The notes beneath the pieces were generated by a model that made no database searches, was not told the origin of the DNA, and worked only from the letters and a program-made list of their open reading frames with translations. Position numbers and translations under genes: made by a program. Below, piece by piece: positions 1 through 64,000 of a DNA stretch of 64,000 nt. The DNA is from Aurantimicrobium sp. (lineage in GTDB: Bacteria; Actinomycetota; Actinomycetes; Actinomycetales; Microbacteriaceae). Numbering within the stretch: position 1 is the first letter of the stretch; the number at the start of each line of letters is the position of its first letter. The stretch is from contig JAHEGZ010000003.1 in the NCBI GenBank assembly GCA_024644865.1, forward strand, positions 1 to 64,000, in the 5' to 3' direction.

Positions 1-245
1 GCGTCAAGGACCTGACCGACGACCAGCTCGTTGCACTTCGTGACTACATCGAAGCCAACTTCCGCGTCGAAGGTGACCTGCGCCGTGAGGTAGCAGCCGA
101 CATCCGCCGCAAGGTTGAGATTGGTAGCTACGAGGGTCTGCGTCACCGCAAGGGCCTGCCCGTTCGTGGACAGCGCACCAAGACCAACGCTCGTACCCGC
201 AAGGGCCCGAAGCGCACCGTCGCCGGAAAGAAGAAGGCCAAGTAG
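1..245 (+). CDS. rpsM: 30S ribosomal protein S13 (C-terminal part, truncated by window start)
   Basis: The reading frame begins at base 3 and gives about 80 residues ending at a TAG. It contains the S13 motif [20 protein letters not shown], followed by a Lys/Arg-rich tail that contacts 16S rRNA and tRNA in the small-subunit head. The N-terminal third lies outside the window. It is followed 44 bases later by rpsK, the usual actinobacterial order. The identification rests on the highly conserved C-terminal motif and the neighbours. Confidence 0.97.
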
Positions 246-289
246 CCTCGCGGCCGCGCCTTCCCATCACAGGTTTTAGGAGAATTTAA

Positions 290-688
290 ATGGCAGCACC
301 GAAGTCGGCAGTTCGCAAGCCGCGCAAAAAGGACAAGAAGAACGTTGCTGTGGGTCAGGCCCACATCAAGAGCACGTTCAACAACACCATCGTGTCGATC
401 ACTGACACCACTGGTGCCGTAATCAGCTGGGCCTCGTCGGGTCACGTGGGCTTTAAGGGCTCGCGTAAGTCGACCCCCTACGCCGCACAGATGGCCGCCG
501 AGTCGGCTGCTCGTCAGGCACAGGAGCACGGCATGAAGAAGGTTGACGTTTTCGTAAAGGGCCCCGGCTCGGGACGCGAAACCGCCATTCGCTCGCTTCA
601 GGCAGCTGGCCTCGAGGTTGGATCGATCAGCGACGTGACGCCCCAGGCTCACAACGGCTGCCGTCCGCCCAAGCGTCGCCGCGTCTAA
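290..688 (+). CDS. rpsK: 30S ribosomal protein S11
   Basis: This 132-residue protein is the usual S11 length. It contains the family core with [20 protein letters not shown] near residue 20, [17 protein letters not shown] in the middle, and the C-terminal [15 protein letters not shown] signature. S11 forms part of the platform of the 30S subunit near the E/P site. The ATG at 290 is preceded by AGGAGA at about 278, a good ribosome binding site. It sits between rpsM and rpoA with no rpsD, as in other actinobacteria. Confidence 0.98.
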
Positions 689-727
689 TAACTTTTCACG
701 TTTCACAACTCAATACATCGCTCACGC

Positions 728-749
728 AAGAGTCATATAGCGGACTCTT
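728..749 (+). promoter_or_regulatory. Leader hairpin upstream of rpoA
   Basis: A perfect 7-bp inverted repeat, AAGAGTC / GACTCTT, with an 8-base loop lies 18 bases before the rpoA start. No T-tract follows, so it is not a terminator. It could be an RNA processing or translational-control element in the rpsK-rpoA junction. The role is inferred only from position. Confidence 0.35.
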
Positions 750-767
750 AGCCGAAAGGAAAAAATA

Positions 768-1760
768 GTGCTCATTGCACAGCGCCCCACGCTCTCCGAA
801 GAGGTCCTCGAAGAAGGTCGTCGCTCGCGTTTCGTTATCGAACCGCTCGAGCCCGGCTTCGGTTACACCCTTGGAAACTCGCTCCGCCGCACGCTTCTGT
901 CGTCGATCCCCGGTGCGGCTGTTACCAGCCTCCGTCTCGACGGTGTTCTGCACGAGTTCAGCACCGTTCCCGGTGTGAAAGAGGATGTCACCGAAATCAT
1001 CTTGAACATTAAGACGCTCGTTGTTTCGAGCGAGCACGACGAGCCCATCACTGCTTACCTGCGTAAGTCGGGTGCTGGTGTTGTGACCGCCGCTGACATC
1101 TCGGCTCCTGCCGGTGTCGAGATTCACAACCCCGAGCTCGTCATCGCCACCCTGAACGACAAGGCCAAGTTCGAACTCGAGCTGACCATCGAGCGCGGTC
1201 GTGGATACGTTTCGTCGGTTCTTAACCGCAACGAGTTCTCTGAGGCCGGTCAGATCCCTGTCGACTCGATTTACTCTCCCGTTCTCAAGGTGACCTACCG
1301 CGTCGAGGCAACTCGTGCCGGTGAGCGCACTGACTTCGACCGTCTGGTTGTCGACGTTGAGACCAAGCCCGCCATCACCCCGCGTGACGCAATGGCTTCG
1401 GCTGGTCGCACCCTGACCGAGCTGTTCGGTCTGGCCCGCGAGCTCAACACCGCAGCTGAGGGTGTCGAAATCGGACCGGCTCCGGTTGACGCCGTGCTGA
1501 ACTCCGAGCTTTCGATCCCGATCGAAGACATGGACCTGTCGGTTCGTTCTTACAACTGCCTCAAGCGCGAGGGCATCAACACGGTCAGCGAGCTCGTTGC
1601 CCTGTCGGAGCACCAGCTGATGAACATCCGCAACTTCGGTCAGAAGTCGGTTGACGAGGTACGCGACAAGCTCATCGAGATGGGTCTTTCACTCAAGGAC
1701 TCCGTGCCCGGCTTCGACGGTGCTCACTTCTATGGCTACGAGGACGACGAGCAGGCCTAG
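768..1760 (+). CDS. rpoA: DNA-directed RNA polymerase subunit alpha
   Basis: The 330-residue protein has both alpha domains. The N-terminal assembly domain (about 1-230) carries [20 protein letters not shown]. The C-terminal domain (about 250-315), which contacts UP elements and activators, has the helix-hairpin-helix region [17 protein letters not shown]. An acidic tail (YEDDEQA) ends the protein. The GTG start at 768 follows GAAAGGA. It dimerises to nucleate RNA polymerase. The rpsK-rpoA gap is 79 bases with a hairpin; rplQ follows after 45 bases. Confidence 0.98.
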
Positions 1761-1805
1761 GCCCACTTCGTTCTTTGACTTTTTTGATTCTGGAGAAATA
1801 AATAA

Positions 1806-2420
1806 ATGCCTAAGCCAACTAAGGGTCCTCGTCTCGGTGGCGGTCCGGCTCACGAGCGTCTTCTGCTCGCGAACCTCGCCTCCGCGCTGTTCACCCACAA
1901 GTCCATCAAGACCACCGAGACCAAGGCCAAGCGTCTTCGTCCGCTGGCTGAGCGTCTCGTAACGTTCGCCAAGCGTGGCGACCTGCACGCTCGTCGCCGT
2001 GTGCTCTCGATCCTCGGCAACAAAGAGGCCGTTCACATACTCTTCACCGAGATCGCTCCTCTGGTTGCAGAGCGTGAGGGCGGCTACACCCGCATCACCA
2101 AGCTCGGCTTCCGCAAGGGCGACAACGCTCCCATGGCGCAGATCGAGCTCGTGCTCGAGCCTGTCACCAAGACCCCTTCGGCGAAGAAGGCTGCAGCTGC
2201 AGCCGAGGCCGCCAAGGCTCCGAAGCAGGAAGCCCCCAAGGCTGCTGCTGCGGTCGCCGAAGAGGTTGCTGAAGACGTCGTTGAGAGCGAGGGCGTAGAA
2301 GCGCCCGTTGTTGACGAGGCTCCCGTGGCCGAAGCACCCGCCGAAGAGGCTGCTGCTGAGGTTGTTGCAGAAGAGGCGCCCGCTGAGGAAGCCGCTGCAG
2401 AAGAGCCCGCAGCCGAGTAA
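1806..2420 (+). CDS. rplQ: 50S ribosomal protein L17 with long Ala/Glu-rich C-terminal tail
   Basis: The first ~120 residues are a typical L17 ([20 protein letters not shown] start and [20 protein letters not shown]), a large-subunit protein near the exit tunnel. The protein is 204 residues because residues ~125-204 form an Ala/Glu/Val/Pro tail, starting Lys-rich and becoming strongly acidic. Extended L17 tails occur in Microbacteriaceae, but this one is long and low in complexity. The ATG at 1806 follows GGAGA. A strong terminator comes 13 bases after the stop, closing the rpsM-rpsK-rpoA-rplQ transcription unit. Confidence 0.97.
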
Positions 2421-2433
2421 TCGACTCATCTGT

Positions 2434-2469
2434 GTAAGGGCGTCCGCACTGCGGGCGCCCTTACTTTTT
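2434..2469 (+). terminator. Rho-independent terminator after rplQ
   Basis: A 14-bp stem GTAAGGGCGTCCGC / GCGGGCGCCCTTAC (one G-U pair), a 3-base ACT loop and TTTTT directly after form a textbook intrinsic terminator. It ends the ribosomal operon before truA. Confidence 0.92.
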
Positions 2470-2500
2470 GCCCATCCCAGCAACGGAATACACTCACATC

Positions 2501-3352
2501 ATGCGTTTGCGACTCGACCTGGCCTATGACGGCACGGAATTCGCCGGCTGGGGGATCCAGCCGAATTTGCGCACGGTTCAGGGCGTAGTCGAGGAAGCCC
2601 TCGCCACGATTCTGCGATTGACTGAGCCGGCTCGGCTCGTCGTAGCCGGGCGCACTGACGCCGGAGTTCACGCGTCGGGTCAGGTCGCTCACGTCGACTT
2701 GCCCACGCTCGCCAGTTTCGAGAACGCCGACGGTTCGCTCGATCTGGAGGAATTTGAAAACCGGTTGGCGGGCATCCTCAAGCGTGATCCAGATGTCGTT
2801 CTCAAACGCGCCAGCGTCGCGCCAGAGGGCTTCGATGCACGCTTCTCGCCGCTGGCCAGGCGTTACGAATACCGACTGCAAGACGACGCTCGAACGTACA
2901 ACCCGCTCGAGCGTTACCGCTCGGTCTGGACTCCGAAGCCGCTCGACGTCGACCTGATGAACGTTGCCGCCGAGAGTTTCCTCGGGCTGCGTGATTTCGG
3001 GGCGTTCTGCCGACCTCGCCCGGGTGCCACCACCATTCGCGAGCTGCAAGAGTTTGAGTGGCGACGCGAATCTGCGGGGGTTGTGGTCTGCCACATCCAG
3101 GCTGACGCGTTTTGTCACTCCATGGTTCGTTCGCTCGTGGGCGCCTGTGTCGTCGCCGGAAACGGCAAAGCCCAGCAACACGAGCTCGACGAAGTGCGCG
3201 ATGCCGCCGAGCGAACGGCACTGTTCAAGGTCATGCCGCCTCACGGACTGAACCTCGTCGAGGTCATCTACCCGGCAGATGACGAGTTGGGCCCGCGCGC
3301 CGAGCTCACCCGCAGCCGCCGCGATTTGCCCGACGGCGAGTCGATGGCGTAG
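2501..3352 (+). CDS. truA: tRNA pseudouridine(38-40) synthase TruA
   Basis: The 283-residue protein starts MRLRLDLAYDGTEFAGWG, the TruA N-terminus. It carries the catalytic aspartate at residue 53 in GRTDAGVHASG and the C-terminal motif FCHSMVRSLVG. TruA isomerises U38-U40 in the anticodon arm of tRNAs. The frame is open upstream to a TTG at 2468, but that lies inside the terminator, so ATG 2501 is chosen. truA between rplQ and rplM is the conserved actinobacterial order. Confidence 0.97.
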   Translation: MRLRLDLAYDGTEFAGWGIQPNLRTVQGVVEEALATILRLTEPARLVVAGRTDAGVHASGQVAHVDLPTLASFENADGSLDLEEFENRLAGILKRDPDVVLKRASVAPEGFDARFSPLARRYEYRLQDDARTYNPLERYRSVWTPKPLDVDLMNVAAESFLGLRDFGAFCRPRPGATTIRELQEFEWRRESAGVVVCHIQADAFCHSMVRSLVGACVVAGNGKAQQHELDEVRDAAERTALFKVMPPHGLNLVEVIYPADDELGPRAELTRSRRDLPDGESMA

Positions 3353-3415
3353 CCTTGAACCTTGTGCCCCTGCCTACCTAGGCGAGACGCACGAAACTGA
3401 GCCCTCAACGGTGGG

Positions 3416-3438
3416 GTTCTTGCCACTAGGCCAAGAAC
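3416..3438 (+). promoter_or_regulatory. rplM leader hairpin
   Basis: In the 143-base gap between truA and rplM, GTTCTTG and CAAGAAC form a 7-bp stem closing a 9-base loop (CC..GG can extend it). It lies 57 bases before the rplM GTG and has no T-tract. L13-S9 operons often carry autogenous leader structures; whether this is one is an inference. Confidence 0.35.
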
Positions 3439-3495
3439 GTCACGACCGAGCGGGATTCACGAACCACTCATTTCGACAAAGAAGGCAGTAATACT

Positions 3496-3942
3496 GTGAC
3501 GCGTACATTCACGCCCAAGCCCGCTGATCAAAAGCGCGAATGGGTCATCATCGACGCAACCGACGTAGTTCTCGGTCGCCTCGCAACCCACACCGCCACT
3601 ATCCTCCGCGGAAAGAACAAGGCAACGTTCACCCCCCACATGGACATGGGTGACTTCGTCATTATCATCAACGCCGAGAAGGTTGCCCTCACCGGCACCA
3701 AGCTGGCCAACAAGAACGCCTACCGTCACTCGGGTTACCCGGGCGGTCTCACGGCAACCACCTACGCCGAGCTTCTCGAGAAGAACCCTGAGCGCGCTGT
3801 GGAGAAGGCCGTTCGTGGCATGCTCCCCAAGACCTCGCTGGGTCGCGCTCAGATGCGCAAGCTCAAGGTCTACCGCGGTGCTGAGCACCCCCACGCTGCG
3901 CAGCAGCCCAAGGTATTCACCCTCGACCAGGTCGCCCAGTAG
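3496..3942 (+). CDS. rplM: 50S ribosomal protein L13
   Basis: The 148-residue protein matches L13 throughout: [18 protein letters not shown] near the N-terminus, the [17 protein letters not shown] segment, then [20 protein letters not shown] and [14 protein letters not shown]13 is an early assembly protein of the 50S subunit. The start is GTG 3496 with AAGAAGG upstream. It is followed after 30 bases by rpsI, forming the usual L13-S9 pair, with a structured leader in front. Confidence 0.97.
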
Positions 3943-3972
3943 CGCTGGCTCTAAGAACTAAGGATTATTTTC

Positions 3973-4461
3973 ATGGCAAACATTGATGAGCTCGACGAGA
4001 CCGCCGAGGCTACTGAGTACACCACCGAGACCCCTGCTTCGGCAGTAGTCAAGGCTCCGCGCAAGGACCTCACCGTTCCCGGCGCAGCCGTCGGTCGCCG
4101 CAAGCAGGCCATTGCCCGCGTGCGTCTGATCCCCGGCTCTGGCAAAATCACGGTTAACAACCGTGAGTTCGCAAACTACTTCCCCAACAAGCTTCACCAG
4201 CAGCTGATCACCGACCCGTTCACGGTTCTCGAGCTCAACGGTAGCTACGACGTCATCGCACGCATCACCGGCGGTGGACCTTCGGGTCAGGCTGGCGCAC
4301 TGCGTCTGGCAGTTGCTCGTGCACTGAACGAGATTGACCGCGACAGCAACCGCGCGACCCTCAAGAAGGCCGGCTTCCTCACTCGTGACGCTCGCGTCAT
4401 CGAGCGCAAGAAGGCTGGTCTCAAGAAGGCTCGTAAGGCTTCGCAGTTCTCGAAGCGTTAG
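3973..4461 (+). CDS. rpsI: 30S ribosomal protein S9
   Basis: The 162-residue protein has the S9 core from about residue 37 ([53 protein letters not shown]). It ends in the invariant SKR, which reaches the P-site tRNA. The first ~35 residues are an acidic Asp/Glu/Thr extension absent from E. coli S9 but common in actinobacteria. It forms an operon with rplM. The ATG start is supported by AAGGA at about 3960. Confidence 0.97.
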
Positions 4462-4482
4462 TCTTCGCAGGCTCTTAGAGCT

Positions 4483-5844
4483 ATGGCTCGCCTTTTTGGC
4501 ACGGACGGGGTCCGGGGCTTGGCAAACCGTGAACTCACGGCTGACCTCGCCCTGGGCCTCGCTCAGTCTGCCGCGGTGGTTCTCACTTCGGGTCGCTACG
4601 CGGATGCGCGTCGCGCCGAAGGTCGACGTCCGGTGGGCGTTGTTGCACGCGACCCACGCATCTCGGGAGAATTTCTCACCGCTGCAGTTTCAGCCGGTTT
4701 GGCGAGCTCGGGAATCGATGTTCTCGACGCAGGAGTGATTCCGACTCCGGCCGCAGCATTCTTGGTCGCCGACATTCACGCCGACTTTGGCGTCATGATT
4801 TCGGCCTCGCACAACGCGGCACCCGACAACGGCATCAAGTTCTTCGCCGTTGGCGGCGTCAAACTCCCCGACGAGGTAGAAGACCGCATCGAGGAGCACC
4901 TCGGCATCGAGAAGCTCTTGCCTGTCGGTGGCGATGTGGGGCGCATCCGTCGCTTTGCTGATGCCGAAGACCGCTACGTTCTGCACCTGCTGAGCACCCT
5001 TCCGCACCGACTTGACGGCATTCACGTCGTGCTCGACTGCGCACACGGTGCTGCGTCGGCTGTTTCCCCCGAGGTTTTCAACGACGCCGGGGCCAAGGTG
5101 ACGCTCATCGGCGCTGACCCCGACGGACTAAACATTAACGACGGAGTGGGCTCGACTCACCTCGACCTGCTCGCCGCCAAGGTGCTCGAGGTTGGTGCAG
5201 ACGTGGGCATCGCGCACGACGGCGATGCCGACCGCTGCCTCGCCGTGGATGCGCAGGGCAACGTTGTCGATGGTGATCAGATCATGGCCATCCTTGCCAT
5301 CGCGATGAAAGAGCGCGGCAAACTCAAGAATGACACCCTCGTCGCTACCGTCATGAGCAATCTGGGTCTGCACAAGGCAATGCAGGAGAACGGCATCACG
5401 GTTGAAACCACGGGCGTGGGTGACCGTTACGTTCTCGAAGGGCTGGCAGCAGGAAACCACTCACTCGGTGGCGAGCAGTCGGGTCACGTCATCATGACCG
5501 AGTACGCCACAACCGGTGACGGCATTCTGACCGGCCTGCACATCGTCGCTGAAATGGCTCGTCAAAAGAAGACTCTGGCCGAGCTTGCCTCGGTCATGTC
5601 GGTCTACCCACAGATTTTGGTCAACGTTCGCGGCGTGAACCACACCGCTATGGCTGCCAGCACCCAGATTGCGGATGCCGTCGCGGCCGCCGAGTCCGAG
5701 CTCGCGGGCACCGGTCGCGTGCTGCTTCGACCCTCTGGTACCGAGCCCATGGTTCGTGTCATGGTTGAGGCCGCCGACCAGGCAACCGCTGATCGGCTCG
5801 CGCACGAGCTGGCCGACGTCGTGAAGGCTGCGCTTCCGCTCTAG
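4483..5844 (+). CDS. glmM: Phosphoglucosamine mutase GlmM
   Basis: The 453-residue enzyme converts glucosamine-6-phosphate to glucosamine-1-phosphate for UDP-GlcNAc and peptidoglycan. It begins [15 protein letters not shown] as GlmM proteins do. The phosphorylatable serine is Ser109 in [13 protein letters not shown]. The Mg-binding loop AHDGDADRC is near residue 250, and the phosphate-binding [11 protein letters not shown] is near the C-terminus. It is 21 bases downstream of rpsI and probably co-transcribed. Its partner glmS lies 1 kb away beyond the oppositely oriented coaA, with which its stop overlaps by 4 bases. Confidence 0.97.
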
Positions 5845-6785
5845 ATCTTGCGCAGAAGCACGCTGTCGACGGAGTGATCGGCCGACTTGCGCAGAATGAG
5901 CGTCGCGCGCGAGCGAGTCGGGCGAATGTTCTGTTCGAGGTTGGGTTCGTTCGTGCGCTCCCAGATGTCGCGAGCCGTTTGACGCGCTTCGTGCTCCGTC
6001 AGGCTGGCGTAGCGGTGAAAGTACGAGTCGGGATTAGCGAAGGCTCCGCGTTGCAACTTGAGAAAGCGCTCCTCGTACCAGTGCGCGATATCTTTGGTGC
6101 GCGCATCCACATAGATGCTGGCGTCAAAGAGGTCGCTCACCGCCATGCCACCGGTGGACGGCTGCAAAACGTTGAGGCCCTCGACGATGAGTACATCGGG
6201 CTGCTCCACCGCAATCGTTTCACCGTGCACGATGTCGTAGCTCAGGTGCGAGTAGACCGGCGCGTGCACGACCGGAGCGCCGCTCTTGATCTCACTCACG
6301 AATCGCATGAGCGCGCGTCGGTCGTATGACTCGGGGAATCCCTTGCGCTCCAGGATGCCCTGTCGCACGAGCTCGGCGTTGGGGTGCAGGAATCCGTCCG
6401 TCGTGACGAGGGCTACGCGCGGGGTGTTTTCCCAACGCGAGAGCAACGACTGCAGAACACGGGATACCGTCGACTTGCCCACGGCTACCGAGCCGGCGAC
6501 TCCCATGACGAACGGCGTGCGCGGGGCCGTGGTGTGTAGAAAAGAGCTGGTGCGCTCGTGCAATGCGCGGGTGCCATCGGCGTAGAGCGAGAGCAGGCGC
6601 GAGAGCGGCTGGTAGACCTCGAGAACTTCGCTGGCGTCGAGGCGGTCGCCCAGGCCCCGAACGCTTTCGAGTACATCCTCACTCAGCAGCGGGCTCGTCT
6701 CGGGAGCCAGGGCCGCCCAGTCGGCGCGAGAAAGCTCGACGAAGGGGCTCGACGAACCGGCGCTGGTTTGGGAGGAAGAGCTCAC
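5841..6785 (-). CDS. coaA: Type I pantothenate kinase
   Basis: The 314-residue P-loop kinase phosphorylates pantothenate, the first step of CoA synthesis. Walker A is [12 protein letters not shown] (residues 95-106). [16 protein letters not shown] and [13 protein letters not shown] follow, as in E. coli CoaA. The start is GTG at 6785, with the near-consensus hexamer CACAAT six bases upstream, so the transcript may be leaderless. It is transcribed divergently from glmS and converges on glmM. Confidence 0.96.
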
Positions 6786-6825
6786 TCACCCATTGTGCCA
6801 AACCGGAGAGCACCCCGCGGTGGCA

Positions 6826-6831
6826 TAAACT
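6826..6831 (+). promoter_or_regulatory. Leaderless -10 element of glmS
   Basis: TAAACT ends 7 bases before the glmS ATG. This spacing puts the transcription start at or next to the A of ATG. No convincing -35 is visible. The same arrangement recurs at nine other genes in the window. Confidence 0.6.
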
Positions 6832-6838
6832 TGAGGAT

Positions 6839-8689
6839 ATGTGCGGAATTGTTGGATACGTCGGTCAGAAGCAAACGATTGAGGTGCTTCTGGGCGGGCT
6901 CAAGCGCCAGGAATACCGCGGTTACGACTCTGCCGGGGTTGCTGTCATCACCGACGGCGGTTCTGTTGACTCAGCCAAGAAGTCGGGCAAACTTCAGGTT
7001 CTGGTTGACCACCTGACCGCGCACCCACTGGCGGCAGGTCACACGGGCATCGGCCACACCCGCTGGGCAACCCACGGCGCTCCTGTCGATGTGAACGCGC
7101 ATCCGCACCTGGCCGATGGTGGCAAGCTCGCCATGATTCACAACGGCATCATCGAAAACTTCGCCGAGATCAAGCAGGAGATGCTCGAAGCCGGTCACGA
7201 GTTCCTCAGCGAGACCGACACCGAGGTCGGTGCCGTTCTGCTCGGTCACCTCGTTGCACAAACCGGTGATTTCCGCGCCGCATTCGCACAGGCGGTGAAT
7301 CGCTTCGAGGGGGCGTTTACCGTGCTGGCCATTCACCAGGATTCGCCCAACCTCATTTTGGCCGCACGCCATAACTCGCCGCTGGTCATCGGTTTCGGCG
7401 AGGGCGAGAACTTTCTCGGCTCGGATGTTGCCGCGTTCGTCGAGTACACGCACCGCGCCGCAGCCGTGGGCCAAGACCAGATGGTCGCCATCACCCCCGA
7501 GGGCGTTACCGTCACAGACTTCGCCGGCAACGCTGTCGAGGTCGACGAGTTCGAAATTGCCTGGGATGCCTCGGCCAGCGATAAGGGCGGCTGGCCCTCG
7601 TTCATGGCCAAAGAGATCACCGAGAACCCTGACGCCGTGGCCAACACCGTTCGCGGTCGCGTCACCGAGACTTCGGTCGACATTCCCGAGTTGGCAACGC
7701 TCGGCGCCGACACCATCAAGAACACCCAGCGCATCATCCTGATCGCCTGTGGAACCGCCTCGTACGCCGGCCAGGTTGCCGCCTACGCCATCGAGCAGTG
7801 GGCGCGCATCCCCGTTGAGGTGCAGCTCAGTCACGAGTTCCGCTACCGCGACCCGGTCATCACCCCGCAGACGCTGGTCGTTTCGATCAGCCAGTCGGGC
7901 GAGACCATGGATACCCTTATGGCCGTGCGCTATGCCATGGAAAAGGGCGCCAAAACTGTGTCGATCTGCAACACCCAAGGAGCGACCATCCCGCGCGAGT
8001 CAGACGCCATTGTCTATACGCACGCGGGCCCCGAGGTCGCCGTTGCCTCGACCAAGGCGTTCGTCGCGCAGATCACCGCGCTCTATTTGCTGGGTCTTCA
8101 GTTCGCGCAGGTGCGCGGTACGCTCACCGAGAAAGAGATTGCTCGCAACATTGCCGAGCTTCAGTCGCTTCCCGGCAAAATCGAACAGGTTCTGACGGTT
8201 GGCCCCGAGATTCGCCAGCTTGCCAAGTGGATGACCGAGTCGCCCGCCGTGCTGTTCCTCGGTCGTCACGTTGGTTTTCCGATTGCTCTCGAGGGCGCGC
8301 TCAAGCTCAAGGAGCTCGCCTACATTCACGCCGAAGGCTTCGCCGCCGGTGAGCTCAAGCACGGTCCAATCGCGCTCATCGACCACGGCCAGCCCGTTTT
8401 TGTGGTTGTGCCCAGCCCGCGCGGCTCAGCAGAAATTCACTCGAAGGTCGTTTCGAACATTCAAGAGATTCGCGCTCGCGGTGCTCGCGTGATTGCTATC
8501 GCCGAGCAGGGCGACGTGGCCGTTCTTCCCTACGCCGACGAAGTCATTCGCATTCCTCTGGCTGACCCCTTCTTCGAGCCGCTTCTGGCGGTCGTGCCCA
8601 TGCAGATTTTTGCGATGGAACTCGCCGACGCCAAGGGGCTCGACGTCGACCAGCCGCGCAACCTTGCCAAGTCGGTGACGGTCGAGTAG
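6839..8689 (+). CDS. glmS: Glutamine--fructose-6-phosphate aminotransferase (isomerizing)
   Basis: The 616-residue protein starts MCGIVGYVG, placing the nucleophilic Cys at position 2 after Met removal. The N-terminal Ntn glutaminase domain (1-~225, with GYDSAGVA and GHTRWATHG) releases ammonia. Two SIS domains (~290-425 and ~460-600, with CGTASYAG, SQSGETMDT and a C-terminal KSVTVE) make glucosamine-6-phosphate. The frame is open further upstream to 6563, but MCG must be the N-terminus. It begins the glmS-acpS-alr-tsa operon. Confidence 0.98.
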   Translation: MCGIVGYVGQKQTIEVLLGGLKRQEYRGYDSAGVAVITDGGSVDSAKKSGKLQVLVDHLTAHPLAAGHTGIGHTRWATHGAPVDVNAHPHLADGGKLAMIHNGIIENFAEIKQEMLEAGHEFLSETDTEVGAVLLGHLVAQTGDFRAAFAQAVNRFEGAFTVLAIHQDSPNLILAARHNSPLVIGFGEGENFLGSDVAAFVEYTHRAAAVGQDQMVAITPEGVTVTDFAGNAVEVDEFEIAWDASASDKGGWPSFMAKEITENPDAVANTVRGRVTETSVDIPELATLGADTIKNTQRIILIACGTASYAGQVAAYAIEQWARIPVEVQLSHEFRYRDPVITPQTLVVSISQSGETMDTLMAVRYAMEKGAKTVSICNTQGATIPRESDAIVYTHAGPEVAVASTKAFVAQITALYLLGLQFAQVRGTLTEKEIARNIAELQSLPGKIEQVLTVGPEIRQLAKWMTESPAVLFLGRHVGFPIALEGALKLKELAYIHAEGFAAGELKHGPIALIDHGQPVFVVVPSPRGSAEIHSKVVSNIQEIRARGARVIAIAEQGDVAVLPYADEVIRIPLADPFFEPLLAVVPMQIFAMELADAKGLDVDQPRNLAKSVTVE

Positions 8690-8691
8690 CG

Positions 8692-9051
8692 ATGATTATC
8701 GGAGTCGGAGTCGACATCGTTGATGTCGCCCGCTTTGAAGCCTCGCTCGAGCGCACTCCCGCGCTCGCCGGGCGTCTCTTTACTGACGTCGAGCGCTCGC
8801 TGCCGGTGAACTCGCTGGCCGCTCGCTTTGCCGCGAAAGAGGCCTTCATCAAGGCGATGGGCGGATCGGGGGCCATGGGCTGGCACGACATGAGCGTTGG
8901 TCCCACTGAGGGCACTGCGCCCAGCCTCGAACTTTCGGGTGAAGCCGCCAGGCTGGCTGCCGATAAAGGTGTCACGAGTGTGCATCTGTCGCTGTCCCAC
9001 GATGGTGGTCAAGCGGTAGCGTTCGTAGTGGCCGAGGGAGGTGCCGCATGA
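8692..9051 (+). CDS. acpS: Holo-[acyl-carrier-protein] synthase
   Basis: The 119-residue protein transfers 4'-phosphopantetheine from CoA to apo-ACP. It has the family motif GVGVDIVDVARFE with the Mg-binding Asp (residues ~4-16) and ARFAAKEAFIKAMG with the catalytic Glu/Lys. It starts 2 bases after the glmS stop and overlaps alr by 4 bases (ATGA), so it is translationally coupled in the operon. Length and motifs are typical. Confidence 0.96.
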   Translation: MIIGVGVDIVDVARFEASLERTPALAGRLFTDVERSLPVNSLAARFAAKEAFIKAMGGSGAMGWHDMSVGPTEGTAPSLELSGEAARLAADKGVTSVHLSLSHDGGQAVAFVVAEGGAA

Positions 9052-10187
9052 GTGAGCTGACACAGTTGCCACCTGTTGGCCCGTTCCGCGAGGTCGTCAT
9101 TGACCTTCCCGCCCTACGCGCAAACGTTGAACACCTGAGATCTCAGATGGGTGTTGCTCACACGATGGTTGTCGTCAAGGCCAATGCCTACGGGCACGGC
9201 ATGGTGCGTTGCGCGCAGGCAGCCCTCGCTGGTGGGGCCGACTGGCTCGGTGTGGCCGACATCACTGAGGCGCTCGAGCTGCGGGCAGCGGGTATCACCG
9301 CGCCCATCCTTGCCTGGCTTCACGCCCCGGCCGAAGACTTTGTGTCGGCGGTGGCCGCCGACATCACCGTGGGCATTACCTCGGTCGCCAAACTTGAAGC
9401 CGTTGCTCTCGCCGGTTCGCTCGCCAGTGCGCCCGCACGTGTGCACCTGAAAGTCGACACCGGGCTGAGCCGCAATGGTTTCGCGCCGGCGGAGTGGCCG
9501 GGGGTTTTTGCGCGTGCCGTCGAGATGCAGTCCGCGGGTCACATTGTCGTTGAGGGAATCTTCTCGCACCTGTCGAACACCAGTGAGGCAGACGACAACG
9601 CTCAGCAGGTCGAGTTCGAGCGTGCGATTGCGTTGGCTCGCGAGGCAGGACTGAATCCCGAGATTCGACACCTCGCTTCGTCACTCACAGCGATGACGAA
9701 TCCATCGATGCGCTACGACATGGTGCGCCTCGGCATTGCCGCCTACGGCCTGTCTCCGCAAGACGAACGCACAAGCGAATCGTGGGGCTTGCGCCCGGTT
9801 ATGACCGTTCGCGGCCGCGTTTCGGCTGTCAGGCGTGTGCCCGCTGGAACGGGCGTGAGCTACGACTACGTCTACCGCACCACCAAAGAATCCACGTTGG
9901 CCCTTGTTCCGATCGGATACGGAGAGGGCGTGCCGCGCTCTGCGAGCGACAGTGCTCCCGTTGAGATTAACGGTGACCGCTACCGCATCAGCGGCCGCGT
10001 GGCCATGGATCAGTTTTTAGTCGACGTCGGAGACGCCTCACTCACTCTCGGTGACGAGGTTGTGCTTTTTGGTGACCCCGCTCGCGGTGAGCCCTCTGCC
10101 GCTGACTGGGCACGAGCCTGTGGCACGATCGCGTACGAAATCGTGACGGGTATCGGCGGTCGCCTCACTCCGGTTTTCGTCGAGTAA
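9048..10187 (+). CDS. alr: Alanine racemase
   Basis: The 379-residue PLP enzyme interconverts L- and D-alanine for peptidoglycan. Lys44 in VVVKANAYGHG is the PLP Schiff-base lysine. The opposing catalytic tyrosine is in GTGVSYDYVYR near residue 275. The C-terminal beta domain has GRVAMDQFLVDVG. The ATG at 9048 overlaps the acpS stop. Its position between acpS and tsaE is conserved in Microbacteriaceae. Confidence 0.97.
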   Translation: MSELTQLPPVGPFREVVIDLPALRANVEHLRSQMGVAHTMVVVKANAYGHGMVRCAQAALAGGADWLGVADITEALELRAAGITAPILAWLHAPAEDFVSAVAADITVGITSVAKLEAVALAGSLASAPARVHLKVDTGLSRNGFAPAEWPGVFARAVEMQSAGHIVVEGIFSHLSNTSEADDNAQQVEFERAIALAREAGLNPEIRHLASSLTAMTNPSMRYDMVRLGIAAYGLSPQDERTSESWGLRPVMTVRGRVSAVRRVPAGTGVSYDYVYRTTKESTLALVPIGYGEGVPRSASDSAPVEINGDRYRISGRVAMDQFLVDVGDASLTLGDEVVLFGDPARGEPSAADWARACGTIAYEIVTGIGGRLTPVFVE

Positions 10188-10192
10188 GACTG

Positions 10193-10687
10193 ATGCCCGT
10201 AACGACAGCATTGGTGGCAACGCCAGAAGAAATGCACGCGCTGGGCAAGCGCTTGGGCGCTCAGTTGCGTGCTGGTGACCTGCTCGTGTTGACCGGTCCA
10301 CTCGGCGCAGGAAAAACAACACTCACGCGCGGAATCGGCGAGGGATTGCAGGTTCGAGGTCCGGTCACAAGCCCCACTTTTGTGCTCGCTCGCACGCATC
10401 CGAGTCTGGTGGATGGCCCACCGCTGGTTCACGTGGACGCCTACCGACTCTCGTCGGCCGGTGAGCTCGACGACCTCGACATTGACTTCGCGCACTCCGT
10501 AGTCGTGGTGGAGTGGGGTGCTGGAATGCTCGACGGCATCACTGATGCCTGGCTCGATGTCACCATTGCCCGCCCGGAGGGCGCTGTCGCTGGCGAACTC
10601 GATGCCGACGAGACGGTCGAAGAGCGCACTGTAACCCTCAACGCTCACGGGTCTCGCTGGAGCGCCCTCTCAATTGAGGCGGCCTAG
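10193..10687 (+). CDS. tsaE: tRNA threonylcarbamoyladenosine biosynthesis ATPase TsaE
   Basis: The 164-residue P-loop protein has Walker A GPLGAGKTT (residues 35-43), SPTFVLARTH and the Walker-B-like VVVVEWGAGM. TsaE works with TsaB and TsaD to place the threonylcarbamoyl group on A37 of ANN-decoding tRNAs. The other two subunits are encoded immediately downstream (tsaB, tsaD), which confirms the call. The ATG lies 5 bases after the alr stop. Confidence 0.96.
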   Translation: MPVTTALVATPEEMHALGKRLGAQLRAGDLLVLTGPLGAGKTTLTRGIGEGLQVRGPVTSPTFVLARTHPSLVDGPPLVHVDAYRLSSAGELDDLDIDFAHSVVVVEWGAGMLDGITDAWLDVTIARPEGAVAGELDADETVEERTVTLNAHGSRWSALSIEAA

Positions 10688-10689
10688 TC

Positions 10690-11322
10690 ATGTTGCTCTC
10701 GATTGACACCTCGGCCGGATCGAGCGTCGCGCTGACACGCGTCGAGGGAATCCCTGGCGCGTTCGAAAGCTCGAGCGCCGACACCATGAAGCACGCGGAG
10801 GTCATCGGCTCGCTCATGGAGTCGTGCCTGACCGAGCTGGGCGCGAGCGCGGCAGACGTGACAGCGGTCGTCGCAGGCGTTGGCCCGGGTCCGTTCACGG
10901 GACTTCGGGTGGGGCTAGCCGCGGCTAGCGCCTTTGCCGTTGGTCGGGGCATCCCGCTGTTGCCGGTAGTTAGTCACGACGCCATCGGTTTTGACGCACT
11001 CGAAGAGGTTGACGGCCCGGTGATTGTGGTCACGGATGCCCGACGCCGAGAACTTTATTGGTCAATTTACGACGGCTGGTGCTCGCACGGGTTGCCCAAC
11101 CGAGTCGCCGGCCCGTCGCTGAGCAGGCCCGAAGAAGTTCCAGTGGATTTTGAGGGCCGAGCTCTCACCCGCTGGGATGCATCCGAAGTTAGTGCCGGGC
11201 TGCTGGGAATCATCGCTGCCCGACGCCTAGCCGCCGGTCTCGAGTTCGAGCACTTCGAGCCGCTCTATCTGCGCTCGCCCGATGTGACCATGCCCGGCGC
11301 CCCGAAGCGGGTGAACTCATGA
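10690..11322 (+). CDS. tsaB: tRNA threonylcarbamoyladenosine biosynthesis protein TsaB
   Basis: The 210-residue ASKHA-fold protein starts MLLSIDTSAGSSVAL and contains the family motif GVGPGPFTGLRVGLAAA (residues ~64-80). TsaB is the non-catalytic partner that dimerises with TsaD. It starts 2 bases after tsaE and overlaps rimI by 4 bases (ATGA). The C-terminal half is divergent, as usual for TsaB. Confidence 0.95.
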   Translation: MLLSIDTSAGSSVALTRVEGIPGAFESSSADTMKHAEVIGSLMESCLTELGASAADVTAVVAGVGPGPFTGLRVGLAAASAFAVGRGIPLLPVVSHDAIGFDALEEVDGPVIVVTDARRRELYWSIYDGWCSHGLPNRVAGPSLSRPEEVPVDFEGRALTRWDASEVSAGLLGIIAARRLAAGLEFEHFEPLYLRSPDVTMPGAPKRVNS

Positions 11323-11888
11323 GCGACGAAAGCGAAGTGATTGCGCAAGCAGCGGGTGTGAACGTGCGCCTTGCGACGGTTGACGATCTCGACGGCATCA
11401 TGGCCATTGAGCGGGCAGTCTTTGAGCGCGAAGCGTGGTCGGCTGAGGCCATGCGCCGAGACATGCTCGATGCTAACTGTTACTACCTCGTCGGCGAGCT
11501 CGTCGCCACTGATCAAATTGTGGGATACGCAGGTCTGCTCTGCGGTGCTGGCTCTGGCGAGGGCGACATTCAGACCATCGCCGTGACGCCCACAGTTCGC
11601 TCGCGCGGGCTGGGACGAGTGATGATGGCAGACCTCATCGCCGAGGCCGGTCGTCGCGGTGCGACCCGCCTGTTTCTCGAGGTTCGCGCCGACAACCCGG
11701 TGGCCATCGGCCTGTATCGGGCACTCGGTTTTCACGAGGTCGGTGTTCGCGAGGGGTACTACCAGCCCGACAACGTTGATGCTGTGGTGATGAAACTTGA
11801 GCCCGTGCCCGGCGGCCCTGCTACTCGCTCACTCGGTCCGATTGGTTCTGAGGCCATCGGCGAATGGCCCAAGGATGGTGCCTGTTGA
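11319..11888 (+). CDS. rimI: Ribosomal protein S18 alanine N-acetyltransferase-like GNAT protein
   Basis: The 189-residue protein is a single GNAT domain. It has the acetyl-CoA pyrophosphate loop region [18 protein letters not shown] and the RimI-like ending [18 protein letters not shown] then [20 protein letters not shown]. RimI acetylates the N-terminal alanine of S18. Its place between tsaB and tsaD is the standard actinobacterial arrangement. A C-terminal extension of ~25 residues (after MKLEPVP) looks unstructured. Confidence 0.93.
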
Positions 11889-12952
11889 GCGAATCCTTCA
11901 ACCGTGAGAACCCGCTGGTACTTGGTATCGAAACCAGCTGCGATGAGACCGGCATCGGAATCGTGCGCGGTCGCCAACTGCTCGCCAACGTGATTGCCAG
12001 TTCGATGGACGAGCACGCACGATACGGTGGTGTTGTTCCGGAGGTGGCTGCCCGTGCGCATCTCGAGGCAATGGCGCCGACGATTCGCGAGGCCGTTGCA
12101 CGTGCCGGCATCGCCCTCGACGACCTCGATGCCGTCGCCGTCACCAGCGGACCGGGCCTGGCCGGTGCGTTGATGGTCGGCGTGGGTGCGGCGAAGGCAC
12201 TGGCACTTTCGCTCGACAAGCCGCTCTACGCGGTCAATCACCTCGTGGGTCACGTCGGCGCCGATGTTCTTGGAGCAGACGGCCCGCTCGAATACCCGAC
12301 CATCGCACTGCTCGTATCAGGAGGTCATACATCCCTCTTGCTCGTGCGTGATCTGACCAGCGACGTCGAGATGCTCGGAGAGACCATTGATGATGCCGCC
12401 GGTGAAGCATTCGATAAAGTCGCCCGCGTGCTTGGCCTGCCGTATCCGGGCGGCCCGCAAATTGATCGGGTAGCAGTGGGCGGTGATCCCAAGGCGATTC
12501 GATTCCCGCGCGGGCTTAGTTTGCCCAAAGACATGGATGCGCACCGCTACGACTTCTCGTTCTCCGGGCTCAAGACGGCCGTAGCTCGTTGGGTTGAGGT
12601 GCGCAAAGACGCCCGTGAAGAAGTTCCGGTTGCTGATGTTGCCGCGAGCTTTCGTGAGGCGGTCGTTGACGTGCTCGTGACCAAAGCGGTTAACGCGTGC
12701 AAAGACCTCGGAGTTCCGCGACTGCTTCTCGGCGGCGGAGTGATCGCCAACGCACGCCTACGCGAGGTTGCCATCGAGCGCACGACCTCCGCCGGCATCG
12801 AGCTGCGCATTCCCGAGTTCAGCCTGTGCACCGACAACGGCGCCATGATTGCCGCCCTGGCCAGCGAGCTCATCATGGATGGCGCTCAGCCCTCAAGCCT
12901 GTCCTTCGGCGCTGACTCAACACTGCCGGCAACGCACATCCAGGTTCACTAG
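11885..12952 (+). CDS. tsaD: tRNA N6-adenosine threonylcarbamoyltransferase TsaD
   Basis: The protein is ~355 residues from a TTG at 11885 (362 from an ATG at 11864). The TTG is preferred because it overlaps the rimI TGA by 4 bases, as with the other operon junctions, and AAGGA sits 9 bases upstream. It has [15 protein letters not shown], the metal-binding histidines in [24 protein letters not shown] and [14 protein letters not shown]. TsaD is the catalytic Kae1-type subunit of t6A synthesis. It ends the glmS operon. Confidence 0.96.
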
Positions 12953-12979
12953 GGCAGAGAATTCCCAGCCTGACGCGCG

Positions 12980-12985
12980 TAGGCT
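12980..12985 (+). promoter_or_regulatory. Leaderless -10 element of the DUF4190 gene
   Basis: TAGGCT ends 6 bases before the ATG at 12992. There is no Shine-Dalgarno at normal spacing. It matches the TANNNT-6/7-start pattern seen elsewhere in the window. Confidence 0.5.
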
Positions 12986-12991
12986 GAGGGC

Positions 12992-13309
12992 ATGTCAGAA
13001 AACACAGTTGTTGCACGGAAGTCCACCAACACCATGGCCCTCGTCGGGTTCATCCTGTCACTGGCCGGTTTTGTGGTGGGTATCACCGCAATTCCGGGAA
13101 TCGTGCTCGGGCACATTGGACTCAGCCAGATCAAGAAAACCGGCGAAGACGGTCACGGTCTCGCGGTTGCCGCGCTCATCATGGGCTACATCCAAGTAGG
13201 TCTGGCGATCCTCGGCATCATTATTGCCGTTGTTGTCATCGTGGCTTACGGCGCTACATGGATGAACCACAACGGCAGCATGTACTTCGATAACGCTCTG
13301 GGCGTCTAA
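12992..13309 (+). CDS. DUF4190 domain membrane protein
   Basis: The 105-residue protein has two hydrophobic segments (about 17-45 and 65-90) separated by GHIGLSQIKKTGEDGHGLA. That loop is characteristic of DUF4190, a family of small two-helix membrane proteins of unknown function common in actinobacteria. A short charged N-terminus precedes the first helix. The stop overlaps the convergent methyltransferase gene by 4 bases. No specific role can be deduced. Confidence 0.85.
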   Translation: MSENTVVARKSTNTMALVGFILSLAGFVVGITAIPGIVLGHIGLSQIKKTGEDGHGLAVAALIMGYIQVGLAILGIIIAVVVIVAYGATWMNHNGSMYFDNALGV

Positions 13310-14490
13310 AGGCGTTTCGCCAGCAGGGCTTTTCGTTCCTCCCCCACACGGGTGAGAAAGAGCACGGCCGAACCAGAACCGCTGAGTTTGAGCCTCTTGC
13401 GGAACTCCGCAGGGTCGATGTCGACCCCGCGCTTCTTGATTTCGAGCGTTCCGATGTCGCGTGCCTTCATCTCGCCCGCCAGTGTTTTCACGTCCAGCGG
13501 CAAGACCGCTTCGACCTCGAAAGCGTGGGAGAACGAGGTGGCGACAAGCTCATCGCTCGACAGATACGCAATCTGGTCGGCAAACGGATGCGCCCCCAGC
13601 GCTCTGGCCAAGTCACCGATCAGCCTCGCGCGAATGACCGCACCATCGGGTTCATACAGGTAGCGCGCGAGTGGGCTGACGGCCTCGTCAGGGGCATCCG
13701 ATGACCCGGTCATCTCATGCATGCCGTTCGCGTCGAGCAGCAGTGCCGCACGCGCGATGCCTGGCCGCGCCAGCGGGCCGAACCACAGGCCCATCTCGAC
13801 GAGGTCGCCGTTGACCGAGACCCATTGCGCCTCGCAGTTGTCGGGAATGAGGTCGCGGTCGAGGCCGGGGCCGAACTTGATTCCGGTGGGAAGTTCGGCG
13901 GCGACGCCGAAACAGAACTCAAGGCTGGGGGAGTAGTCGTCGCTCGAGACGCGCGAGGTGTTGCTGTGGCCGCTCGTGCGCCGGGCGGGATCGAGAAACA
14001 CCCCGCCGACACCTGAAAGGTCGACCTCGATGGCGTCGGCGTGCACGACCTGTGTTTGGTCGAACGCGGCCAGGTTGTAGGCGGCGAGGGAAGCCGTTAC
14101 CTCGTCACGCTCAACGGCGGTCACTGCGATACCTAGCGCGGACATTGCCAGGGCATCCGAGCCTAAGCCACAACCTAGGTCGGCGACTCTTTCAATACCG
14201 GCGACTCGGTAGCGACCAGCATGCAACGCGGCAACCTGCAGGCGTGTGGCCTGCTCGAGCCCGGCCTCGGTGAACAGCATCTCGCTCGCAAAGTCGCCGA
14301 ACTTGAGCTCGGCTTTGGAACGAAGTCTGGCCTGAGTAAGCACCGCAGAAACGAGCTCAGCGGAGTGGCCCTGCTTGCGTAGATCGGCGACCAGGCGCAC
14401 GACGTCCGCCTTGGATTCGTAGGGCGGCAGGCTCGCAAGAAGTGTCAACGCCTCTGGCGTGAACAGTGTTCTGAGCTCCTGCAGGTCCAT
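13306..14490 (-). CDS. Class I SAM-dependent methyltransferase with THUMP-like domain
   Basis: The 394-residue protein has a Rossmann SAM-binding motif RVADLGCGLGSDALAMSALG in the middle and a catalytic-type motif GGVFLDPARR. The C-terminal ~75 residues (GTLEIKKRGVDIDPAEFRKR) match the THUMP-like domain that actinobacteria attach to putative RNA methyltransferases. An RNA substrate is likely by family but not shown here. The ATG has TAGCGT six bases upstream, suggesting a leaderless transcript. Confidence 0.85.
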   Translation of the reverse strand: MDLQELRTLFTPEALTLLASLPPYESKADVVRLVADLRKQGHSAELVSAVLTQARLRSKAELKFGDFASEMLFTEAGLEQATRLQVAALHAGRYRVAGIERVADLGCGLGSDALAMSALGIAVTAVERDEVTASLAAYNLAAFDQTQVVHADAIEVDLSGVGGVFLDPARRTSGHSNTSRVSSDDYSPSLEFCFGVAAELPTGIKFGPGLDRDLIPDNCEAQWVSVNGDLVEMGLWFGPLARPGIARAALLLDANGMHEMTGSSDAPDEAVSPLARYLYEPDGAVIRARLIGDLARALGAHPFADQIAYLSSDELVATSFSHAFEVEAVLPLDVKTLAGEMKARDIGTLEIKKRGVDIDPAEFRKRLKLSGSGSAVLFLTRVGEERKALLAKRL

Positions 14491-14496
14491 ACGACA

Positions 14497-14502
14497 ACGC
14501 TA
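14497..14502 (-). promoter_or_regulatory. Leaderless -10 element of the methyltransferase gene
   Basis: On the minus strand TAGCGT is followed by 6 bases and the ATG of the methyltransferase. It lies 26 bases from the CIRCE element of the divergent groES promoter. Confidence 0.45.
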
Positions 14503-14528
14503 GTTGCTGAAGTGTCGTAAGCTTGTCA

Positions 14529-14555
14529 TTAGCACTCGAGCACCTCGGGTGCTAA
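14529..14555 (+). promoter_or_regulatory. CIRCE element (HrcA operator) of groES
   Basis: TTAGCACTC-N9-GGGTGCTAA matches the CIRCE consensus TTAGCACTC-N9-GAGTGCTAA with one mismatch. It is 46 bases upstream of the groES start. By established knowledge of HrcA/CIRCE, this makes groES a heat-shock gene repressed by HrcA. Confidence 0.93.
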
Positions 14556-14601
14556 TTCAAAAACTTCAGTCAAGTGCCCTAGATCAAGAAAGAGGTCAAC
14601 C

Positions 14602-14898
14602 GTGTCGGTAGCAATTAAGCCGCTCGAAGATCGCATTGTCGTTCAGCCCGCAGATGGCGAGCAGACCACCGCGTCGGGTCTTGTCATCCCTGACACCGCG
14701 AAGGAGAAGCCCCAGGAGGGCATCGTTCTCGCCGTGGGTCCGGGTCGTGTTGACGACAACGGCAACCGCATTCCGCTTGACGTCGCAGTCGGTGACAAGG
14801 TCATCTACTCGAAGTACGGCGGAACCGAGGTGAAGTACGCAGGTGTTGAGTACCTGGTGCTGTCAGCTCGTGACGTGCTTGCCGTCGTGGTTGCATAA
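14602..14898 (+). CDS. groES: Co-chaperonin GroES
   Basis: The 98-residue Hsp10 caps the GroEL ring. It has [16 protein letters not shown] at the N-terminus, the mobile-loop region [17 protein letters not shown] (residues 20-36) and [19 protein letters not shown] near the end. The GTG start follows AAAGAGG. groEL is not downstream; the gene is followed by a terminator, so groES is monocistronic here. It is under CIRCE control. Confidence 0.97.
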
Positions 14899-14914
14899 CC
14901 ACACCTACGCACAG

Positions 14915-14944
14915 AAGGGGAGTCGGGAAACCGGCTCCCCTTTT
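14915..14944 (+). terminator. Rho-independent terminator after groES
   Basis: AAGGGGAGTCGG and CCGGCTCCCCTT form a 12-bp stem (one G-U pair) with a GAAA tetraloop, ending in TTTT. This is a strong intrinsic terminator 16 bases after the stop codon. Confidence 0.92.
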
Positions 14945-15063
14945 GCGTTGATGTGCGCTGTCGAAATGGTGACTCTATGGCCCCGCCCGCGGGGCCCCAT
15001 TGGCTACGCCAATTTCCCCGACGCCCGACCACGCCCTGGCCACAGGTCACACATTTCGACAGC

Positions 15064-15069
15064 TAGTCT
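15064..15069 (+). promoter_or_regulatory. Leaderless -10 element of rarD
   Basis: TAGTCT ends 6 bases before the GTG start at 15076, matching the window-wide TANNNT leaderless pattern. Confidence 0.5.
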
Positions 15070-15075
15070 CGAAAG

Positions 15076-17545
<2,470 letters not shown>

Positions 17546-17553
17546 GCTCCATC

Positions 17554-18663
17554 GTGAGTGACATCGAGATCGGTCGCGGCAAGCGTGCCCGCCGCGCATA
17601 CAACTTTGACGACATCGCCATCGTTCCTACACGCCGCACCCGCGACCCGCATGACGTTTCGGTCAGCTGGACCATTGACGCCTACCAGTTCGACATCCCT
17701 GTTCTGGCAGCACCGATGGACTCTGTTGTCTCGCCGGCGACGGCGATCGCCATGGGCAAACTCGGTGGAGTCGGAGTACTCAACCTTGAGGGCGTCTGGA
17801 CTCGCTACGACGAGCCCGAAAAGCTGCTGACTGAAATCCGTTCTTTGCCGGCCGACAAGGCAACCGCTCGAATGCAGCAGATTTATGCCGAGCCCATCAA
17901 GCCTGAGCTGATCAAGGCTCGCTTGGCCGAGGTTCGAGCCGCAGGCGTCACTGTCGCCGCCGCACTTTCGCCCCAGCGCACACAAGAGTTCTACGAGACC
18001 GTTGTGGGTGCCGGAGTTGACCTGTTCGTCATTCGCGGAACGACCGTTTCGGCCGAGCACGTGGGAACCAGCCACGAACCGCTCAATCTGAAGAAGTTCA
18101 TCTACGAGCTCGACGTGCCTGTGATCGTCGGGGGTGCAGCGACCTATCGCTCCGCGATTCACTTGATGCGAACCGGTGCGGCTGGGGTGCTTGTCGGCTT
18201 TGGTGGAGGAGCTGCTTCGACCACGCGCAGCGCTCTGGGCATCCACGTGCCCATGGCCACGGCAATCTCTGATGTTTCTGGCGCTCGCCGCGACTACATG
18301 GATGAGTCGGGCGGCCGCTACGTGCATGTCATCGCCGACGGTGGTCTGGGCACTGCTGGCGACGTGGTTAAGGCCATCGCTTGCGGCGCTGACGCGGTCA
18401 TGCTGGGTGCTGTGCTTGCCCGCGCCACTGACGCTCCGGGTGCCGGCTGGCACTGGGGTTCCGAAGCCCATCATGAAGAGCTTCCTCGCGGTCACCGCGT
18501 GAACGTGGGTCAGGTCGCACCGCTCGAGCAGTTGCTCTTTGGCCCGGCGACTGTTGCCGACGGAACTGCAAACGTGATCGGCGCGCTGCGTCGATCCATG
18601 GCGACAACCGGTTACTCCGATCTCAAAGAGTTCCAGCGGGTTGAGGTAGCGGTCGTCTCATGA
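17554..18663 (+). CDS. guaB3: GuaB3 family IMP dehydrogenase-related protein
   Basis: The 369-residue protein is a TIM-barrel relative of GuaB lacking CBS domains. It starts IGRGKRARRAYNFDDIAIVPTRR-like and has PMDSVVSPATAIAMGKLGG. At the position of the IMPDH catalytic Cys loop it has FVIRGTTVSAEHV, without Cys. This is the standard actinobacterial GuaB3 that follows guaB2 in mycobacteria; its reaction is not settled by sequence. The GTG start lies 8 bases after guaB. It overlaps glpD by 4 bases (ATGA). Confidence 0.9.
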   Translation: MSDIEIGRGKRARRAYNFDDIAIVPTRRTRDPHDVSVSWTIDAYQFDIPVLAAPMDSVVSPATAIAMGKLGGVGVLNLEGVWTRYDEPEKLLTEIRSLPADKATARMQQIYAEPIKPELIKARLAEVRAAGVTVAAALSPQRTQEFYETVVGAGVDLFVIRGTTVSAEHVGTSHEPLNLKKFIYELDVPVIVGGAATYRSAIHLMRTGAAGVLVGFGGGAASTTRSALGIHVPMATAISDVSGARRDYMDESGGRYVHVIADGGLGTAGDVVKAIACGADAVMLGAVLARATDAPGAGWHWGSEAHHEELPRGHRVNVGQVAPLEQLLFGPATVADGTANVIGALRRSMATTGYSDLKEFQRVEVAVVS

Positions 18664-20393
18664 CCACGGCTGCGTTCGTGCCGACCGACCGCCTCAACGC
18701 GGCCGCTCGCGCGAGCGCTCTCAAGCAGATGAGCTCAATCGAGCTCGACATTCTCGTCATCGGTGGCGGAATCGTTGGCTCGGGCGCAGCCCTCGACGCA
18801 GCGACGCGGGGCCTGAAAGTCGGTCTGGTCGAAGCTCAAGACTTCGCCAGCGGAACCTCGAGCAAGTCGTCGAAGCTGGTTCACGGTGGTATTCGCTATC
18901 TCGAGCAGCTCGATTTTCACCTCGTCGAAGAGGCGCTGACCGAGCGCGGTCTTCTTCTCAAGCACCTTGCGCCGCACCTCGTGAAACCTATCCGTTTCTT
19001 GTACCCGACGACGCACCCCGTGTGGGAGCGCGCGTACATTGGCGCGGGCATGATGCTCTACGACGGGCTCTCGTATGCCGGCGGCAGCAACCCCGGTGTT
19101 CCGCACCACAAGCACCTGTCGAAGCGCCAGATCGAACTCGCTGCACCGAGCATCAAAAAGGATGCCCTGGTCGGAGGTATGTACTACTACGACGGTCGCG
19201 TAGACGATGCCAAGTACGTCATCAACCTTGTGCGCACGGCATCGCACTACGGCGCGCTCGTGGCCAATCGCACCAAAGTCGAATCGTTCCTGCGCGACGG
19301 TGATCGCGTTGTTGGCGTTGTTGCACGTGACCTTGAGACCGGCACAACGCTCGAGATTCGGGCCCGCCAGGTCATCAATGCCACCGGAGTCTGGACCGGC
19401 GAGACCCAACAGATGGTGGGCGAAAATGCCGGGCGACTCAAAGTTCGGGCATCCAAGGGTGTTCACATCCTGGTCGACAAGAACAAATTCAAGTCGACCA
19501 TGGGGCTACTGTTGCGCACTGAAAAAAGTGTGCTGTTTGTGATTCCCTGGGGTCGCTTCTGGATTATCGGCACGACCGACACCGACTGGCACCTCGATCT
19601 GGCGCACCCCGTGGCCACCTCGGCCGACATCGATTACATCCTGGGCCACATCAACGCGGTAATCGAAGAGCCCATCACGCATGACGACATCGTGGGCGTC
19701 TACGCGGGTCTTCGCCCGCTTTTGGCCAGCAAAGACGCCGACACCACCAAGCTTTCGCGTGAGCACGTGGTCTCGCAGGCCGAGCCCGGACTCGTGCTTA
19801 TCGCCGGCGGCAAATGGACCACCTACCGCGTGATGGCCAAAGACGTGGTGGATGCCGCTGTCGCTAACCTGCCTGAAGTCGTCGCCGAATCGATTACCAA
19901 ATCAGTGCCGCTGTTGGGCGCTGCCGAATACAAGGCTCGCTGGAACCAGCGCGATCAGCTCGCCGCCGAGTGGAACCTCACCGTGGCTCAGGTCGAGCAC
20001 CTACTCAACCGTTACGGCTCGATGGCCGCCGAGATCGCCGAGATCACCGCTTCGAGCCCCGCGCTCGCCGCCTACCTGCCCGGATCGCGGGATTACCTGG
20101 TTGCCGAGGCAGTTTATGCGGTGCGTTTCGAAGGTGCTCTGCACATCGACGATGTTCTTGCGCGTCGCACTCGCATGAGTTTCGAAGCCCGGGATGCCGG
20201 TGCCGCGGCCGCGACAGTGGTCGCCAAACTCATGGCCGCCGAGCTCGGCTGGGATGCAGCTCGCACCGAAGCCGAACTCCGCTCGTACCTCGGGGTCGTC
20301 GAGGCAGAGCACGCTGCCCACAGGCAGGAAGACGACGAGAGCGCCGTGGCCATCTGGCACGCCATCTCTGACGGCATTCGAGTGGGCGAATGA
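18660..20393 (+). CDS. glpD: Aerobic glycerol-3-phosphate dehydrogenase
   Basis: The 577-residue FAD enzyme oxidises glycerol-3-phosphate to DHAP and feeds electrons to quinone at the membrane. The FAD-binding GxGxxG is DILVIGGGIVGSG (residues 30-42). SGTSSKSSKLVHGGIRYLEQ is the GlpD signature, and PLLASKDADTTKLSREH lies in the substrate domain. The C-terminal ~130 residues are the DAO_C domain. It overlaps guaB3 upstream and SURF1 downstream by 4 bases each, so it is translationally coupled to both. Confidence 0.95.
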   Translation: MTTAAFVPTDRLNAAARASALKQMSSIELDILVIGGGIVGSGAALDAATRGLKVGLVEAQDFASGTSSKSSKLVHGGIRYLEQLDFHLVEEALTERGLLLKHLAPHLVKPIRFLYPTTHPVWERAYIGAGMMLYDGLSYAGGSNPGVPHHKHLSKRQIELAAPSIKKDALVGGMYYYDGRVDDAKYVINLVRTASHYGALVANRTKVESFLRDGDRVVGVVARDLETGTTLEIRARQVINATGVWTGETQQMVGENAGRLKVRASKGVHILVDKNKFKSTMGLLLRTEKSVLFVIPWGRFWIIGTTDTDWHLDLAHPVATSADIDYILGHINAVIEEPITHDDIVGVYAGLRPLLASKDADTTKLSREHVVSQAEPGLVLIAGGKWTTYRVMAKDVVDAAVANLPEVVAESITKSVPLLGAAEYKARWNQRDQLAAEWNLTVAQVEHLLNRYGSMAAEIAEITASSPALAAYLPGSRDYLVAEAVYAVRFEGALHIDDVLARRTRMSFEARDAGAAAATVVAKLMAAELGWDAARTEAELRSYLGVVEAEHAAHRQEDDESAVAIWHAISDGIRVGE

Positions 20394-21172
20394 CCCAGCC
20401 CACGTTCTGGCAGGTCGCTCGTCGCCCTCAGTGGATTGCCGCACTCCTGCTGGTGATGGCTGTAGCGGCTGTCTTTGCGTTCTTAGGTAAGTGGCAACTC
20501 GAGCGTGCCGTCATTTCGGGCCAAAACACGGATCACCAGACTGAAACCGTCGTGCCGCTGTCGACGCTGGCAAAGCCCGGCGGAATTGTCGATGAGCGCG
20601 CTGCCGGGCACATGGCATCAGTTGGCGGCGGCCTTGATACAAACACCCTCGTCATTCTCGGCGATCGAATGAACGGTGGACAGAAGGGTTACTGGCTGGT
20701 GGGTCGATTCACCACGCCCGAGGGCGAACTTGCCGAGGCGCTTGGATGGGCTCCGACGTTGGAGTCCGTGACTGCCGTGCGCGACCGCATGCAACCGACG
20801 GCCAGCACACTGATCGGGCACGAAATTACGGGCCGATTCATGCCGTCAGAAGCACCAACCGTGCCACCTGATGGTGCTGACCCGCTGTCGATGACCACGA
20901 TGTCGGTTGCTGCCCTACTCAACGTGTGGCCCGAATCGAACCGCCTGATGTACACCGGTTATCTGGTTGCCTCAGTGCCACCGGAGGGGCTGGTCAAGAT
21001 TGACTCAACCCCACCGGTCAGTGACAGCACCTACAACTGGCTCAACATTTTTTACGCCATCGAGTGGACGGTTTTCGCTGGCTTCGCTTTCTACGTCTGG
21101 TACCGCCTGGTGCGCGATCGCCGCGAGCGTGAGCTAGAAGAGAACGCGCTCGCCGGGCTGAGCGAGGACTAG
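20390..21172 (+). CDS. SURF1 family cytochrome oxidase biogenesis protein
   Basis: The 260-residue protein has one transmembrane helix near each end (about 14-33 and 218-238) enclosing an extracytoplasmic domain. This is the SURF1 topology. FLGKWQLERA after the first helix is the family motif. SURF1 proteins assist heme insertion or assembly of terminal oxidases. It overlaps glpD by 4 bases. The 3' end overlaps the convergent MBL-fold gene by 39 bases. Confidence 0.88.
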   Translation: MTQPTFWQVARRPQWIAALLLVMAVAAVFAFLGKWQLERAVISGQNTDHQTETVVPLSTLAKPGGIVDERAAGHMASVGGGLDTNTLVILGDRMNGGQKGYWLVGRFTTPEGELAEALGWAPTLESVTAVRDRMQPTASTLIGHEITGRFMPSEAPTVPPDGADPLSMTTMSVAALLNVWPESNRLMYTGYLVASVPPEGLVKIDSTPPVSDSTYNWLNIFYAIEWTVFAGFAFYVWYRLVRDRRERELEENALAGLSED

Positions 21173-21898
21173 TCGCGCACTGAGCCCGGCTCTTGCGAAT
21201 GCTCCCTCGAGCAGCGCGCGGTCTTCGCTGAAGTGCGCCCACCCTTCCGAGTGCACCGGGAACACCTTCGCCTGTGGCAGCTTGCCAGCGACCTCGGCCG
21301 CCATGTCAGCGGTGAGCGTCAGGGGCGCGTTGTCGAATAGACCGACTCGCGCGGCACCTGTGAAGAGTACGGCGATGTCGATTGCCGGAAAACGCTCAGC
21401 GATCAGGTCGACAAGCTCTACGGCGGCGTTGTCCCCGCTGACGTAGATCGTGGGTGAGCCTGCTGACTCGAGAACGAATCCAGAGACGTCGCCGGTGATT
21501 TCCTCACAACCGACAGGGCCGTGACGAGCGGGCACCGCCGTGACGACGAACTCGCGACCGTTGGATGCGCTCACCTTCGTCGACGCCCACGGTTCAAGTG
21601 CTGTCACTGACGCGATCTGCGACTGAGCCATCGGAGTGCCAACGACTTTCGCAGCCGTCGCGACAACCTCGGCGCCGGAGACATCAAGGTTGTCGGGGTG
21701 ATGCGCGTGTGACAACGTCACCAGGTCAATCGCCGGTAGGTCGGCAGCTGCGATTGCAGGGCCAGCCGTCTTCACCAGAACGCCGCCGGGAATCGGGTAC
21801 TCACCCGGAGCGTCGAAGGTGGGATCGGTGAGCACGGTGAGCCCGTCGACCTCAATGAGAGCCGTGGGTCCGCCAACGAGGGTGATCGAAGTTGCCAT
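21134..21898 (-). CDS. MBL-fold metallo-hydrolase (last gene of aldoxime/nitrile operon)
   Basis: The 254-residue protein has a metallo-beta-lactamase fold. The metal-site motif is TLSHAHHPDNLD (around residue 65), a variant of HxHxDH found in UlaG-like hydrolases. Later metal-ligand candidates are ARHGP and PVHSEGWAHF. Its ATG shares one base with the stop of the upstream flavoprotein gene (TAATG), so it belongs to the nitrilase operon. The substrate is unknown. The tail overlaps SURF1 by 39 bases. Confidence 0.82.
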   Translation of the reverse strand: MATSITLVGGPTALIEVDGLTVLTDPTFDAPGEYPIPGGVLVKTAGPAIAAADLPAIDLVTLSHAHHPDNLDVSGAEVVATAAKVVGTPMAQSQIASVTALEPWASTKVSASNGREFVVTAVPARHGPVGCEEITGDVSGFVLESAGSPTIYVSGDNAAVELVDLIAERFPAIDIAVLFTGAARVGLFDNAPLTLTADMAAEVAGKLPQAKVFPVHSEGWAHFSEDRALLEGAFARAGLSARLVLAQPGERVLF

Positions 21899-23142
21899 TA
21901 GAAAATACCTTCCGCTGCCGCCATGAGGTCGTACTCGGGAGCCGAAAGCACGCGCTGCAGCTGCAGGCGACGCACGCCCACGTTACCGCCGTCGAACAGC
22001 GGGTAGGCCATTGCATCCTGCAGAAGCTCCATCAGCCCGGTCTTCTCTTTGTAGGCCTCGACACCGACGACGCGCATGGCGTCGGTGATGACGCCAATCA
22101 TGAGTTCGGAGGTGAACACCTTGTTGATGAGGCTGAGTTCTTGGCTGCGTCCCATGGAGCGGTCGAAGTTCCAGCAGGCCTTCCAGGTGAGGTAGCGCCC
22201 GGCCTCAATCTTGGCCTTCATGTCAGACAGAATTGTGGCCACGTTCTGGTGCTGAATGATCGGTACCGATCCACCGCGGGTTTCGGTACGAGCGAACTCG
22301 AGTGCGATGCTGAACGCCTTACGTGCCACGCCCACGGCCATCGCGCCGACCAGACCGGCGGTTGCTGTGAACGCCGTCTCTGCAATCAGGATTCCGTCGC
22401 CAACGTTGCCGAGCAGGTTTTCCTTAGGCACGCGCACGTTCTCGTAGCGGACGACACACACCTCGGCACCCGGTTGACCGACGGTCTCGATGTTTTCTTC
22501 AATCGTGATGCCGGGGGTCTTGCCGGGCACGAGGAACATTGACAGCGACTCCTGCGGCGGCTTGTCCATGCCAACGCGTGCAGCGACGGCGAGAAGGTCA
22601 GCGTGCTGACCGCCCCATCCGGCAGCGTGAGGGGTCCAGATCTTTCGACCGTTGATGACCCACTCGTCACCCTCGAGGACTGCGCTGGTTGCGAATCCCT
22701 TTGAGGGGTCGGTGTTGTGGTAGTTGGCGGTTCCGTGCGGCTCGCTGAACGACAGGCCGGCCAGTGGCGCGCCTTCGCCGTTGACGAACTGGGGAAGGAA
22801 CTTCTCGTACTGGTCTGGGTTGCCAAAGAAGAGCAGGCCCATGATGCCGAGCCCGGTCGAGAGAACCGACAGCGGAAGGCTCGACTCGACAGCGATGAGC
22901 TCCTCGGCGACGATGGCAACGTCAACCAGGCTGTTCATCGTTCCACCCAAGGGCGGGGGCACCTGGAGCTTGAGATATCCGGCCTTCACTGCAGCTTCGT
23001 AGGCATCCTTTGTCACCTCGAAGCGTCCGGCGGCGTCTTTGCCGACCATCTTGGCGCGCAGGTCGGTGAGATGCTTCGCGGCAAAGGCGCGTGCATCCAG
23101 CTGCAGCTTGCGCTGCTCGGGGCTGAGTTCGAAATCGATCAT
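21898..23142 (-). CDS. Acyl-CoA dehydrogenase-like flavoprotein
   Basis: The 414-residue protein has the ACAD fold: an N-terminal helical domain, the FAD-binding strand motif LAGLSFSEPHGTANYH with INGRKIWTPHA, and a C-terminal helical bundle. Where classical enzymes have the catalytic Glu in YEGTNEIQR, it reads LFDGGNVGVRR, so the base may be Asp or absent. It therefore may not oxidise acyl-CoA. It lies 15 bases after the aldoxime dehydratase gene and touches the MBL gene. An N-oxygenase-like role on an amine is possible but only inferred from context. Confidence 0.82.
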   Translation of the reverse strand: MIDFELSPEQRKLQLDARAFAAKHLTDLRAKMVGKDAAGRFEVTKDAYEAAVKAGYLKLQVPPPLGGTMNSLVDVAIVAEELIAVESSLPLSVLSTGLGIMGLLFFGNPDQYEKFLPQFVNGEGAPLAGLSFSEPHGTANYHNTDPSKGFATSAVLEGDEWVINGRKIWTPHAAGWGGQHADLLAVAARVGMDKPPQESLSMFLVPGKTPGITIEENIETVGQPGAEVCVVRYENVRVPKENLLGNVGDGILIAETAFTATAGLVGAMAVGVARKAFSIALEFARTETRGGSVPIIQHQNVATILSDMKAKIEAGRYLTWKACWNFDRSMGRSQELSLINKVFTSELMIGVITDAMRVVGVEAYKEKTGLMELLQDAMAYPLFDGGNVGVRRLQLQRVLSAPEYDLMAAAEGIF

Positions 23143-23157
23143 TTTTTCTTCTTTTCT

Positions 23158-24210
23158 TTAGCGGGTTGGTGTCAAAACGGTGAGGGTGGGCGAGTAGGGC
23201 AGAAAGCCGGTGAGCGGGTGACAGTTGACATATTCAAAGTGCTGCATACTCGCCCGCGTCACGACGACCTCGTGCCACAAGCGCAGGCGAACGTTGCCCC
23301 GCAGCTCCTGCGCGAGCTCAACGAAGCGGCCGAATATACGCAGGTGGGTCGGGTGCGATTCTGACCAGTCTTCGAGGCGTGTCAGGGTGTCGAAGTGCGC
23401 CACGGCAAAGGCCCGAGGGATGCGCTCACCGGCGCCGGTCGTCTCATCCATGTGTCGGCACGACAGGCAGCCGCTGGCTACGGGGTTGTCCCGAAGGTAA
23501 CGCATGCCTTCGCGCACCGAGGGTTCGAGCTCAGCCTCGTAGACCTCCTTTTCGCGACCTTCGAGTCCGTCATACAGCTCGCCCGAACGAATCGTGGCCA
23601 AGTTTTCGATGCCCGAAGCAATCACTCGCTCGCCGAGTCCTGCGGTTTGGGCTTGTGGCTGATGCGTGAGTTGAAAGCCGCCGGCGTAGTCGTCGGATGA
23701 TGAACCGGGAATACGATCGCGCATCGACCCCCAGTAGTTGTGCGACTGAATCGGGCCGTCGTGGCTGCCGAGCCCCGCCCCTGAGCCGACACTCATTGAC
23801 TGGTCGGAGTAGAGCGTCTCCAGACGTTCGTTTGGTACGTGAAAAACCTCACGAAAGTATCCGGCGTCGCCACTTTCGCGCTCACTACTCAACCAGAATG
23901 CGTCGTGGTCCGGGCGCGACTGCCAGCGAGCGAATGATTCCGACCGATCGCGCCAGTAGAGCATGGCAACCCATGTGTAGAAATCTCGTTCATCGGTGTA
24001 GTCGGCGAATTCCACGACGTCGGGTGCCTCGACTCCGTCAGCGAGCGAGGAAATCCAGGATTGAAACTCGGCGATAGTCGCGCCGGTGCCGGCTCGGTCT
24101 TGAACGCCGTAGTAGGCCATGGTGACTGGCCCGTCGATTTTTGCTGAGAAAGCCGGAACAGGAGGCACCCAGTCGTGGGGCTTGCGGCTTGGGGGATTGT
24201 GGTGAACCAC
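23158..24210 (-). CDS. Aldoxime dehydratase (heme-dependent, OxdA type)
   Basis: The 350-residue protein matches phenylacetaldoxime/aldoxime dehydratases, which dehydrate R-CH=NOH to the nitrile using a substrate-coordinated ferrous heme. It has the N-terminal RKPHDWVPPVPAF, SHNYWGSMRDRIPGS near residue 157, SGCLSCRHM near 247, and LWHEV (His313) and EYVNCHPLTGFLPY (His331). His313 and His331 are the candidates for heme ligand and catalytic histidine. The GTG start shares one base with the nitrilase stop. The next gene upstream is a nitrilase, which would take the product nitrile. Confidence 0.92.
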   Translation of the reverse strand: MVHHNPPSRKPHDWVPPVPAFSAKIDGPVTMAYYGVQDRAGTGATIAEFQSWISSLADGVEAPDVVEFADYTDERDFYTWVAMLYWRDRSESFARWQSRPDHDAFWLSSERESGDAGYFREVFHVPNERLETLYSDQSMSVGSGAGLGSHDGPIQSHNYWGSMRDRIPGSSSDDYAGGFQLTHQPQAQTAGLGERVIASGIENLATIRSGELYDGLEGREKEVYEAELEPSVREGMRYLRDNPVASGCLSCRHMDETTGAGERIPRAFAVAHFDTLTRLEDWSESHPTHLRIFGRFVELAQELRGNVRLRLWHEVVVTRASMQHFEYVNCHPLTGFLPYSPTLTVLTPTR

Positions 24211-25208
24211 TAGTCGACCGCCGATATCTCAGGGAACGAGACCTCCGTGCCGAACTGGCCGTCTCCGATGACCACGCGTTGTGAGGCGTTATTGAAAATC
24301 AACTGGGTCACGTCGGGGCGGCTGTAGTGTCCGCCCGGGTCGGCTGCGTTCTTGGCGTAGGCGATGGCTGCCAGGTCGATGTCGGCCGTGACATAACCTT
24401 CAACATCAGGTGCGAGTGGGGTAGAAATCACTGAGGAGTCAGGCCCAAAGATGGTCGCATAACCGCCACCGCCGTTGTAGATCGGCGAGATCGAGCCGTC
24501 CGCCAGGGCAAAAACCTTGGCGCCCTCGTCGCTCATCATCTGCGTCGATGCCAAGACGAAGCAGCTTCCCTCCAGCGCGTAGACCTTGGATGCGCCAAAG
24601 ACGTTTGCCTCGTGGCTCAGTGCTGGCACCATGTCGAGGCAGCCGAAGTTCGGCCATCCCGAGACGTGAATCTGCTCGTTCTGCGCGTACATCGCGTACT
24701 TTGTCAGCGGTTGCAGGTGTTCCCAGCAGTTGAGGGCACCGAGACGACCGAACTCCGTGTCGACGACCTTGATGTCAGAGCCGTCGCCCTCACCAAAGAG
24801 CGTGCGCTCGACGTGCGTGGGCTTGAGCTTGCGGCGGTGAAGAAGAATCTGTCCGGCCGAGCCGATGGCCGTCTGTGCCATGTAGAGCGTGCCGAAGGCG
24901 CGCTCGCTGTAGCCCATCACAATGGCGATCTTGTTGTCGCGTGCGGCCTCTCGAATGCGCATCATCTGCGGGCTATCGACCGACAGTGAGTTCTCGTGGT
25001 AACGACCGACGTAAGGCATCTGCTCGGGCACGGGGACCGTCCACAAGAACTGCGGGTAGCCCGGAATCCACGTTTCAGGAAAAGCGATGAGTTCGACGCC
25101 GTCGGCCGCCGCTTTTTCCAGGATGGCGATGGTCTTGTCGACGGTTCCGTCGAGATCGAGCCATACTGGCTCGGCTTGAACTGCTGCCACACGAATCTGC
25201 TGGCCCAT
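24210..25208 (-). CDS. Nitrilase
   Basis: The 332-residue carbon-nitrogen hydrolase has the complete Glu-Lys-Cys triad: Glu45 in LIAFPETWIPGYP, Lys127 in HRRKLKPTHVER and Cys161 in ALNCWEHLQPL. The CWEH signature is that of true nitrilases, hydrolysing R-CN to the acid and ammonia. The frame is open upstream to 25478. ATG 25208 is chosen because GAGGAGG lies 4 bases before it and MGQQIRVAAVQAEP is the family N-terminus. It is the first gene of the operon. Confidence 0.94.
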   Translation of the reverse strand: MGQQIRVAAVQAEPVWLDLDGTVDKTIAILEKAAADGVELIAFPETWIPGYPQFLWTVPVPEQMPYVGRYHENSLSVDSPQMMRIREAARDNKIAIVMGYSERAFGTLYMAQTAIGSAGQILLHRRKLKPTHVERTLFGEGDGSDIKVVDTEFGRLGALNCWEHLQPLTKYAMYAQNEQIHVSGWPNFGCLDMVPALSHEANVFGASKVYALEGSCFVLASTQMMSDEGAKVFALADGSISPIYNGGGGYATIFGPDSSVISTPLAPDVEGYVTADIDLAAIAYAKNAADPGGHYSRPDVTQLIFNNASQRVVIGDGQFGTEVSFPEISAVD

Positions 25209-25225
25209 GATTCCTCCTCGTTGAG

Positions 25226-25242
25226 GTTCAATTGATATGAAC
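25226..25242. promoter_or_regulatory. Short inverted repeat in the nitrilase leader
   Basis: GTTCA-N7-TGAAC lies 18-34 bases before the nitrilase ATG. It could be an operator half-site pair or a small leader hairpin. The arms are short, so support is weak. Confidence 0.25.
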
Positions 25243-25278
25243 GGTGTCGTCAGGCTACGACCGGGGTGCCCGAGCATC

Positions 25279-25314
25279 TCGGCATCGCTGGCACGAAATT
25301 CGGCATTTTGTGCA
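25279..25314. promoter_or_regulatory. Candidate AraC-type operator (21-bp-spaced direct repeat)
   Basis: TCGGCAT-N5-GCA occurs at 25279-25293 and again at 25300-25314. The two copies have the same orientation, exactly 21 bases apart, or two helical turns. That is the geometry used by AraC-family activators. It lies between the nitrilase start (71 bases away) and the divergent AraC gene (75 bases away). This is a likely shared control site. Confidence 0.6.
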
Positions 25315-25388
25315 GCCGCTCTATCGCCGACATTGAATATTCGGGATACTGAGCACACGACCCGGCAGTAGAAATCAGTTAGGCACCC

Positions 25389-26312
25389 GTGGGCAGAATC
25401 ATCGCCAGCAACACCGATGAGTGGCGCGATATTGCGAGCGCCAGCTTTGTTCCGCTGTCGATTCAGCAGTCCGCTCAAGACTTCACTGCGTCACTCGATA
25501 TGCGCCAGCTCAGCCCCGACGTGAGTATCGCCGGCGTGACCGATCAAGCCATTGTCATCAATCGCACCGAGCGCCTAGCCTCGGCATCGGTTACCGATGA
25601 CATTCATATCTCCCTGCAAGCTTCCGGCCGTGGAACGGTGAGCCAGTTCGGTCGTGTGGCGAACGTTTCGCCGGGAGTGCTCACTGTGACCGAGACCCAT
25701 CGTCCATTCACGCTCAACTATGTCGAGCCCAACCAGCGCCACATTGTGCTTCAGGCATCCCGCTCGGCACTCGGCGTTACTGATGACATGATTCGTCACG
25801 TTGCCGGGCGTCAGCTTGCAGGAGTTAACCCCGCCCGAGACGCGTATGTCTCGCTCGTCACCTCACTAATGGCGCAACCCGAGAATCTCTCCGAGTCTGC
25901 CTCCCTTGAGATGTCGACGATTGTGACTTCTCTAGCGTCGGCGATGCTGCGCTCGGCGTTCGAGTCATCCCCAGTGATGCCAACCACGAACGAGGCACTT
26001 CTGGTTGCGATGACCGACTTCATTCGCGCGCACCTGTCATCGCCCCTGCTCACTCCCGAAACGGTGGCCCGGGCCCACTTTGTTTCGCGGCGCAAACTCT
26101 ATGAGGTATTTGAGGGCTCTGGCGAGACTCCGGCCGACGTGATTCGGCGCGAGCGTATCCAGCGGGCGGCATTGATGCTCACTGATCAGGCGCAGAAATG
26201 GACCGTTGCCGATGTGGCCTTTTCGACTGGCTTTAGCGATGTGACAACTTTCTCGCGGGCCTTCCGCCGGTACTTTGGAGTCACGCCGCGCGAGTGGCGG
26301 GCATCGGTCTAG
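25389..26312 (+). CDS. AraC family transcriptional regulator
   Basis: The 307-residue protein has an N-terminal ligand-type domain (about 10-185) of the AraC-binding-like kind. The C-terminal double helix-turn-helix (about 205-305) includes VARAHFVSRRKLYEVFEGSG, WTVADVAFSTGFSDVTTFSR and the classic ending AFRRYFGVTPREWR. The GTG start at 25389 is chosen from the frame. It is divergent from the nitrilase operon across 180 bases containing a 21-bp-spaced direct repeat. It probably activates that operon in response to an aldoxime, nitrile or acid. Confidence 0.9.
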   Translation: MGRIIASNTDEWRDIASASFVPLSIQQSAQDFTASLDMRQLSPDVSIAGVTDQAIVINRTERLASASVTDDIHISLQASGRGTVSQFGRVANVSPGVLTVTETHRPFTLNYVEPNQRHIVLQASRSALGVTDDMIRHVAGRQLAGVNPARDAYVSLVTSLMAQPENLSESASLEMSTIVTSLASAMLRSAFESSPVMPTTNEALLVAMTDFIRAHLSSPLLTPETVARAHFVSRRKLYEVFEGSGETPADVIRRERIQRAALMLTDQAQKWTVADVAFSTGFSDVTTFSRAFRRYFGVTPREWRASV

Positions 26313-26382
26313 TCGGCGGTTTCCGAAGGTGCACGTGGTTGGGGGTCGCGTTTGACCGACATTGCCGGCACTGGAGCACGAG

Positions 26383-26388
26383 TAAACT
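26383..26388 (+). promoter_or_regulatory. Leaderless -10 element of DUF3817-guaA
   Basis: TAAACT ends 7 bases before the ATG at 26396. It is identical in sequence and spacing to the glmS element. Confidence 0.6.
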
Positions 26389-26395
26389 AGGGGGC

Positions 26396-26829
26396 ATGCC
26401 CCTTGAACCTCGCGAGCTCGACATTCCTCGTATTCCGGGGGCCTTGCGGTTCTATCAGGTGATGGCCATCGTCACGGGTACGTTCTTGTTGCTCCTGGTC
26501 GCCGAGATGATCGTGCGCTACGGCCTGGGCTACGACCTCGAAATCGGTGGTCCGTTCGGTTTCATCACGTTCACCCCGCACCTGCAGGTCACCGCGTTCA
26601 ACGGCTCCACGGCCATCCTGATCATTCACGGCTGGCTGTACGTGATTTACCTCGTCGCGAGCTTTCGCCTCTGGTCGTTCATGCGCTGGTCGTTCCTGAC
26701 GCTCGTCATTCTTGCCCTCGGCGGTATCATCCCCGCCCTCTCATTCGTGCTTGAGGGTGTCTACACCAAGCGCGTTCGTTCATGGATTTCGTCGCACCCC
26801 CAGCCGACGGCAAAGAAAGGCGCCACCGC

Positions 26830-26833
<4 letters not shown>
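26396..26833 (+). CDS. DUF3817 domain membrane protein
   Basis: The 145-residue protein has a soluble N-terminus ([20 protein letters not shown]) and three to four hydrophobic segments (about 22-42, 73-95, 99-120). This is the layout of DUF3817, a small actinobacterial membrane family of unknown function. In actinobacteria the family is commonly found just before guaA. The stop overlaps the guaA GTG by 4 bases, so the two are translationally coupled. Confidence 0.87.
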
Positions 26834-28389
<1,556 letters not shown>

Positions 28390-28394
28390 TCCCT

Positions 28395-28715
28395 ATGTTT
28401 TTCTTTTCGCTCTGGCCGATGGCGCTGGCTGTCGCTTTCATGGTGATCATTCCGCTGTGCGCATCCGGTGCGATCAAGGCGAACCGATTCGTCGGTATTC
28501 GCTGGCCAGCATTGCGCGCGTCCGAAGAGGCGTGGCAGCGCGGTCACCGGGCCGCCATCCCAGCCGTGTTTATCGGCGGAATAGCAACGCTGGCAATCGG
28601 AATCGGCTTTGAGTTCGTTCCAAACTCAGGTGCGCTCGGGCCTTTGCTGGCTTTCGTTGGGCTACTGACCGGTTTTGGATTTGCGTCGGCGAGAGCGCAG
28701 CGCGCCGCCGCCTAG
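28395..28715 (+). CDS. SdpI family-like small membrane protein
   Basis: The protein has 106 residues with three hydrophobic segments. After the first helix comes NRFVGIRWPALRASEEAWQRGHRAA, here split as NRFVGIRWPALR and SEEAWQRGHR. This resembles the SdpI family pattern of GIRTP..S.E.W...HR. SdpI of Bacillus gives immunity to a toxin, but most relatives are uncharacterised. ATG 28395 lies 5 bases after guaA. The 3' end overlaps the convergent Bax-inhibitor gene by 4 bases. Confidence 0.75.
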   Translation: MFFFSLWPMALAVAFMVIIPLCASGAIKANRFVGIRWPALRASEEAWQRGHRAAIPAVFIGGIATLAIGIGFEFVPNSGALGPLLAFVGLLTGFGFASARAQRAAA

Positions 28716-29509
28716 TTTCGCGCGATCGCGAGGATGCGCAGAATCTGCATGTAGAGCCACACCACGGTGATGCTCACGCTCAGGGCGCCGGTCCACGCGA
28801 AGGCTGCGGGTGCCTTGTTTTCGACTCCCTGCTTAATCATGTCGAAGTCGAGAACCAGCGAGTAGGCGCCCAGCAGAATGATGACCGGAGCGAGAATGAC
28901 GCCGAGCGGAATGCCGAAGATTTCGACGCCGTCGAGACCCCACGGGCTGTCCTTGATTGCCCCGAACATGAGCAAAAAGACGTTCACGATCGAGTAGACG
29001 AAATAACCGATAAAAACGATCAAAAAGATTTTGGTCGCGCGTGCCGAGGCACGAATCTTGCCACTGGCAAATAGCGCGAGGGTGACGCCGACGACAGCGA
29101 ACGTTCCGATGATGGCCTGAAGAATGATGCCGTTGTAGAACGACTCGTAGACCAGCGAGATTGCCCCGAGTGCGAAGCCCTGGGTGACGGCGTAGAGCAG
29201 AACCATCGTGGGCGAGGGAGTCTTACGAAAGAGCGCAATCATGGCGAAAACGAAGGCCGCGATGCTCGAGATAAACACTCCGGTCGAACCGATAGCGGGG
29301 TTAGTCGAAAGAGTAATCCAGCCGGCGACGGCGCCGAGCACAATGACGGCGAAAGTGATGACTGATTTCACAACGGTCGACTCGACAGTCATGGTCGCCT
29401 CAGGAGCCCGGTTTGCCGAGGGCAGGTCGTAGAGCGCCTGAAGCTCTTCGGCGGTGGGGTTTGCCTTGAAGGCTGGGTTGCGAGAGAAGGCCGGGTTTGT
29501 CGATGCCAT
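28712..29509 (-). CDS. Bax inhibitor-1/YccA family membrane protein
   Basis: The 265-residue protein has about seven hydrophobic helices after a ~45-residue soluble N-terminus (MASTNPAFSRNPAF..). The pattern VIVLGAVAGWI, VTQGFALGAIS and LDFDMIKQGVENKAP near the C-terminus matches the BI-1/YccA family (TMBIM). These are putative calcium-leak channels, of unclear role in bacteria. ATG 29509 has AAAGG upstream. Confidence 0.88.
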   Translation of the reverse strand: MASTNPAFSRNPAFKANPTAEELQALYDLPSANRAPEATMTVESTVVKSVITFAVIVLGAVAGWITLSTNPAIGSTGVFISSIAAFVFAMIALFRKTPSPTMVLLYAVTQGFALGAISLVYESFYNGIILQAIIGTFAVVGVTLALFASGKIRASARATKIFLIVFIGYFVYSIVNVFLLMFGAIKDSPWGLDGVEIFGIPLGVILAPVIILLGAYSLVLDFDMIKQGVENKAPAAFAWTGALSVSITVVWLYMQILRILAIARN

Positions 29510-29596
29510 GGTCTACCTTTCGTGAGCGATCCGGGCGAACTTTCACTGCCAATCTATCCCGAGATCGGCAGTCAAAACTTATGGCAACCTGAGAGA

Positions 29597-30583
29597 GTGA
29601 CATCTTGGCCGCTCATCATCGCCCACCGGGGCGCCTCGGGCTATCTGCCCGAGCACTCACGCGGTGCTTACGAGCTCGCCATCATTCAGGGCGCCGGCGC
29701 CGTTGAACCCGATGTCGTGATGTCATCGGATGGCGTGCTTGTCATTCGCCACGAAAACAACCTTGCGGCCACCACCGACGTTAGTTCGCGGATTGAGTTC
29801 GCATCCCGCCATCGAACGAAACTGATCGATGGGGCTGTCGTTGCCGGATGGTTCACCGAAGATTTCACCTGGGATGAACTGCAGACCCTCCACTGCGTTG
29901 AGCCACACCCGCAGATGCGCGTTGAAAGTGCCCAGGCCCCCAAGCAGCCCGTGCTTCGACTGGCTGAACTTCTGCAGGTGATCGACGCGGCCGAGCGCCC
30001 GGTCAGAGTGGTCGTCGAATTCAAGAGCCCCACATACTTTGAGTCGCTCGGGTTCAACATGGAAGACGCCTTTGTTCGCGAAATCGAGCTCGCGGGTTGG
30101 AAACGCAACGACAAACGGCTCATCATCGAGAGCTTTGAGTCGAGTATCCTCAAGCGCGCCCGGGAGGTCGGGCTGGGCTATCAGCACATTTACCTCATCG
30201 ACGAGGTCGGTACCGCCCCCGACCAGCGCCTTCTGCTCGGCGATAAGGCCCTGACCTACAGCGAACAGCGACGCATGGAGAGCCTGCGCTCGCTGGGCAA
30301 ATTTCTCGATGGAATCAGCGTTTCGGTCGGCCTTTTCAACTCGGATGAGGGCGCCAACCTCGTCGCACTCTGCCACGACCTCGGTCTCAAAGTCTTCTGT
30401 TGGACTCTGCGGGCGGAGAACAAATACCTTCCGAGCCAGTGGCGCCGGGGCTTCGACCTCAAGGCCTGGGGTGACTGGCAGCCGTACTTCGAAAGCATCG
30501 TGGCAACCGGAGTTGACGGAGTTTTCACAGATCAGCCTGACCTGCTCGTGCGCCTGCGCGACGGCGTCAGTGACCAACCGTAG
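29597..30583 (+). CDS. Glycerophosphodiester phosphodiesterase family protein
   Basis: The protein is a GDPD TIM barrel with LIIAHRGASGYLPEHS at the N-terminus (catalytic His and Arg) and EPDVVMSSDGVLVIRHE, which supplies metal ligands. It hydrolyses glycerophosphodiesters to glycerol-3-phosphate and an alcohol. The frame opens at GTG 29522 (353 residues). GTG 29597 (328 residues) is preferred because the longer start lies only 12 bases from the divergent Bax-inhibitor start and adds non-conserved sequence. CAACCT sits six bases before it. No signal peptide is seen. Confidence 0.85.
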   Translation: MTSWPLIIAHRGASGYLPEHSRGAYELAIIQGAGAVEPDVVMSSDGVLVIRHENNLAATTDVSSRIEFASRHRTKLIDGAVVAGWFTEDFTWDELQTLHCVEPHPQMRVESAQAPKQPVLRLAELLQVIDAAERPVRVVVEFKSPTYFESLGFNMEDAFVREIELAGWKRNDKRLIIESFESSILKRAREVGLGYQHIYLIDEVGTAPDQRLLLGDKALTYSEQRRMESLRSLGKFLDGISVSVGLFNSDEGANLVALCHDLGLKVFCWTLRAENKYLPSQWRRGFDLKAWGDWQPYFESIVATGVDGVFTDQPDLLVRLRDGVSDQP

Positions 30584-30586
30584 ACT
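30581..30586 (+). promoter_or_regulatory. -10 element of pcrA with very short leader
   Basis: TAGACT overlaps the GDPD stop and ends 9 bases before the pcrA ATG. A transcript would begin within a few bases of the start codon, a near-leaderless variant of the pattern seen at other genes. Confidence 0.4.
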
Positions 30587-30595
30587 CGACGGGAC

Positions 30596-32920
30596 ATGAC
30601 GCAGCTCGACATTTTTGACACCGACCCTCTGCTCGAGGGGCTCAACCCACAACAGGCCGAAGCCGTCAGTTTTCGGGGGCAAGCACTGCTCATCGTCGCT
30701 GGTGCTGGCTCGGGCAAAACGCGGGTTCTGACGCACCGCATCGCTAGCCTCATCCACTCTCGCGAAGCGTGGCCTTCGCAGGTTCTTGCCATCACCTTCA
30801 CCAATAAGGCCGCCGCCGAGATGCGTGAGCGGGCAGAGCAGATTCTTGGGTCGGCCACCGAGGGCATGTGGATCTCGACGTTCCACTCCTCGTGTGTGCG
30901 CATCCTTCGTCGCGAGGCCGAGAACTTTGGTTTTACCTCGAGCTTCACCATCTACGACTCGCACGACTCGCGCACGCTCATCAAGCGCATCATCAAAGAT
31001 CTCGACGGCGAAAGCTACGGATGCACCGTCTCAGGTGTGGCCAACAAGATCTCGCGCCTCAAGAACGAACTGGCCGACGTCGACAGCTACGCGCGCAACA
31101 TCAACCCGAACGACCCCAACGAGGTTAAGTTTCTCGAGGTGTTCCGCGAGTACACCCGCAGCCTCCAGGCAGCCAATGCCTTCGACTTTGATGACTTGTT
31201 GGCGCAGACGGTGTTCTTGTTCCGCGCCTTCCCTCACGTGGCCGACGTGTATCGCAAGAAGTTTCGCCACATTTTGGTCGACGAGTATCAAGACACCAAC
31301 CACGCGCAGTACGCGTTGATTCACGAGTTGACGCGTGAGTGCGCCGACGGCACACCGGGAGCGTCTCTCACCGTAGTGGGTGATTCCGACCAGTCGATCT
31401 ATTCGTTCCGCGGTGCCGACATTCGCAACATCGCTGAGTTCGAGCGTGACTTTCCCGGCGCGAAGGTGATTCTGCTCGAGCAGAACTATCGCTCGACCCA
31501 AAACATTTTGTCGGCGGCCAACGCGGTGATCTCGAACAACTTTGATCGCAAGGCCAAGAACCTGTGGTCGGCCTCGGGCGACGGCGCAAAGCTCGTCGGC
31601 TTCACCGGATACTCGGCGCACGACGAAGCACAGTTCATCGTCGACGAGATCAACGCGCTTCACTCCCAGGGCGTCGACTACAACAGCATCGCCGTGTTCT
31701 ACCGAACCAACGCTCAGACCCGTGCGCTTGAAGAAATCTTCATTCGCTCGGCGCTTCCGTACCGACTCGTCGGCGGCACCAAGTTCTATGAGCGCGCCGA
31801 AATCAAAGACGTCATTTGTTACCTCATCGCGGTTGCCAACCCCGCCGACGGTCTTGCCGTTCGCCGCATCCTGAACACGCCCAAGCGCGGTATCGGCCCG
31901 GCGACCGAGGCCTCACTGCAGCTGTTCGCCGACCAGAACAATGTTTCGGTTCGCGAGGCGCTTCGTCACGTGGATGGGCTGGGGTTTGGCCCCAAGGTCA
32001 CCGGGGCGATCAACTCGCTGAGCAAGATGCTTGACGAGGCAACCGCCATGCTCGATGCCGGCAAGGTCAGCGACGTGTTGGCTCACTTGCTTGAAAAGAC
32101 TGGCTACATCGACGCGCTGCGTGCCACCCGCGACCCCCAAGACGAAGCTCGTGCCGAGAACGTTGAGGAGCTCTTGGCCGTGACTCGCGAGTTCGACAAG
32201 AACAACCCCGATGGCACGCTCATCGACTTCTTGACCGAGGTGTCGCTCGTGGCTGCCGCCGACGAACTTGACGATGCCAGTGGCACGGTGAGCCTGATGA
32301 CTCTGCACACCGCCAAGGGGTTGGAGTACGACGCAGTGTTTCTCACTGGAGTCGAAGAAGAGTTGTTGCCCCACCGCATGTCGGCAGGCGAACCCGGCGG
32401 CCCGGCCGAAGAGCGCCGCCTGTTCTACGTGGGCATCACGCGTGCGCGCAAGCACCTGTACCTCACCCTGGCTATGTCGCGCGCCATGTTTGGTCAGACA
32501 AACGTCGCACTGCCCAGTCGCTACCTGCAAGAGATTCCATCTGAGCTGCTCGACTGGCGCCAGTCGCCCGAAGACCTGCAGCGCTCGTCGCTCGGCTCGG
32601 GCTATGGCTCTCGTTCGCTGGGTTCAAGTTACGGCTCCAGTTCGAGCGGCTCTGGCTGGGGCTCGAGCTCCGGCGGGTGGGATTCACTGCCGCCGTCGCC
32701 CAAGCCCAAGACCGAGTGGGCAAACCGGGTCACCAACCAGATTCGCGACAACGGCGACCTTGAGCTACAGGCCGGCGACCGCATCCGACACGTCGATTTC
32801 GGTGACGGAACCGTTACCGATGTCACGGGAGTTGACACCAAACGGGTCGCTCACGTGCGATTTGATCGTGCCGGAGCCAAGAAGCTCCTCATTAAGATTG
32901 CGCCGATCGAAAAGATCTAG
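30596..32920 (+). CDS. pcrA: UvrD/PcrA-type ATP-dependent DNA helicase
   Basis: The 774-residue SF1A helicase has the Q motif GLNPQQAEAV, Walker A AGAGSGKT (35-42), motif Ia ITFTNKAAAEM, Walker B ILVDEYQDTNHAQ, motif III VVGDSDQSIYSFRGA, and late motifs LMTLHTAKGLEYD and RRLFYVGITRARKHL. Residues ~662-698 are an unusual Gly/Ser/Tyr/Trp repeat. A C-terminal ~50-residue beta domain (AGDRIRHVDFGDGTV) is the PcrA RNA-polymerase-binding type. It unwinds DNA 3'-5' in repair and in resolving transcription conflicts. Confidence 0.96.
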   Translation: MTQLDIFDTDPLLEGLNPQQAEAVSFRGQALLIVAGAGSGKTRVLTHRIASLIHSREAWPSQVLAITFTNKAAAEMRERAEQILGSATEGMWISTFHSSCVRILRREAENFGFTSSFTIYDSHDSRTLIKRIIKDLDGESYGCTVSGVANKISRLKNELADVDSYARNINPNDPNEVKFLEVFREYTRSLQAANAFDFDDLLAQTVFLFRAFPHVADVYRKKFRHILVDEYQDTNHAQYALIHELTRECADGTPGASLTVVGDSDQSIYSFRGADIRNIAEFERDFPGAKVILLEQNYRSTQNILSAANAVISNNFDRKAKNLWSASGDGAKLVGFTGYSAHDEAQFIVDEINALHSQGVDYNSIAVFYRTNAQTRALEEIFIRSALPYRLVGGTKFYERAEIKDVICYLIAVANPADGLAVRRILNTPKRGIGPATEASLQLFADQNNVSVREALRHVDGLGFGPKVTGAINSLSKMLDEATAMLDAGKVSDVLAHLLEKTGYIDALRATRDPQDEARAENVEELLAVTREFDKNNPDGTLIDFLTEVSLVAAADELDDASGTVSLMTLHTAKGLEYDAVFLTGVEEELLPHRMSAGEPGGPAEERRLFYVGITRARKHLYLTLAMSRAMFGQTNVALPSRYLQEIPSELLDWRQSPEDLQRSSLGSGYGSRSLGSSYGSSSSGSGWGSSSGGWDSLPPSPKPKTEWANRVTNQIRDNGDLELQAGDRIRHVDFGDGTVTDVTGVDTKRVAHVRFDRAGAKKLLIKIAPIEKI

Positions 32921-32933
32921 CTCAATCAGCTAC

Positions 32934-33656
32934 TTAGACCCGGCCGCCGATCAGCGATCCAATTCCGTAAGTGATGGCCAGGGCAATCGCGCCACCAATA
33001 ACAACGCGGATGATCGACCGCGGCACCGGGCTACCACCGATGTAGGCGCCGATGCCACCGGTCAACCCGAGTGCCACGATGGTTGCCGCAAACGTGATGA
33101 TGATTGCCGGAGTCGTGGGCATGCCCAGACCGACGGTAAGCAGAATCGTCGCAAGCGGGATAATCGCACCGACGAGGAACGACACGATAGACGAGATGGC
33201 CGCGTGAATCGGGTTCGTCAGGTCTTCGTGGTCGATGTTCAGCTCGATTTTGAGGTGCGCCTTGAGGGCATCCTTCGCGGTGAGTTCTTCGGCTACCTTG
33301 CGTGCCGTCGAGGCTGAGAGCCCCTCGCGTTCGTAAAGCAATGCAAGTTCGTCGAGCTCTTCGGCGGGATACAGCTCCAACTCGCGCTTCTCTTTATTGA
33401 TCCAAGCGAGCTCACTATCGCGCTGGCTGCTGACGGAAACGTACTCGCCCAGACCCATCGAGACGGCGCCGGCAATCAACGCAGCAATGCCCGTCAAAAA
33501 GATAACGGCGACGTCACTCGTGGCGGCCGCGATACCCACGACCAGGGCCGCTATGGAGACGATTCCGTCGTTCGCCCCGAGAACACCGGCACGCAGCCAG
33601 TTCAACTTTCCGTTCGAGGCGGCTTCGTGCGGTTCAAATCCGTGGAGTTCAGTCAT
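32934..33656 (-). CDS. VIT1/CCC1 transporter family protein
   Basis: The 240-residue membrane protein has LRAGVLGANDGIVSIAALVVG and SMGLGEYVSVSSQRD, the two signatures of VIT1/CCC1 iron or manganese transporters. A charged cytoplasmic segment (about 85-145, EKRELELYPAEELDELALLY) follows as in plant VIT1. About five transmembrane helices are visible. The frame extends to a TTG at 33695, but ATG 33656 with GGAGG upstream and the usual N-terminus is preferred. It converges on pcrA with 13 bases between stops. Confidence 0.9.
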   Translation of the reverse strand: MTELHGFEPHEAASNGKLNWLRAGVLGANDGIVSIAALVVGIAAATSDVAVIFLTGIAALIAGAVSMGLGEYVSVSSQRDSELAWINKEKRELELYPAEELDELALLYEREGLSASTARKVAEELTAKDALKAHLKIELNIDHEDLTNPIHAAISSIVSFLVGAIIPLATILLTVGLGMPTTPAIIITFAATIVALGLTGGIGAYIGGSPVPRSIIRVVIGGAIALAITYGIGSLIGGRV

Positions 33657-33779
33657 ACCTCCACTCAAGCAGAATCTGGCGCCCGGCGCATCCAAGGTAA
33701 CGCTGAGTAAACATCCATAGAACGGAACTTGACGGGGGGCACTTTGACCCCAAAAGAGAGTAGAGTCGTAACGTCGATT

Positions 33780-33797
33780 TATCTTGACATCAAGATA
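33780..33797. promoter_or_regulatory. Perfect 18-bp inverted repeat upstream of sucC (candidate operator)
   Basis: TATCTTGA-CA-TCAAGATA is a perfect 8-bp inverted repeat with a 2-base centre, in the 204-base region before sucCD. A TAGAGT hexamer at 33761 could be a -10, which would place the repeat just downstream of the transcription start. It is probably a transcription-factor site; the factor is unknown. Nothing else gene-like is seen in 33657-33860. Confidence 0.6.
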
Positions 33798-33860
33798 CTT
33801 TCTCGCTTTGGCGCCTAGTCGCCACCCTCACAACTGCTTTCAACGGATTGGGTAATCACC

Positions 33861-35024
33861 GTGGATTTGTACGAATACCAAGCGCGTGACGTTTTCGAGA
33901 GCTACGGCGTTCCCGTGCTCCCCGGCATCATCGCTGACACGCCTGCCGAGGCTCGCGCCGCGGCCGAGAAGCTCGGCGGAGTTGTCGTTGTCAAGGCTCA
34001 GGTCAAGATCGGTGGCCGCGGTAAGGCCGGCGGCGTCAAGGTCGCAAAGACTCCCGAAGAGGCTGAAGAGCACGCCAAGAACATCCTGGGTCTCGACATC
34101 AAGGGCCACATCGTCAAGCGCGTCATGATCGCCGGTGGTGCTCGCATCGCTCAGGAGTTCTATTTCTCGGTTCTGCTCGACCGTGCCAACCGCTCCTACC
34201 TCTCGCTGACCTCGTACGAGGGTGGCATGGAGATCGAGCAGCTCGCCGTTGAGCGCCCCGAGGCTCTGGCTCGCATTGAAGTCAACCCCATCAAGGGCAT
34301 CGACCTCGACGAGGCAAAGCACATCGCCGTAGCAGCTAAGTTCCCAGCCGACCTGATCGACAAGGTGGCACCGGTCATCGTCAAACTGTACGAGGTCTAC
34401 ACCGGCGAAGACGCCACGCTCGTCGAGGTAAACCCGCTGGTTCTGACCGAAGAGGGCAACATCATCGCTCTTGACGGCAAGGTCTCGTTGGACGAGAACG
34501 CTGCGTTCCGCCACCCGAACCACGAAGCACTCGAAGACAAGGCCGCCGCTGACCCCCTCGAGGCCAAGGCAAAGGCATCCGATCTCAACTACGTCAAGCT
34601 CGACGGACAGGTAGGCATCATCGGTAATGGTGCTGGTCTGGTTATGAGCACCCTTGACGTCGTCGCCTACGCCGGTGAGAAGCACGGGGGCGTCAAGCCT
34701 GCCAACTTCCTCGACATCGGAGGCGGAGCTTCCGCTGAGGTGATGGCTGCTGGTCTCGACGTCATCCTCGGTGACCCACAGGTCAAGAGCGTGTTCGTCA
34801 ACGTGTTCGGTGGCATCACCGCCTGTGACGCTGTCGCCAACGGAATCGTCAAGGCCCTCGAGGTTCTTGGTTCTGCTGCCAACAAGCCGCTGGTTGTTCG
34901 CCTCGACGGCAACAACGTAGAAGAGGGTCGTCGCATCCTCACGGAAGCTAACCACCCGCTGGTCACCCTTGCTGCAGGCATGGATGAGGGCGCTGACAAG
35001 GCCGCCGAGCTGGCCAACGCCTAA
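33861..35024 (+). CDS. sucC: Succinyl-CoA ligase (ADP-forming) subunit beta
   Basis: The 387-residue protein begins [19 protein letters not shown] and has an ATP-grasp domain ([33 protein letters not shown]). The CoA-ligase domain contains [18 protein letters not shown] and [12 protein letters not shown]. It pairs with SucD to make succinate, CoA and ATP from succinyl-CoA in the TCA cycle. GTG 33861 is the start. sucD follows after 29 bases. Confidence 0.97.
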
Positions 35025-35053
35025 GCGCGCGAGAGACGAGAAAAGAGAAAACT

Positions 35054-35941
35054 ATGTCGATCTTTCTGAACAAGGATTCCAAGGTCATCGTGCAGGGCAT
35101 CACCGGCGGTGAGGGCTCCAAGCACACCGCTCGCATGCTCGCTGCTGGTACCCAGGTCGTGGGAGGCGTCAACGCTCGCAAGGCGGGCACGACCGTAACT
35201 CACGGCGATGTCGAGCTTCCCGTTTTTGCAACCGTGGCTGAGGCAATGGCAGCAACCGGCGCAGACGTGTCAATCGCCTTCGTACCTCCGGCATTCTCGA
35301 AGGACGCCGTTATCGAGGCCATCGACGCTGAAATTCCGCTGCTGGTCGTAATCACTGAGGGCATCCCGGTTCAGGACTCTGCGGAGTTCTGGGCGTACGC
35401 CAAGTCAAAGGGCAACAAGACCCGAATCATCGGGCCAAACTGCCCTGGCATCATAACCCCCGGCGAGGCACTCGTCGGCATCACTCCGGCAAACATCACC
35501 GGCAAGGGCCCGGTCGGACTGGTTTCCAAGTCGGGAACCTTGACCTACCAGATGATGTTCGAGCTGCGCGACCTGGGATTCTCGACCGCAATCGGAATCG
35601 GCGGTGACCCCATCATCGGCACCACGCACATCGATGCCCTGGCCGCGTTCGAGGCCGACCCCGAGACCAAAGTCATCGTCATGATCGGTGAGATCGGTGG
35701 AGACGCCGAAGAGCGTGCCGCCGACTTCATCAAGGCGAACGTGACCAAGCCAGTTGTTGGTTACGTCGCCGGATTCACGGCTCCCGAGGGCAAGACAATG
35801 GGCCACGCCGGTGCCATTGTTTCTGGCTCCGCCGGTACCGCGCAGGCCAAGAAAGAGGCCCTCGAGGCCGCTGGCGTCAAGGTCGGAAAGACCCCGAGCG
35901 AGACCGCTCGTCTGCTGCGCGAGGTGTACGCCGCGCTGTAG
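35054..35941 (+). CDS. sucD: Succinyl-CoA ligase (ADP-forming) subunit alpha
   Basis: The 295-residue protein has a CoA-binding Rossmann domain at the N-terminus ([19 protein letters not shown]), [17 protein letters not shown] in the middle, and the active-site histidine in [15 protein letters not shown] near residue 250. It forms the catalytic unit with SucC. The ATG follows GAAAAGAG. A terminator 20 bases after the stop closes the sucCD operon. Confidence 0.97.
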
Positions 35942-35961
35942 CCCGTCAGATTCACGCACAG

Positions 35962-35990
35962 GTGGCTGGTCCCTCGGGTCAGCCACTTTT
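35962..35990 (+). terminator. Rho-independent terminator after sucD
   Basis: GTGGCTG and CAGCCAC form a 7-bp stem, with an inner CCC/GGG pairing, followed by TTTT. It is placed 20 bases after the sucD stop. Confidence 0.8.
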
Positions 35991-36102
35991 GCATGAGCTG
36001 AACATTTGTCGGGCCGCTGTGTGAGTTCCGCTTCTCAAAGACGCGGCGACTGACAAAATGGGAGAGCGTGGCGCGTCGGCACACGGTCGGAAGGATTCTG
36101 AA

Positions 36103-37200
36103 GTGGCAACCAAGCAACGAGGACGGTCTGCACTGGCCATCGTCCTTCTCGTCATCGCGACTCTGCTCGTGCCCACCGCGATTGTGGGTCACTGGGCTAC
36201 GGTGCAGATCAGCAACTCCAACCGATTCGTCGACAGCCTCGCGCCGCTTTCTGACAACCCTCAGGTGCAGACGCTGGTTATCACCAAGCTCTCTGATGCG
36301 ATTGAGAAGAAAGTCAACGTCAACGAGACCACCCAGACGTTGGTCGACGGGCTCGGGTCTGCGCTGAAGCTTGGCCCCAAGGCCAAAGATGCTCTCAACC
36401 TCATTTCTGCACCGCTGGCCGCCGGTATTGAGAATCTGATTACCGACACGGTGAGCAAAGTCGTCAAGTCGCCCGCTTTTCAAAAAGCATGGAAGACGAC
36501 CATCACCATTACTCACAAAGAGCTCATTGCGGTGTTGAGCGGTCGAACCCCAGATGGCGTCAACCTTGCCGCCGACGGCACCATAACTCTGTCGCTCAAG
36601 CCGCTGATGCAAGAGGTCAAAAATCAGATGATTGCTGCAAAGGTCCCCTTTGCCAGAGTTATTCCAACAATTGACACGACCATCACGGTTGCGAAAATTC
36701 CTCAGCTCGCGACCGCGCGCATCGCCTATCAAGTTGGCGTGGGGGTCGGGATGTGGTTGCCCTGGTTTGTCTTAGCTATGTTTGCCGGCGCGGTGCTGCT
36801 GGCCGTTCGTCGCTGGCGAATGGTGTTCATCAGCGCACTGTTGATTTTCATCATGGCGGGCTTGGTTGGAATCGGGCTCTCGACGGGTCGCATCATTCTG
36901 ACCGCGAGCCTCAACGCTGACCTGACTCAGGTGGCCGGTGCCGTATATGACACGGTCATCGGATACGGTGCATCCGTCGTCGTTACCTTAATGATTCTGA
37001 GCGCGCTGCTTGCAATTGTTGCGGGTATCTACTCGTTTGATTCGGCTACCCGGCTTCGAACCTGGATCGCTCAATCAAGTCGAAAAGTTTGGGGTCGCGC
37101 GGAAGAAGTGACCGCGGTTGCCACCAAGAAGGTCGGCGCCACTAAGACCGCACAGAGTGCGACAAAGACGACTGCCAAGAAGGTAGCCAGCAAAAAGTGA
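36103..37200 (+). CDS. Conserved actinobacterial membrane protein of unknown function
   Basis: The protein is ~365 residues from GTG 36103 (380 from ATG 36058). GTG 36103 is preferred for AAGGA eight bases upstream. One helix near the N-terminus (about 10-32) is followed by a ~190-residue extracytoplasmic region rich in Thr/Lys/Val. Three more helices (about 220-340) and a Lys/Ala/Thr-rich basic tail (KKVGATKTAQSATKTTAKK) complete it. The tail resembles histone-like or cell-envelope anchors. The function is unknown. It overlaps the next membrane gene by 4 bases. Confidence 0.75.
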   Translation: MATKQRGRSALAIVLLVIATLLVPTAIVGHWATVQISNSNRFVDSLAPLSDNPQVQTLVITKLSDAIEKKVNVNETTQTLVDGLGSALKLGPKAKDALNLISAPLAAGIENLITDTVSKVVKSPAFQKAWKTTITITHKELIAVLSGRTPDGVNLAADGTITLSLKPLMQEVKNQMIAAKVPFARVIPTIDTTITVAKIPQLATARIAYQVGVGVGMWLPWFVLAMFAGAVLLAVRRWRMVFISALLIFIMAGLVGIGLSTGRIILTASLNADLTQVAGAVYDTVIGYGASVVVTLMILSALLAIVAGIYSFDSATRLRTWIAQSSRKVWGRAEEVTAVATKKVGATKTAQSATKTTAKKVASKK

Positions 37201-38426
37201 CCCGCCTGCTCATCATTCTCACCAGTGCGGTCGAAGCACTGGTCGTCATGGCAGCAGGCTTGGCGATTCCCTTCGTTCCGCTGACCATCATGTGGTTGAC
37301 GCGACTGAATCTCGGAATCAATTACGACGTGTACTGGAGAGCAGCCTCCGATATTTGGCTGCTCGGTCACGGCGTTCACTTTGGTGTGACGCTGGATCCG
37401 AAACTGGCCGCTGCGGTCGGTCTGCCCGGCGCCGAGAACTCCTTTGTGCTTTCGCTCGCGCCCCTGGCATTTGGACTTCTCACTCTGCTTCTCGCTGCCC
37501 GGGTAGGTCGTCGCACCATCGAAGCTGGCACCCGCTTCATCGGCCCGATAACTGCCATAGCTACTTTTGCTGGGCTCACGGCACTCATCGTTGGATTCGC
37601 CATCGTGCCCGCCGTCATGCCCAGCCTCTGGCGCGGTTTCATCATTCCGCCAGTAATCTTCGCCCTCGGCGTCATTATCGGCGCTCGAGGTGAGATTGGC
37701 CGTTCAGGTGGCACAGCCGAGCGCTTTCAGAAGGCAGTCACCGGATGGGCCAGGGCGCTGCCCGAACACATCCAGTCAGTCATCACGGTCGGTGTTCGCG
37801 GAGCAGCCGGAACGCTCTTCACCCTCGCCGGAATCTCGGCGGTCATCCTGGCTTTGATGGTGATCATCAACTTTCCCCAGATGGTCGGCCTGTACGAGGG
37901 CCTTCAGGCCGGCGCGGGTGGCAGTTTCGTGCTGACCCTCGCGCAGATCATGCTGATGCCCAACTTCGTGCTCTGGGTAATGTCTTGGTTGACGGGTGCC
38001 GGATTCGCCATTGGTGTTGGCTCTTCGGTTTCGCCGCTCGGCACGCAACTCGGTCCGATTCCCTCGCTGCCCATGTTCGGCATCATTCCGGCCGGCGACG
38101 TTTGGGGTGGGTACTTCTGGATAGTCATCCCGATTGTGATTGCCCTTGTCTGGGCGATGGCAATGCGACGCCAGTTGGTCATCAAGTTCGGCGGGCCTCA
38201 CATCGGAGGTTGGGCCCTGGTCACCGCAATCGTGATGAGCTTCTCTTCAGCCCTCATCGCCATGGCACTCGCCTGGATCGCATCTGGCAGTGGCGGTCCT
38301 GGCCGTTTGAGTCTGGTCGGTGTTGTTCCCTGGCAGCTCGGCGTATGGATTTTCATTGAGGTCGCGATTGCCAGTGTCATCGGGATGAGCATCCCGCTTG
38401 GGGCCTCTGCCAAGCCGGTAAAGTAG
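37197..38426 (+). CDS. DUF6350 family multi-spanning membrane protein
   Basis: The 409-residue protein has about ten hydrophobic segments. Its position directly before purN-purH is conserved in Microbacteriaceae and related actinobacteria, where such proteins are named DUF6350 or 'cell division protein PerM'. Motifs such as TRLNLGINYDVYWRAASDIW and the loop VGSSVSPLGTQLGPIPSLPM are visible. No catalytic motif is seen and a role in division is not shown here. GTG 37197 overlaps the preceding stop (GTGA). Confidence 0.78.
   Translation: MTRLLIILTSAVEALVVMAAGLAIPFVPLTIMWLTRLNLGINYDVYWRAASDIWLLGHGVHFGVTLDPKLAAAVGLPGAENSFVLSLAPLAFGLLTLLLAARVGRRTIEAGTRFIGPITAIATFAGLTALIVGFAIVPAVMPSLWRGFIIPPVIFALGVIIGARGEIGRSGGTAERFQKAVTGWARALPEHIQSVITVGVRGAAGTLFTLAGISAVILALMVIINFPQMVGLYEGLQAGAGGSFVLTLAQIMLMPNFVLWVMSWLTGAGFAIGVGSSVSPLGTQLGPIPSLPMFGIIPAGDVWGGYFWIVIPIVIALVWAMAMRRQLVIKFGGPHIGGWALVTAIVMSFSSALIAMALAWIASGSGGPGRLSLVGVVPWQLGVWIFIEVAIASVIGMSIPLGASAKPVK
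38419..38424 (+). promoter_or_regulatory. Leaderless -10 element of purN-purH
   Basis: TAAAGT, inside the last codons of the DUF6350 gene, ends 6 bases before the purN GTG. It gives purNH its own promoter despite the 4-base gap to the upstream gene. Confidence 0.5.
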
Positions 38427-38430
38427 GGGA

Positions 38431-39024
38431 GTGACCTCTCTCGTCGTCCTGATTTCTGGCTCAGGATCTAACCTCCGCGCTTTGCTTGAGGCGACGACTC
38501 GAGATGACTTTCCCGCCCGAATCGTGGCCGTCGGTGCCGATAACGAGGCTTCGGGTCTTCAACACGCGCGTGCGTTCGACGTTCCCACTTTCGTAGTCTC
38601 GCCGAGTGATTTTGACTCTCGTGAGTCCTGGGGTCAGGCGCTGCTCAACGAGGTGCAGTCTTTTGGGGCGGATCTCGTGGTCTGTGCCGGGTTCATGCGC
38701 ATCCTGCCGGCAAACGTAGTTCAGGCGCTCACTCCCAACCTCATCAACATGCATCCGGCTCTGCTGCCCCTTTTTCCGGGCGCTCACGCTGTGCGTGACG
38801 CACTCGCCGCCGGGGCAACCGAAACCGGGGCAACCGTTCACGTCGTCGACGAAGGAGTCGACACCGGTCCGGTCATTCGTCAGGTGCCTCTGTCTATCGA
38901 GCCGGGCGAAACCGAAGAACATTTACACGAACGCATCAAGGTTCTCGAGCGCGAGCTCATCGTCGCCACTGTTTCAGAAATCGCACACAATCGCATCAAT
39001 CTCAAGGAGTTAGCCCGTTCATGA
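38431..39024 (+). CDS. purN: Phosphoribosylglycinamide formyltransferase
   Basis: The 197-residue enzyme transfers the formyl group of 10-formyl-THF to GAR in purine synthesis. The catalytic trio is visible: Asn106 and His108 in [14 protein letters not shown] and Asp144 in [10 protein letters not shown]. The N-terminal phosphate loop is [11 protein letters not shown]. The GTG start has a TAAAGT element six bases upstream. The stop overlaps purH by 4 bases. Confidence 0.96.
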
Positions 39025-40619
39025 GCGGACCCAGCCACGATCCCAGCCTCTACCGCGACCGCGACCTCGTTGCCGTCAAGCGCGCACTGATTTCGGTCAG
39101 CGACAAGACTGGCCTGCTCGAGCTCGCTCAGGCCCTCGTCTCTGCCGGCGCAGAAATTGTCTCGACGGGCTCAACCGCTTCGACGATTCGTGACGCTGGT
39201 TTTGCCGTGACCGACGTCAGCTCGGTCACCGGTTTCCCAGAGTCGCTCGACGGTCGCGTCAAGACCCTGCACCCTGCCGTTCACGCGGGAATCCTGGCCG
39301 ATTTGCGCCTCGAGTCGCACGAACAGCAGTTGGCCGATCTGGGCATCGCTAACTTCGAGCTCGTCGTGGTCAACCTGTACCCGTTCCGCGAGACGGTTTC
39401 TTCGGGCGCTCCCGAGTCCGACGTCATTGAGCAGATCGATATTGGAGGCCCGGCCCTGGTTCGCGCTTCCGCCAAGAACCACGCCAACGTCGCAATCGTC
39501 GTTTCGCCCGCTCGATACGCCGAGGTTGTAGCTGAGGTCTCGGCCGGTGGAACCACGTTGAACACTCGTCGCGCGCTTGCGGCCGAGGCGTTTACCCACA
39601 CTGCGTCGTACGACGCCGCCGTGTCGTCGTGGTTCTTGCGCGACGAAGTGTTCCCGCCGGCATACTCGGTGACCGCAAGCCGTGCACAGACCCTGCGTTA
39701 CGGCGAGAATTCACACCAGCGCGCGGCGCTCTATCTGCAGCAGGGCGGGCACGGCATCGCCCAGGCTGAACTGCTTGGCGGCAAAGAGATGTCGTACAAC
39801 AACTACGTGGATGCCGACGCCGCCGTTCGCGCCGCCTACGACTTCATCAACCCGGCCGTGGCCATCATCAAACACGCGAACCCCTGTGGCATCGCCGTTG
39901 GTCGTGACAACTCCATCGACCAAATCGCATCCGCGCACCACCTGGCGCACGCCTGCGATCCGGTCTCGGCGTTTGGCGGGGTAATCGCCGCCAACCGTAC
40001 GGTGACGCTCAAAATGGCGGAGCAGGTGAGCGAGGTTTTCACCGAGGTGCTCGTGGCCCCCGACTTCGATGCTGACGCGCTCAAGCTGCTCAAAGAGAAG
40101 AAGAATCTGCGTCTGCTGCGCCTACCGGCTGATTTCAGCCGTGACCCCCGCGAGATTCGACAGATTTCTGGCGGCTACCTTGTGCAAGACACCGACCTGT
40201 TCGATACCAATGCTGAGCTTGGCAAGCTGCTCACCGACTGGAAGCTCGTTTCTGGCGAGCCGGCCGATGCCGAGACTCTCGTTGACCTTGAGTTCGCGTG
40301 GAAGGCCTGCCGTTCGGTCAAGTCCAACGCCATTCTTCTAGCCAAGGGCGGCGCTTCTGTCGGCGTCGGTATGGGTCAGGTTAACCGTGTTGACTCCTGT
40401 CACCTCGCGGTGAACCGTGCTGGCGACCGAGCCGATGGCTCCGTGGCGGCATCCGACGCGTTTTTCCCGTTTGCCGACGGCCTTGAGGTTCTTCTCGCAG
40501 CAGGAATCAAAGCAGTTGTTCAGCCCGGCGGCTCCGTTCGTGATGAAGAGGTGATTGCGGCGGCTCAGAAGGCTGGCGTGACCATGTACTTCACTGGCGA
40601 GCGCCACTTCTTCCACTAA
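39021..40619 (+). CDS. purH: Bifunctional AICAR formyltransferase/IMP cyclohydrolase
   Basis: The 532-residue protein has an IMP cyclohydrolase domain (about 15-160; [42 protein letters not shown]). The AICAR formyltransferase domain carries [13 protein letters not shown], the catalytic KHANPCG and [10 protein letters not shown]. It performs the last two steps of IMP synthesis, using 10-formyl-THF. The ATG overlaps the purN stop (ATGA), so the two folate-dependent steps are coupled. Confidence 0.97.
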
Positions 40620-40654
40620 CCACCAACGGATCCACCCCTCGAGAATCAGGACTC

Positions 40655-41848
40655 ATGAAAATCACTCCCCGCCGTGCGCTGGCCGCTCTCGCCGCTTCTG
40701 CCGTCGTTCTGGCCATCACGATGGTCGTCAACTCGCTGGTGTACTACATCGCCAACGGCATGAAGTCTGAGCTGCTCTACCAGGTAGCTGACTACTTCGG
40801 TATTTCTGAACTGATTCTCTTGGTGCTGATCTTCCTCGGCGCGCTCGTGGGCTTCCTGCGCAACCGCTGGATCGCCCTGGCTACCGGAGCTGTTGCAGCC
40901 GTGGTTGCCACATTCGTCGGGCTTCTTGTCAAACTTCTGAGCCAGCCGATCGGCAACATTCCGTTCGGCGTTCTTGTGGGCGTTCTTCTGGGGCAGGGCA
41001 TGTTCTTCATCCTGGCTGTCCTGGTTGCAACTCCGACCACCGGTTTCTGGATGTTCGCCAAGGTCGACCGCGTCGCTCCTAACTTTTCCGCCCGCATCGC
41101 ACTGGTGCGCGCTCCGGCCGCGAACCTTGCCGACGGTTTGGTGACCCACATCAAGCGCAAGAAGGTTGACCTCGAGAAGGCCAACCAGCAGTGGGATTCC
41201 TACGTCGAGACCCTCAACATCTGCGGATGGCAGACTCTCGAGGTCGACCAGCGTGACGACCTCGCTGACTCGGTTTTCGTTGAAGACACCGTGGTCATGC
41301 TGGGCAAGACGGCGGTCATCACTAGCCCGGGTGCTGACGCCCGCGCCGAAGAAATCGTGGCTACCGAGCAGGCTGTTCGCGCGCTGGGACTTAAGGTCGA
41401 GCGCATCACCGCACCGGGAACTCTCGACGGTGGTGACGTGCTCAAAGTTGGGGCAACAATTTACGTCGGTCGCGGAGGCCGCACCAATGGCGAAGGCATT
41501 CGACAGTTCCGTGCCATCGCATCCGAGCTCGGTTACACGGTCGTTGCGGTTCCCGTCACCAAGGCGCTTCACCTCAAGACTGCGATCACCGCTCTCCCTG
41601 ATGGCACAATCATTGGCTACCCGCCGCTAGTCGACAACCAGGCAATCTTCCCCCGCTTCCAGCCGGTGCCTGAGGCACACGGAACCGCGGTAGTCATCCT
41701 TGCTCCGGATCTGCTGCTCATGTCGGCTTCGGCGCCCAAGACCGCTGCGCTTTTGCAAGACCTCGGCTACAACGTGGTCACGGTTGACATCTCCGAATTC
41801 GAAAAGCTCGAGGGATGCGTCACCTGCCTGTCGGTGCGGGTTCGCTAG
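40655..41848 (+). CDS. Membrane-anchored dimethylargininase (DDAH)-like protein
   Basis: The 397-residue protein has about four hydrophobic segments in residues 1-130. A complete guanidino-group-modifying (DDAH/arginine deiminase fold) domain follows from about residue 145. Signatures are VEDTVVMLGKTAVITSPGA, TLDGGDVLKVGATIYVG, ALHLKTAITAL (active-site His) and the C-terminal EGCVTCLSVRVR with Cys391 as probable nucleophile. DDAH hydrolyses methylarginine to citrulline and methylamine. The fusion to a membrane module is unusual. The ATG has CAGGA upstream. It is 35 bases after purH. Confidence 0.85.
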   Translation: MKITPRRALAALAASAVVLAITMVVNSLVYYIANGMKSELLYQVADYFGISELILLVLIFLGALVGFLRNRWIALATGAVAAVVATFVGLLVKLLSQPIGNIPFGVLVGVLLGQGMFFILAVLVATPTTGFWMFAKVDRVAPNFSARIALVRAPAANLADGLVTHIKRKKVDLEKANQQWDSYVETLNICGWQTLEVDQRDDLADSVFVEDTVVMLGKTAVITSPGADARAEEIVATEQAVRALGLKVERITAPGTLDGGDVLKVGATIYVGRGGRTNGEGIRQFRAIASELGYTVVAVPVTKALHLKTAITALPDGTIIGYPPLVDNQAIFPRFQPVPEAHGTAVVILAPDLLLMSASAPKTAALLQDLGYNVVTVDISEFEKLEGCVTCLSVRVR

Positions 41849-42297
41849 AGCTTTAGCTCGCTGATGGTTTCGCCGTACCGGGTAACGCCCGTGTCGACGA
41901 AGCCGAGCTTGTGAAAGAAATTCCCAGGACCGGCATCGCCTGCATCCCATAGCACGGTGAGCTTGTCGTACCCGCGGGACTTTGCTTCTTCGGCCAGAGC
42001 TAGAACGGCGAAGCGGCCAACGCCTTTGCCCTGCTGGTTTGCCGCGACGGTAATGCGCCAGATGCACGAGCGGAATTCAGGCTGGGGTGCGTCGTCGTCA
42101 AAGTGACCGCGAATAAACCCAACGACGGCGTCACCGTCGAGCACCACGCGAGGCCACTCGGTGACCGGGTTGAAGTACGACTCGGCAATCGCGTACGACG
42201 TGGGTGCTACGAACGCCTCCTGCCCTGGCTTGAGCGTGAGCGTGTTCGCCGCGACGATTGTCTTGGCCGAAAGTTCTTCGAGTGTGAGGTTCCCCAT
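41845..42297 (-). CDS. GNAT family N-acetyltransferase (spermidine/diamine acetyltransferase-like)
   Basis: The 150-residue single GNAT domain has KPGQEAFVAPTSYAIAESYF near the N-terminus, typical of BltD/spermidine acetyltransferases. The acetyl-CoA loop is VAANQQGKGVGRFAVLAL, followed by FFHKLGFVDTG. The likely substrate is a polyamine or related amine by family, unproven. The start has TAACCT six bases upstream on the minus strand (leaderless pattern). It overlaps the DDAH gene stop by 4 bases. Confidence 0.82.
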   Translation of the reverse strand: MGNLTLEELSAKTIVAANTLTLKPGQEAFVAPTSYAIAESYFNPVTEWPRVVLDGDAVVGFIRGHFDDDAPQPEFRSCIWRITVAANQQGKGVGRFAVLALAEEAKSRGYDKLTVLWDAGDAGPGNFFHKLGFVDTGVTRYGETISELKL

Positions 42298-42303
42298 GCT
42301 TCT

Positions 42304-42309
42304 AGGTTA
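42304..42309 (-). promoter_or_regulatory. Leaderless -10 element of the GNAT gene
   Basis: On the minus strand TAACCT is followed by 6 bases and the ATG of the acetyltransferase gene. Confidence 0.5.
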
Positions 42310-42400
42310 ATTGCGCCAAGCGTCGCGTGGGTAACCGCTGTGTTAACGATTTTTATCGAGGCGCTGAGAGACCCGCGCTGTGTAAGAGTCTGGCGACGGG

Positions 42401-42406
42401 TAGCCT
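42401..42406 (+). promoter_or_regulatory. Possible -10 element of the P-type ATPase gene
   Basis: TAGCCT lies 27 bases upstream of the GTG start, leaving a short leader that contains GGGAGAAG as ribosome binding site. No clear -35 is visible. Confidence 0.3.
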
Positions 42407-42433
42407 GTAAGAGCAGTCAGAGATGGGAGAAGC

Positions 42434-44329
42434 GTGAAGAAGCTGTGGCAGTTTGCCCGCCACTATCCCTCTTTCGCCGCAACCATCGTCGTTGCGCTCA
42501 TTGGCCTGATTCTTATGCTCAGCGGCGTGAGCCTGGCTACCCAGATTCTGATTAGTGCGTTCTCTCTGCTCATCGCCGGAATCGAGTCGGTGGGCATGAT
42601 CAAGGCTTTGTTGCGCAAGCACTACGGCATTGACATCCTGGCTATCACGGCGATCATTGCCACGGTCATCGTTCAGGAGTACTGGGCCAGCATCATCATC
42701 GTCTTGATGTTCACCGGCGGGGAGGCGCTCGAAGACTTTGCTGAGCGCCGGGCCAAGCGAGAACTCACCAGCCTGCTCGAGCGCTCGCCGCTGATTGCAC
42801 ACCGACAAGACGGTGAAACCACGGTCGATGTCGCAATCACCGAGGTTGCCATTGGCGACGTGCTCATGGTGAAGCCCGGCGAGGTGGTTCCCGTCGACGG
42901 CAAACTCATGACCGGCGATGCAGTTCTTGACGAGTCTTCGCTCACGGGTGAAAGCCTCCCCGTCGAGCGCATCGCCGGTGATGACCTCATCAGTGGTTCC
43001 GTCAACGGCCCGACCGCCATTTTCATGATCGTGAGCCACCGTGCTGAGGATAGCCAGTATCAGCGAATCGTCGCGCTCGTTGCTGAGGCTGCCGAGAGCA
43101 AGGCTCCATTTGTGCGAATGGCCGATCGGTACGCCGTTCCGTTCACCATCGTCGCCTACATCCTGGCGGCGGTGGGTTGGATTATCAGTGGACACGCATC
43201 GCGTTTTGCAGAGGTATTGGTTGTGGCGACGCCGTGTCCGCTCATCATTGCTGCACCAGTGGCCTTCATCGCCGGTATGAGTCGTGCGGCTCGACACGGA
43301 ATTATCATCAAAAACGCCGGCACCCTGGAGCGCCTAGCCAAGGTCAAGACCGTTGCATTTGACAAGACCGGAACGTTGACTCACGGCCAACCCGACCTGG
43401 TCGACATCCGTCCCGCCGGGTCCGTCACAGACATCGAGCTGCTTCGCTTGGCGGCTGCCGCCGAGCAGTCGTCAGCCCACACGCTGGCACACTCGATTGT
43501 CATGGCTGCGAAGTTCCGCGGTATCCCTCTCGCCGTCTGCGACAGCGTGGTGGAGACAACAGCTCACGGCCTCACCGCGGTGGTCGAGGGACAGACGGTC
43601 GTCATCGGCAAGTTCGGTTTCATTTCGGATGCAGCACCCAACGCCGAGCCCACAAAACTAGACGCCGGCGAGCTCGCGGTCTACGTCGCGGTGAATGGAG
43701 TTTTTGCTGGAGCGCTTATTTTGCGCGACGAGATTCGCCGTGATGCCGCTGAAACTATTCTCTGGCTCTCGCGCCTCGGAGTGAAGCACACCCTCATGCT
43801 CACCGGTGACGGCAAGGCCACTGCTGCGCACGTGGCTTCAGCACTTGGCGTTACTGACGTGCAGGCCGAGTGCCTGCCCATCGACAAGGTCAGTGCGGTC
43901 CAGGCAGTCGTTGATCGCCCGGTCATGATGGTCGGCGACGGTGTCAATGACGCGCCGGTTCTTGCGGTCGCGGACATCGGTGTCGCTATGGGTGCCCGTG
44001 GGTCGACGGCGGCCAGCGAATCCGCCGATGTCGTCATCATGAAAGACGACCTGCAGCGCGTTGCTCGCGCGGTTCAGGTTGGTCACGAGACGATTCGAAT
44101 CGCCTCTCAGAGCATCTGGATCGGCATGGTTCTTAGCCTCGGGCTCATGGTTATCGCGGTGTTCGGCGTCGTTCCAGCAATTCTTGGCGCCGGGTTCCAA
44201 GAGATTATCGACCTCGTCACGATTCTCAACGCCCTGCGTGCGCTCGGGGGTAGAGCCAACGTGGCTCGATTTGTGACTCGCAGTTCGCTCGATCGTCCGA
44301 GCGCCCTCGATGGAACGCTCGTTTCGTAG
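42434..44329 (+). CDS. Heavy-metal translocating P-type ATPase (P1B-like, TPC motif)
   Basis: The 631-residue pump has the phosphorylation motif AFDKTGTLTHGQP, the actuator motif LDESSLTGES, the hinge MVGDGVNDAPVLAVADIGVAMG and about eight helices. The metal-site helix reads VVATPCPLIIAAP, a TPC rather than the CPC of copper and zinc pumps. The normally conserved HP dipeptide is HT (SAHTLAHSI). There is no N-terminal metal-binding domain. The substrate metal cannot be assigned. The GTG start follows GGGAGAAG. Confidence 0.9.
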   Translation: MKKLWQFARHYPSFAATIVVALIGLILMLSGVSLATQILISAFSLLIAGIESVGMIKALLRKHYGIDILAITAIIATVIVQEYWASIIIVLMFTGGEALEDFAERRAKRELTSLLERSPLIAHRQDGETTVDVAITEVAIGDVLMVKPGEVVPVDGKLMTGDAVLDESSLTGESLPVERIAGDDLISGSVNGPTAIFMIVSHRAEDSQYQRIVALVAEAAESKAPFVRMADRYAVPFTIVAYILAAVGWIISGHASRFAEVLVVATPCPLIIAAPVAFIAGMSRAARHGIIIKNAGTLERLAKVKTVAFDKTGTLTHGQPDLVDIRPAGSVTDIELLRLAAAAEQSSAHTLAHSIVMAAKFRGIPLAVCDSVVETTAHGLTAVVEGQTVVIGKFGFISDAAPNAEPTKLDAGELAVYVAVNGVFAGALILRDEIRRDAAETILWLSRLGVKHTLMLTGDGKATAAHVASALGVTDVQAECLPIDKVSAVQAVVDRPVMMVGDGVNDAPVLAVADIGVAMGARGSTAASESADVVIMKDDLQRVARAVQVGHETIRIASQSIWIGMVLSLGLMVIAVFGVVPAILGAGFQEIIDLVTILNALRALGGRANVARFVTRSSLDRPSALDGTLVS

Positions 44330-44342
44330 CCCTGGACCAGTG

Positions 44343-45104
44343 CTACTGCATCAACTGCTGGAAGCGACTGTTTCCCAGGAGTGAGCCGTCGCGCTTGACC
44401 ACCAGCACACCGATGTTGAAACGCTCCGTCATGGTGTCGAGAGCGTCCTGACCCCCGGCGATGATTGTCGTTGCCAGAACGTCGGCGGTCATGATGTCTT
44501 CGGCAACCACGCTGACCTGCCTGAAAGAGTTGTCCGTATCGGGGCGCAGCCAGATGTGTTCGCCGCGCTCTGCCGAGCCGGAGGTGGCCATGGCGCAAAA
44601 CTCCTCAGAGAGCTCAACGGTGGCGGTCAGCAGCTCGGGGTCTTCGGGGTTGGCAACGCCAACGCGCCAGCCATCGCTCGGCCGACCAGAAGAGAGCAAG
44701 TCGCCGCCCGCATTTATTAAGAATGTGTTGAATCCTGCCGAAGTGAGAGCCTCGGCTGCTCGCTGAATGCCAACGGCTTTGATGGTGCCGGAAAGGTCGA
44801 GCACGCCGTCCGGACGGTGGGGGGTGAAGGTGTAGTTAGTTTTCTCGCGCCACTGAAGTGACTCGGCATACGCGGCACGCATTTCGCCGCTGGCTTCGGG
44901 AAGCGTGACCTCACCACGAGCGATGCGCGAGATCTCCGAATCCTCGCGGTAGAGGCTGAACCGCTCGTTGAGCGACTCAAACTCCTCATTCGCGTGAGCA
45001 ACCGCTGCATCGAGAGCGGTGGCTTGCTCAGGAGACGAGCTAGCGGCATCGGGAACACGAATGCTGACCATGGTCCCCATGGTCGCAAACGTGTGCACCG
45101 ACAC
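44343..45104 (-). CDS. apbE: FAD:protein FMN transferase (ApbE)
   Basis: The 253-residue protein matches ApbE, which attaches FMN covalently to Thr in target proteins. Visible motifs are ATMGTMVSIRVP at the N-terminus, LDLSGTIKAVGIQRAAE, FLINAGGDLLSSG, and the Mg-binding TADVLATTIIAGG. It lacks a signal peptide, as in some actinobacterial ApbE proteins. It ends a three-gene operon whose middle gene encodes a likely flavinylation target. It starts 3 bases after that gene. Confidence 0.92.
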   Translation of the reverse strand: MSVHTFATMGTMVSIRVPDAASSSPEQATALDAAVAHANEEFESLNERFSLYREDSEISRIARGEVTLPEASGEMRAAYAESLQWREKTNYTFTPHRPDGVLDLSGTIKAVGIQRAAEALTSAGFNTFLINAGGDLLSSGRPSDGWRVGVANPEDPELLTATVELSEEFCAMATSGSAERGEHIWLRPDTDNSFRQVSVVAEDIMTADVLATTIIAGGQDALDTMTERFNIGVLVVKRDGSLLGNSRFQQLMQ

Positions 45105-45107
45105 GAA

Positions 45108-45602
45108 TTAGCCCTTGTAGCCGGCGGCGTCGAGTGCTGATTGCAGCGATTGGATATAGGCGTTGGATGTGTACGTTGCCCCACCAATGACGCTGATGTT
45201 GGCCGACTTGGCAGCGATCGCTTCCTGCTGGAGCATGGGGCAAGCCTGGTCACGACGGTCTGTGGCATTGCAGGCGACGGTGTTCACGGCGGTGATCACA
45301 CCGTTCTTAAACGTCACCGCAACCTGAACATCGCCACCGAACTCAGGTTCGTACACGTCTTTGCCGGTGAATGTGCCATTGATTCCGGCGGGCTTAGCTG
45401 AAGCTGAGGCAGACGCAGATGCGGATGCCGAGGGAGTCGGCGACGAAGTGCCCGACGCGCTTGGAGTGGCAGAGTTCGACGATGTTGGTGCCGGGGTCGA
45501 ACCCCCGCCCTGCGCGGCGATGGCACTTGCACCCATTTGCCAACCGATGGCGATGATGGCGGCCGAACCTGCTCCGGCCATGAAAGCTGCACTGGGACGC
45601 AT
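45108..45602 (-). CDS. Secreted FMN-binding domain protein (flavinylation target)
   Basis: The 164-residue protein has an N-terminal hydrophobic helix (about 6-30). A Ser/Thr/Ala/Pro low-complexity linker (about 33-72) acts as a spacer from the membrane. A C-terminal FMN_bind domain (about 75-164) contains GGATYTSNAYIQSLQSAL. The Thr in GATYTS is the expected FMN attachment site for the downstream ApbE. It probably carries electrons outside the membrane from the upstream reductase. Confidence 0.9.
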   Translation of the reverse strand: MRPSAAFMAGAGSAAIIAIGWQMGASAIAAQGGGSTPAPTSSNSATPSASGTSSPTPSASASASASASAKPAGINGTFTGKDVYEPEFGGDVQVAVTFKNGVITAVNTVACNATDRRDQACPMLQQEAIAAKSANISVIGGATYTSNAYIQSLQSALDAAGYKG

Positions 45603-47047
45603 TAGTAATCAAACCTTTCTGCGTGAATTCGTTCCGATGTGACGCCGGCTTTTTTGGCGTCGGCGATCACGAGGTCCATCCACTGCGCCGGGCCACAGAT
45701 GAAGACATCAGCATCTTTGATGTTGGGTGCGAGAGTGGATAAACGGTCACCCTTGTTGAAAGCCTCGGCGGAGAGCCAGGTGTGCACGCCACGGGGACGG
45801 TGACCGACGAGCACCCGCAGCCAGGCGTTCTTCTCGACGCAGAGGTCGTAGACCTCCTGCCAGAGGTACACGTTTTCTTCGGTGCTGCCTCGAAGGATGA
45901 CGGTGATGTTTGCGGCACCGAACTTGGGGTCGTCGAGCAGCGCCCGAATCGGCGTGATGCCAATGCCCGAGCCGATGAGAACCGCGTTCGAGGTTGTGCG
46001 AGCCGATTCAGTAAACAGTCCATAGGGGCCTTCAAAACTGACTGGTGTGCCAACCTTCATTTTCATCATGCGGTTGGTCTGGCGGCCTAGGTTGCGAACC
46101 GTAATGCGCAGGGTTTTTCCATCAGGAGCGGCTGAGAACGAGAACGGATGTGCTTTGAGCAACATGTTCGGCTGCCAGAAACGCCAGTTCATGAACTGAC
46201 CACCACGTGCGGGGAGCTCGTTGAGATTGCGACCGGCCATCGTGAGGCTGACGACATCCTCGGATTCCATGCGCACGTCAACGACGCGCAATCGGTGCTT
46301 GAGGGTGCGCGCTATCGGGAAGATGACACGGAAGATGACAATCATGGCGAAGGTGCCGATGTACAGGACCATCCAATAGGGGCGGGCCCAGGTGCCTTCG
46401 GCAAAAAGGCGGCCGTTGGTGAACTGGTGCGGAAGTGCCAACAGCACGGAGGCATACGAAAGCAGGTGGACGACAAACCAGAACTCGTAGGGCAGCTTTT
46501 TGCGCACGATGACAAGCGAGGTCACGATGACAATTGCCATCAGAAGTAGTCCAGCGTAAGAGAGCAGGATGTCTTGCCCGTTGGAAATCATCGTAAAGAT
46601 TTCGGCAATCGGGTTGATGCCCTCTTGAATGCCGTAGCCGACGAGCAGCAGGCCCATGTGCCCCAGAATCAGGTAAAAGACTGGCTTGCCGAGCTGGCGG
46701 TGTAGCGTGAGCGCCTTGTCGTGACCGAACGTACGGTCAATAATCGGGATGCGTGCCGCCAATATCAACATGATAAGTAGAAGGTCGCTACCGATAAGCC
46801 CGGCCACGATGCCCAGGCCGGTTGCGATCTTGCTCGGGTTGGTGAAGTAGGCCAGTCCTTTGTCGGCAAAAAATAGTGCAATGACGATGGCCAGCGAGAA
46901 GTAGACCAGAATCTGCAGGAAGTCGGAGCGACGCAGGCGACGCTTGTAGCGTTGCGCAATGAAACGTGGGCTCGATGCTGCGATGCCGGTGGCGCTCATG
47001 GCTTTTCGCTCCCCAGTTGTCGTTCCGCGGTTCTCGGTCAATGTCAT
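45602..47047 (-). CDS. Membrane ferric-reductase-like/ferredoxin-NADP reductase fusion protein
   Basis: The 481-residue protein has a ~60-residue soluble N-terminus and about six helices (about 45-245). These carry histidine pairs spaced for two hemes: LHRQLGKPVFYLILGH and VHLLSYASVLLALPH. A cytoplasmic FAD/NAD(P)-binding reductase domain follows (about 250-481) with HPFSFSAAP, GSGIGITPIRALL and DVFICGPAQWM. It would move electrons from NAD(P)H through FAD and heme across the membrane. It is the first gene of the operon with FMN_bind and apbE. ATG 47047. Confidence 0.88.
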   Translation of the reverse strand: MTLTENRGTTTGERKAMSATGIAASSPRFIAQRYKRRLRRSDFLQILVYFSLAIVIALFFADKGLAYFTNPSKIATGLGIVAGLIGSDLLLIMLILAARIPIIDRTFGHDKALTLHRQLGKPVFYLILGHMGLLLVGYGIQEGINPIAEIFTMISNGQDILLSYAGLLLMAIVIVTSLVIVRKKLPYEFWFVVHLLSYASVLLALPHQFTNGRLFAEGTWARPYWMVLYIGTFAMIVIFRVIFPIARTLKHRLRVVDVRMESEDVVSLTMAGRNLNELPARGGQFMNWRFWQPNMLLKAHPFSFSAAPDGKTLRITVRNLGRQTNRMMKMKVGTPVSFEGPYGLFTESARTTSNAVLIGSGIGITPIRALLDDPKFGAANITVILRGSTEENVYLWQEVYDLCVEKNAWLRVLVGHRPRGVHTWLSAEAFNKGDRLSTLAPNIKDADVFICGPAQWMDLVIADAKKAGVTSERIHAERFDY

Positions 47048-47111
47048 GCTCTGAGCGTGTCAGCGCACACTGAGCAGAGTATTGGCAAATCCTATGAATT
47101 CCTTATGAGCC

Positions 47112-47969
47112 CTAGCGGAAGATAATCGTGCGCGCACCATCGAGCAAAACCCGGTGTTCAGCAAACCACTTAACCGCAGTAGTCAGGGTGCGGCTTTCTT
47201 CATCTTGGCCGATGGCGACGAGCTCGGCAGGGGAGTGGGCGTGGTCGACGCGGACCACGTTCTGCTCAATGATCGGCCCCTCGTCTAGGTCATCGGTGAC
47301 GAAGTGGGCGGTTGCGCCGATGAGCTTGACGCCGCGCGCGTGCGCCTGCTTGTAGGGGTTCGCGCCCTTGAAGCCGGGTAGGAACGAGTGGTGAATGTTG
47401 ATGATCTTGCCCGCGAGCTTTTCGCAGAGTTCGGGCGAGAGAATCTGCATGTAGCGTGCGAGCACAACGAGCTCGATGTCGTTAGTTTCAACCACTTCGA
47501 GGATGCGCTCTTCGAACGCCCTCTTCTCGGCATCGCTCTTCACGCTGTGGCTCTCGAAGGTGACGGAGTAGAACTCGGCGAGTTTACCGAGATCGGGGTG
47601 GTTACTCATGATCAGCGGAATCTCTACCGGAAGCTGACCGGCGCGCTGGCGAAACAGCATGTCGTTCACGCAGTGTGCTGCCGTGGTTGCCAGAACGAGG
47701 GTGCGCAGGGGGCGACCAACGAGGTCGATCTGGGCGGTCATCCCATACTTTTCGATGACCGGTTGCAGCGCAGATTCGAACGCCTCGCGCGTGCCATTGG
47801 TCTCCACCTGCAAGCGCATGAAGAAGCGCCCAGTGTCGTCGCTGGCAAATTGCTGGCTTTCCGTGATGTTTCCCCCCGCGGTGACGACAGCGCCACTGAC
47901 CGCGTGAACGATTCCGGGCTTGTCGACGCACACGAAAGTGAGTACCCAGTGCGATGCGTTACTGCTCAT
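47112..47969 (-). CDS. purU: Formyltetrahydrofolate deformylase
   Basis: The 285-residue enzyme hydrolyses 10-formyl-THF to THF and formate. It has an N-terminal ACT-type regulatory domain (about 8-85; VDKPGIVHAVSGAVV). The formyltransferase-fold domain has INIHHSFLPGFKGANPY (His) and VTDDLDEGPIIEQNVVRVDH (Asp). The ATG has TAGCCT six bases upstream on the minus strand. It is divergent from the ZTP-controlled glyA-folD unit, which works on the same folate pool. Confidence 0.96.
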   Translation of the reverse strand: MSSNASHWVLTFVCVDKPGIVHAVSGAVVTAGGNITESQQFASDDTGRFFMRLQVETNGTREAFESALQPVIEKYGMTAQIDLVGRPLRTLVLATTAAHCVNDMLFRQRAGQLPVEIPLIMSNHPDLGKLAEFYSVTFESHSVKSDAEKRAFEERILEVVETNDIELVVLARYMQILSPELCEKLAGKIINIHHSFLPGFKGANPYKQAHARGVKLIGATAHFVTDDLDEGPIIEQNVVRVDHAHSPAELVAIGQDEESRTLTTAVKWFAEHRVLLDGARTIIFR

Positions 47970-47975
47970 GCATCA

Positions 47976-47981
47976 AGGCTA
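47976..47981 (-). promoter_or_regulatory. Leaderless -10 element of purU
   Basis: On the minus strand TAGCCT is followed by 6 bases and the purU ATG. The divergent glyA -10 element lies only 17 bases away, so the two promoters must interact sterically. Confidence 0.5.
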
Positions 47982-47997
47982 TTGGTTCGGGCGTTGG

Positions 47998-48003
47998 TAG
48001 ACT
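47998..48003 (+). promoter_or_regulatory. -10 element for the ZTP riboswitch-glyA transcript
   Basis: TAGACT would place the transcription start at about 48010, right at the 5' end of the riboswitch aptamer. Confidence 0.5.
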
Positions 48004-48007
48004 TGCA

Positions 48008-48084
48008 CCATCGCAACTGGCGTTTGGATGGGTTTCCATCGGGGAGCGATATGAGAGCGGATCTGGCCGTACGCCTGGGCCTGA
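48008..48084 (+). ncRNA. ZTP riboswitch (pfl motif) controlling glyA-folD
   Basis: The region holds the two conserved aptamer halves in order. The first has CTGGCG then CCATCGGGGAGC with its hairpin (48017-48048). After a short variable linker the second is CCGTACGCCTGGGC (48067-48080). These match the pfl/ZTP riboswitch consensus (CUGGCG..CCACCGGGGAGC..CCGCCUGGGC). ZTP/ZMP binding signals 10-formyl-THF shortage and switches on folate one-carbon genes. The downstream genes glyA and folD are classic members of the regulon. A GGAG ribosome site at about 48106 could be the controlled element. Confidence 0.9.
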
Positions 48085-48114
48085 ACGACACCAACGAGTC
48101 CCTATGGAGTCACC

Positions 48115-49389
48115 ATGTCATCCACGTTCAATGAGCCACTCGAGTCGGTAGACCCCGAGATTGCCGCGGTTCTTCAGGCCGAACTTGACCGTCAGCGCGG
48201 TTTCCTCGAAATGATTGCGAGCGAAAACTTCGTTCCGCGTGCCGTGCTTGAGTCGCAGGGTTCTGTGCTCACCAACAAGTACGCCGAGGGCTACCCCGGC
48301 AAGCGCTACTACGGTGGGTGTGAAGCCGTCGACGTCGCTGAGAGCCTGGCCATCGCCCGCGCCAAGAGCTTGTTCGGAGCTGCCTACGCCAATGTTCAGC
48401 CCCACTCTGGTGCGACCGCAAACGCTGCAGTTTTGCACGCTATCGCCAAGCCCGGAGACACCATCCTCGGTCTAGAGCTGGCTCACGGTGGCCACCTCAC
48501 TCACGGTATGAAGCTCAACTTCTCCGGCAAGGTCTACAACCCCGTTGCCTACGGTGTCGACCCCGAGACTTTCCTGGTCGACATGGATGTTGTGCGCAAA
48601 CTTGCCCACGAACACAAGCCCGCCGTGATCATCGCCGGGTGGTCGGCATACTCGCGTCAGCTCGACTTTGCCGCGTTCCGCGAGATTGCTGACGAGGTCG
48701 GCGCCAAGTTGTGGGTCGACATGGCTCACTTTGCCGGTCTCGTTGCTGCTGGCCTGCACCCGAACCCAGTACCGTTTGCTGACGTCGTTTCAACCACCGT
48801 GCACAAGACTCTCGCCGGACCCCGCTCGGGTCTCATTCTGAGCCGAGACGAAGAACTCGGTAAGAAGCTCAACTCGGCTGTTTTTCCCGGACAGCAGGGT
48901 GGCCCGCTCATGCACGTCATCGCTGCCAAGGCAACTGCGTTCAAGCTCGCCGCGACGCCCGAGTTCAAGGAGCGCCAGGAGCGCACCCTGCGCGGTGCCA
49001 AGATCATCGCTGAGCGTCTGACGGCACCCGACATGAAGGCAGCTGGGGTTGACGTTCTCACCGGTGGCACCGAGGTTCACCTCGTGCTCGTTGACCTGCG
49101 CAACTCGCCGCTCGACGGTCAGCAGGCAGAAGACGCGCTGCACGATGTCAACATCACTGTCAACCGCAACTCGGTTCCGAACGACCCTCGACCGCCGATG
49201 GTCACATCCGGTCTTCGCATCGGTACCCCGGCGCTGGCCACCCGCGGATTCGGCGACGCCGAGTTCACCGAGGTCGCCGATGTCATTGCCGAAGCCCTCA
49301 AGCCGGGTGCAGACCTCACCGCGTTCAAGGCTCGCGTGGCCGTGCTCACCGACGCATTCCCGCTCTACCCCGGGCTCGAACAGTGGTAG
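48115..49389 (+). CDS. glyA: Serine hydroxymethyltransferase
   Basis: The 424-residue PLP enzyme makes glycine and 5,10-methylene-THF from serine. It has [18 protein letters not shown] near the N-terminus, [28 protein letters not shown] and the PLP lysine in [14 protein letters not shown] near residue 230. ATG 48115 follows GGAG. It is the first gene behind the ZTP riboswitch. folD overlaps its end. Confidence 0.97.
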
Positions 49390-50252
49390 CAATCACTCTC
49401 GATGGCGTCGCCACTGCGGCGGCTGTCAAGGGTGAGCTCACTGCTCGAATCGAGGCGCTTCGCGCTCGCGGCGTGGTGCCCGGCCTGGGTACCCTGCTGG
49501 TCGGCGACGACCCCGGCTCGCACTCGTATGTGGGCGGCAAGCACCGCGACTGCGCAGAGGTGGGCATCGAGTCGATTCGTGTCGACCTGCCTGCGACGGC
49601 CAGCGATGCGGATGTTCGCGCTGCAATTGCCGACCTGAACTCGGCGAAAGAGGTCACCGGATACATTGTGCAGCTGCCGTTGCCGCGGGGCCTCGATGAG
49701 CGTGCCATGCTTGAACTCATCGACCCTGACAAAGACGCTGATGGCTTGCACCCGACAAACCTCGGTCGCCTCGTGATGAACGTGGATGGCCCGATGGATT
49801 CACCCCTGCCATGCACGCCAGCCGGCATCGTTGAGCTGCTTCAGCGCTATAACGTTCCGATCGCAGGCAAGCACGTCACCATTGTCGGTCGTGGGTTGAC
49901 CGTCGGTCGCCCGCTGGGTTTGTTGCTGACTCGAAAAGGTCTCGACGCCACCGTCACACTCACGCACTCACGAACCGTGGATGTAGCCGCTGAAGTTTCG
50001 CGCGCTGACATCGTCGTGGCCGCCGTGGGTGTGCCTCACTTCATCAAGCCTGAGTGGGTTAAGCCCGGGGCTGCCGTGCTCGACGTAGGAATCACCCGTG
50101 TTGAGAACGCCGACGGCAAAGCGAAGCTAACCGGTGACGTTGCTCCGACTGTTGCGGAGATTGCCGGTCACTTCTCGCCCAACCCCGGTGGTGTTGGGCC
50201 GATGACGCGTGCCATGTTGTTGGCCAACGTGGTCAAAGCTGCCGAACGCTAG
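49383..50252 (+). CDS. folD: Bifunctional methylene-THF dehydrogenase/methenyl-THF cyclohydrolase
   Basis: The 289-residue protein converts 5,10-methylene-THF to 10-formyl-THF using NADP. It has the catalytic Tyr49/Lys53 pair in [32 protein letters not shown] and the Rossmann loop [15 protein letters not shown], ending [19 protein letters not shown] 49383 overlaps the glyA stop by 7 bases. With glyA it supplies the 10-formyl-THF whose lack the upstream riboswitch senses. It overlaps the convergent histidine kinase gene by 4 bases. Confidence 0.96.
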
Positions 50253-51973
50253 GTTAGCTGTCCGAAGTCAACGCTGAGCTGCGAGCCTGCGTGGTTCGCG
50301 CGAGGGGTGAGTGCCCACCGGGCGCCCGCGACAGACGTAAACAGTGTTGAACCCAGCCCTGCCGAGCCGTGGCCCGGACCTGTCCCATTGTCGACACAGG
50401 TTAGCGTAAGTTCGCGTTCCGCTGAGGTGCGCAGCATCACATTGACCTTAGTCGCCATCCCGTGACGCACTGCGTTGGTGATTGCTTCATTGACGACCTG
50501 AGCAATGGCATCTCGCATCGACGCCTCGAGAGCGAGCGCCCCGATGGTGTTCGCATCGATGTCGAGTGAAATCAGGCCATTCCAGTTTGCTCCAATGTGC
50601 TCAAGTTCTTCGGTGAGGTTTCGATTCGACAACGACCAGCGACGAGCCTCCAGGTCGTCAAGAATGGTTCTGATCTCACTGAGTTCATCTTCGATCAGCG
50701 ACGGGGCAGATTCTGGGTCGGAGTCTCGGATGCGCAGCGCAGCACTGAGCAGTCGATTCTGCACGTGCCCGTGCAGATAGTGGGCAAGCTCACGACGATC
50801 TAACTGGCTTTGCGCGCTCTGGTAGAGGTCGTGCGCCTTCTCGTGCGCAAATTCGTTGAGTTGTCTTCTGATGGCGTCTCTGCTCTGCAGGGCAGCTCGC
50901 ACAATGCCCAGCATGAGGGTTGTCAGACCCAGGACGTTGAGCAACATGAAATAGACCACAGGACCTGAGAGCCCCGGGAGATTTCCAAAAAGCCAGGTGC
51001 ACACAAAAAAGATTGCCGAGGTTGCCACAAGGTTCATCGCAACGAAAACTATCCAACCCCAAGTTTCTCCGCGCCGAGGACTTAGCTTCGCCACAAACAG
51101 GACGATGAAAATGATTGCACTCTGCACGAGTAGTCGAGCGAGACCCTCTCCGATTCCCGTTGCGAAAATTTGGGGAGCGGCCATGATGATGTCGAAAATT
51201 ACCGTGGTTGCCAGAGGAGAGGTGAGATTCTCCCTAAACATAAGTCGCGCTAGGTCTCGAAAGGAAAAATCTGAGATGCGTGTGTCGATGTTTTGCCACA
51301 TCCGGTGACTCAACGGGCGCAGTTGCCCATCCACAAGCGAAGTAAGGGCATCGGGGAGTGCACGATCGGACTGCGCTTCGCGCGCAGAAAGTAGGCCTCG
51401 GGTAGTTCGAATGAACTCAGTGACCTCAGTGAATTCCTCGGATGAAATGTGGTCGAGACCAGACGGGGTCTGTCGTCTCAGGTGCGATTCTCGACGCACG
51501 ATTTCAGCAATAAGTAGCGCGCGCTCTTCGCGGTATCGAGCCAAGGTTGCGTAGGCAATGGTAATCGCGGGAAGAATCCACATTCCGAAGAATGTCACAG
51601 ACAAGACCTTTCCTGGCAGCGAACTCAGGAGGTCAAAACTGGGATTGAAAAGCCAGTAGAGAACTGCCGTTGAGAGCCCTTTCACGAGTCCGATCAATCC
51701 GCCGGTGGCAATCACAAAGCCAAGGCGAATGGGTCTGGCAGATCGATTCTTGAACGGGACTTTTATGAAGAACGCGAAGATTGCCGCACAGAGGCTCAAT
51801 GAGAAAACATTGACCAGAACTGCCAGCACCCAGTCTTTGGCGTCATTCAAGCCCGGCGTCAGCAGTACGGACAGGACGAGCCAAATCGGAGCCAACCAAA
51901 AGTAGGCGACAGGATTACCGAGCCACCGCCCGCCCGCGTCGGCGGACAACTGAGTCCAGTTAATCTTCGCCAT
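50249..51973 (-). CDS. Membrane-bound sensor histidine kinase
   Basis: The 574-residue protein has about eight transmembrane helices in two groups (about 20-145 and 255-365). A cytoplasmic region has [19 protein letters not shown] (probable phospho-His in the H-box) and an HATPase with [14 protein letters not shown] (N box) and [16 protein letters not shown] (G box). It resembles NarL-type kinases that pair with LuxR-family regulators. Its start overlaps the stop of such a regulator by 14 bases. No periplasmic sensor domain of size is visible. Confidence 0.82.
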
Positions 51974-52604
51974 GAGCGACCATACCTAGTGCCTGAAAAT
52001 AGGCCCGCGTGAGTTGAACCCTTTGATTCGATGATTGCTGCTTCTCAACCTTGAGGCTCCTAGCAATTCTTGCAATGGTCGCTTCAACCGATTTTTCGGA
52101 GGTTGAACGACGCTTCGCAATTTCATGGTTGGAAAGTCCCTCGGCAACCATGCTGAGGATTTCCATTTGTACGTTAGTCAGAACGCTCAACATCGGTGGC
52201 ACGGCACGAGACGGCTGAACAGCTCGGGCTGTCAGCGACGCTCTGACCGCATCAAGCAAGACGTGGATGTCGGTGACCGACTTCTTGACGACGTACTGAG
52301 TGCCCGCGGGTGGCGCGGGCAGCGCAACATTGAGAAGCCGCGGGTCGTCGTAGCTCGTGAGCATAACGATGCCAATGCGCGGGTGCGTGCGCCGGAGCGA
52401 GCGAGCAACGTCAATTCCGGTGGGCCCGCTGCCGAGGTGCAAGTCAAGGATTGCAACATGAACCGTCACGTTTTCTGCTTGTCGCACAGCTTCACCGGGG
52501 GTACCTGACTCGACAACGACATCAACGCCGGATAGACGCAACGCCGAGACAATGCTCAGTCGCGTGAACGCGTCGTCTTCAACGACCATCACCGACAGGT
52601 TCAT
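51960..52604 (-). CDS. Response regulator, LuxR/NarL family
   Basis: The 214-residue protein has a receiver domain (1-~120) with the acidic pair Asp10/Asp11, the phospho-acceptor Asp54 in AILDLHLGSG, and VMLTSYDD plus YVVKKS. A C-terminal LuxR-type helix-turn-helix (about 140-205; ILSMVAEGLSNHEIAKRRST) follows. It is cognate to the downstream histidine kinase. Its ATG lies 18 bases after the stop of the giant BspA-like gene, with CATACT seven bases upstream. It may be both co-transcribed and separately initiated. Confidence 0.9.
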   Translation of the reverse strand: MNLSVMVVEDDAFTRLSIVSALRLSGVDVVVESGTPGEAVRQAENVTVHVAILDLHLGSGPTGIDVARSLRRTHPRIGIVMLTSYDDPRLLNVALPAPPAGTQYVVKKSVTDIHVLLDAVRASLTARAVQPSRAVPPMLSVLTNVQMEILSMVAEGLSNHEIAKRRSTSEKSVEATIARIARSLKVEKQQSSNQRVQLTRAYFQALGMVAHGED

Positions 52605-52622
52605 AGGCTTCAGTATGCTCGC

Positions 52623-55600
52623 CTATTTGGCTTTGAGTGAAGTTGCTGTGTGCGTGATCACAGTTCCCGAGGCGTTGCGTGCAATCACTCGCACCCCCAA
52701 GTATTTACCGACATCAAGAGACGTCAATTTGTAGGTCGATCGCGTCGCGCGAAGGATGGCTCGGCATCCGGTCGCGGTGCTGAATGAACCAGCGGCTGCC
52801 CGGGCCGACTTCGCGCAGCGGTACCACTGATACGTAGCTGTTGGTGCAGGGAATCCCGCCCAGGTTCCCATGGAGACGCTGAGTGTTCTGTTCTTGAGCG
52901 CGGACCCAGATACCCGCGGTGCCAACGTCAAACTAGGTGCCTCTGGTTGCTGACCTGCGTCGTTGATGACCCAACCATGGTTGATCAGGTATGTCCGATC
53001 GTTTGCTGCAAAGGCCTCGAAGTGCGCCGGACTGTCAAGTTGCCCTCCGGACGAAAGAGGGCTCAGGCTGGTGGAGTGCGCCCAGCCGCTGATCGTCAGT
53101 GAGTAGGCCCACGTCGACATCTTGCTCTCGGTAAACATGTCATTGGGAACAACAAGATTATCGATGCTCCAATTTCCGAGAGCTTCATCGAATGATGACG
53201 CGCCAGCAAACATTCCCGACATGTTCCAGACGCGCTCAACACTCCAATCGGAGATGGCTTGATTGAATGAGGTGGCGTTACGGAACATGTTTGACATGTC
53301 GGTTACCCGGCTGGTGTCCCACGTGCCAATCGCTTGATCGAAAGATGCAGCGTCTTGAAACATGCTGCTCATGTTTGTGACGTTTCCGGTGTTCCAGAAG
53401 CCGTGCTCAGCCAGGAGTGGCTTGTCGAAGGAACTGGCGTGCTGGAACATCCCCTGCATCGTGGTAACACTGGCGACATTCCAGTCTTCGACGGGTCTAT
53501 TGAAGGAGCGAGCGAAGAAGAACATGTAGCTCATGTCGGTGACATTGCCAGTATCCCAGCCGTCAACCGGCTGGTTGAAGCTTGTCGCTCGTGAAAACAT
53601 TCCAGCCATATCGGTCACAAGGCGGGTGTCCCAGTGGCCCACCTTGCCGTTGAAAGCAGTTGCTCCGTAGAACATGTAGTTCATTGTGGTGACATTGCTT
53701 GTGTTCCACTCAAGGCCCGCGGTGTCAATGTTCTGGTTGAACGAAACGGCATCAACAAACATCGAGGCCATGGTTGTCACATTGCTGGTATTCCACGCGA
53801 GGGAGTGGTTAAACGAGCCAGCACCATAGAACGTGCCTTCCATTGTTGTGACTCGGCCGGTGTCCCATAGACCCAGCACACCATCGAATGCGCTCGTCTG
53901 CGGGGCGGTGGGGTACTCGTCAGTGTCGATGTCGTACGCAAACGTCCATTCCAGGCTGTCCACATTGCCCGTTTCCCAGTCGTGAAGTCCGTCACCCTCA
54001 AAGGAGTAGGCATTGAAGAACGCGTGCGACATATTGCGAACGTTGCTGGTGTCCCACACTCCTTCGCCGTCGGGTGCCAGCGGCTTATTGAAGGCAAAAG
54101 CAGAATCGAACATGTGCTCCATGTCGGTGACACCGCTCGTGACCCAACCGCTGAGATCGCCATTGAATTTATGTGCTTCGGCGAAGACGAAACTCAGGTT
54201 GCGCACGCCACTGGTGTCCCACGCCCAGTATCCGGTGTTCTCGTCGCCGACCCAGTGGTGGTTGAGGTTGCTATTGAAATTAGATGCGGCGTAAAACATG
54301 CTTGTGATGCTGCGCACGTGAGAGGTGTCCCAGTCGCTGATGTCGGAGTTGAACCTCGAGGCGTTCGCAAACATTGATTCCATGGTGGTGGCGTGACTGG
54401 TATCCCACGCCCAGTATCCGGTGTTCTCGTCGCCGACCCAGTGGTGGCTCACGTCCCCGGCAAAACTCGTCGCGTTCATGAACATGAAACTCATGTCACC
54501 CACAGCGCCGGTCTTCCACGTGCTGACGTTGCCGTTAAAGGCCGTCGCCGAATCAAACATGTGGCTCGTGTTTTTGAGGGCAGCTGTGTCCCACTCATCC
54601 AAGGGCTGGTCAAAGGACGTCGCGCCAGCAAACATCGACGCCATCCCCACAACTGAGCTCACGTTCCAGTTATGAATGGGCGCGTTAAAACTTGTCGCGC
54701 CTTGAAACATGCCGTCCATTTTTCGAACCGAAGATGTATTCCACCGGTCTCGGGGCCAGTTACCGTCAGCTGGCCTGGTGTACAGAGGCTGGCTGAAGTT
54801 GACGGCACTCTTGAACATGTTTGTCATGTCAGTGACACTGTGTGTATCTAACAACGCGACGTTGGCGTCGAAGGCGGTGGCGCCCTGAAACATGGATGAC
54901 ATGTCGGTTACGTTGCCCGTATCCCAGAAGACGAACGACTCTGCGTTGAACGAGGTCGCACCCTGGAACATGCCGGCCATATTTGTCACCGAACTGACAT
55001 CCCAGTTGTTACCGTTTGTCGAGATATCTGACTGAAAGGACGTGGCGTCGGTGAACATGTGGTTCATGTCGGTGACGTGAGTGGTGTCGAAATTGCTCAG
55101 TGAAGCGTTGAACACTGATGCGCCGTCAAACATGTGGCTCATGTCGGTTACGTTTTCGGTGTTCCAACTTGCAAACGCACTCCCCACGAATTGGCCCGTG
55201 TAATTGTGTGCGCCGGCAAACATGCCCGACATGTTGGTTACAAGATTCGTATTGAACGACCCAACGTATCCGTCGAAGTCAGCTGCATCGCGAAACATAT
55301 CGCTCATATCGGTGACGTTGCTGGTGTCCCAGGTCGAAAAGTCAGGACGAAAAATCTCATCCGCGGGCACATCGGGGCGAGTGTTGCTAAACGTGCCTTT
55401 CATACTGGTGACGTTGACGGTGTTCCACTGTGTCACCCGAGAAAAATTGAGGCGATGGTCGTCTTTGAACGCATAGTCGAGAGAGGTTACGCCGGCCGGG
55501 AGCGTGTTCGGCACGTCAGTAAAGATCGCGGAGCCGTTGAACGCCCCGGCGAGTGACGTCAGTGAATTACCGAAGTCGCCCCATTGGGCAATTGACCACA

Positions 55601-55952
55601 GCCCCTCCGAGCCCACCCAGGGGTCGGCGCCATGTCCAAAGTAGGACGGCGCAGACCCGATGATTTGCACATAGTAAATGCGGCTTGTCTCAATGAAAGT
55701 ATGGGAGGCCGTGGTCGTATCTTGTGTTCCATCCCCCCAGTCGATGGTGATCGGAGCAGAAGGGTCGGTCAGAAGATCCGGATCAATCGGAAGTGTGACG
55801 CGGGTCGAATGACCCGGGGAGAAAAAGAAGTACAGCAGCATCGCGTGGGGGTCGATGCTCGCCTGGGCGGTCAGTGACGGTACGAGCACGCCAACAAAGG
55901 TTAGGCAAAATAGGGCGACTGCGCTCACAATCAATCGAAGTCTGCGTGGCAC
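52623..55952 (-). CDS. BspA-like (DUF285) repeat surface protein
   Basis: The 1109-residue secreted protein has a signal peptide (1-~31, ending LTAQA) and a short PKD-like segment (ITIDWGDGTQDTT..SHTF). About 28 tandem ~24-33-residue repeats follow with the pattern W[DN]T.NVTDMS.MF..A.SFN, i.e. BspA-type leucine-rich/DUF285 repeats. A C-terminal ~100-residue Ig-like domain (LSVSMGTWAGFPAPTATYQW) ends it. No LPXTG or membrane anchor is seen. Such proteins act in adhesion or surface binding elsewhere. The GTG start follows TGAGGAG. A response regulator and kinase lie immediately downstream. Confidence 0.9.
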   Translation of the reverse strand: MPRRLRLIVSAVALFCLTFVGVLVPSLTAQASIDPHAMLLYFFFSPGHSTRVTLPIDPDLLTDPSAPITIDWGDGTQDTTTASHTFIETSRIYYVQIIGSAPSYFGHGADPWVGSEGLWSIAQWGDFGNSLTSLAGAFNGSAIFTDVPNTLPAGVTSLDYAFKDDHRLNFSRVTQWNTVNVTSMKGTFSNTRPDVPADEIFRPDFSTWDTSNVTDMSDMFRDAADFDGYVGSFNTNLVTNMSGMFAGAHNYTGQFVGSAFASWNTENVTDMSHMFDGASVFNASLSNFDTTHVTDMNHMFTDATSFQSDISTNGNNWDVSSVTNMAGMFQGATSFNAESFVFWDTGNVTDMSSMFQGATAFDANVALLDTHSVTDMTNMFKSAVNFSQPLYTRPADGNWPRDRWNTSSVRKMDGMFQGATSFNAPIHNWNVSSVVGMASMFAGATSFDQPLDEWDTAALKNTSHMFDSATAFNGNVSTWKTGAVGDMSFMFMNATSFAGDVSHHWVGDENTGYWAWDTSHATTMESMFANASRFNSDISDWDTSHVRSITSMFYAASNFNSNLNHHWVGDENTGYWAWDTSGVRNLSFVFAEAHKFNGDLSGWVTSGVTDMEHMFDSAFAFNKPLAPDGEGVWDTSNVRNMSHAFFNAYSFEGDGLHDWETGNVDSLEWTFAYDIDTDEYPTAPQTSAFDGVLGLWDTGRVTTMEGTFYGAGSFNHSLAWNTSNVTTMASMFVDAVSFNQNIDTAGLEWNTSNVTTMNYMFYGATAFNGKVGHWDTRLVTDMAGMFSRATSFNQPVDGWDTGNVTDMSYMFFFARSFNRPVEDWNVASVTTMQGMFQHASSFDKPLLAEHGFWNTGNVTNMSSMFQDAASFDQAIGTWDTSRVTDMSNMFRNATSFNQAISDWSVERVWNMSGMFAGASSFDEALGNWSIDNLVVPNDMFTESKMSTWAYSLTISGWAHSTSLSPLSSGGQLDSPAHFEAFAANDRTYLINHGWVINDAGQQPEAPSLTLAPRVSGSALKNRTLSVSMGTWAGFPAPTATYQWYRCAKSARAAAGSFSTATGCRAILRATRSTYKLTSLDVGKYLGVRVIARNASGTVITHTATSLKAK
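54217..54447 (-). repeat. Internal duplication in the BspA-like gene (two identical 45-bp copies)
   Basis: A 45-bp stretch at 54217-54261 recurs without change at 54403-54447, 186 bp (62 residues) away. It encodes HHWVGDENTGYWAWDT in both places. Other repeats in the gene differ at DNA level, so this pair is recent or under conversion. Confidence 0.85.
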
Positions 55953-55968
55953 GGTACTCCTCAGTGAT

Positions 55969-55983
55969 ATGCAAATGGTGCAT
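55969..55983. promoter_or_regulatory. Small inverted repeat upstream of the BspA-like gene
   Basis: ATGCA-N5-TGCAT lies 17 bases before the GTG start, next to a TTAGTCT sequence on the minus strand that could be a -10. It is possibly an operator; the arms are only 5 bp. Confidence 0.25.
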
Positions 55984-55990
55984 TTTCAGA

Positions 55991-56026
55991 CTAAGAAGAA
56001 TCGCTCGAGAGCAGCCTGCTCTCGAG
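55991..56026 (-). terminator. Probable terminator after galK
   Basis: A perfect 10-bp stem CTCGAGAGCA / TGCTCTCGAG with a 3-base loop lies 30 bases after the galK stop. On the minus strand it is followed by CGATTCTTCTT, a moderately T-rich tail. It would separate galTK from the BspA-like gene on the same strand. Confidence 0.65.
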
Positions 56027-56055
56027 GGCTACAGGCCACAGAAGCAGGGAAATCC

Positions 56056-57222
56056 CTAACGGGCGCCTTCTGCCGCCGTGACGGCGAAGACGTTGGGATG
56101 GTCAAAGCCGGCTCGAGCGAACGCATCTGTAACTGCTTCGGTCAGTGTGGCCATGCTGTTCTCGTCGATCACGGCTATAGCGGCTCCGCCAAATCCGCCC
56201 CCGGTCATGCGTGCTCCGACAGCCCCACAGGCCATTGCGACGTCAACCGCCAAATTGAGCTCGGGGATGCTGATTTCGTAGTCGTCTCGCATCGAGGCGT
56301 GTGAGGCAAGCAACAGTTCACCGATGGACCCTGGGCCATTTTTTCGAAGAGAGGCGACGGTGGCGAGCACGCGCGCATTTTCGGTCACTACGTGGCGCAC
56401 CCGACGAAAGGTCAGCTCGTCGAGCCGTGGTTCGATGTCGACGAGGTCGACAACCTCTAGCTCGCGCAGGGAGTTCAGCCCGAGCACGCGCACGGCATCC
56501 TCGCAGGAGGCCCGACGGGATGCGTATCCTCCGTCAGCGTGTCGGTGGGACACGCGGGTGTCGATAACTGCGAGAGCCAGTCCTGCTTTCGCGAACCCCA
56601 AGGGCACGACCTCGGTAGAAAGGTCGAGACAGTCGATGAACACCGCGTGGTCGGCGTGCCCCAGGAGAGATGAGGTTTGATCCATGATGCCCGTCGGTGC
56701 ACCGACGATCTCGTTTTCGGCGCGCTGGCAGGCTCGAGCAAGCTCTCGTTTGTCGAGCCCCAGGCCCCACACTTCGTTGAGGGCCACCGCAAGCGCGCAT
56801 TCGATTGCTGCCGATGATGAAAGCCCCGCACCCACAGGAACGTCACTGACGAAGTAGGCATTGAAGCCTCGCGGGTTGCCCTCTGCTGAGCGCAGTTGCG
56901 ACAGTGCCCAGGCGACGCCGAACGGATAGTCCGCCCAGTCGTTCCTGCCGGCGTGCTCAGGAGAAATCTCGCGAAGGTCGATTTCGTAGCCGATTTCGCT
57001 GAACGAGGAGGCCACTCGAATCTGTTCGTCGTCGCGGGTGGCCAAGGCGACCACGGTGTGCCGGTCGATGGCCAACGGAAAAACGAAACCGTTGTTGTAG
57101 TCGGTGTGTTCCCCGATCAGGTTAACCCGCCCAGGAGCGCTCCAGGTGCCCTGCGGCGAGTAGCCGAAATGGCCAACAAATCCTTCGACGGCCTGACCTG
57201 TCACATCTGTCGCTGCGCTCAT
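56056..57222 (-). CDS. galK: Galactokinase
   Basis: The 388-residue GHMP kinase phosphorylates galactose. It has the galactokinase signature GRVNLIGEHTDYNNGFVFP near residue 28, the ATP loop PVGAGLSSSAAIECALAVAL near 132 and MTGGGFGGAAIAVI near 345. The ATG overlaps the galT stop by 4 bases, so galT-galK form an operon. With the divergent alpha-galactosidase they make a complete entry route from alpha-galactosides to glucose-1-phosphate, apart from GalE, which is not in the window. Confidence 0.96.
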   Translation of the reverse strand: MSAATDVTGQAVEGFVGHFGYSPQGTWSAPGRVNLIGEHTDYNNGFVFPLAIDRHTVVALATRDDEQIRVASSFSEIGYEIDLREISPEHAGRNDWADYPFGVAWALSQLRSAEGNPRGFNAYFVSDVPVGAGLSSSAAIECALAVALNEVWGLGLDKRELARACQRAENEIVGAPTGIMDQTSSLLGHADHAVFIDCLDLSTEVVPLGFAKAGLALAVIDTRVSHRHADGGYASRRASCEDAVRVLGLNSLRELEVVDLVDIEPRLDELTFRRVRHVVTENARVLATVASLRKNGPGSIGELLLASHASMRDDYEISIPELNLAVDVAMACGAVGARMTGGGFGGAAIAVIDENSMATLTEAVTDAFARAGFDHPNVFAVTAAEGAR

Positions 57223-58322
57223 GAGTCGATTCTCGCCAGCGCCTCACGCAACGCCTGCGCCTGCGTTTCGGGCGAGACGTCACCGATAAAGGCTCCCATG
57301 GCCGATTCTGACCCAGCGAGAAACTTTAGTTTGTCGGCAGCTCGACGCGGTGAGGTGATCTGCAACTGCAGGCGAACATCCGCCCCCACGGCCAGGCGGG
57401 GAGCCTGATGCCAGGCGGAGATGTAACCGGTGGGGGAGTCGTAGAGTGCGTCGATGGAACGCAAGAGTTGTGAATACACTTGGGCGAGTTCATCACGCTC
57501 GGCCTCGGTCAGTTCGCTCAAAGTGCCGACCCGACGGTGGGGCAAGAGGTGAATTTCGATGGGCCAGCGGGCAGCGAACGGCACATAGGCAGTGAAGTTG
57601 TCCGAGGCGATGAGCACTCGGTCACTGGCCTGTTCAAATGCCAGCAGGTCGGCAAAGAAATCGCCGTTGTGTGCGGCAATGCTCGCGAGCAATTTCTTGG
57701 TGGTCGGGGTGATGTAGGGGTAGGCGTAGATCTGGCCGTGGGGGTGGTGCAGGGTGACGCCCACTTCTTGGCCACGGTTTTCAAAAGGCATGACCTCAAC
57801 AACGCCGGGCATCTCTCGCAACTCAGCTGTTCGGTTCGACCAGGCATCGATGACGGTGCGGATGCGCGTCACCGGCATGTTTCCGAGTGAACCGGTGTGC
57901 TCCGGGGCAAAGACGACGACCTCGCACCGGCCCACTGATGTGGCCGTGGTTCCAAAAGGTTGGGCCGCACTGGCGTCGGCTTCCCCCGCGTTATCCGTTG
58001 GAGATGCCAGCGCGGGGCCGAACGCTGGGCCCTTGTTTTCAAACACGACCACGTCGAATTCGTCGGGAATTTCAGAAGCGAACTCTGTCGTCGACGGACA
58101 CAAGGGGCACGCGCTTGCAGGCGGTAAGAACGCCCTGTTATTTCGGGCAGTCGCAATCGAAACCCAGTCGCCGGTGAGTGGGTCCAGTCTCATCGTGGCT
58201 GTTTCGGGGCGAACATCCGAAGTTCTGGTGTCGGGTTTTCGATCACTCGATCGCGGTGAGTCAGCATCGTCGAAGTAGAAGAGTTCTCGGCCGTCGTGCA
58301 TGCGCGCATCAATGCGATTCAT
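57219..58322 (-). CDS. galT: Galactose-1-phosphate uridylyltransferase
   Basis: The 367-residue HIT-superfamily enzyme exchanges UMP between UDP-glucose and galactose-1-phosphate. Zinc-ligand cysteines are in SACPLCPS and the nucleophilic His is in HHPHGQIYAYPY. RLDPLTGDWVSIATAR is the family start region. The frame extends to 58625, deep into the divergent alpha-galactosidase gene, so ATG 58322 is taken (ATG 58301 is also possible). galK follows with a 4-base overlap. Confidence 0.94.
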   Translation of the reverse strand: MNRIDARMHDGRELFYFDDADSPRSSDRKPDTRTSDVRPETATMRLDPLTGDWVSIATARNNRAFLPPASACPLCPSTTEFASEIPDEFDVVVFENKGPAFGPALASPTDNAGEADASAAQPFGTTATSVGRCEVVVFAPEHTGSLGNMPVTRIRTVIDAWSNRTAELREMPGVVEVMPFENRGQEVGVTLHHPHGQIYAYPYITPTTKKLLASIAAHNGDFFADLLAFEQASDRVLIASDNFTAYVPFAARWPIEIHLLPHRRVGTLSELTEAERDELAQVYSQLLRSIDALYDSPTGYISAWHQAPRLAVGADVRLQLQITSPRRAADKLKFLAGSESAMGAFIGDVSPETQAQALREALARIDS

Positions 58323-58338
58323 GGATTCCGCGCTTTCT

Positions 58339-58392
58339 TGTCTCGAGGAACACGGGCGAGCCCCAACTCCTGAATAATAGCGAGTTGAGACA
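58339..58392. promoter_or_regulatory. Nested inverted repeats in the galT/alpha-galactosidase divergent promoter region
   Basis: CAACTC-N12-GAGTTG (58364-58387) encloses an AT-rich core that reads TAATAG on the plus strand and TATTAT on the minus strand, usable as -10 elements. An outer pair TGTCTC / GAGACA (58339-58344, 58387-58392) surrounds it. This arrangement suits a repressor controlling both directions. Confidence 0.45.
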
Positions 58393-58418
58393 GAACATCT
58401 GGCGGCAGAGAGACGACA

Positions 58419-60587
58419 ATGACGCAAGCACCATCCCCGCGCGCGACCATGGGCGCTGACATCATCCGATTGCACGCTGATGATGTGAGCGTCTACATCG
58501 ATCTTTCGAGCGGCACGCCCATTGTGGCGCACTGGGGCGTTGACCTCGGCTCGGTCGAAGAGAACCGTGATCTTGCGACGGTCATTCGTGAGGGCGCACC
58601 GCACTGTGACATTGATGACCCGCAAAACCCGGGCATCTGGCGCGAGAGTGGTCGTGGATTCTTAGGCCGGCCGGCGCTCTCCGGCCACCGGGCAGGGCTC
58701 GACTTTGCGCCCATGTTCACCATTACAAGTGTCACCTCAACTGCGGCTTTCGCGCACATCACATCCGTGGACGCGCACGCGCAGCTCCAGGTTGAAGTCG
58801 AGTTTGAGTTGACTGAACAGGGCATGCTGCTCATCTCGCAGCAGCTGACCAACCTCGGCTCCTCGGCGTTTGAGCTGCAGGAACTCACCACGTGGCTGCC
58901 GCTGCCCGATCAGGTCACGGAGTCGATGGACTTTTCGGGTCGCTGGGTCAAAGAACGTCAACCGCAGCGTCGCGACATTCAGGTTGGCACGTGGGCGCGG
59001 GAGAGCCGCGAAGGTCGTTCGGGGCACGACTACACGATCATCCAAATGGGGTTGACGGCAGGTGCTGACTATCAGCGCGGTGACGTCTACTCTCTCGGCC
59101 TGCTCTGGAGCGGCAATAACCGGCACCTCGTTGAGCGTCAACCAACCGGACGCACCAGCTTCGGCGCAGGGGAGCTGTTGCTACCCGGCGAGCTGATGCT
59201 CGAGGCGGGAGAAACCTATGTTGCCCCTTCTGTCGCCGCAGCGTATTCAAACCAAGGCTTCGACGGAATAACTGACCGTTACTATCGCTGGCTTCGCTCC
59301 CGTGCGAATCACCCCACAAATGTGCGCCCGCGCCCGCTCACACTAAACGTGTGGGAAGCCGTGTACATGAACCACAACCTCGAAAAGCTCATCGAGCTTG
59401 CTGACGTGGCACAGTCGATTGGTGTCGAGAGATTCGTTCTCGACGACGGCTGGTTCGGTGCCCGTCGCGATGACTACGCCGGGTTGGGCGACTGGGTGGT
59501 CAGTGAAGACGCTTGGCCCAACGGTCTGCAGCCTCTGATTGATGCGGTCACTGCCCGCGGCATGGAGTTTGGCCTGTGGTTTGAGGGTGAAATGCTCAAC
59601 ATGGACAGCGACCTCTATCGCGAACATCCCGAGTGGCTCCTTCACATACCCGGGCGAATTCCTCTCGAGGGGCGCCACCAGCACTTGCTCGACATCACTC
59701 ATCCCGGAGCGTTCGAACATGTGCTTACCCAGGTAGACGCCCTTCTCTCTGAGTACGCAGTCAGCTACATCAAGTGGGACCACAACAAGTTCCTCATTGA
59801 CCCCGGTCACCTGGGTCGGGCGGCCGTGCACAACCAGGCTCTGGCTATCTATCGACTCTTTGACGAACTCAAGTTGCGCCATCCGCACCTTGAAATCGAG
59901 TCCTGCGCATCAGGTGGCGGGCGCATCGACCTCGGCATGGCTCATCACGTCGACAGGTTCTGGGCGTCAGACACGAACGATGCGCTCGAGCGTCAGTACA
60001 TCCAGCGTTACACGCAGTTTGCCATTCCTCCCGAGATGATCGGCTCGCACATTGGGCCAACGCACTCGCACACCACTCACCGTGTTCATCACATCGCATT
60101 CCGGGCGATCACTGCGCTCTTTGGCCACGCCGGGATTGAGTGGGACATCACCCAAACCACGCCCGACGAGCGGGCCGCACTCGGCTCCTGGGTCAGCTAC
60201 TACAGGGCGAACCGAGACCTATTGCACAGCGGACGAATGGTTCGCATCGAGCAGCCCGATGACACCACGTTCGTTCACGGCGTGGTTGCCCCTGACTGCT
60301 CGCGAGCAATATTCGCCTTCGTTGCTCTGCGCGCAATGAAGGGAACCAAGCCAACGGCTTTCCGCCTTACCGGCCTCGATGCTGATGCTTCATATCGTGT
60401 GCGATTTGTTGAGCCTGCCGGAGCGCCGCAGTACATCCACCAGAAGTTCCCGGCATGGATGCTCAGCGCCGACGGCGTGACGCTCACTGGTGCCGCGCTC
60501 GCCGCAGTAGGCTTGCGCCCTCCGCTGCTTGCGCCAGAAACCGCTTTTCTGGTCGAGGTCGAGCGCCTTGAGGTGACTCTCGCGTAG
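58419..60587 (+). CDS. Alpha-galactosidase (GH36)
   Basis: The 722-residue protein has an N-terminal beta-sandwich (about 1-300), a catalytic TIM barrel with FVLDDGWFGARRDDYAGLGD and the nucleophile in SYIKWDHNKF, and the acid/base in FWASDTNDALERQ. A C-terminal beta domain completes it. This is the GH36 layout of enzymes that release galactose from melibiose and raffinose. There is no signal peptide, so it acts in the cytoplasm on imported sugars. ATG 58419 is used; an internal ATG at 58449 is an alternative. It is divergent from galT-galK. Confidence 0.95.
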   Translation: MTQAPSPRATMGADIIRLHADDVSVYIDLSSGTPIVAHWGVDLGSVEENRDLATVIREGAPHCDIDDPQNPGIWRESGRGFLGRPALSGHRAGLDFAPMFTITSVTSTAAFAHITSVDAHAQLQVEVEFELTEQGMLLISQQLTNLGSSAFELQELTTWLPLPDQVTESMDFSGRWVKERQPQRRDIQVGTWARESREGRSGHDYTIIQMGLTAGADYQRGDVYSLGLLWSGNNRHLVERQPTGRTSFGAGELLLPGELMLEAGETYVAPSVAAAYSNQGFDGITDRYYRWLRSRANHPTNVRPRPLTLNVWEAVYMNHNLEKLIELADVAQSIGVERFVLDDGWFGARRDDYAGLGDWVVSEDAWPNGLQPLIDAVTARGMEFGLWFEGEMLNMDSDLYREHPEWLLHIPGRIPLEGRHQHLLDITHPGAFEHVLTQVDALLSEYAVSYIKWDHNKFLIDPGHLGRAAVHNQALAIYRLFDELKLRHPHLEIESCASGGGRIDLGMAHHVDRFWASDTNDALERQYIQRYTQFAIPPEMIGSHIGPTHSHTTHRVHHIAFRAITALFGHAGIEWDITQTTPDERAALGSWVSYYRANRDLLHSGRMVRIEQPDDTTFVHGVVAPDCSRAIFAFVALRAMKGTKPTAFRLTGLDADASYRVRFVEPAGAPQYIHQKFPAWMLSADGVTLTGAALAAVGLRPPLLAPETAFLVEVERLEVTLA

Positions 60588-61115
60588 TCAGCCGCGGTAA
60601 ACCGCAATGCGCTGGCGGTAGTGCTCTGCGTTAGCAATCACGCCGGCGACCTCGTCGTCACTGAGCTCGCGGCGAACCCTGGCCGGGACGCCAGCTACAA
60701 GCGACCTCGGCGGAATGACCATCCCCTCGGTTACCAGCGCGCCCGCGGCAACGAGTGAGCCGGTGCCAACGACGGCGCCATTCATGACCGTTGCGCTCAT
60801 GCCAATCAGGCAGTCATCTTCAACCGTGCATCCGTGCAGTACCGCGTTGTGCCCGACCGAAACGCCCCTGCCGACAACGAGCGGGTATCCAGAGTCAACG
60901 TGACAGGTCACATTGTCTTGGATATTCGAGCGCTCGCCGATCGTGATGCTGGCCATATCGGCCCGAAGCACCGCGTTGAACCAAATGCCGACCTCGGCGT
61001 GGAGGGTAACCTGCCCGACCAGCCTGGCCCCATCGGCCACGTATCCGCTGGGGTCGACGATTGGCGTTCCAAAACCCGGAACGGTGACAACAGAAAAGTG
61101 GGCTTTCGAAGCCAT
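60588..61115 (-). CDS. Gamma-carbonic anhydrase-like hexapeptide protein
   Basis: The 175-residue protein is a left-handed beta-helix with repeated hexapeptides (IGERSNIQDNVTCHVDSG, VGRGVSVGHNAVLHG, IGMSATVMNGAVVGTGSLV). The three metal-ligand histidine positions are in TCHVD and GHNAVLH. It probably binds zinc; the activity in this subfamily (YrdA/PaaY-like) is often uncertain. ATG 61115 is preferred over 61169 because TACAAT lies six bases upstream and the usual N-terminus starts there. It abuts the alpha-galactosidase stop. Confidence 0.9.
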   Translation of the reverse strand: MASKAHFSVVTVPGFGTPIVDPSGYVADGARLVGQVTLHAEVGIWFNAVLRADMASITIGERSNIQDNVTCHVDSGYPLVVGRGVSVGHNAVLHGCTVEDDCLIGMSATVMNGAVVGTGSLVAAGALVTEGMVIPPRSLVAGVPARVRRELSDDEVAGVIANAEHYRQRIAVYRG

Positions 61116-61121
61116 GGGCTC

Positions 61122-61127
61122 ATTGTA
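61122..61127 (-). promoter_or_regulatory. Leaderless -10 element of the gamma-carbonic anhydrase gene
   Basis: On the minus strand TACAAT, close to the -10 consensus, is followed by 6 bases and the ATG at 61115. Confidence 0.6.
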
Positions 61128-61216
61128 TGACTGCCGGGGTTCAAACAACCGTTGAAACAATTCAGACACGATTCAGGCGCTCCGTTCTCAAAATCTTTGC
61201 GCTTGGGGAAGTCGAC

Positions 61217-61222
61217 TACAGT
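61217..61222 (+). promoter_or_regulatory. Leaderless -10 element of the secreted repeat protein gene
   Basis: TACAGT is followed by 6 bases and the GTG start at 61229. No Shine-Dalgarno is visible. Confidence 0.55.
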
Positions 61223-61228
61223 AGTTTG

Positions 61229-64000
61229 GTGGGCAAAATAAAGCGCAGGGTTCCTCCCGTTGTGGCGTTCCTCACTTTGTTGAGTCTTCTTCTTGCGGTG
61301 ATTCAGGCAATGCCTGCTCAGGCACTCACTGCGTGGACGATGACCAGCCCAAGCGCCACTATTTACACCGGTGCGCTCGTGAATACGTCGTTCACCCCGA
61401 CAATTACGCCTGCGGCGGCGGCAACGGGAGCCGCGTGTGGCGTTTACACTGCGTCAGACACGACCTTCACGACACGCTTGACTCCGGTGACCAGCCTGGC
61501 GGCTGGTACATACAAGATTCACTGTACGGCGGTTGCTGCATCTGGATATGCGGCGAGCCCCACGGAGACTCTAGGAACACTCACTGTGACTGCAAAAAAT
61601 GCTTTCAGGTGTGATTCGAGTTTTTACCAGATGGCATCGGGTAAGGCCTACAAACTCAATGCGGCGTCCGGCTTTGCATACAGCGAATTTGGTGTAAATA
61701 CGACCGTGCCAGGAAGCATCAACGCCATAGGCTGGAACCCGGATGACAACTTCATTTACGGCCTCCTGAGCAACGCCCTTTACGTCATTTCGAATGATCC
61801 ATCGGGATATGTCGCAACCTCTGCAAAAACGCTGGGTTCGACGCCATCCAGCACCGGTGGTGACTTCTATCGAATCAACGGTAAGGCGTACCTGATTTCT
61901 ACGGGTAGCTCCGGTACTTCCTGGTACGCGACGGATGTTGCAACTGGCACCGTGACTACGCTTACCACAACGGGAACTGCTTGGGGTGCTTTTGACATCA
62001 CCTTCATCGGTAACAAGGGCTACGGCATTAATGGAACAACCCTCTATACCGCGACCCTGGCCGACAACGGAACTCTTGCCTCACTGACGGTAAGCATCGG
62101 TACGCGAACGATCACCAACTCAACTGGCAAAACCATCGGCGCTTCGGAAAACTTTGGTGCGGCATACGGTGACGGCGATGGCAACGCCTACTTCTTCTCG
62201 AACACAAACAAACATCTGTTTGGCATCAAGAGGTCAGACCTTGCGGCGTCGGTGACGAGTCCACCCCTGAGCTGGTATGTCACCCCGACCGGCCCCGTCG
62301 CGCCGAACGATGGCGCAAGTTGTGGAACCGCACCGAGCCCGACCGCACCGGTCGTTAGTACAGGAGCATCCTCTTCGGTTACGTCAACCTCTGCGTCTCT
62401 CGCGGGGACAGTGAGCACGCCCAATCTTTCGGGCGCTGCGGTCACGACGAGTGCCCCTAAGTTTTGCTACGCACTGACCTCCGCGGCATTACCGTCATCG
62501 CCACAGGGCTGTGTCAATTCGACGACCACGACCGTCGCACAAAATTCCTCGAGCGTGAGCATTCCTGCGAGCCTCACCGGACTTTCTCCTGGAACCACCT
62601 ATTACTACCAAGCACAGGCCACGAATGACAATGGAGCGACCGGCTACGGTGCGGTCAATTCATTCACTACGCTGACGACCTGGACGATTGCAGCCAACTC
62701 GGCAACCTACTCGGTTGGTGCAACAATTCCATCGTTGACTGGCCTCGTGTCGCCGAACTCCGCAATCTCAGGTAGCTTGACCTGCCTCGCGTACGCGACC
62801 TCGGATACGAGTTATTCAACGCCGAAGACAATTGATTCTTCGCTGGCTGTCGGCACGTACACCATTCACTGTACGGGGACGGCGGCCACGGGGTATCTCA
62901 GCTCTCCAACAACTAACACAGACAGCACGCTTACGGTCACCAGCCTCTTGGCGTGGAGCATCACCGGTCAGAATGCGACCTACCAGCTTGCCGGGTCGAC
63001 ACCCTCACTGACAGGTGTTGCGGGCGCTGGACTCTCTGGCAGTCTGACCTGTCTGCCTTACGCAAAGAGCGACACTAACTACGCCAATGCACTGACGCTG
63101 AACTCCAGTCTCGCTGTCGGAACTTACTGGATTCACTGTACGGGGGCGTCACTTTCGGGGTACGCCGACCCAGCAATCACGAACGGTGAACTCACAGTCT
63201 CTCTCTCGGCTTGGACTGTCGCTGCATCGAACGCGTCGTACACCATCGGTGGAACGGCTCCGACGCTTTCGGGATCGGCAAACCCAGCTGGCGGACTCAG
63301 CGGGCCATTGACTTGTCGGGCCTATCGAGCCGATGACACCGCCTATGCCACTGCGTTGACCATTAACTCAGGACTAGCCGAAGGCACCTACGCGATTCAC
63401 TGTACGGGTTCCGCTGCGACGGGATACACGACGCTCCCGGGAACCAACACTGACGGGCAACTTGTCGTTTCCTCATTGACGACGTGGACGATTTCAGCGA
63501 ACTCGGCCACCTACGAGCTGGGTGGCGCGGTTCCCTCGCTGACTGGTACGGCAACGTCGGGTGCGCTAAGCGGGTCCCTCGCGTGTTCTGCGTATGCCAG
63601 TTCCGATCCGAACTTCACTTCGCCGGTCACTATCAACTCCTCGCTTGCGGTCGGAACATATGTGGTGCGGTGTACTGGCAACCCAAATGCGGGATACTCC
63701 CTAACCCCTATCAATAACACCTCCACCCTGACTGTTGGCGCCAGGGCTTGGACTATAACTGGCAACTCGGCAACCTATACCCAAGGTGGCACCGTACCGA
63801 CACTGAGCGGTTCGGCAACAGCGGGCGCCCTGAGTGGCAGCCTGAGCTGTTACGCCTACCAGACCACTGACCTGAGCTACTCCTCCCCCGTCACCATTAA
63901 TTCATCGTTGAGCGTCGGCACATACGCAGTTCGTTGTACCGGCTCACCCGCTGCCACGTACTCGGCTAACCCGACGATTCAGACGGCAACCCTGACGGTC
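61229..64000 (+). CDS. Large secreted repeat protein (C-terminus beyond window)
   Basis: An open frame of 924 codons runs from GTG 61229 to the window end without a stop. A signal peptide (about 1-36, ending MPAQA) is followed by one ~90-residue module, then a propeller-like region (about 130-370; FRCDSSFYQMASGKAYKLN, GWNPDDNFIYGLLS). A fibronectin-III-like domain comes next (about 370-480, SLTGLSPGTTYYYQAQATN). At least five tandem 86-91-residue modules follow, each starting at a conserved Trp (62681, 62954, 63212, 63485, 63749). Each module has W.I...ATY..G, L.C.AY, SLAVGTY.IHCTG and LTV, with a Cys pair likely to form a disulfide. The function is unknown; an adhesin or cell-surface protein is likely. 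Confidence 0.85.
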   Translation, partial: MGKIKRRVPPVVAFLTLLSLLLAVIQAMPAQALTAWTMTSPSATIYTGALVNTSFTPTITPAAAATGAACGVYTASDTTFTTRLTPVTSLAAGTYKIHCTAVAASGYAASPTETLGTLTVTAKNAFRCDSSFYQMASGKAYKLNAASGFAYSEFGVNTTVPGSINAIGWNPDDNFIYGLLSNALYVISNDPSGYVATSAKTLGSTPSSTGGDFYRINGKAYLISTGSSGTSWYATDVATGTVTTLTTTGTAWGAFDITFIGNKGYGINGTTLYTATLADNGTLASLTVSIGTRTITNSTGKTIGASENFGAAYGDGDGNAYFFSNTNKHLFGIKRSDLAASVTSPPLSWYVTPTGPVAPNDGASCGTAPSPTAPVVSTGASSSVTSTSASLAGTVSTPNLSGAAVTTSAPKFCYALTSAALPSSPQGCVNSTTTTVAQNSSSVSIPASLTGLSPGTTYYYQAQATNDNGATGYGAVNSFTTLTTWTIAANSATYSVGATIPSLTGLVSPNSAISGSLTCLAYATSDTSYSTPKTIDSSLAVGTYTIHCTGTAATGYLSSPTTNTDSTLTVTSLLAWSITGQNATYQLAGSTPSLTGVAGAGLSGSLTCLPYAKSDTNYANALTLNSSLAVGTYWIHCTGASLSGYADPAITNGELTVSLSAWTVAASNASYTIGGTAPTLSGSANPAGGLSGPLTCRAYRADDTAYATALTINSGLAEGTYAIHCTGSAATGYTTLPGTNTDGQLVVSSLTTWTISANSATYELGGAVPSLTGTATSGALSGSLACSAYASSDPNFTSPVTINSSLAVGTYVVRCTGNPNAGYSLTPINNTSTLTVGARAWTITGNSATYTQGGTVPTLSGSATAGALSGSLSCYAYQTTDLSYSSPVTINSSLSVGTYAVRCTGSPAATYSANPTIQTATLTV

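Follow-up and report, generated by a model that had tools for sequence, protein, structure and literature searches.

A window of 64,000 nucleotides from Aurantimicrobium sp. (GCA_024644865.1, contig JAHEGZ010000003.1, positions 1-64,000, forward strand) carries a compact unit in which genes for a nitrilase, an aldoxime dehydratase (Oxd), a relative of nitroalkane oxidase (NAO) and a metallo-β-lactamase (MBL)-fold protein lie together under a divergent AraC-family gene. We consider it probable that the unit is an operon under AraC control that serves to break down or detoxify a nitroalkane, an aldoxime and a nitrile of a common carbon skeleton. The pairing of oxime and nitrile steps is known; that a NAO relative joins them in one unit seems to be new. 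The features are as follows:

25389..26312, + strand: AraC-family regulator, divergent from the operon; AraC HTH above the Pfam cut-off
25209..25388, no strand: intergenic stretch separating the AraC gene from the nitrilase gene; probable control region
24210..25208, − strand: nitrilase, first gene of the unit; CN_hydrolase above the Pfam cut-off
23158..24210, − strand: Oxd (heme), GTG start; Dehydratase_hem, 269 bits
21898..23142, − strand: NAO homologue with the acyl-CoA dehydrogenase (ACAD) fold; three acyl-CoA dehydrogenase Pfam domains
21134..21898, − strand: predicted MBL-fold hydrolase, last in the unit; Lactamase_B_2

An earlier note on this DNA had described a four-gene, one-strand unit with a divergent AraC gene. 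All five genes were found where it had placed them, with matching junctions, and a Pfam profile search of the window proteins assigned the five families above cut-offs. The nitrilase gene overlaps oxd by 1 base (TAGTG), 15 bases separate oxd from the NAO homologue, and the latter overlaps the MBL gene by 1 base (TAATG). Such spacing suggests that the four genes are co-transcribed. Scans for promoters (1 site versus 1.2 in shuffles) and terminators (5 versus 4.6) gave no excess, and alignment of 25209-25388 with its relatives, judged by eye only, did not reveal a clear regulator site. The NCBIfam model nearest to the AraC protein is FeaR, with a score (129 bits) below the cut-off of 199.

The nitrilase scores 345 bits against nitrilase 8uxu and contains the motifs FPETW, RRKLKP and LNCWEH, which we take to be the catalytic triad sites. 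The Oxd matches three solved aldoxime dehydratases (3w08, 3a15 and 7f2y) over its whole length, as a distant member (151-205 bits), and keeps R166, S209, H289 and H313 in alignment with them; these are presumably the heme and active-site positions. Its score against the NCBIfam model OxdA (aliphatic aldoxime dehydratase, NF050090) is 260 bits for a cut-off of 600. Judged by these alignments, the product of 23158-24210 is an Oxd, though outside the OxdA equivalog. It evolves fast (55-79% identity within the clade of the window) and is rare nearby: in the order, a match over the cut-off occurs in one of 396 genomes, the genome under study itself, and in the phylum in 4 of 396. Together in one unit with a 1-base overlap, an arrangement kept in two related genomes (L028 and L030, see below), oxd and the nitrilase gene make up an aldoxime-nitrile cluster. 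Likewise, in Bacillus and Bradyrhizobium a probable nitrilase gene and the gene for the AraC-family regulator NitR lie upstream of oxd; unlike the window unit, those clusters are described without naming a NAO or MBL gene in the part of the review available to us (PMC8955678). The proposal of an AraC-associated unit leading from aldoxime through nitrile to acid is thus supported, and its core was already known from those two genera.

Identification of the flavoprotein came from comparison with PDB sequences. The seven best matches are all NAO (286-307 bits), the highest score being that of a fungal NAO, with whole-length similarity, while the best acyl-CoA dehydrogenase reaches 139 bits. Residues D384 and R391 align with Asp402 and Arg409 of NAO, which we assume to be catalytic positions, and T261 sits in the place of Ser276, presumably near the catalytic base, with the hydroxyl kept. 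NAO converts nitroalkanes to aldehydes with O2, releasing nitrite. The window protein resembles NAO of Fusarium oxysporum (2c0u) and NAO entry 3mkh in whole-length similarity and in the catalytic Asp and Arg; it differs from them in being bacterial, in having Thr for Ser276 and in being encoded beside oxd and a nitrilase gene. On sequence grounds, the flavoprotein is a nitroalkane oxidase homologue, and the relative scores disfavour a plain acyl-CoA dehydrogenase. The three Pfam domains would also suit an acyl-CoA dehydrogenase that uses the nitrilase's acid in the form of its CoA ester. In favour of this, the closest NAO from beyond the clade, that of L031 (70% identity), has an AMP-binding ligase two genes away and an MFS transporter in place of nitrile-pathway neighbours. 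The CoA-ester possibility is nonetheless very improbable in view of the scores, of the missing CoA ligase in the unit and of Asp384, found where NAO has its base and acyl-CoA dehydrogenases have Glu.

The nature of the MBL protein admits more than one candidate. Structural comparison of its predicted model by VIA-align gave 3rpc, NAPE-PLD (4qn9) and SaxA (6brm) as nearest folds (Z 18-20), with the first two ranked above SaxA; the first Foldseek match is SaxA. All three have the MBL fold in common with the window protein, and their sequence matches to it are weak (E 7e-7 to 5e-4, 20-23% identity). The metal motif HxHxDH of the isothiocyanate hydrolase SaxA (HTHTDH) differs from the corresponding stretch of the window protein, SHAHHPDNLD (H..H.DN); all 10 aligned members of the family have Asn in place of the DH His, and in the model the loop that carries the motif (residues 66-75) is predicted with pLDDT <50. 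With a different motif and a lower VIA-align rank for SaxA, isothiocyanate hydrolysis is only a candidate activity, and the protein is a putative accessory hydrolase. The MBL family is mostly located apart from oxd, and neither an annotated oxd nor an annotated nitrilase gene was present in the six neighbourhoods examined.

Two further actinobacterial MAGs, L028 and L030, carry the five-gene unit with its order unchanged and at the window's position in the chromosome, between SURF1 and DUF3817-guaA, the AraC orthologue being likewise placed. A 3-kb contig (L029) contains the OXD-NAO-MBL end, and the MBL orthologue is last in the unit in all three. Identity to these relatives is 87-92% for NAO, 88-96% for the nitrilase, 89-92% for GuaA and 51-53% for SURF1. 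NAO and the nitrilase are therefore conserved about as much as GuaA, while the MBL protein (68-70%) diverges faster than NAO. For all five genes, dN is far below dS between the window and both L028 and L030 (NG86). Because the full unit recurs in L028 and L030 and its OXD-NAO-MBL end in L029, and dN is far below dS, the arrangement is more than chance. A genome of the same genus (G781, GuaA 98% identical) does not contain the unit as one block, only its two outer ends: abutting matches to the C-terminal part of the MBL protein (99 residues) and to a stretch near the C-terminus of the AraC protein (48 residues). The shared site in L028 and L030 and the block ends in G781 thus indicate that the unit predates the split of these genomes. 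A recent foreign island was considered and rejected on the same two grounds and on the GC content of the operon genes (0.60-0.64, compared with 0.603 for the window).

The earlier note had conceded that its proposal would fail if flavoprotein and MBL homologues were found mostly apart from oxd and nitrilase genes. At the wide family level that is the case, both in the six MBL neighbourhoods and in 70 of 80 NAO loci (the best 80 of 261 relatives, loci cut by contig ends being scored as misses), where the available DNA shows neither Oxd nor nitrile hydratase nor a nitrilase homologue. Among close orthologues, the linkage holds: the three NAO at 87-92% identity are all within this unit. One reading of the family-level dispersal, and of the faster divergence of the MBL protein, is that the pathway consists of nitrilase and Oxd only, NAO and MBL being general detoxifying genes caught in the transcript. 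We regard it as unlikely, as the four genes stay together in L028 and L030, NAO conservation is GuaA-like and independent NAO-nitrile clusters exist elsewhere. Relevant observations on NAO neighbourhoods can be summarized as follows; (i), (iii), (iv) and the nitrile hydratase figure in (ii) speak for the operon proposed at the outset, the Oxd figure in (ii) and item (v) against it:

(i). An Oxd, nitrile hydratase, nitrilase homologue or amidase gene accompanies NAO in L038, L041, L062, L065, L069, L079 and L082, and also on a plasmid of Agrobacterium. In L038, L041 and L065, the neighbour is nitrile hydratase and Oxd is absent from the flank.

(ii). In a genome-wide linkage control covering 50 of the 80 loci, nitrile hydratase was linked to NAO in 4 (0.14 expected, P 1.4e-5), three of the four being close relatives on the NAO tree. 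Oxd linkage outside the window clade was seen once (0.08 expected, P 0.08). On the tree, the 13 nitrile-labelled rows were compared with just the 14 rows labelled for aldehyde dehydrogenase, with 59 unlabelled rows left uncounted.

(iii). In one alphaproteobacterial family, Oxd is present in 6 of 7 genomes with NAO and in 25 of 191 others (Fisher test, P 6e-5, genomes first reached through NAO included; P 3e-4 without the centre genome; P 0.01 without three NAO-reached genomes). The test ignores kinship and genome size, and 9 NAO candidates were scored per genome.

(iv). An aldehyde dehydrogenase gene lies at most 5 kb from NAO in 13 of the same best 80 of 261 loci, and in Shinella NAO is near both aldehyde dehydrogenase and nirBD.

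(v). Six more Oxd loci from actinobacteria were inspected, and NAO was next to none of them; in L121 there is just an ACAD-like match at 27%.

According to the earlier note, the flavoprotein might form or modify the aldoxime. If it made the aldoxime, for instance from an N-alkylhydroxylamine or an amine, it would act before Oxd in one linear pathway. Its gene is tightly linked to oxd in a constant order, which would fit, and the ACAD fold does include N-hydroxylases. Two-component N-hydroxylases of this fold need a flavin reductase, and none was found among the five genes of the unit (Pfam and ORF list). Besides, the protein is NAO-like over its whole length with the active-site residues of NAO, and its relatives in L038, L041 and L065 have nitrile hydratase as a neighbour but no Oxd in the flank. 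The suggestion has thus lost ground, and we hold it to be quite unlikely. Equally doubtful is a bolder variant in which the NAO relative would oxidise the carbon next to nitrogen in a nitro or N-hydroxylated precursor, a new reaction that would feed the aldoxime directly to Oxd and make the operon a complete route from N-oxidised amine to acid and ammonia.

For the favoured reading, an operon that handles nitroalkane, aldoxime and nitrile, the substrates, regulation, co-transcription and MBL role that we infer are these. Oxd would dehydrate an aldoxime (R-CH=NOH) to the nitrile, which the nitrilase would hydrolyse, giving ammonia and the acid. The NAO homologue would take the nitro member (R-CH2-NO2) to aldehyde, nitrite and hydrogen peroxide in a flavin-dependent reaction, and a chromosomal aldehyde dehydrogenase could oxidise the aldehyde to the same acid as that released by the nitrilase; the genome has 14 Aldedh matches. 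The MBL protein might hydrolyse a further derivative or conjugate, and the AraC regulator would control the operon. Against this reading, no NIR_SIR match was obtained in the 4 genomes of the group searched, all incomplete, and nitrite is therefore presumably not assimilated via that family.

Such a substrate set has a counterpart in plants, which can release aldoxime, nitrile and nitroalkane of one skeleton: in the part of the report available to us, plants with an aldoxime-forming P450 emitted phenylacetaldoxime, benzyl cyanide and 2-phenylnitroethane together (PMC4446944). In the literature searched, from which subscription papers were mostly absent, the oxime/nitrile and nitroalkane routes appear apart, and no paper was found that mentions nitroalkane oxidase together with aldoxime dehydratase or with nitrile hydratase; a search on nitrophenylethane oxidase biodegradation likewise returned nothing. 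If the reading is correct, one regulon in small-genome actinobacteria would degrade the whole set, with ordinary acids and aldehydes as the products from oximes, from nitriles and probably from nitro compounds. Bacterial NAO homologues would gain a testable physiological role, and the unit would point to further nitrile and aldehyde biocatalysts.

Two minor observations concern the NAO family at large. Literature on strain JS3073 yielded no title on nitroalkanes; its NAO gene is on a plasmid. Wherever a product name was seen, bacterial NAO homologues carried the annotation 'acyl-CoA dehydrogenase family protein'.

The five-gene arrangement described in the earlier note, with an AraC gene on the strand opposite to the other four, was found as stated:

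25389-26312, + strand, AraC regulator gene
24210-25208, - strand, nitrilase gene
23158-24210, - strand, aldoxime dehydratase (Oxd) gene
21898-23142, - strand, flavoprotein gene (nitroalkane oxidase, NAO, homologue)
21134-21898, - strand, MBL-fold protein gene

Nitrilase and Oxd overlap by 1 base, as do the flavoprotein and MBL genes, and 15 bases separate Oxd from the flavoprotein gene. A promoter scan of the operon region gave no excess above chance. From their translations, we take the genes on one flank to be guaB, a second guaB-like gene, glpD and a SURF1-like gene, and those on the other to be a DUF3817-like gene and guaA. The contig is 64,966 bases long, of which the window covers bases 1-64000, and the source genome has 1.78 Mb in 121 contigs (completeness 94.8%, contamination 4.4%).

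The flavoprotein, initially considered ACAD-like, is a nitroalkane oxidase homologue as judged by sequence comparison. In PDB, nitroalkane oxidase takes the top seven places (286-307 bits), with a medium-chain acyl-CoA dehydrogenase following at 139 bits, and the NCBIfam ACAD models all score far below cut-off (top, 152 of 650 bits). The catalytic Asp402 and Arg409 of Fusarium NAO are matched in the alignment by D384 and R391, and Ser276, near the catalytic base, by T261. A review describes a covalent substrate-flavin adduct for the Fusarium enzyme (PMC3509576).

The nitrilase and Oxd of the operon look intact. The nitrilase scores 345 bits against 8uxu, with all three motif stretches present, while the Oxd scores 151-205 bits against three solved aldoxime dehydratases and keeps the positions known for heme and acid-base function. 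Against OxdA, the sole curated equivalog, the operon Oxd falls far under the cut-off (260 of 600).

NAO relatives were sought by searching a nine-sequence NAO alignment against genome contigs, and the best 80 of 261 loci were taken. The five-gene unit is conserved: in L028 and L030, loci of other actinobacterial MAGs (NAO identity 92% and 87%), it is complete from AraC to MBL, with gene order and site as in the window, and L029 (87%) is a 3-kb contig bearing OXD-NAO-MBL. Against L028, NG86 dN/dS values were 0.02/1.41 for nitrilase, 0.06/0.98 for NAO, 0.16/2.01 for Oxd, 0.13/1.75 for AraC and 0.27/1.49 for MBL, rough ratios as dS is near saturation. MAG names suggest that the hosts are freshwater bacteria.

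A second, different nitrilase (36% to that of the window) follows MBL on the opposite strand at L030:11856-12851, and the end of one is also visible by eye at L029:2716-3015; the window lacks it. In the Loclat MAG, Oxd stretches on separate contigs (L029:1-376 and L149:1840-2215) share only 90% DNA identity, and represent either a second copy or mixed strains.

Oxd is present in two of the three genomes of the genus examined. In G781, the remaining one (GuaA 98% identical to that of the window), operon matches are limited to MBL residues 156-254 and AraC residues 258-305, C-terminal remnants that abut in an apparent deletion scar (L118:6950-7346) flanked by SURF1 and DUF3817. Reckoned from the residue numbers, ~4.7 kb are missing. 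The simplest reading is a one-piece deletion, although a misassembly may produce the same gap. G781 also has a 483-aa reading frame, absent from the window, between the DUF3817-like gene and guaA (L118:7857-9308).

Among the best 80 of 261 NAO loci, an Oxd, nitrilase homologue or nitrile hydratase was found in flanks of ≤10 kb in ten (L028, L029, L030, L038, L041, L062, L065, L069, L079 and L082; gene families verified for some) and in none of the other 70. An Agrobacterium plasmid has a run of NAO, two regulators, Oxd, ABC transporter genes, amidase, transporter and nitrile hydratase. On the NAO tree (86 rows, 59 left out of the count), 13 nitrile-linked versus 14 aldehyde dehydrogenase-linked rows give at least 5 changes (9.3 in shuffles), indicating several origins.

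The best 50 NAO loci come from 47 genomes, of which 30 have nitrile hydratase and 21 Oxd. Nitrile hydratase lies near NAO in 4/50 loci versus 0.14 expected (P 1.4e-5), three of them (L038, L041, L065) being close kin; outside the clade formed by the window and L028-L030, Oxd lies near NAO in one locus versus 0.08 expected (P 0.08). In one alphaproteobacterial family (198 genomes), 7 have NAO, 31 Oxd and 6 both (Fisher P 6e-5; P 0.01 without genomes first reached via NAO). L031, whose NAO (70%) is the closest from outside the clade, lacks a flanking Oxd; the genome carries an Oxd on a different contig. At six other actinobacterial Oxd loci, no NAO lies beside Oxd, and a nitrilase is present at three.

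L038, L041 and L065 (Pseudomonas, Variovorax and Ideonella) combine NAO, AraC and nitrile hydratase in flanks without Oxd, and represent a second kind of NAO-nitrile cluster. Amidase is found in L041 and L065, and a cobalt-uptake gene in L065.

By family, Oxd would convert an aldoxime into a nitrile, and nitrilase the nitrile into acid and ammonia, both known chemistry. The NAO homologue would convert a nitroalkane of the same skeleton into aldehyde, nitrite and peroxide, and the aldehyde could be turned into acid via one of the 14 Aldedh matches in the window's genome. One study (PMC4446944) reports that plants expressing CYP79A61 release phenylacetaldoxime, phenylacetaldehyde, benzyl cyanide and 2-phenylnitroethane; such co-occurrence may be a reason for grouping nitro, oxime and nitrile genes.

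Aldehyde dehydrogenase lies ≤5 kb from NAO in 13, and nirB ≤10 kb in 3, of the best 80 of 261 loci (the Shinella case is annotated), which fits aldehyde and nitrite as NAO products. In L095 (Poseidonocella) and L098 (Mangrovicoccus), nirB and nirD homologues lie ~6 kb from NAO. The NIR_SIR family had no match in any of four genomes of the window's group (G000, G781, G782, G785), where no such nitrite/sulfite reductase was found.

The grouping of Oxd, nitrilase and an AraC-type regulator is already known (PMC8955678). In the excerpted text of a 2024 Oxd review (PMC11568032), no NAO or MBL partner is named. Among the open-licence papers searched, none combined aldoxime dehydratase with nitroalkane oxidase, or nitroalkane oxidase with nitrile hydratase, and no title among those on nitroalkane oxidase plus nitrile or acyl-CoA dehydrogenase concerned such a cluster. 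We regard the operon as a new form of the known aldoxime-nitrile cluster.

The MBL structure model, built from 4 sequences, has a mean pLDDT of 73 (<50 in the motif loop), and its closest folds are 3rpc (Z 20.0), NAPE-PLD (19.4 and 19.0) and SaxA (18.0). Annotated oxd or nitrilase was absent from all six neighbourhoods of MBL relatives inspected. Relatives occur on plasmids (52 records, of which Streptomyces accounts for 31), and the HxHxDH motif reads H..H.DN in all ten aligned family members.
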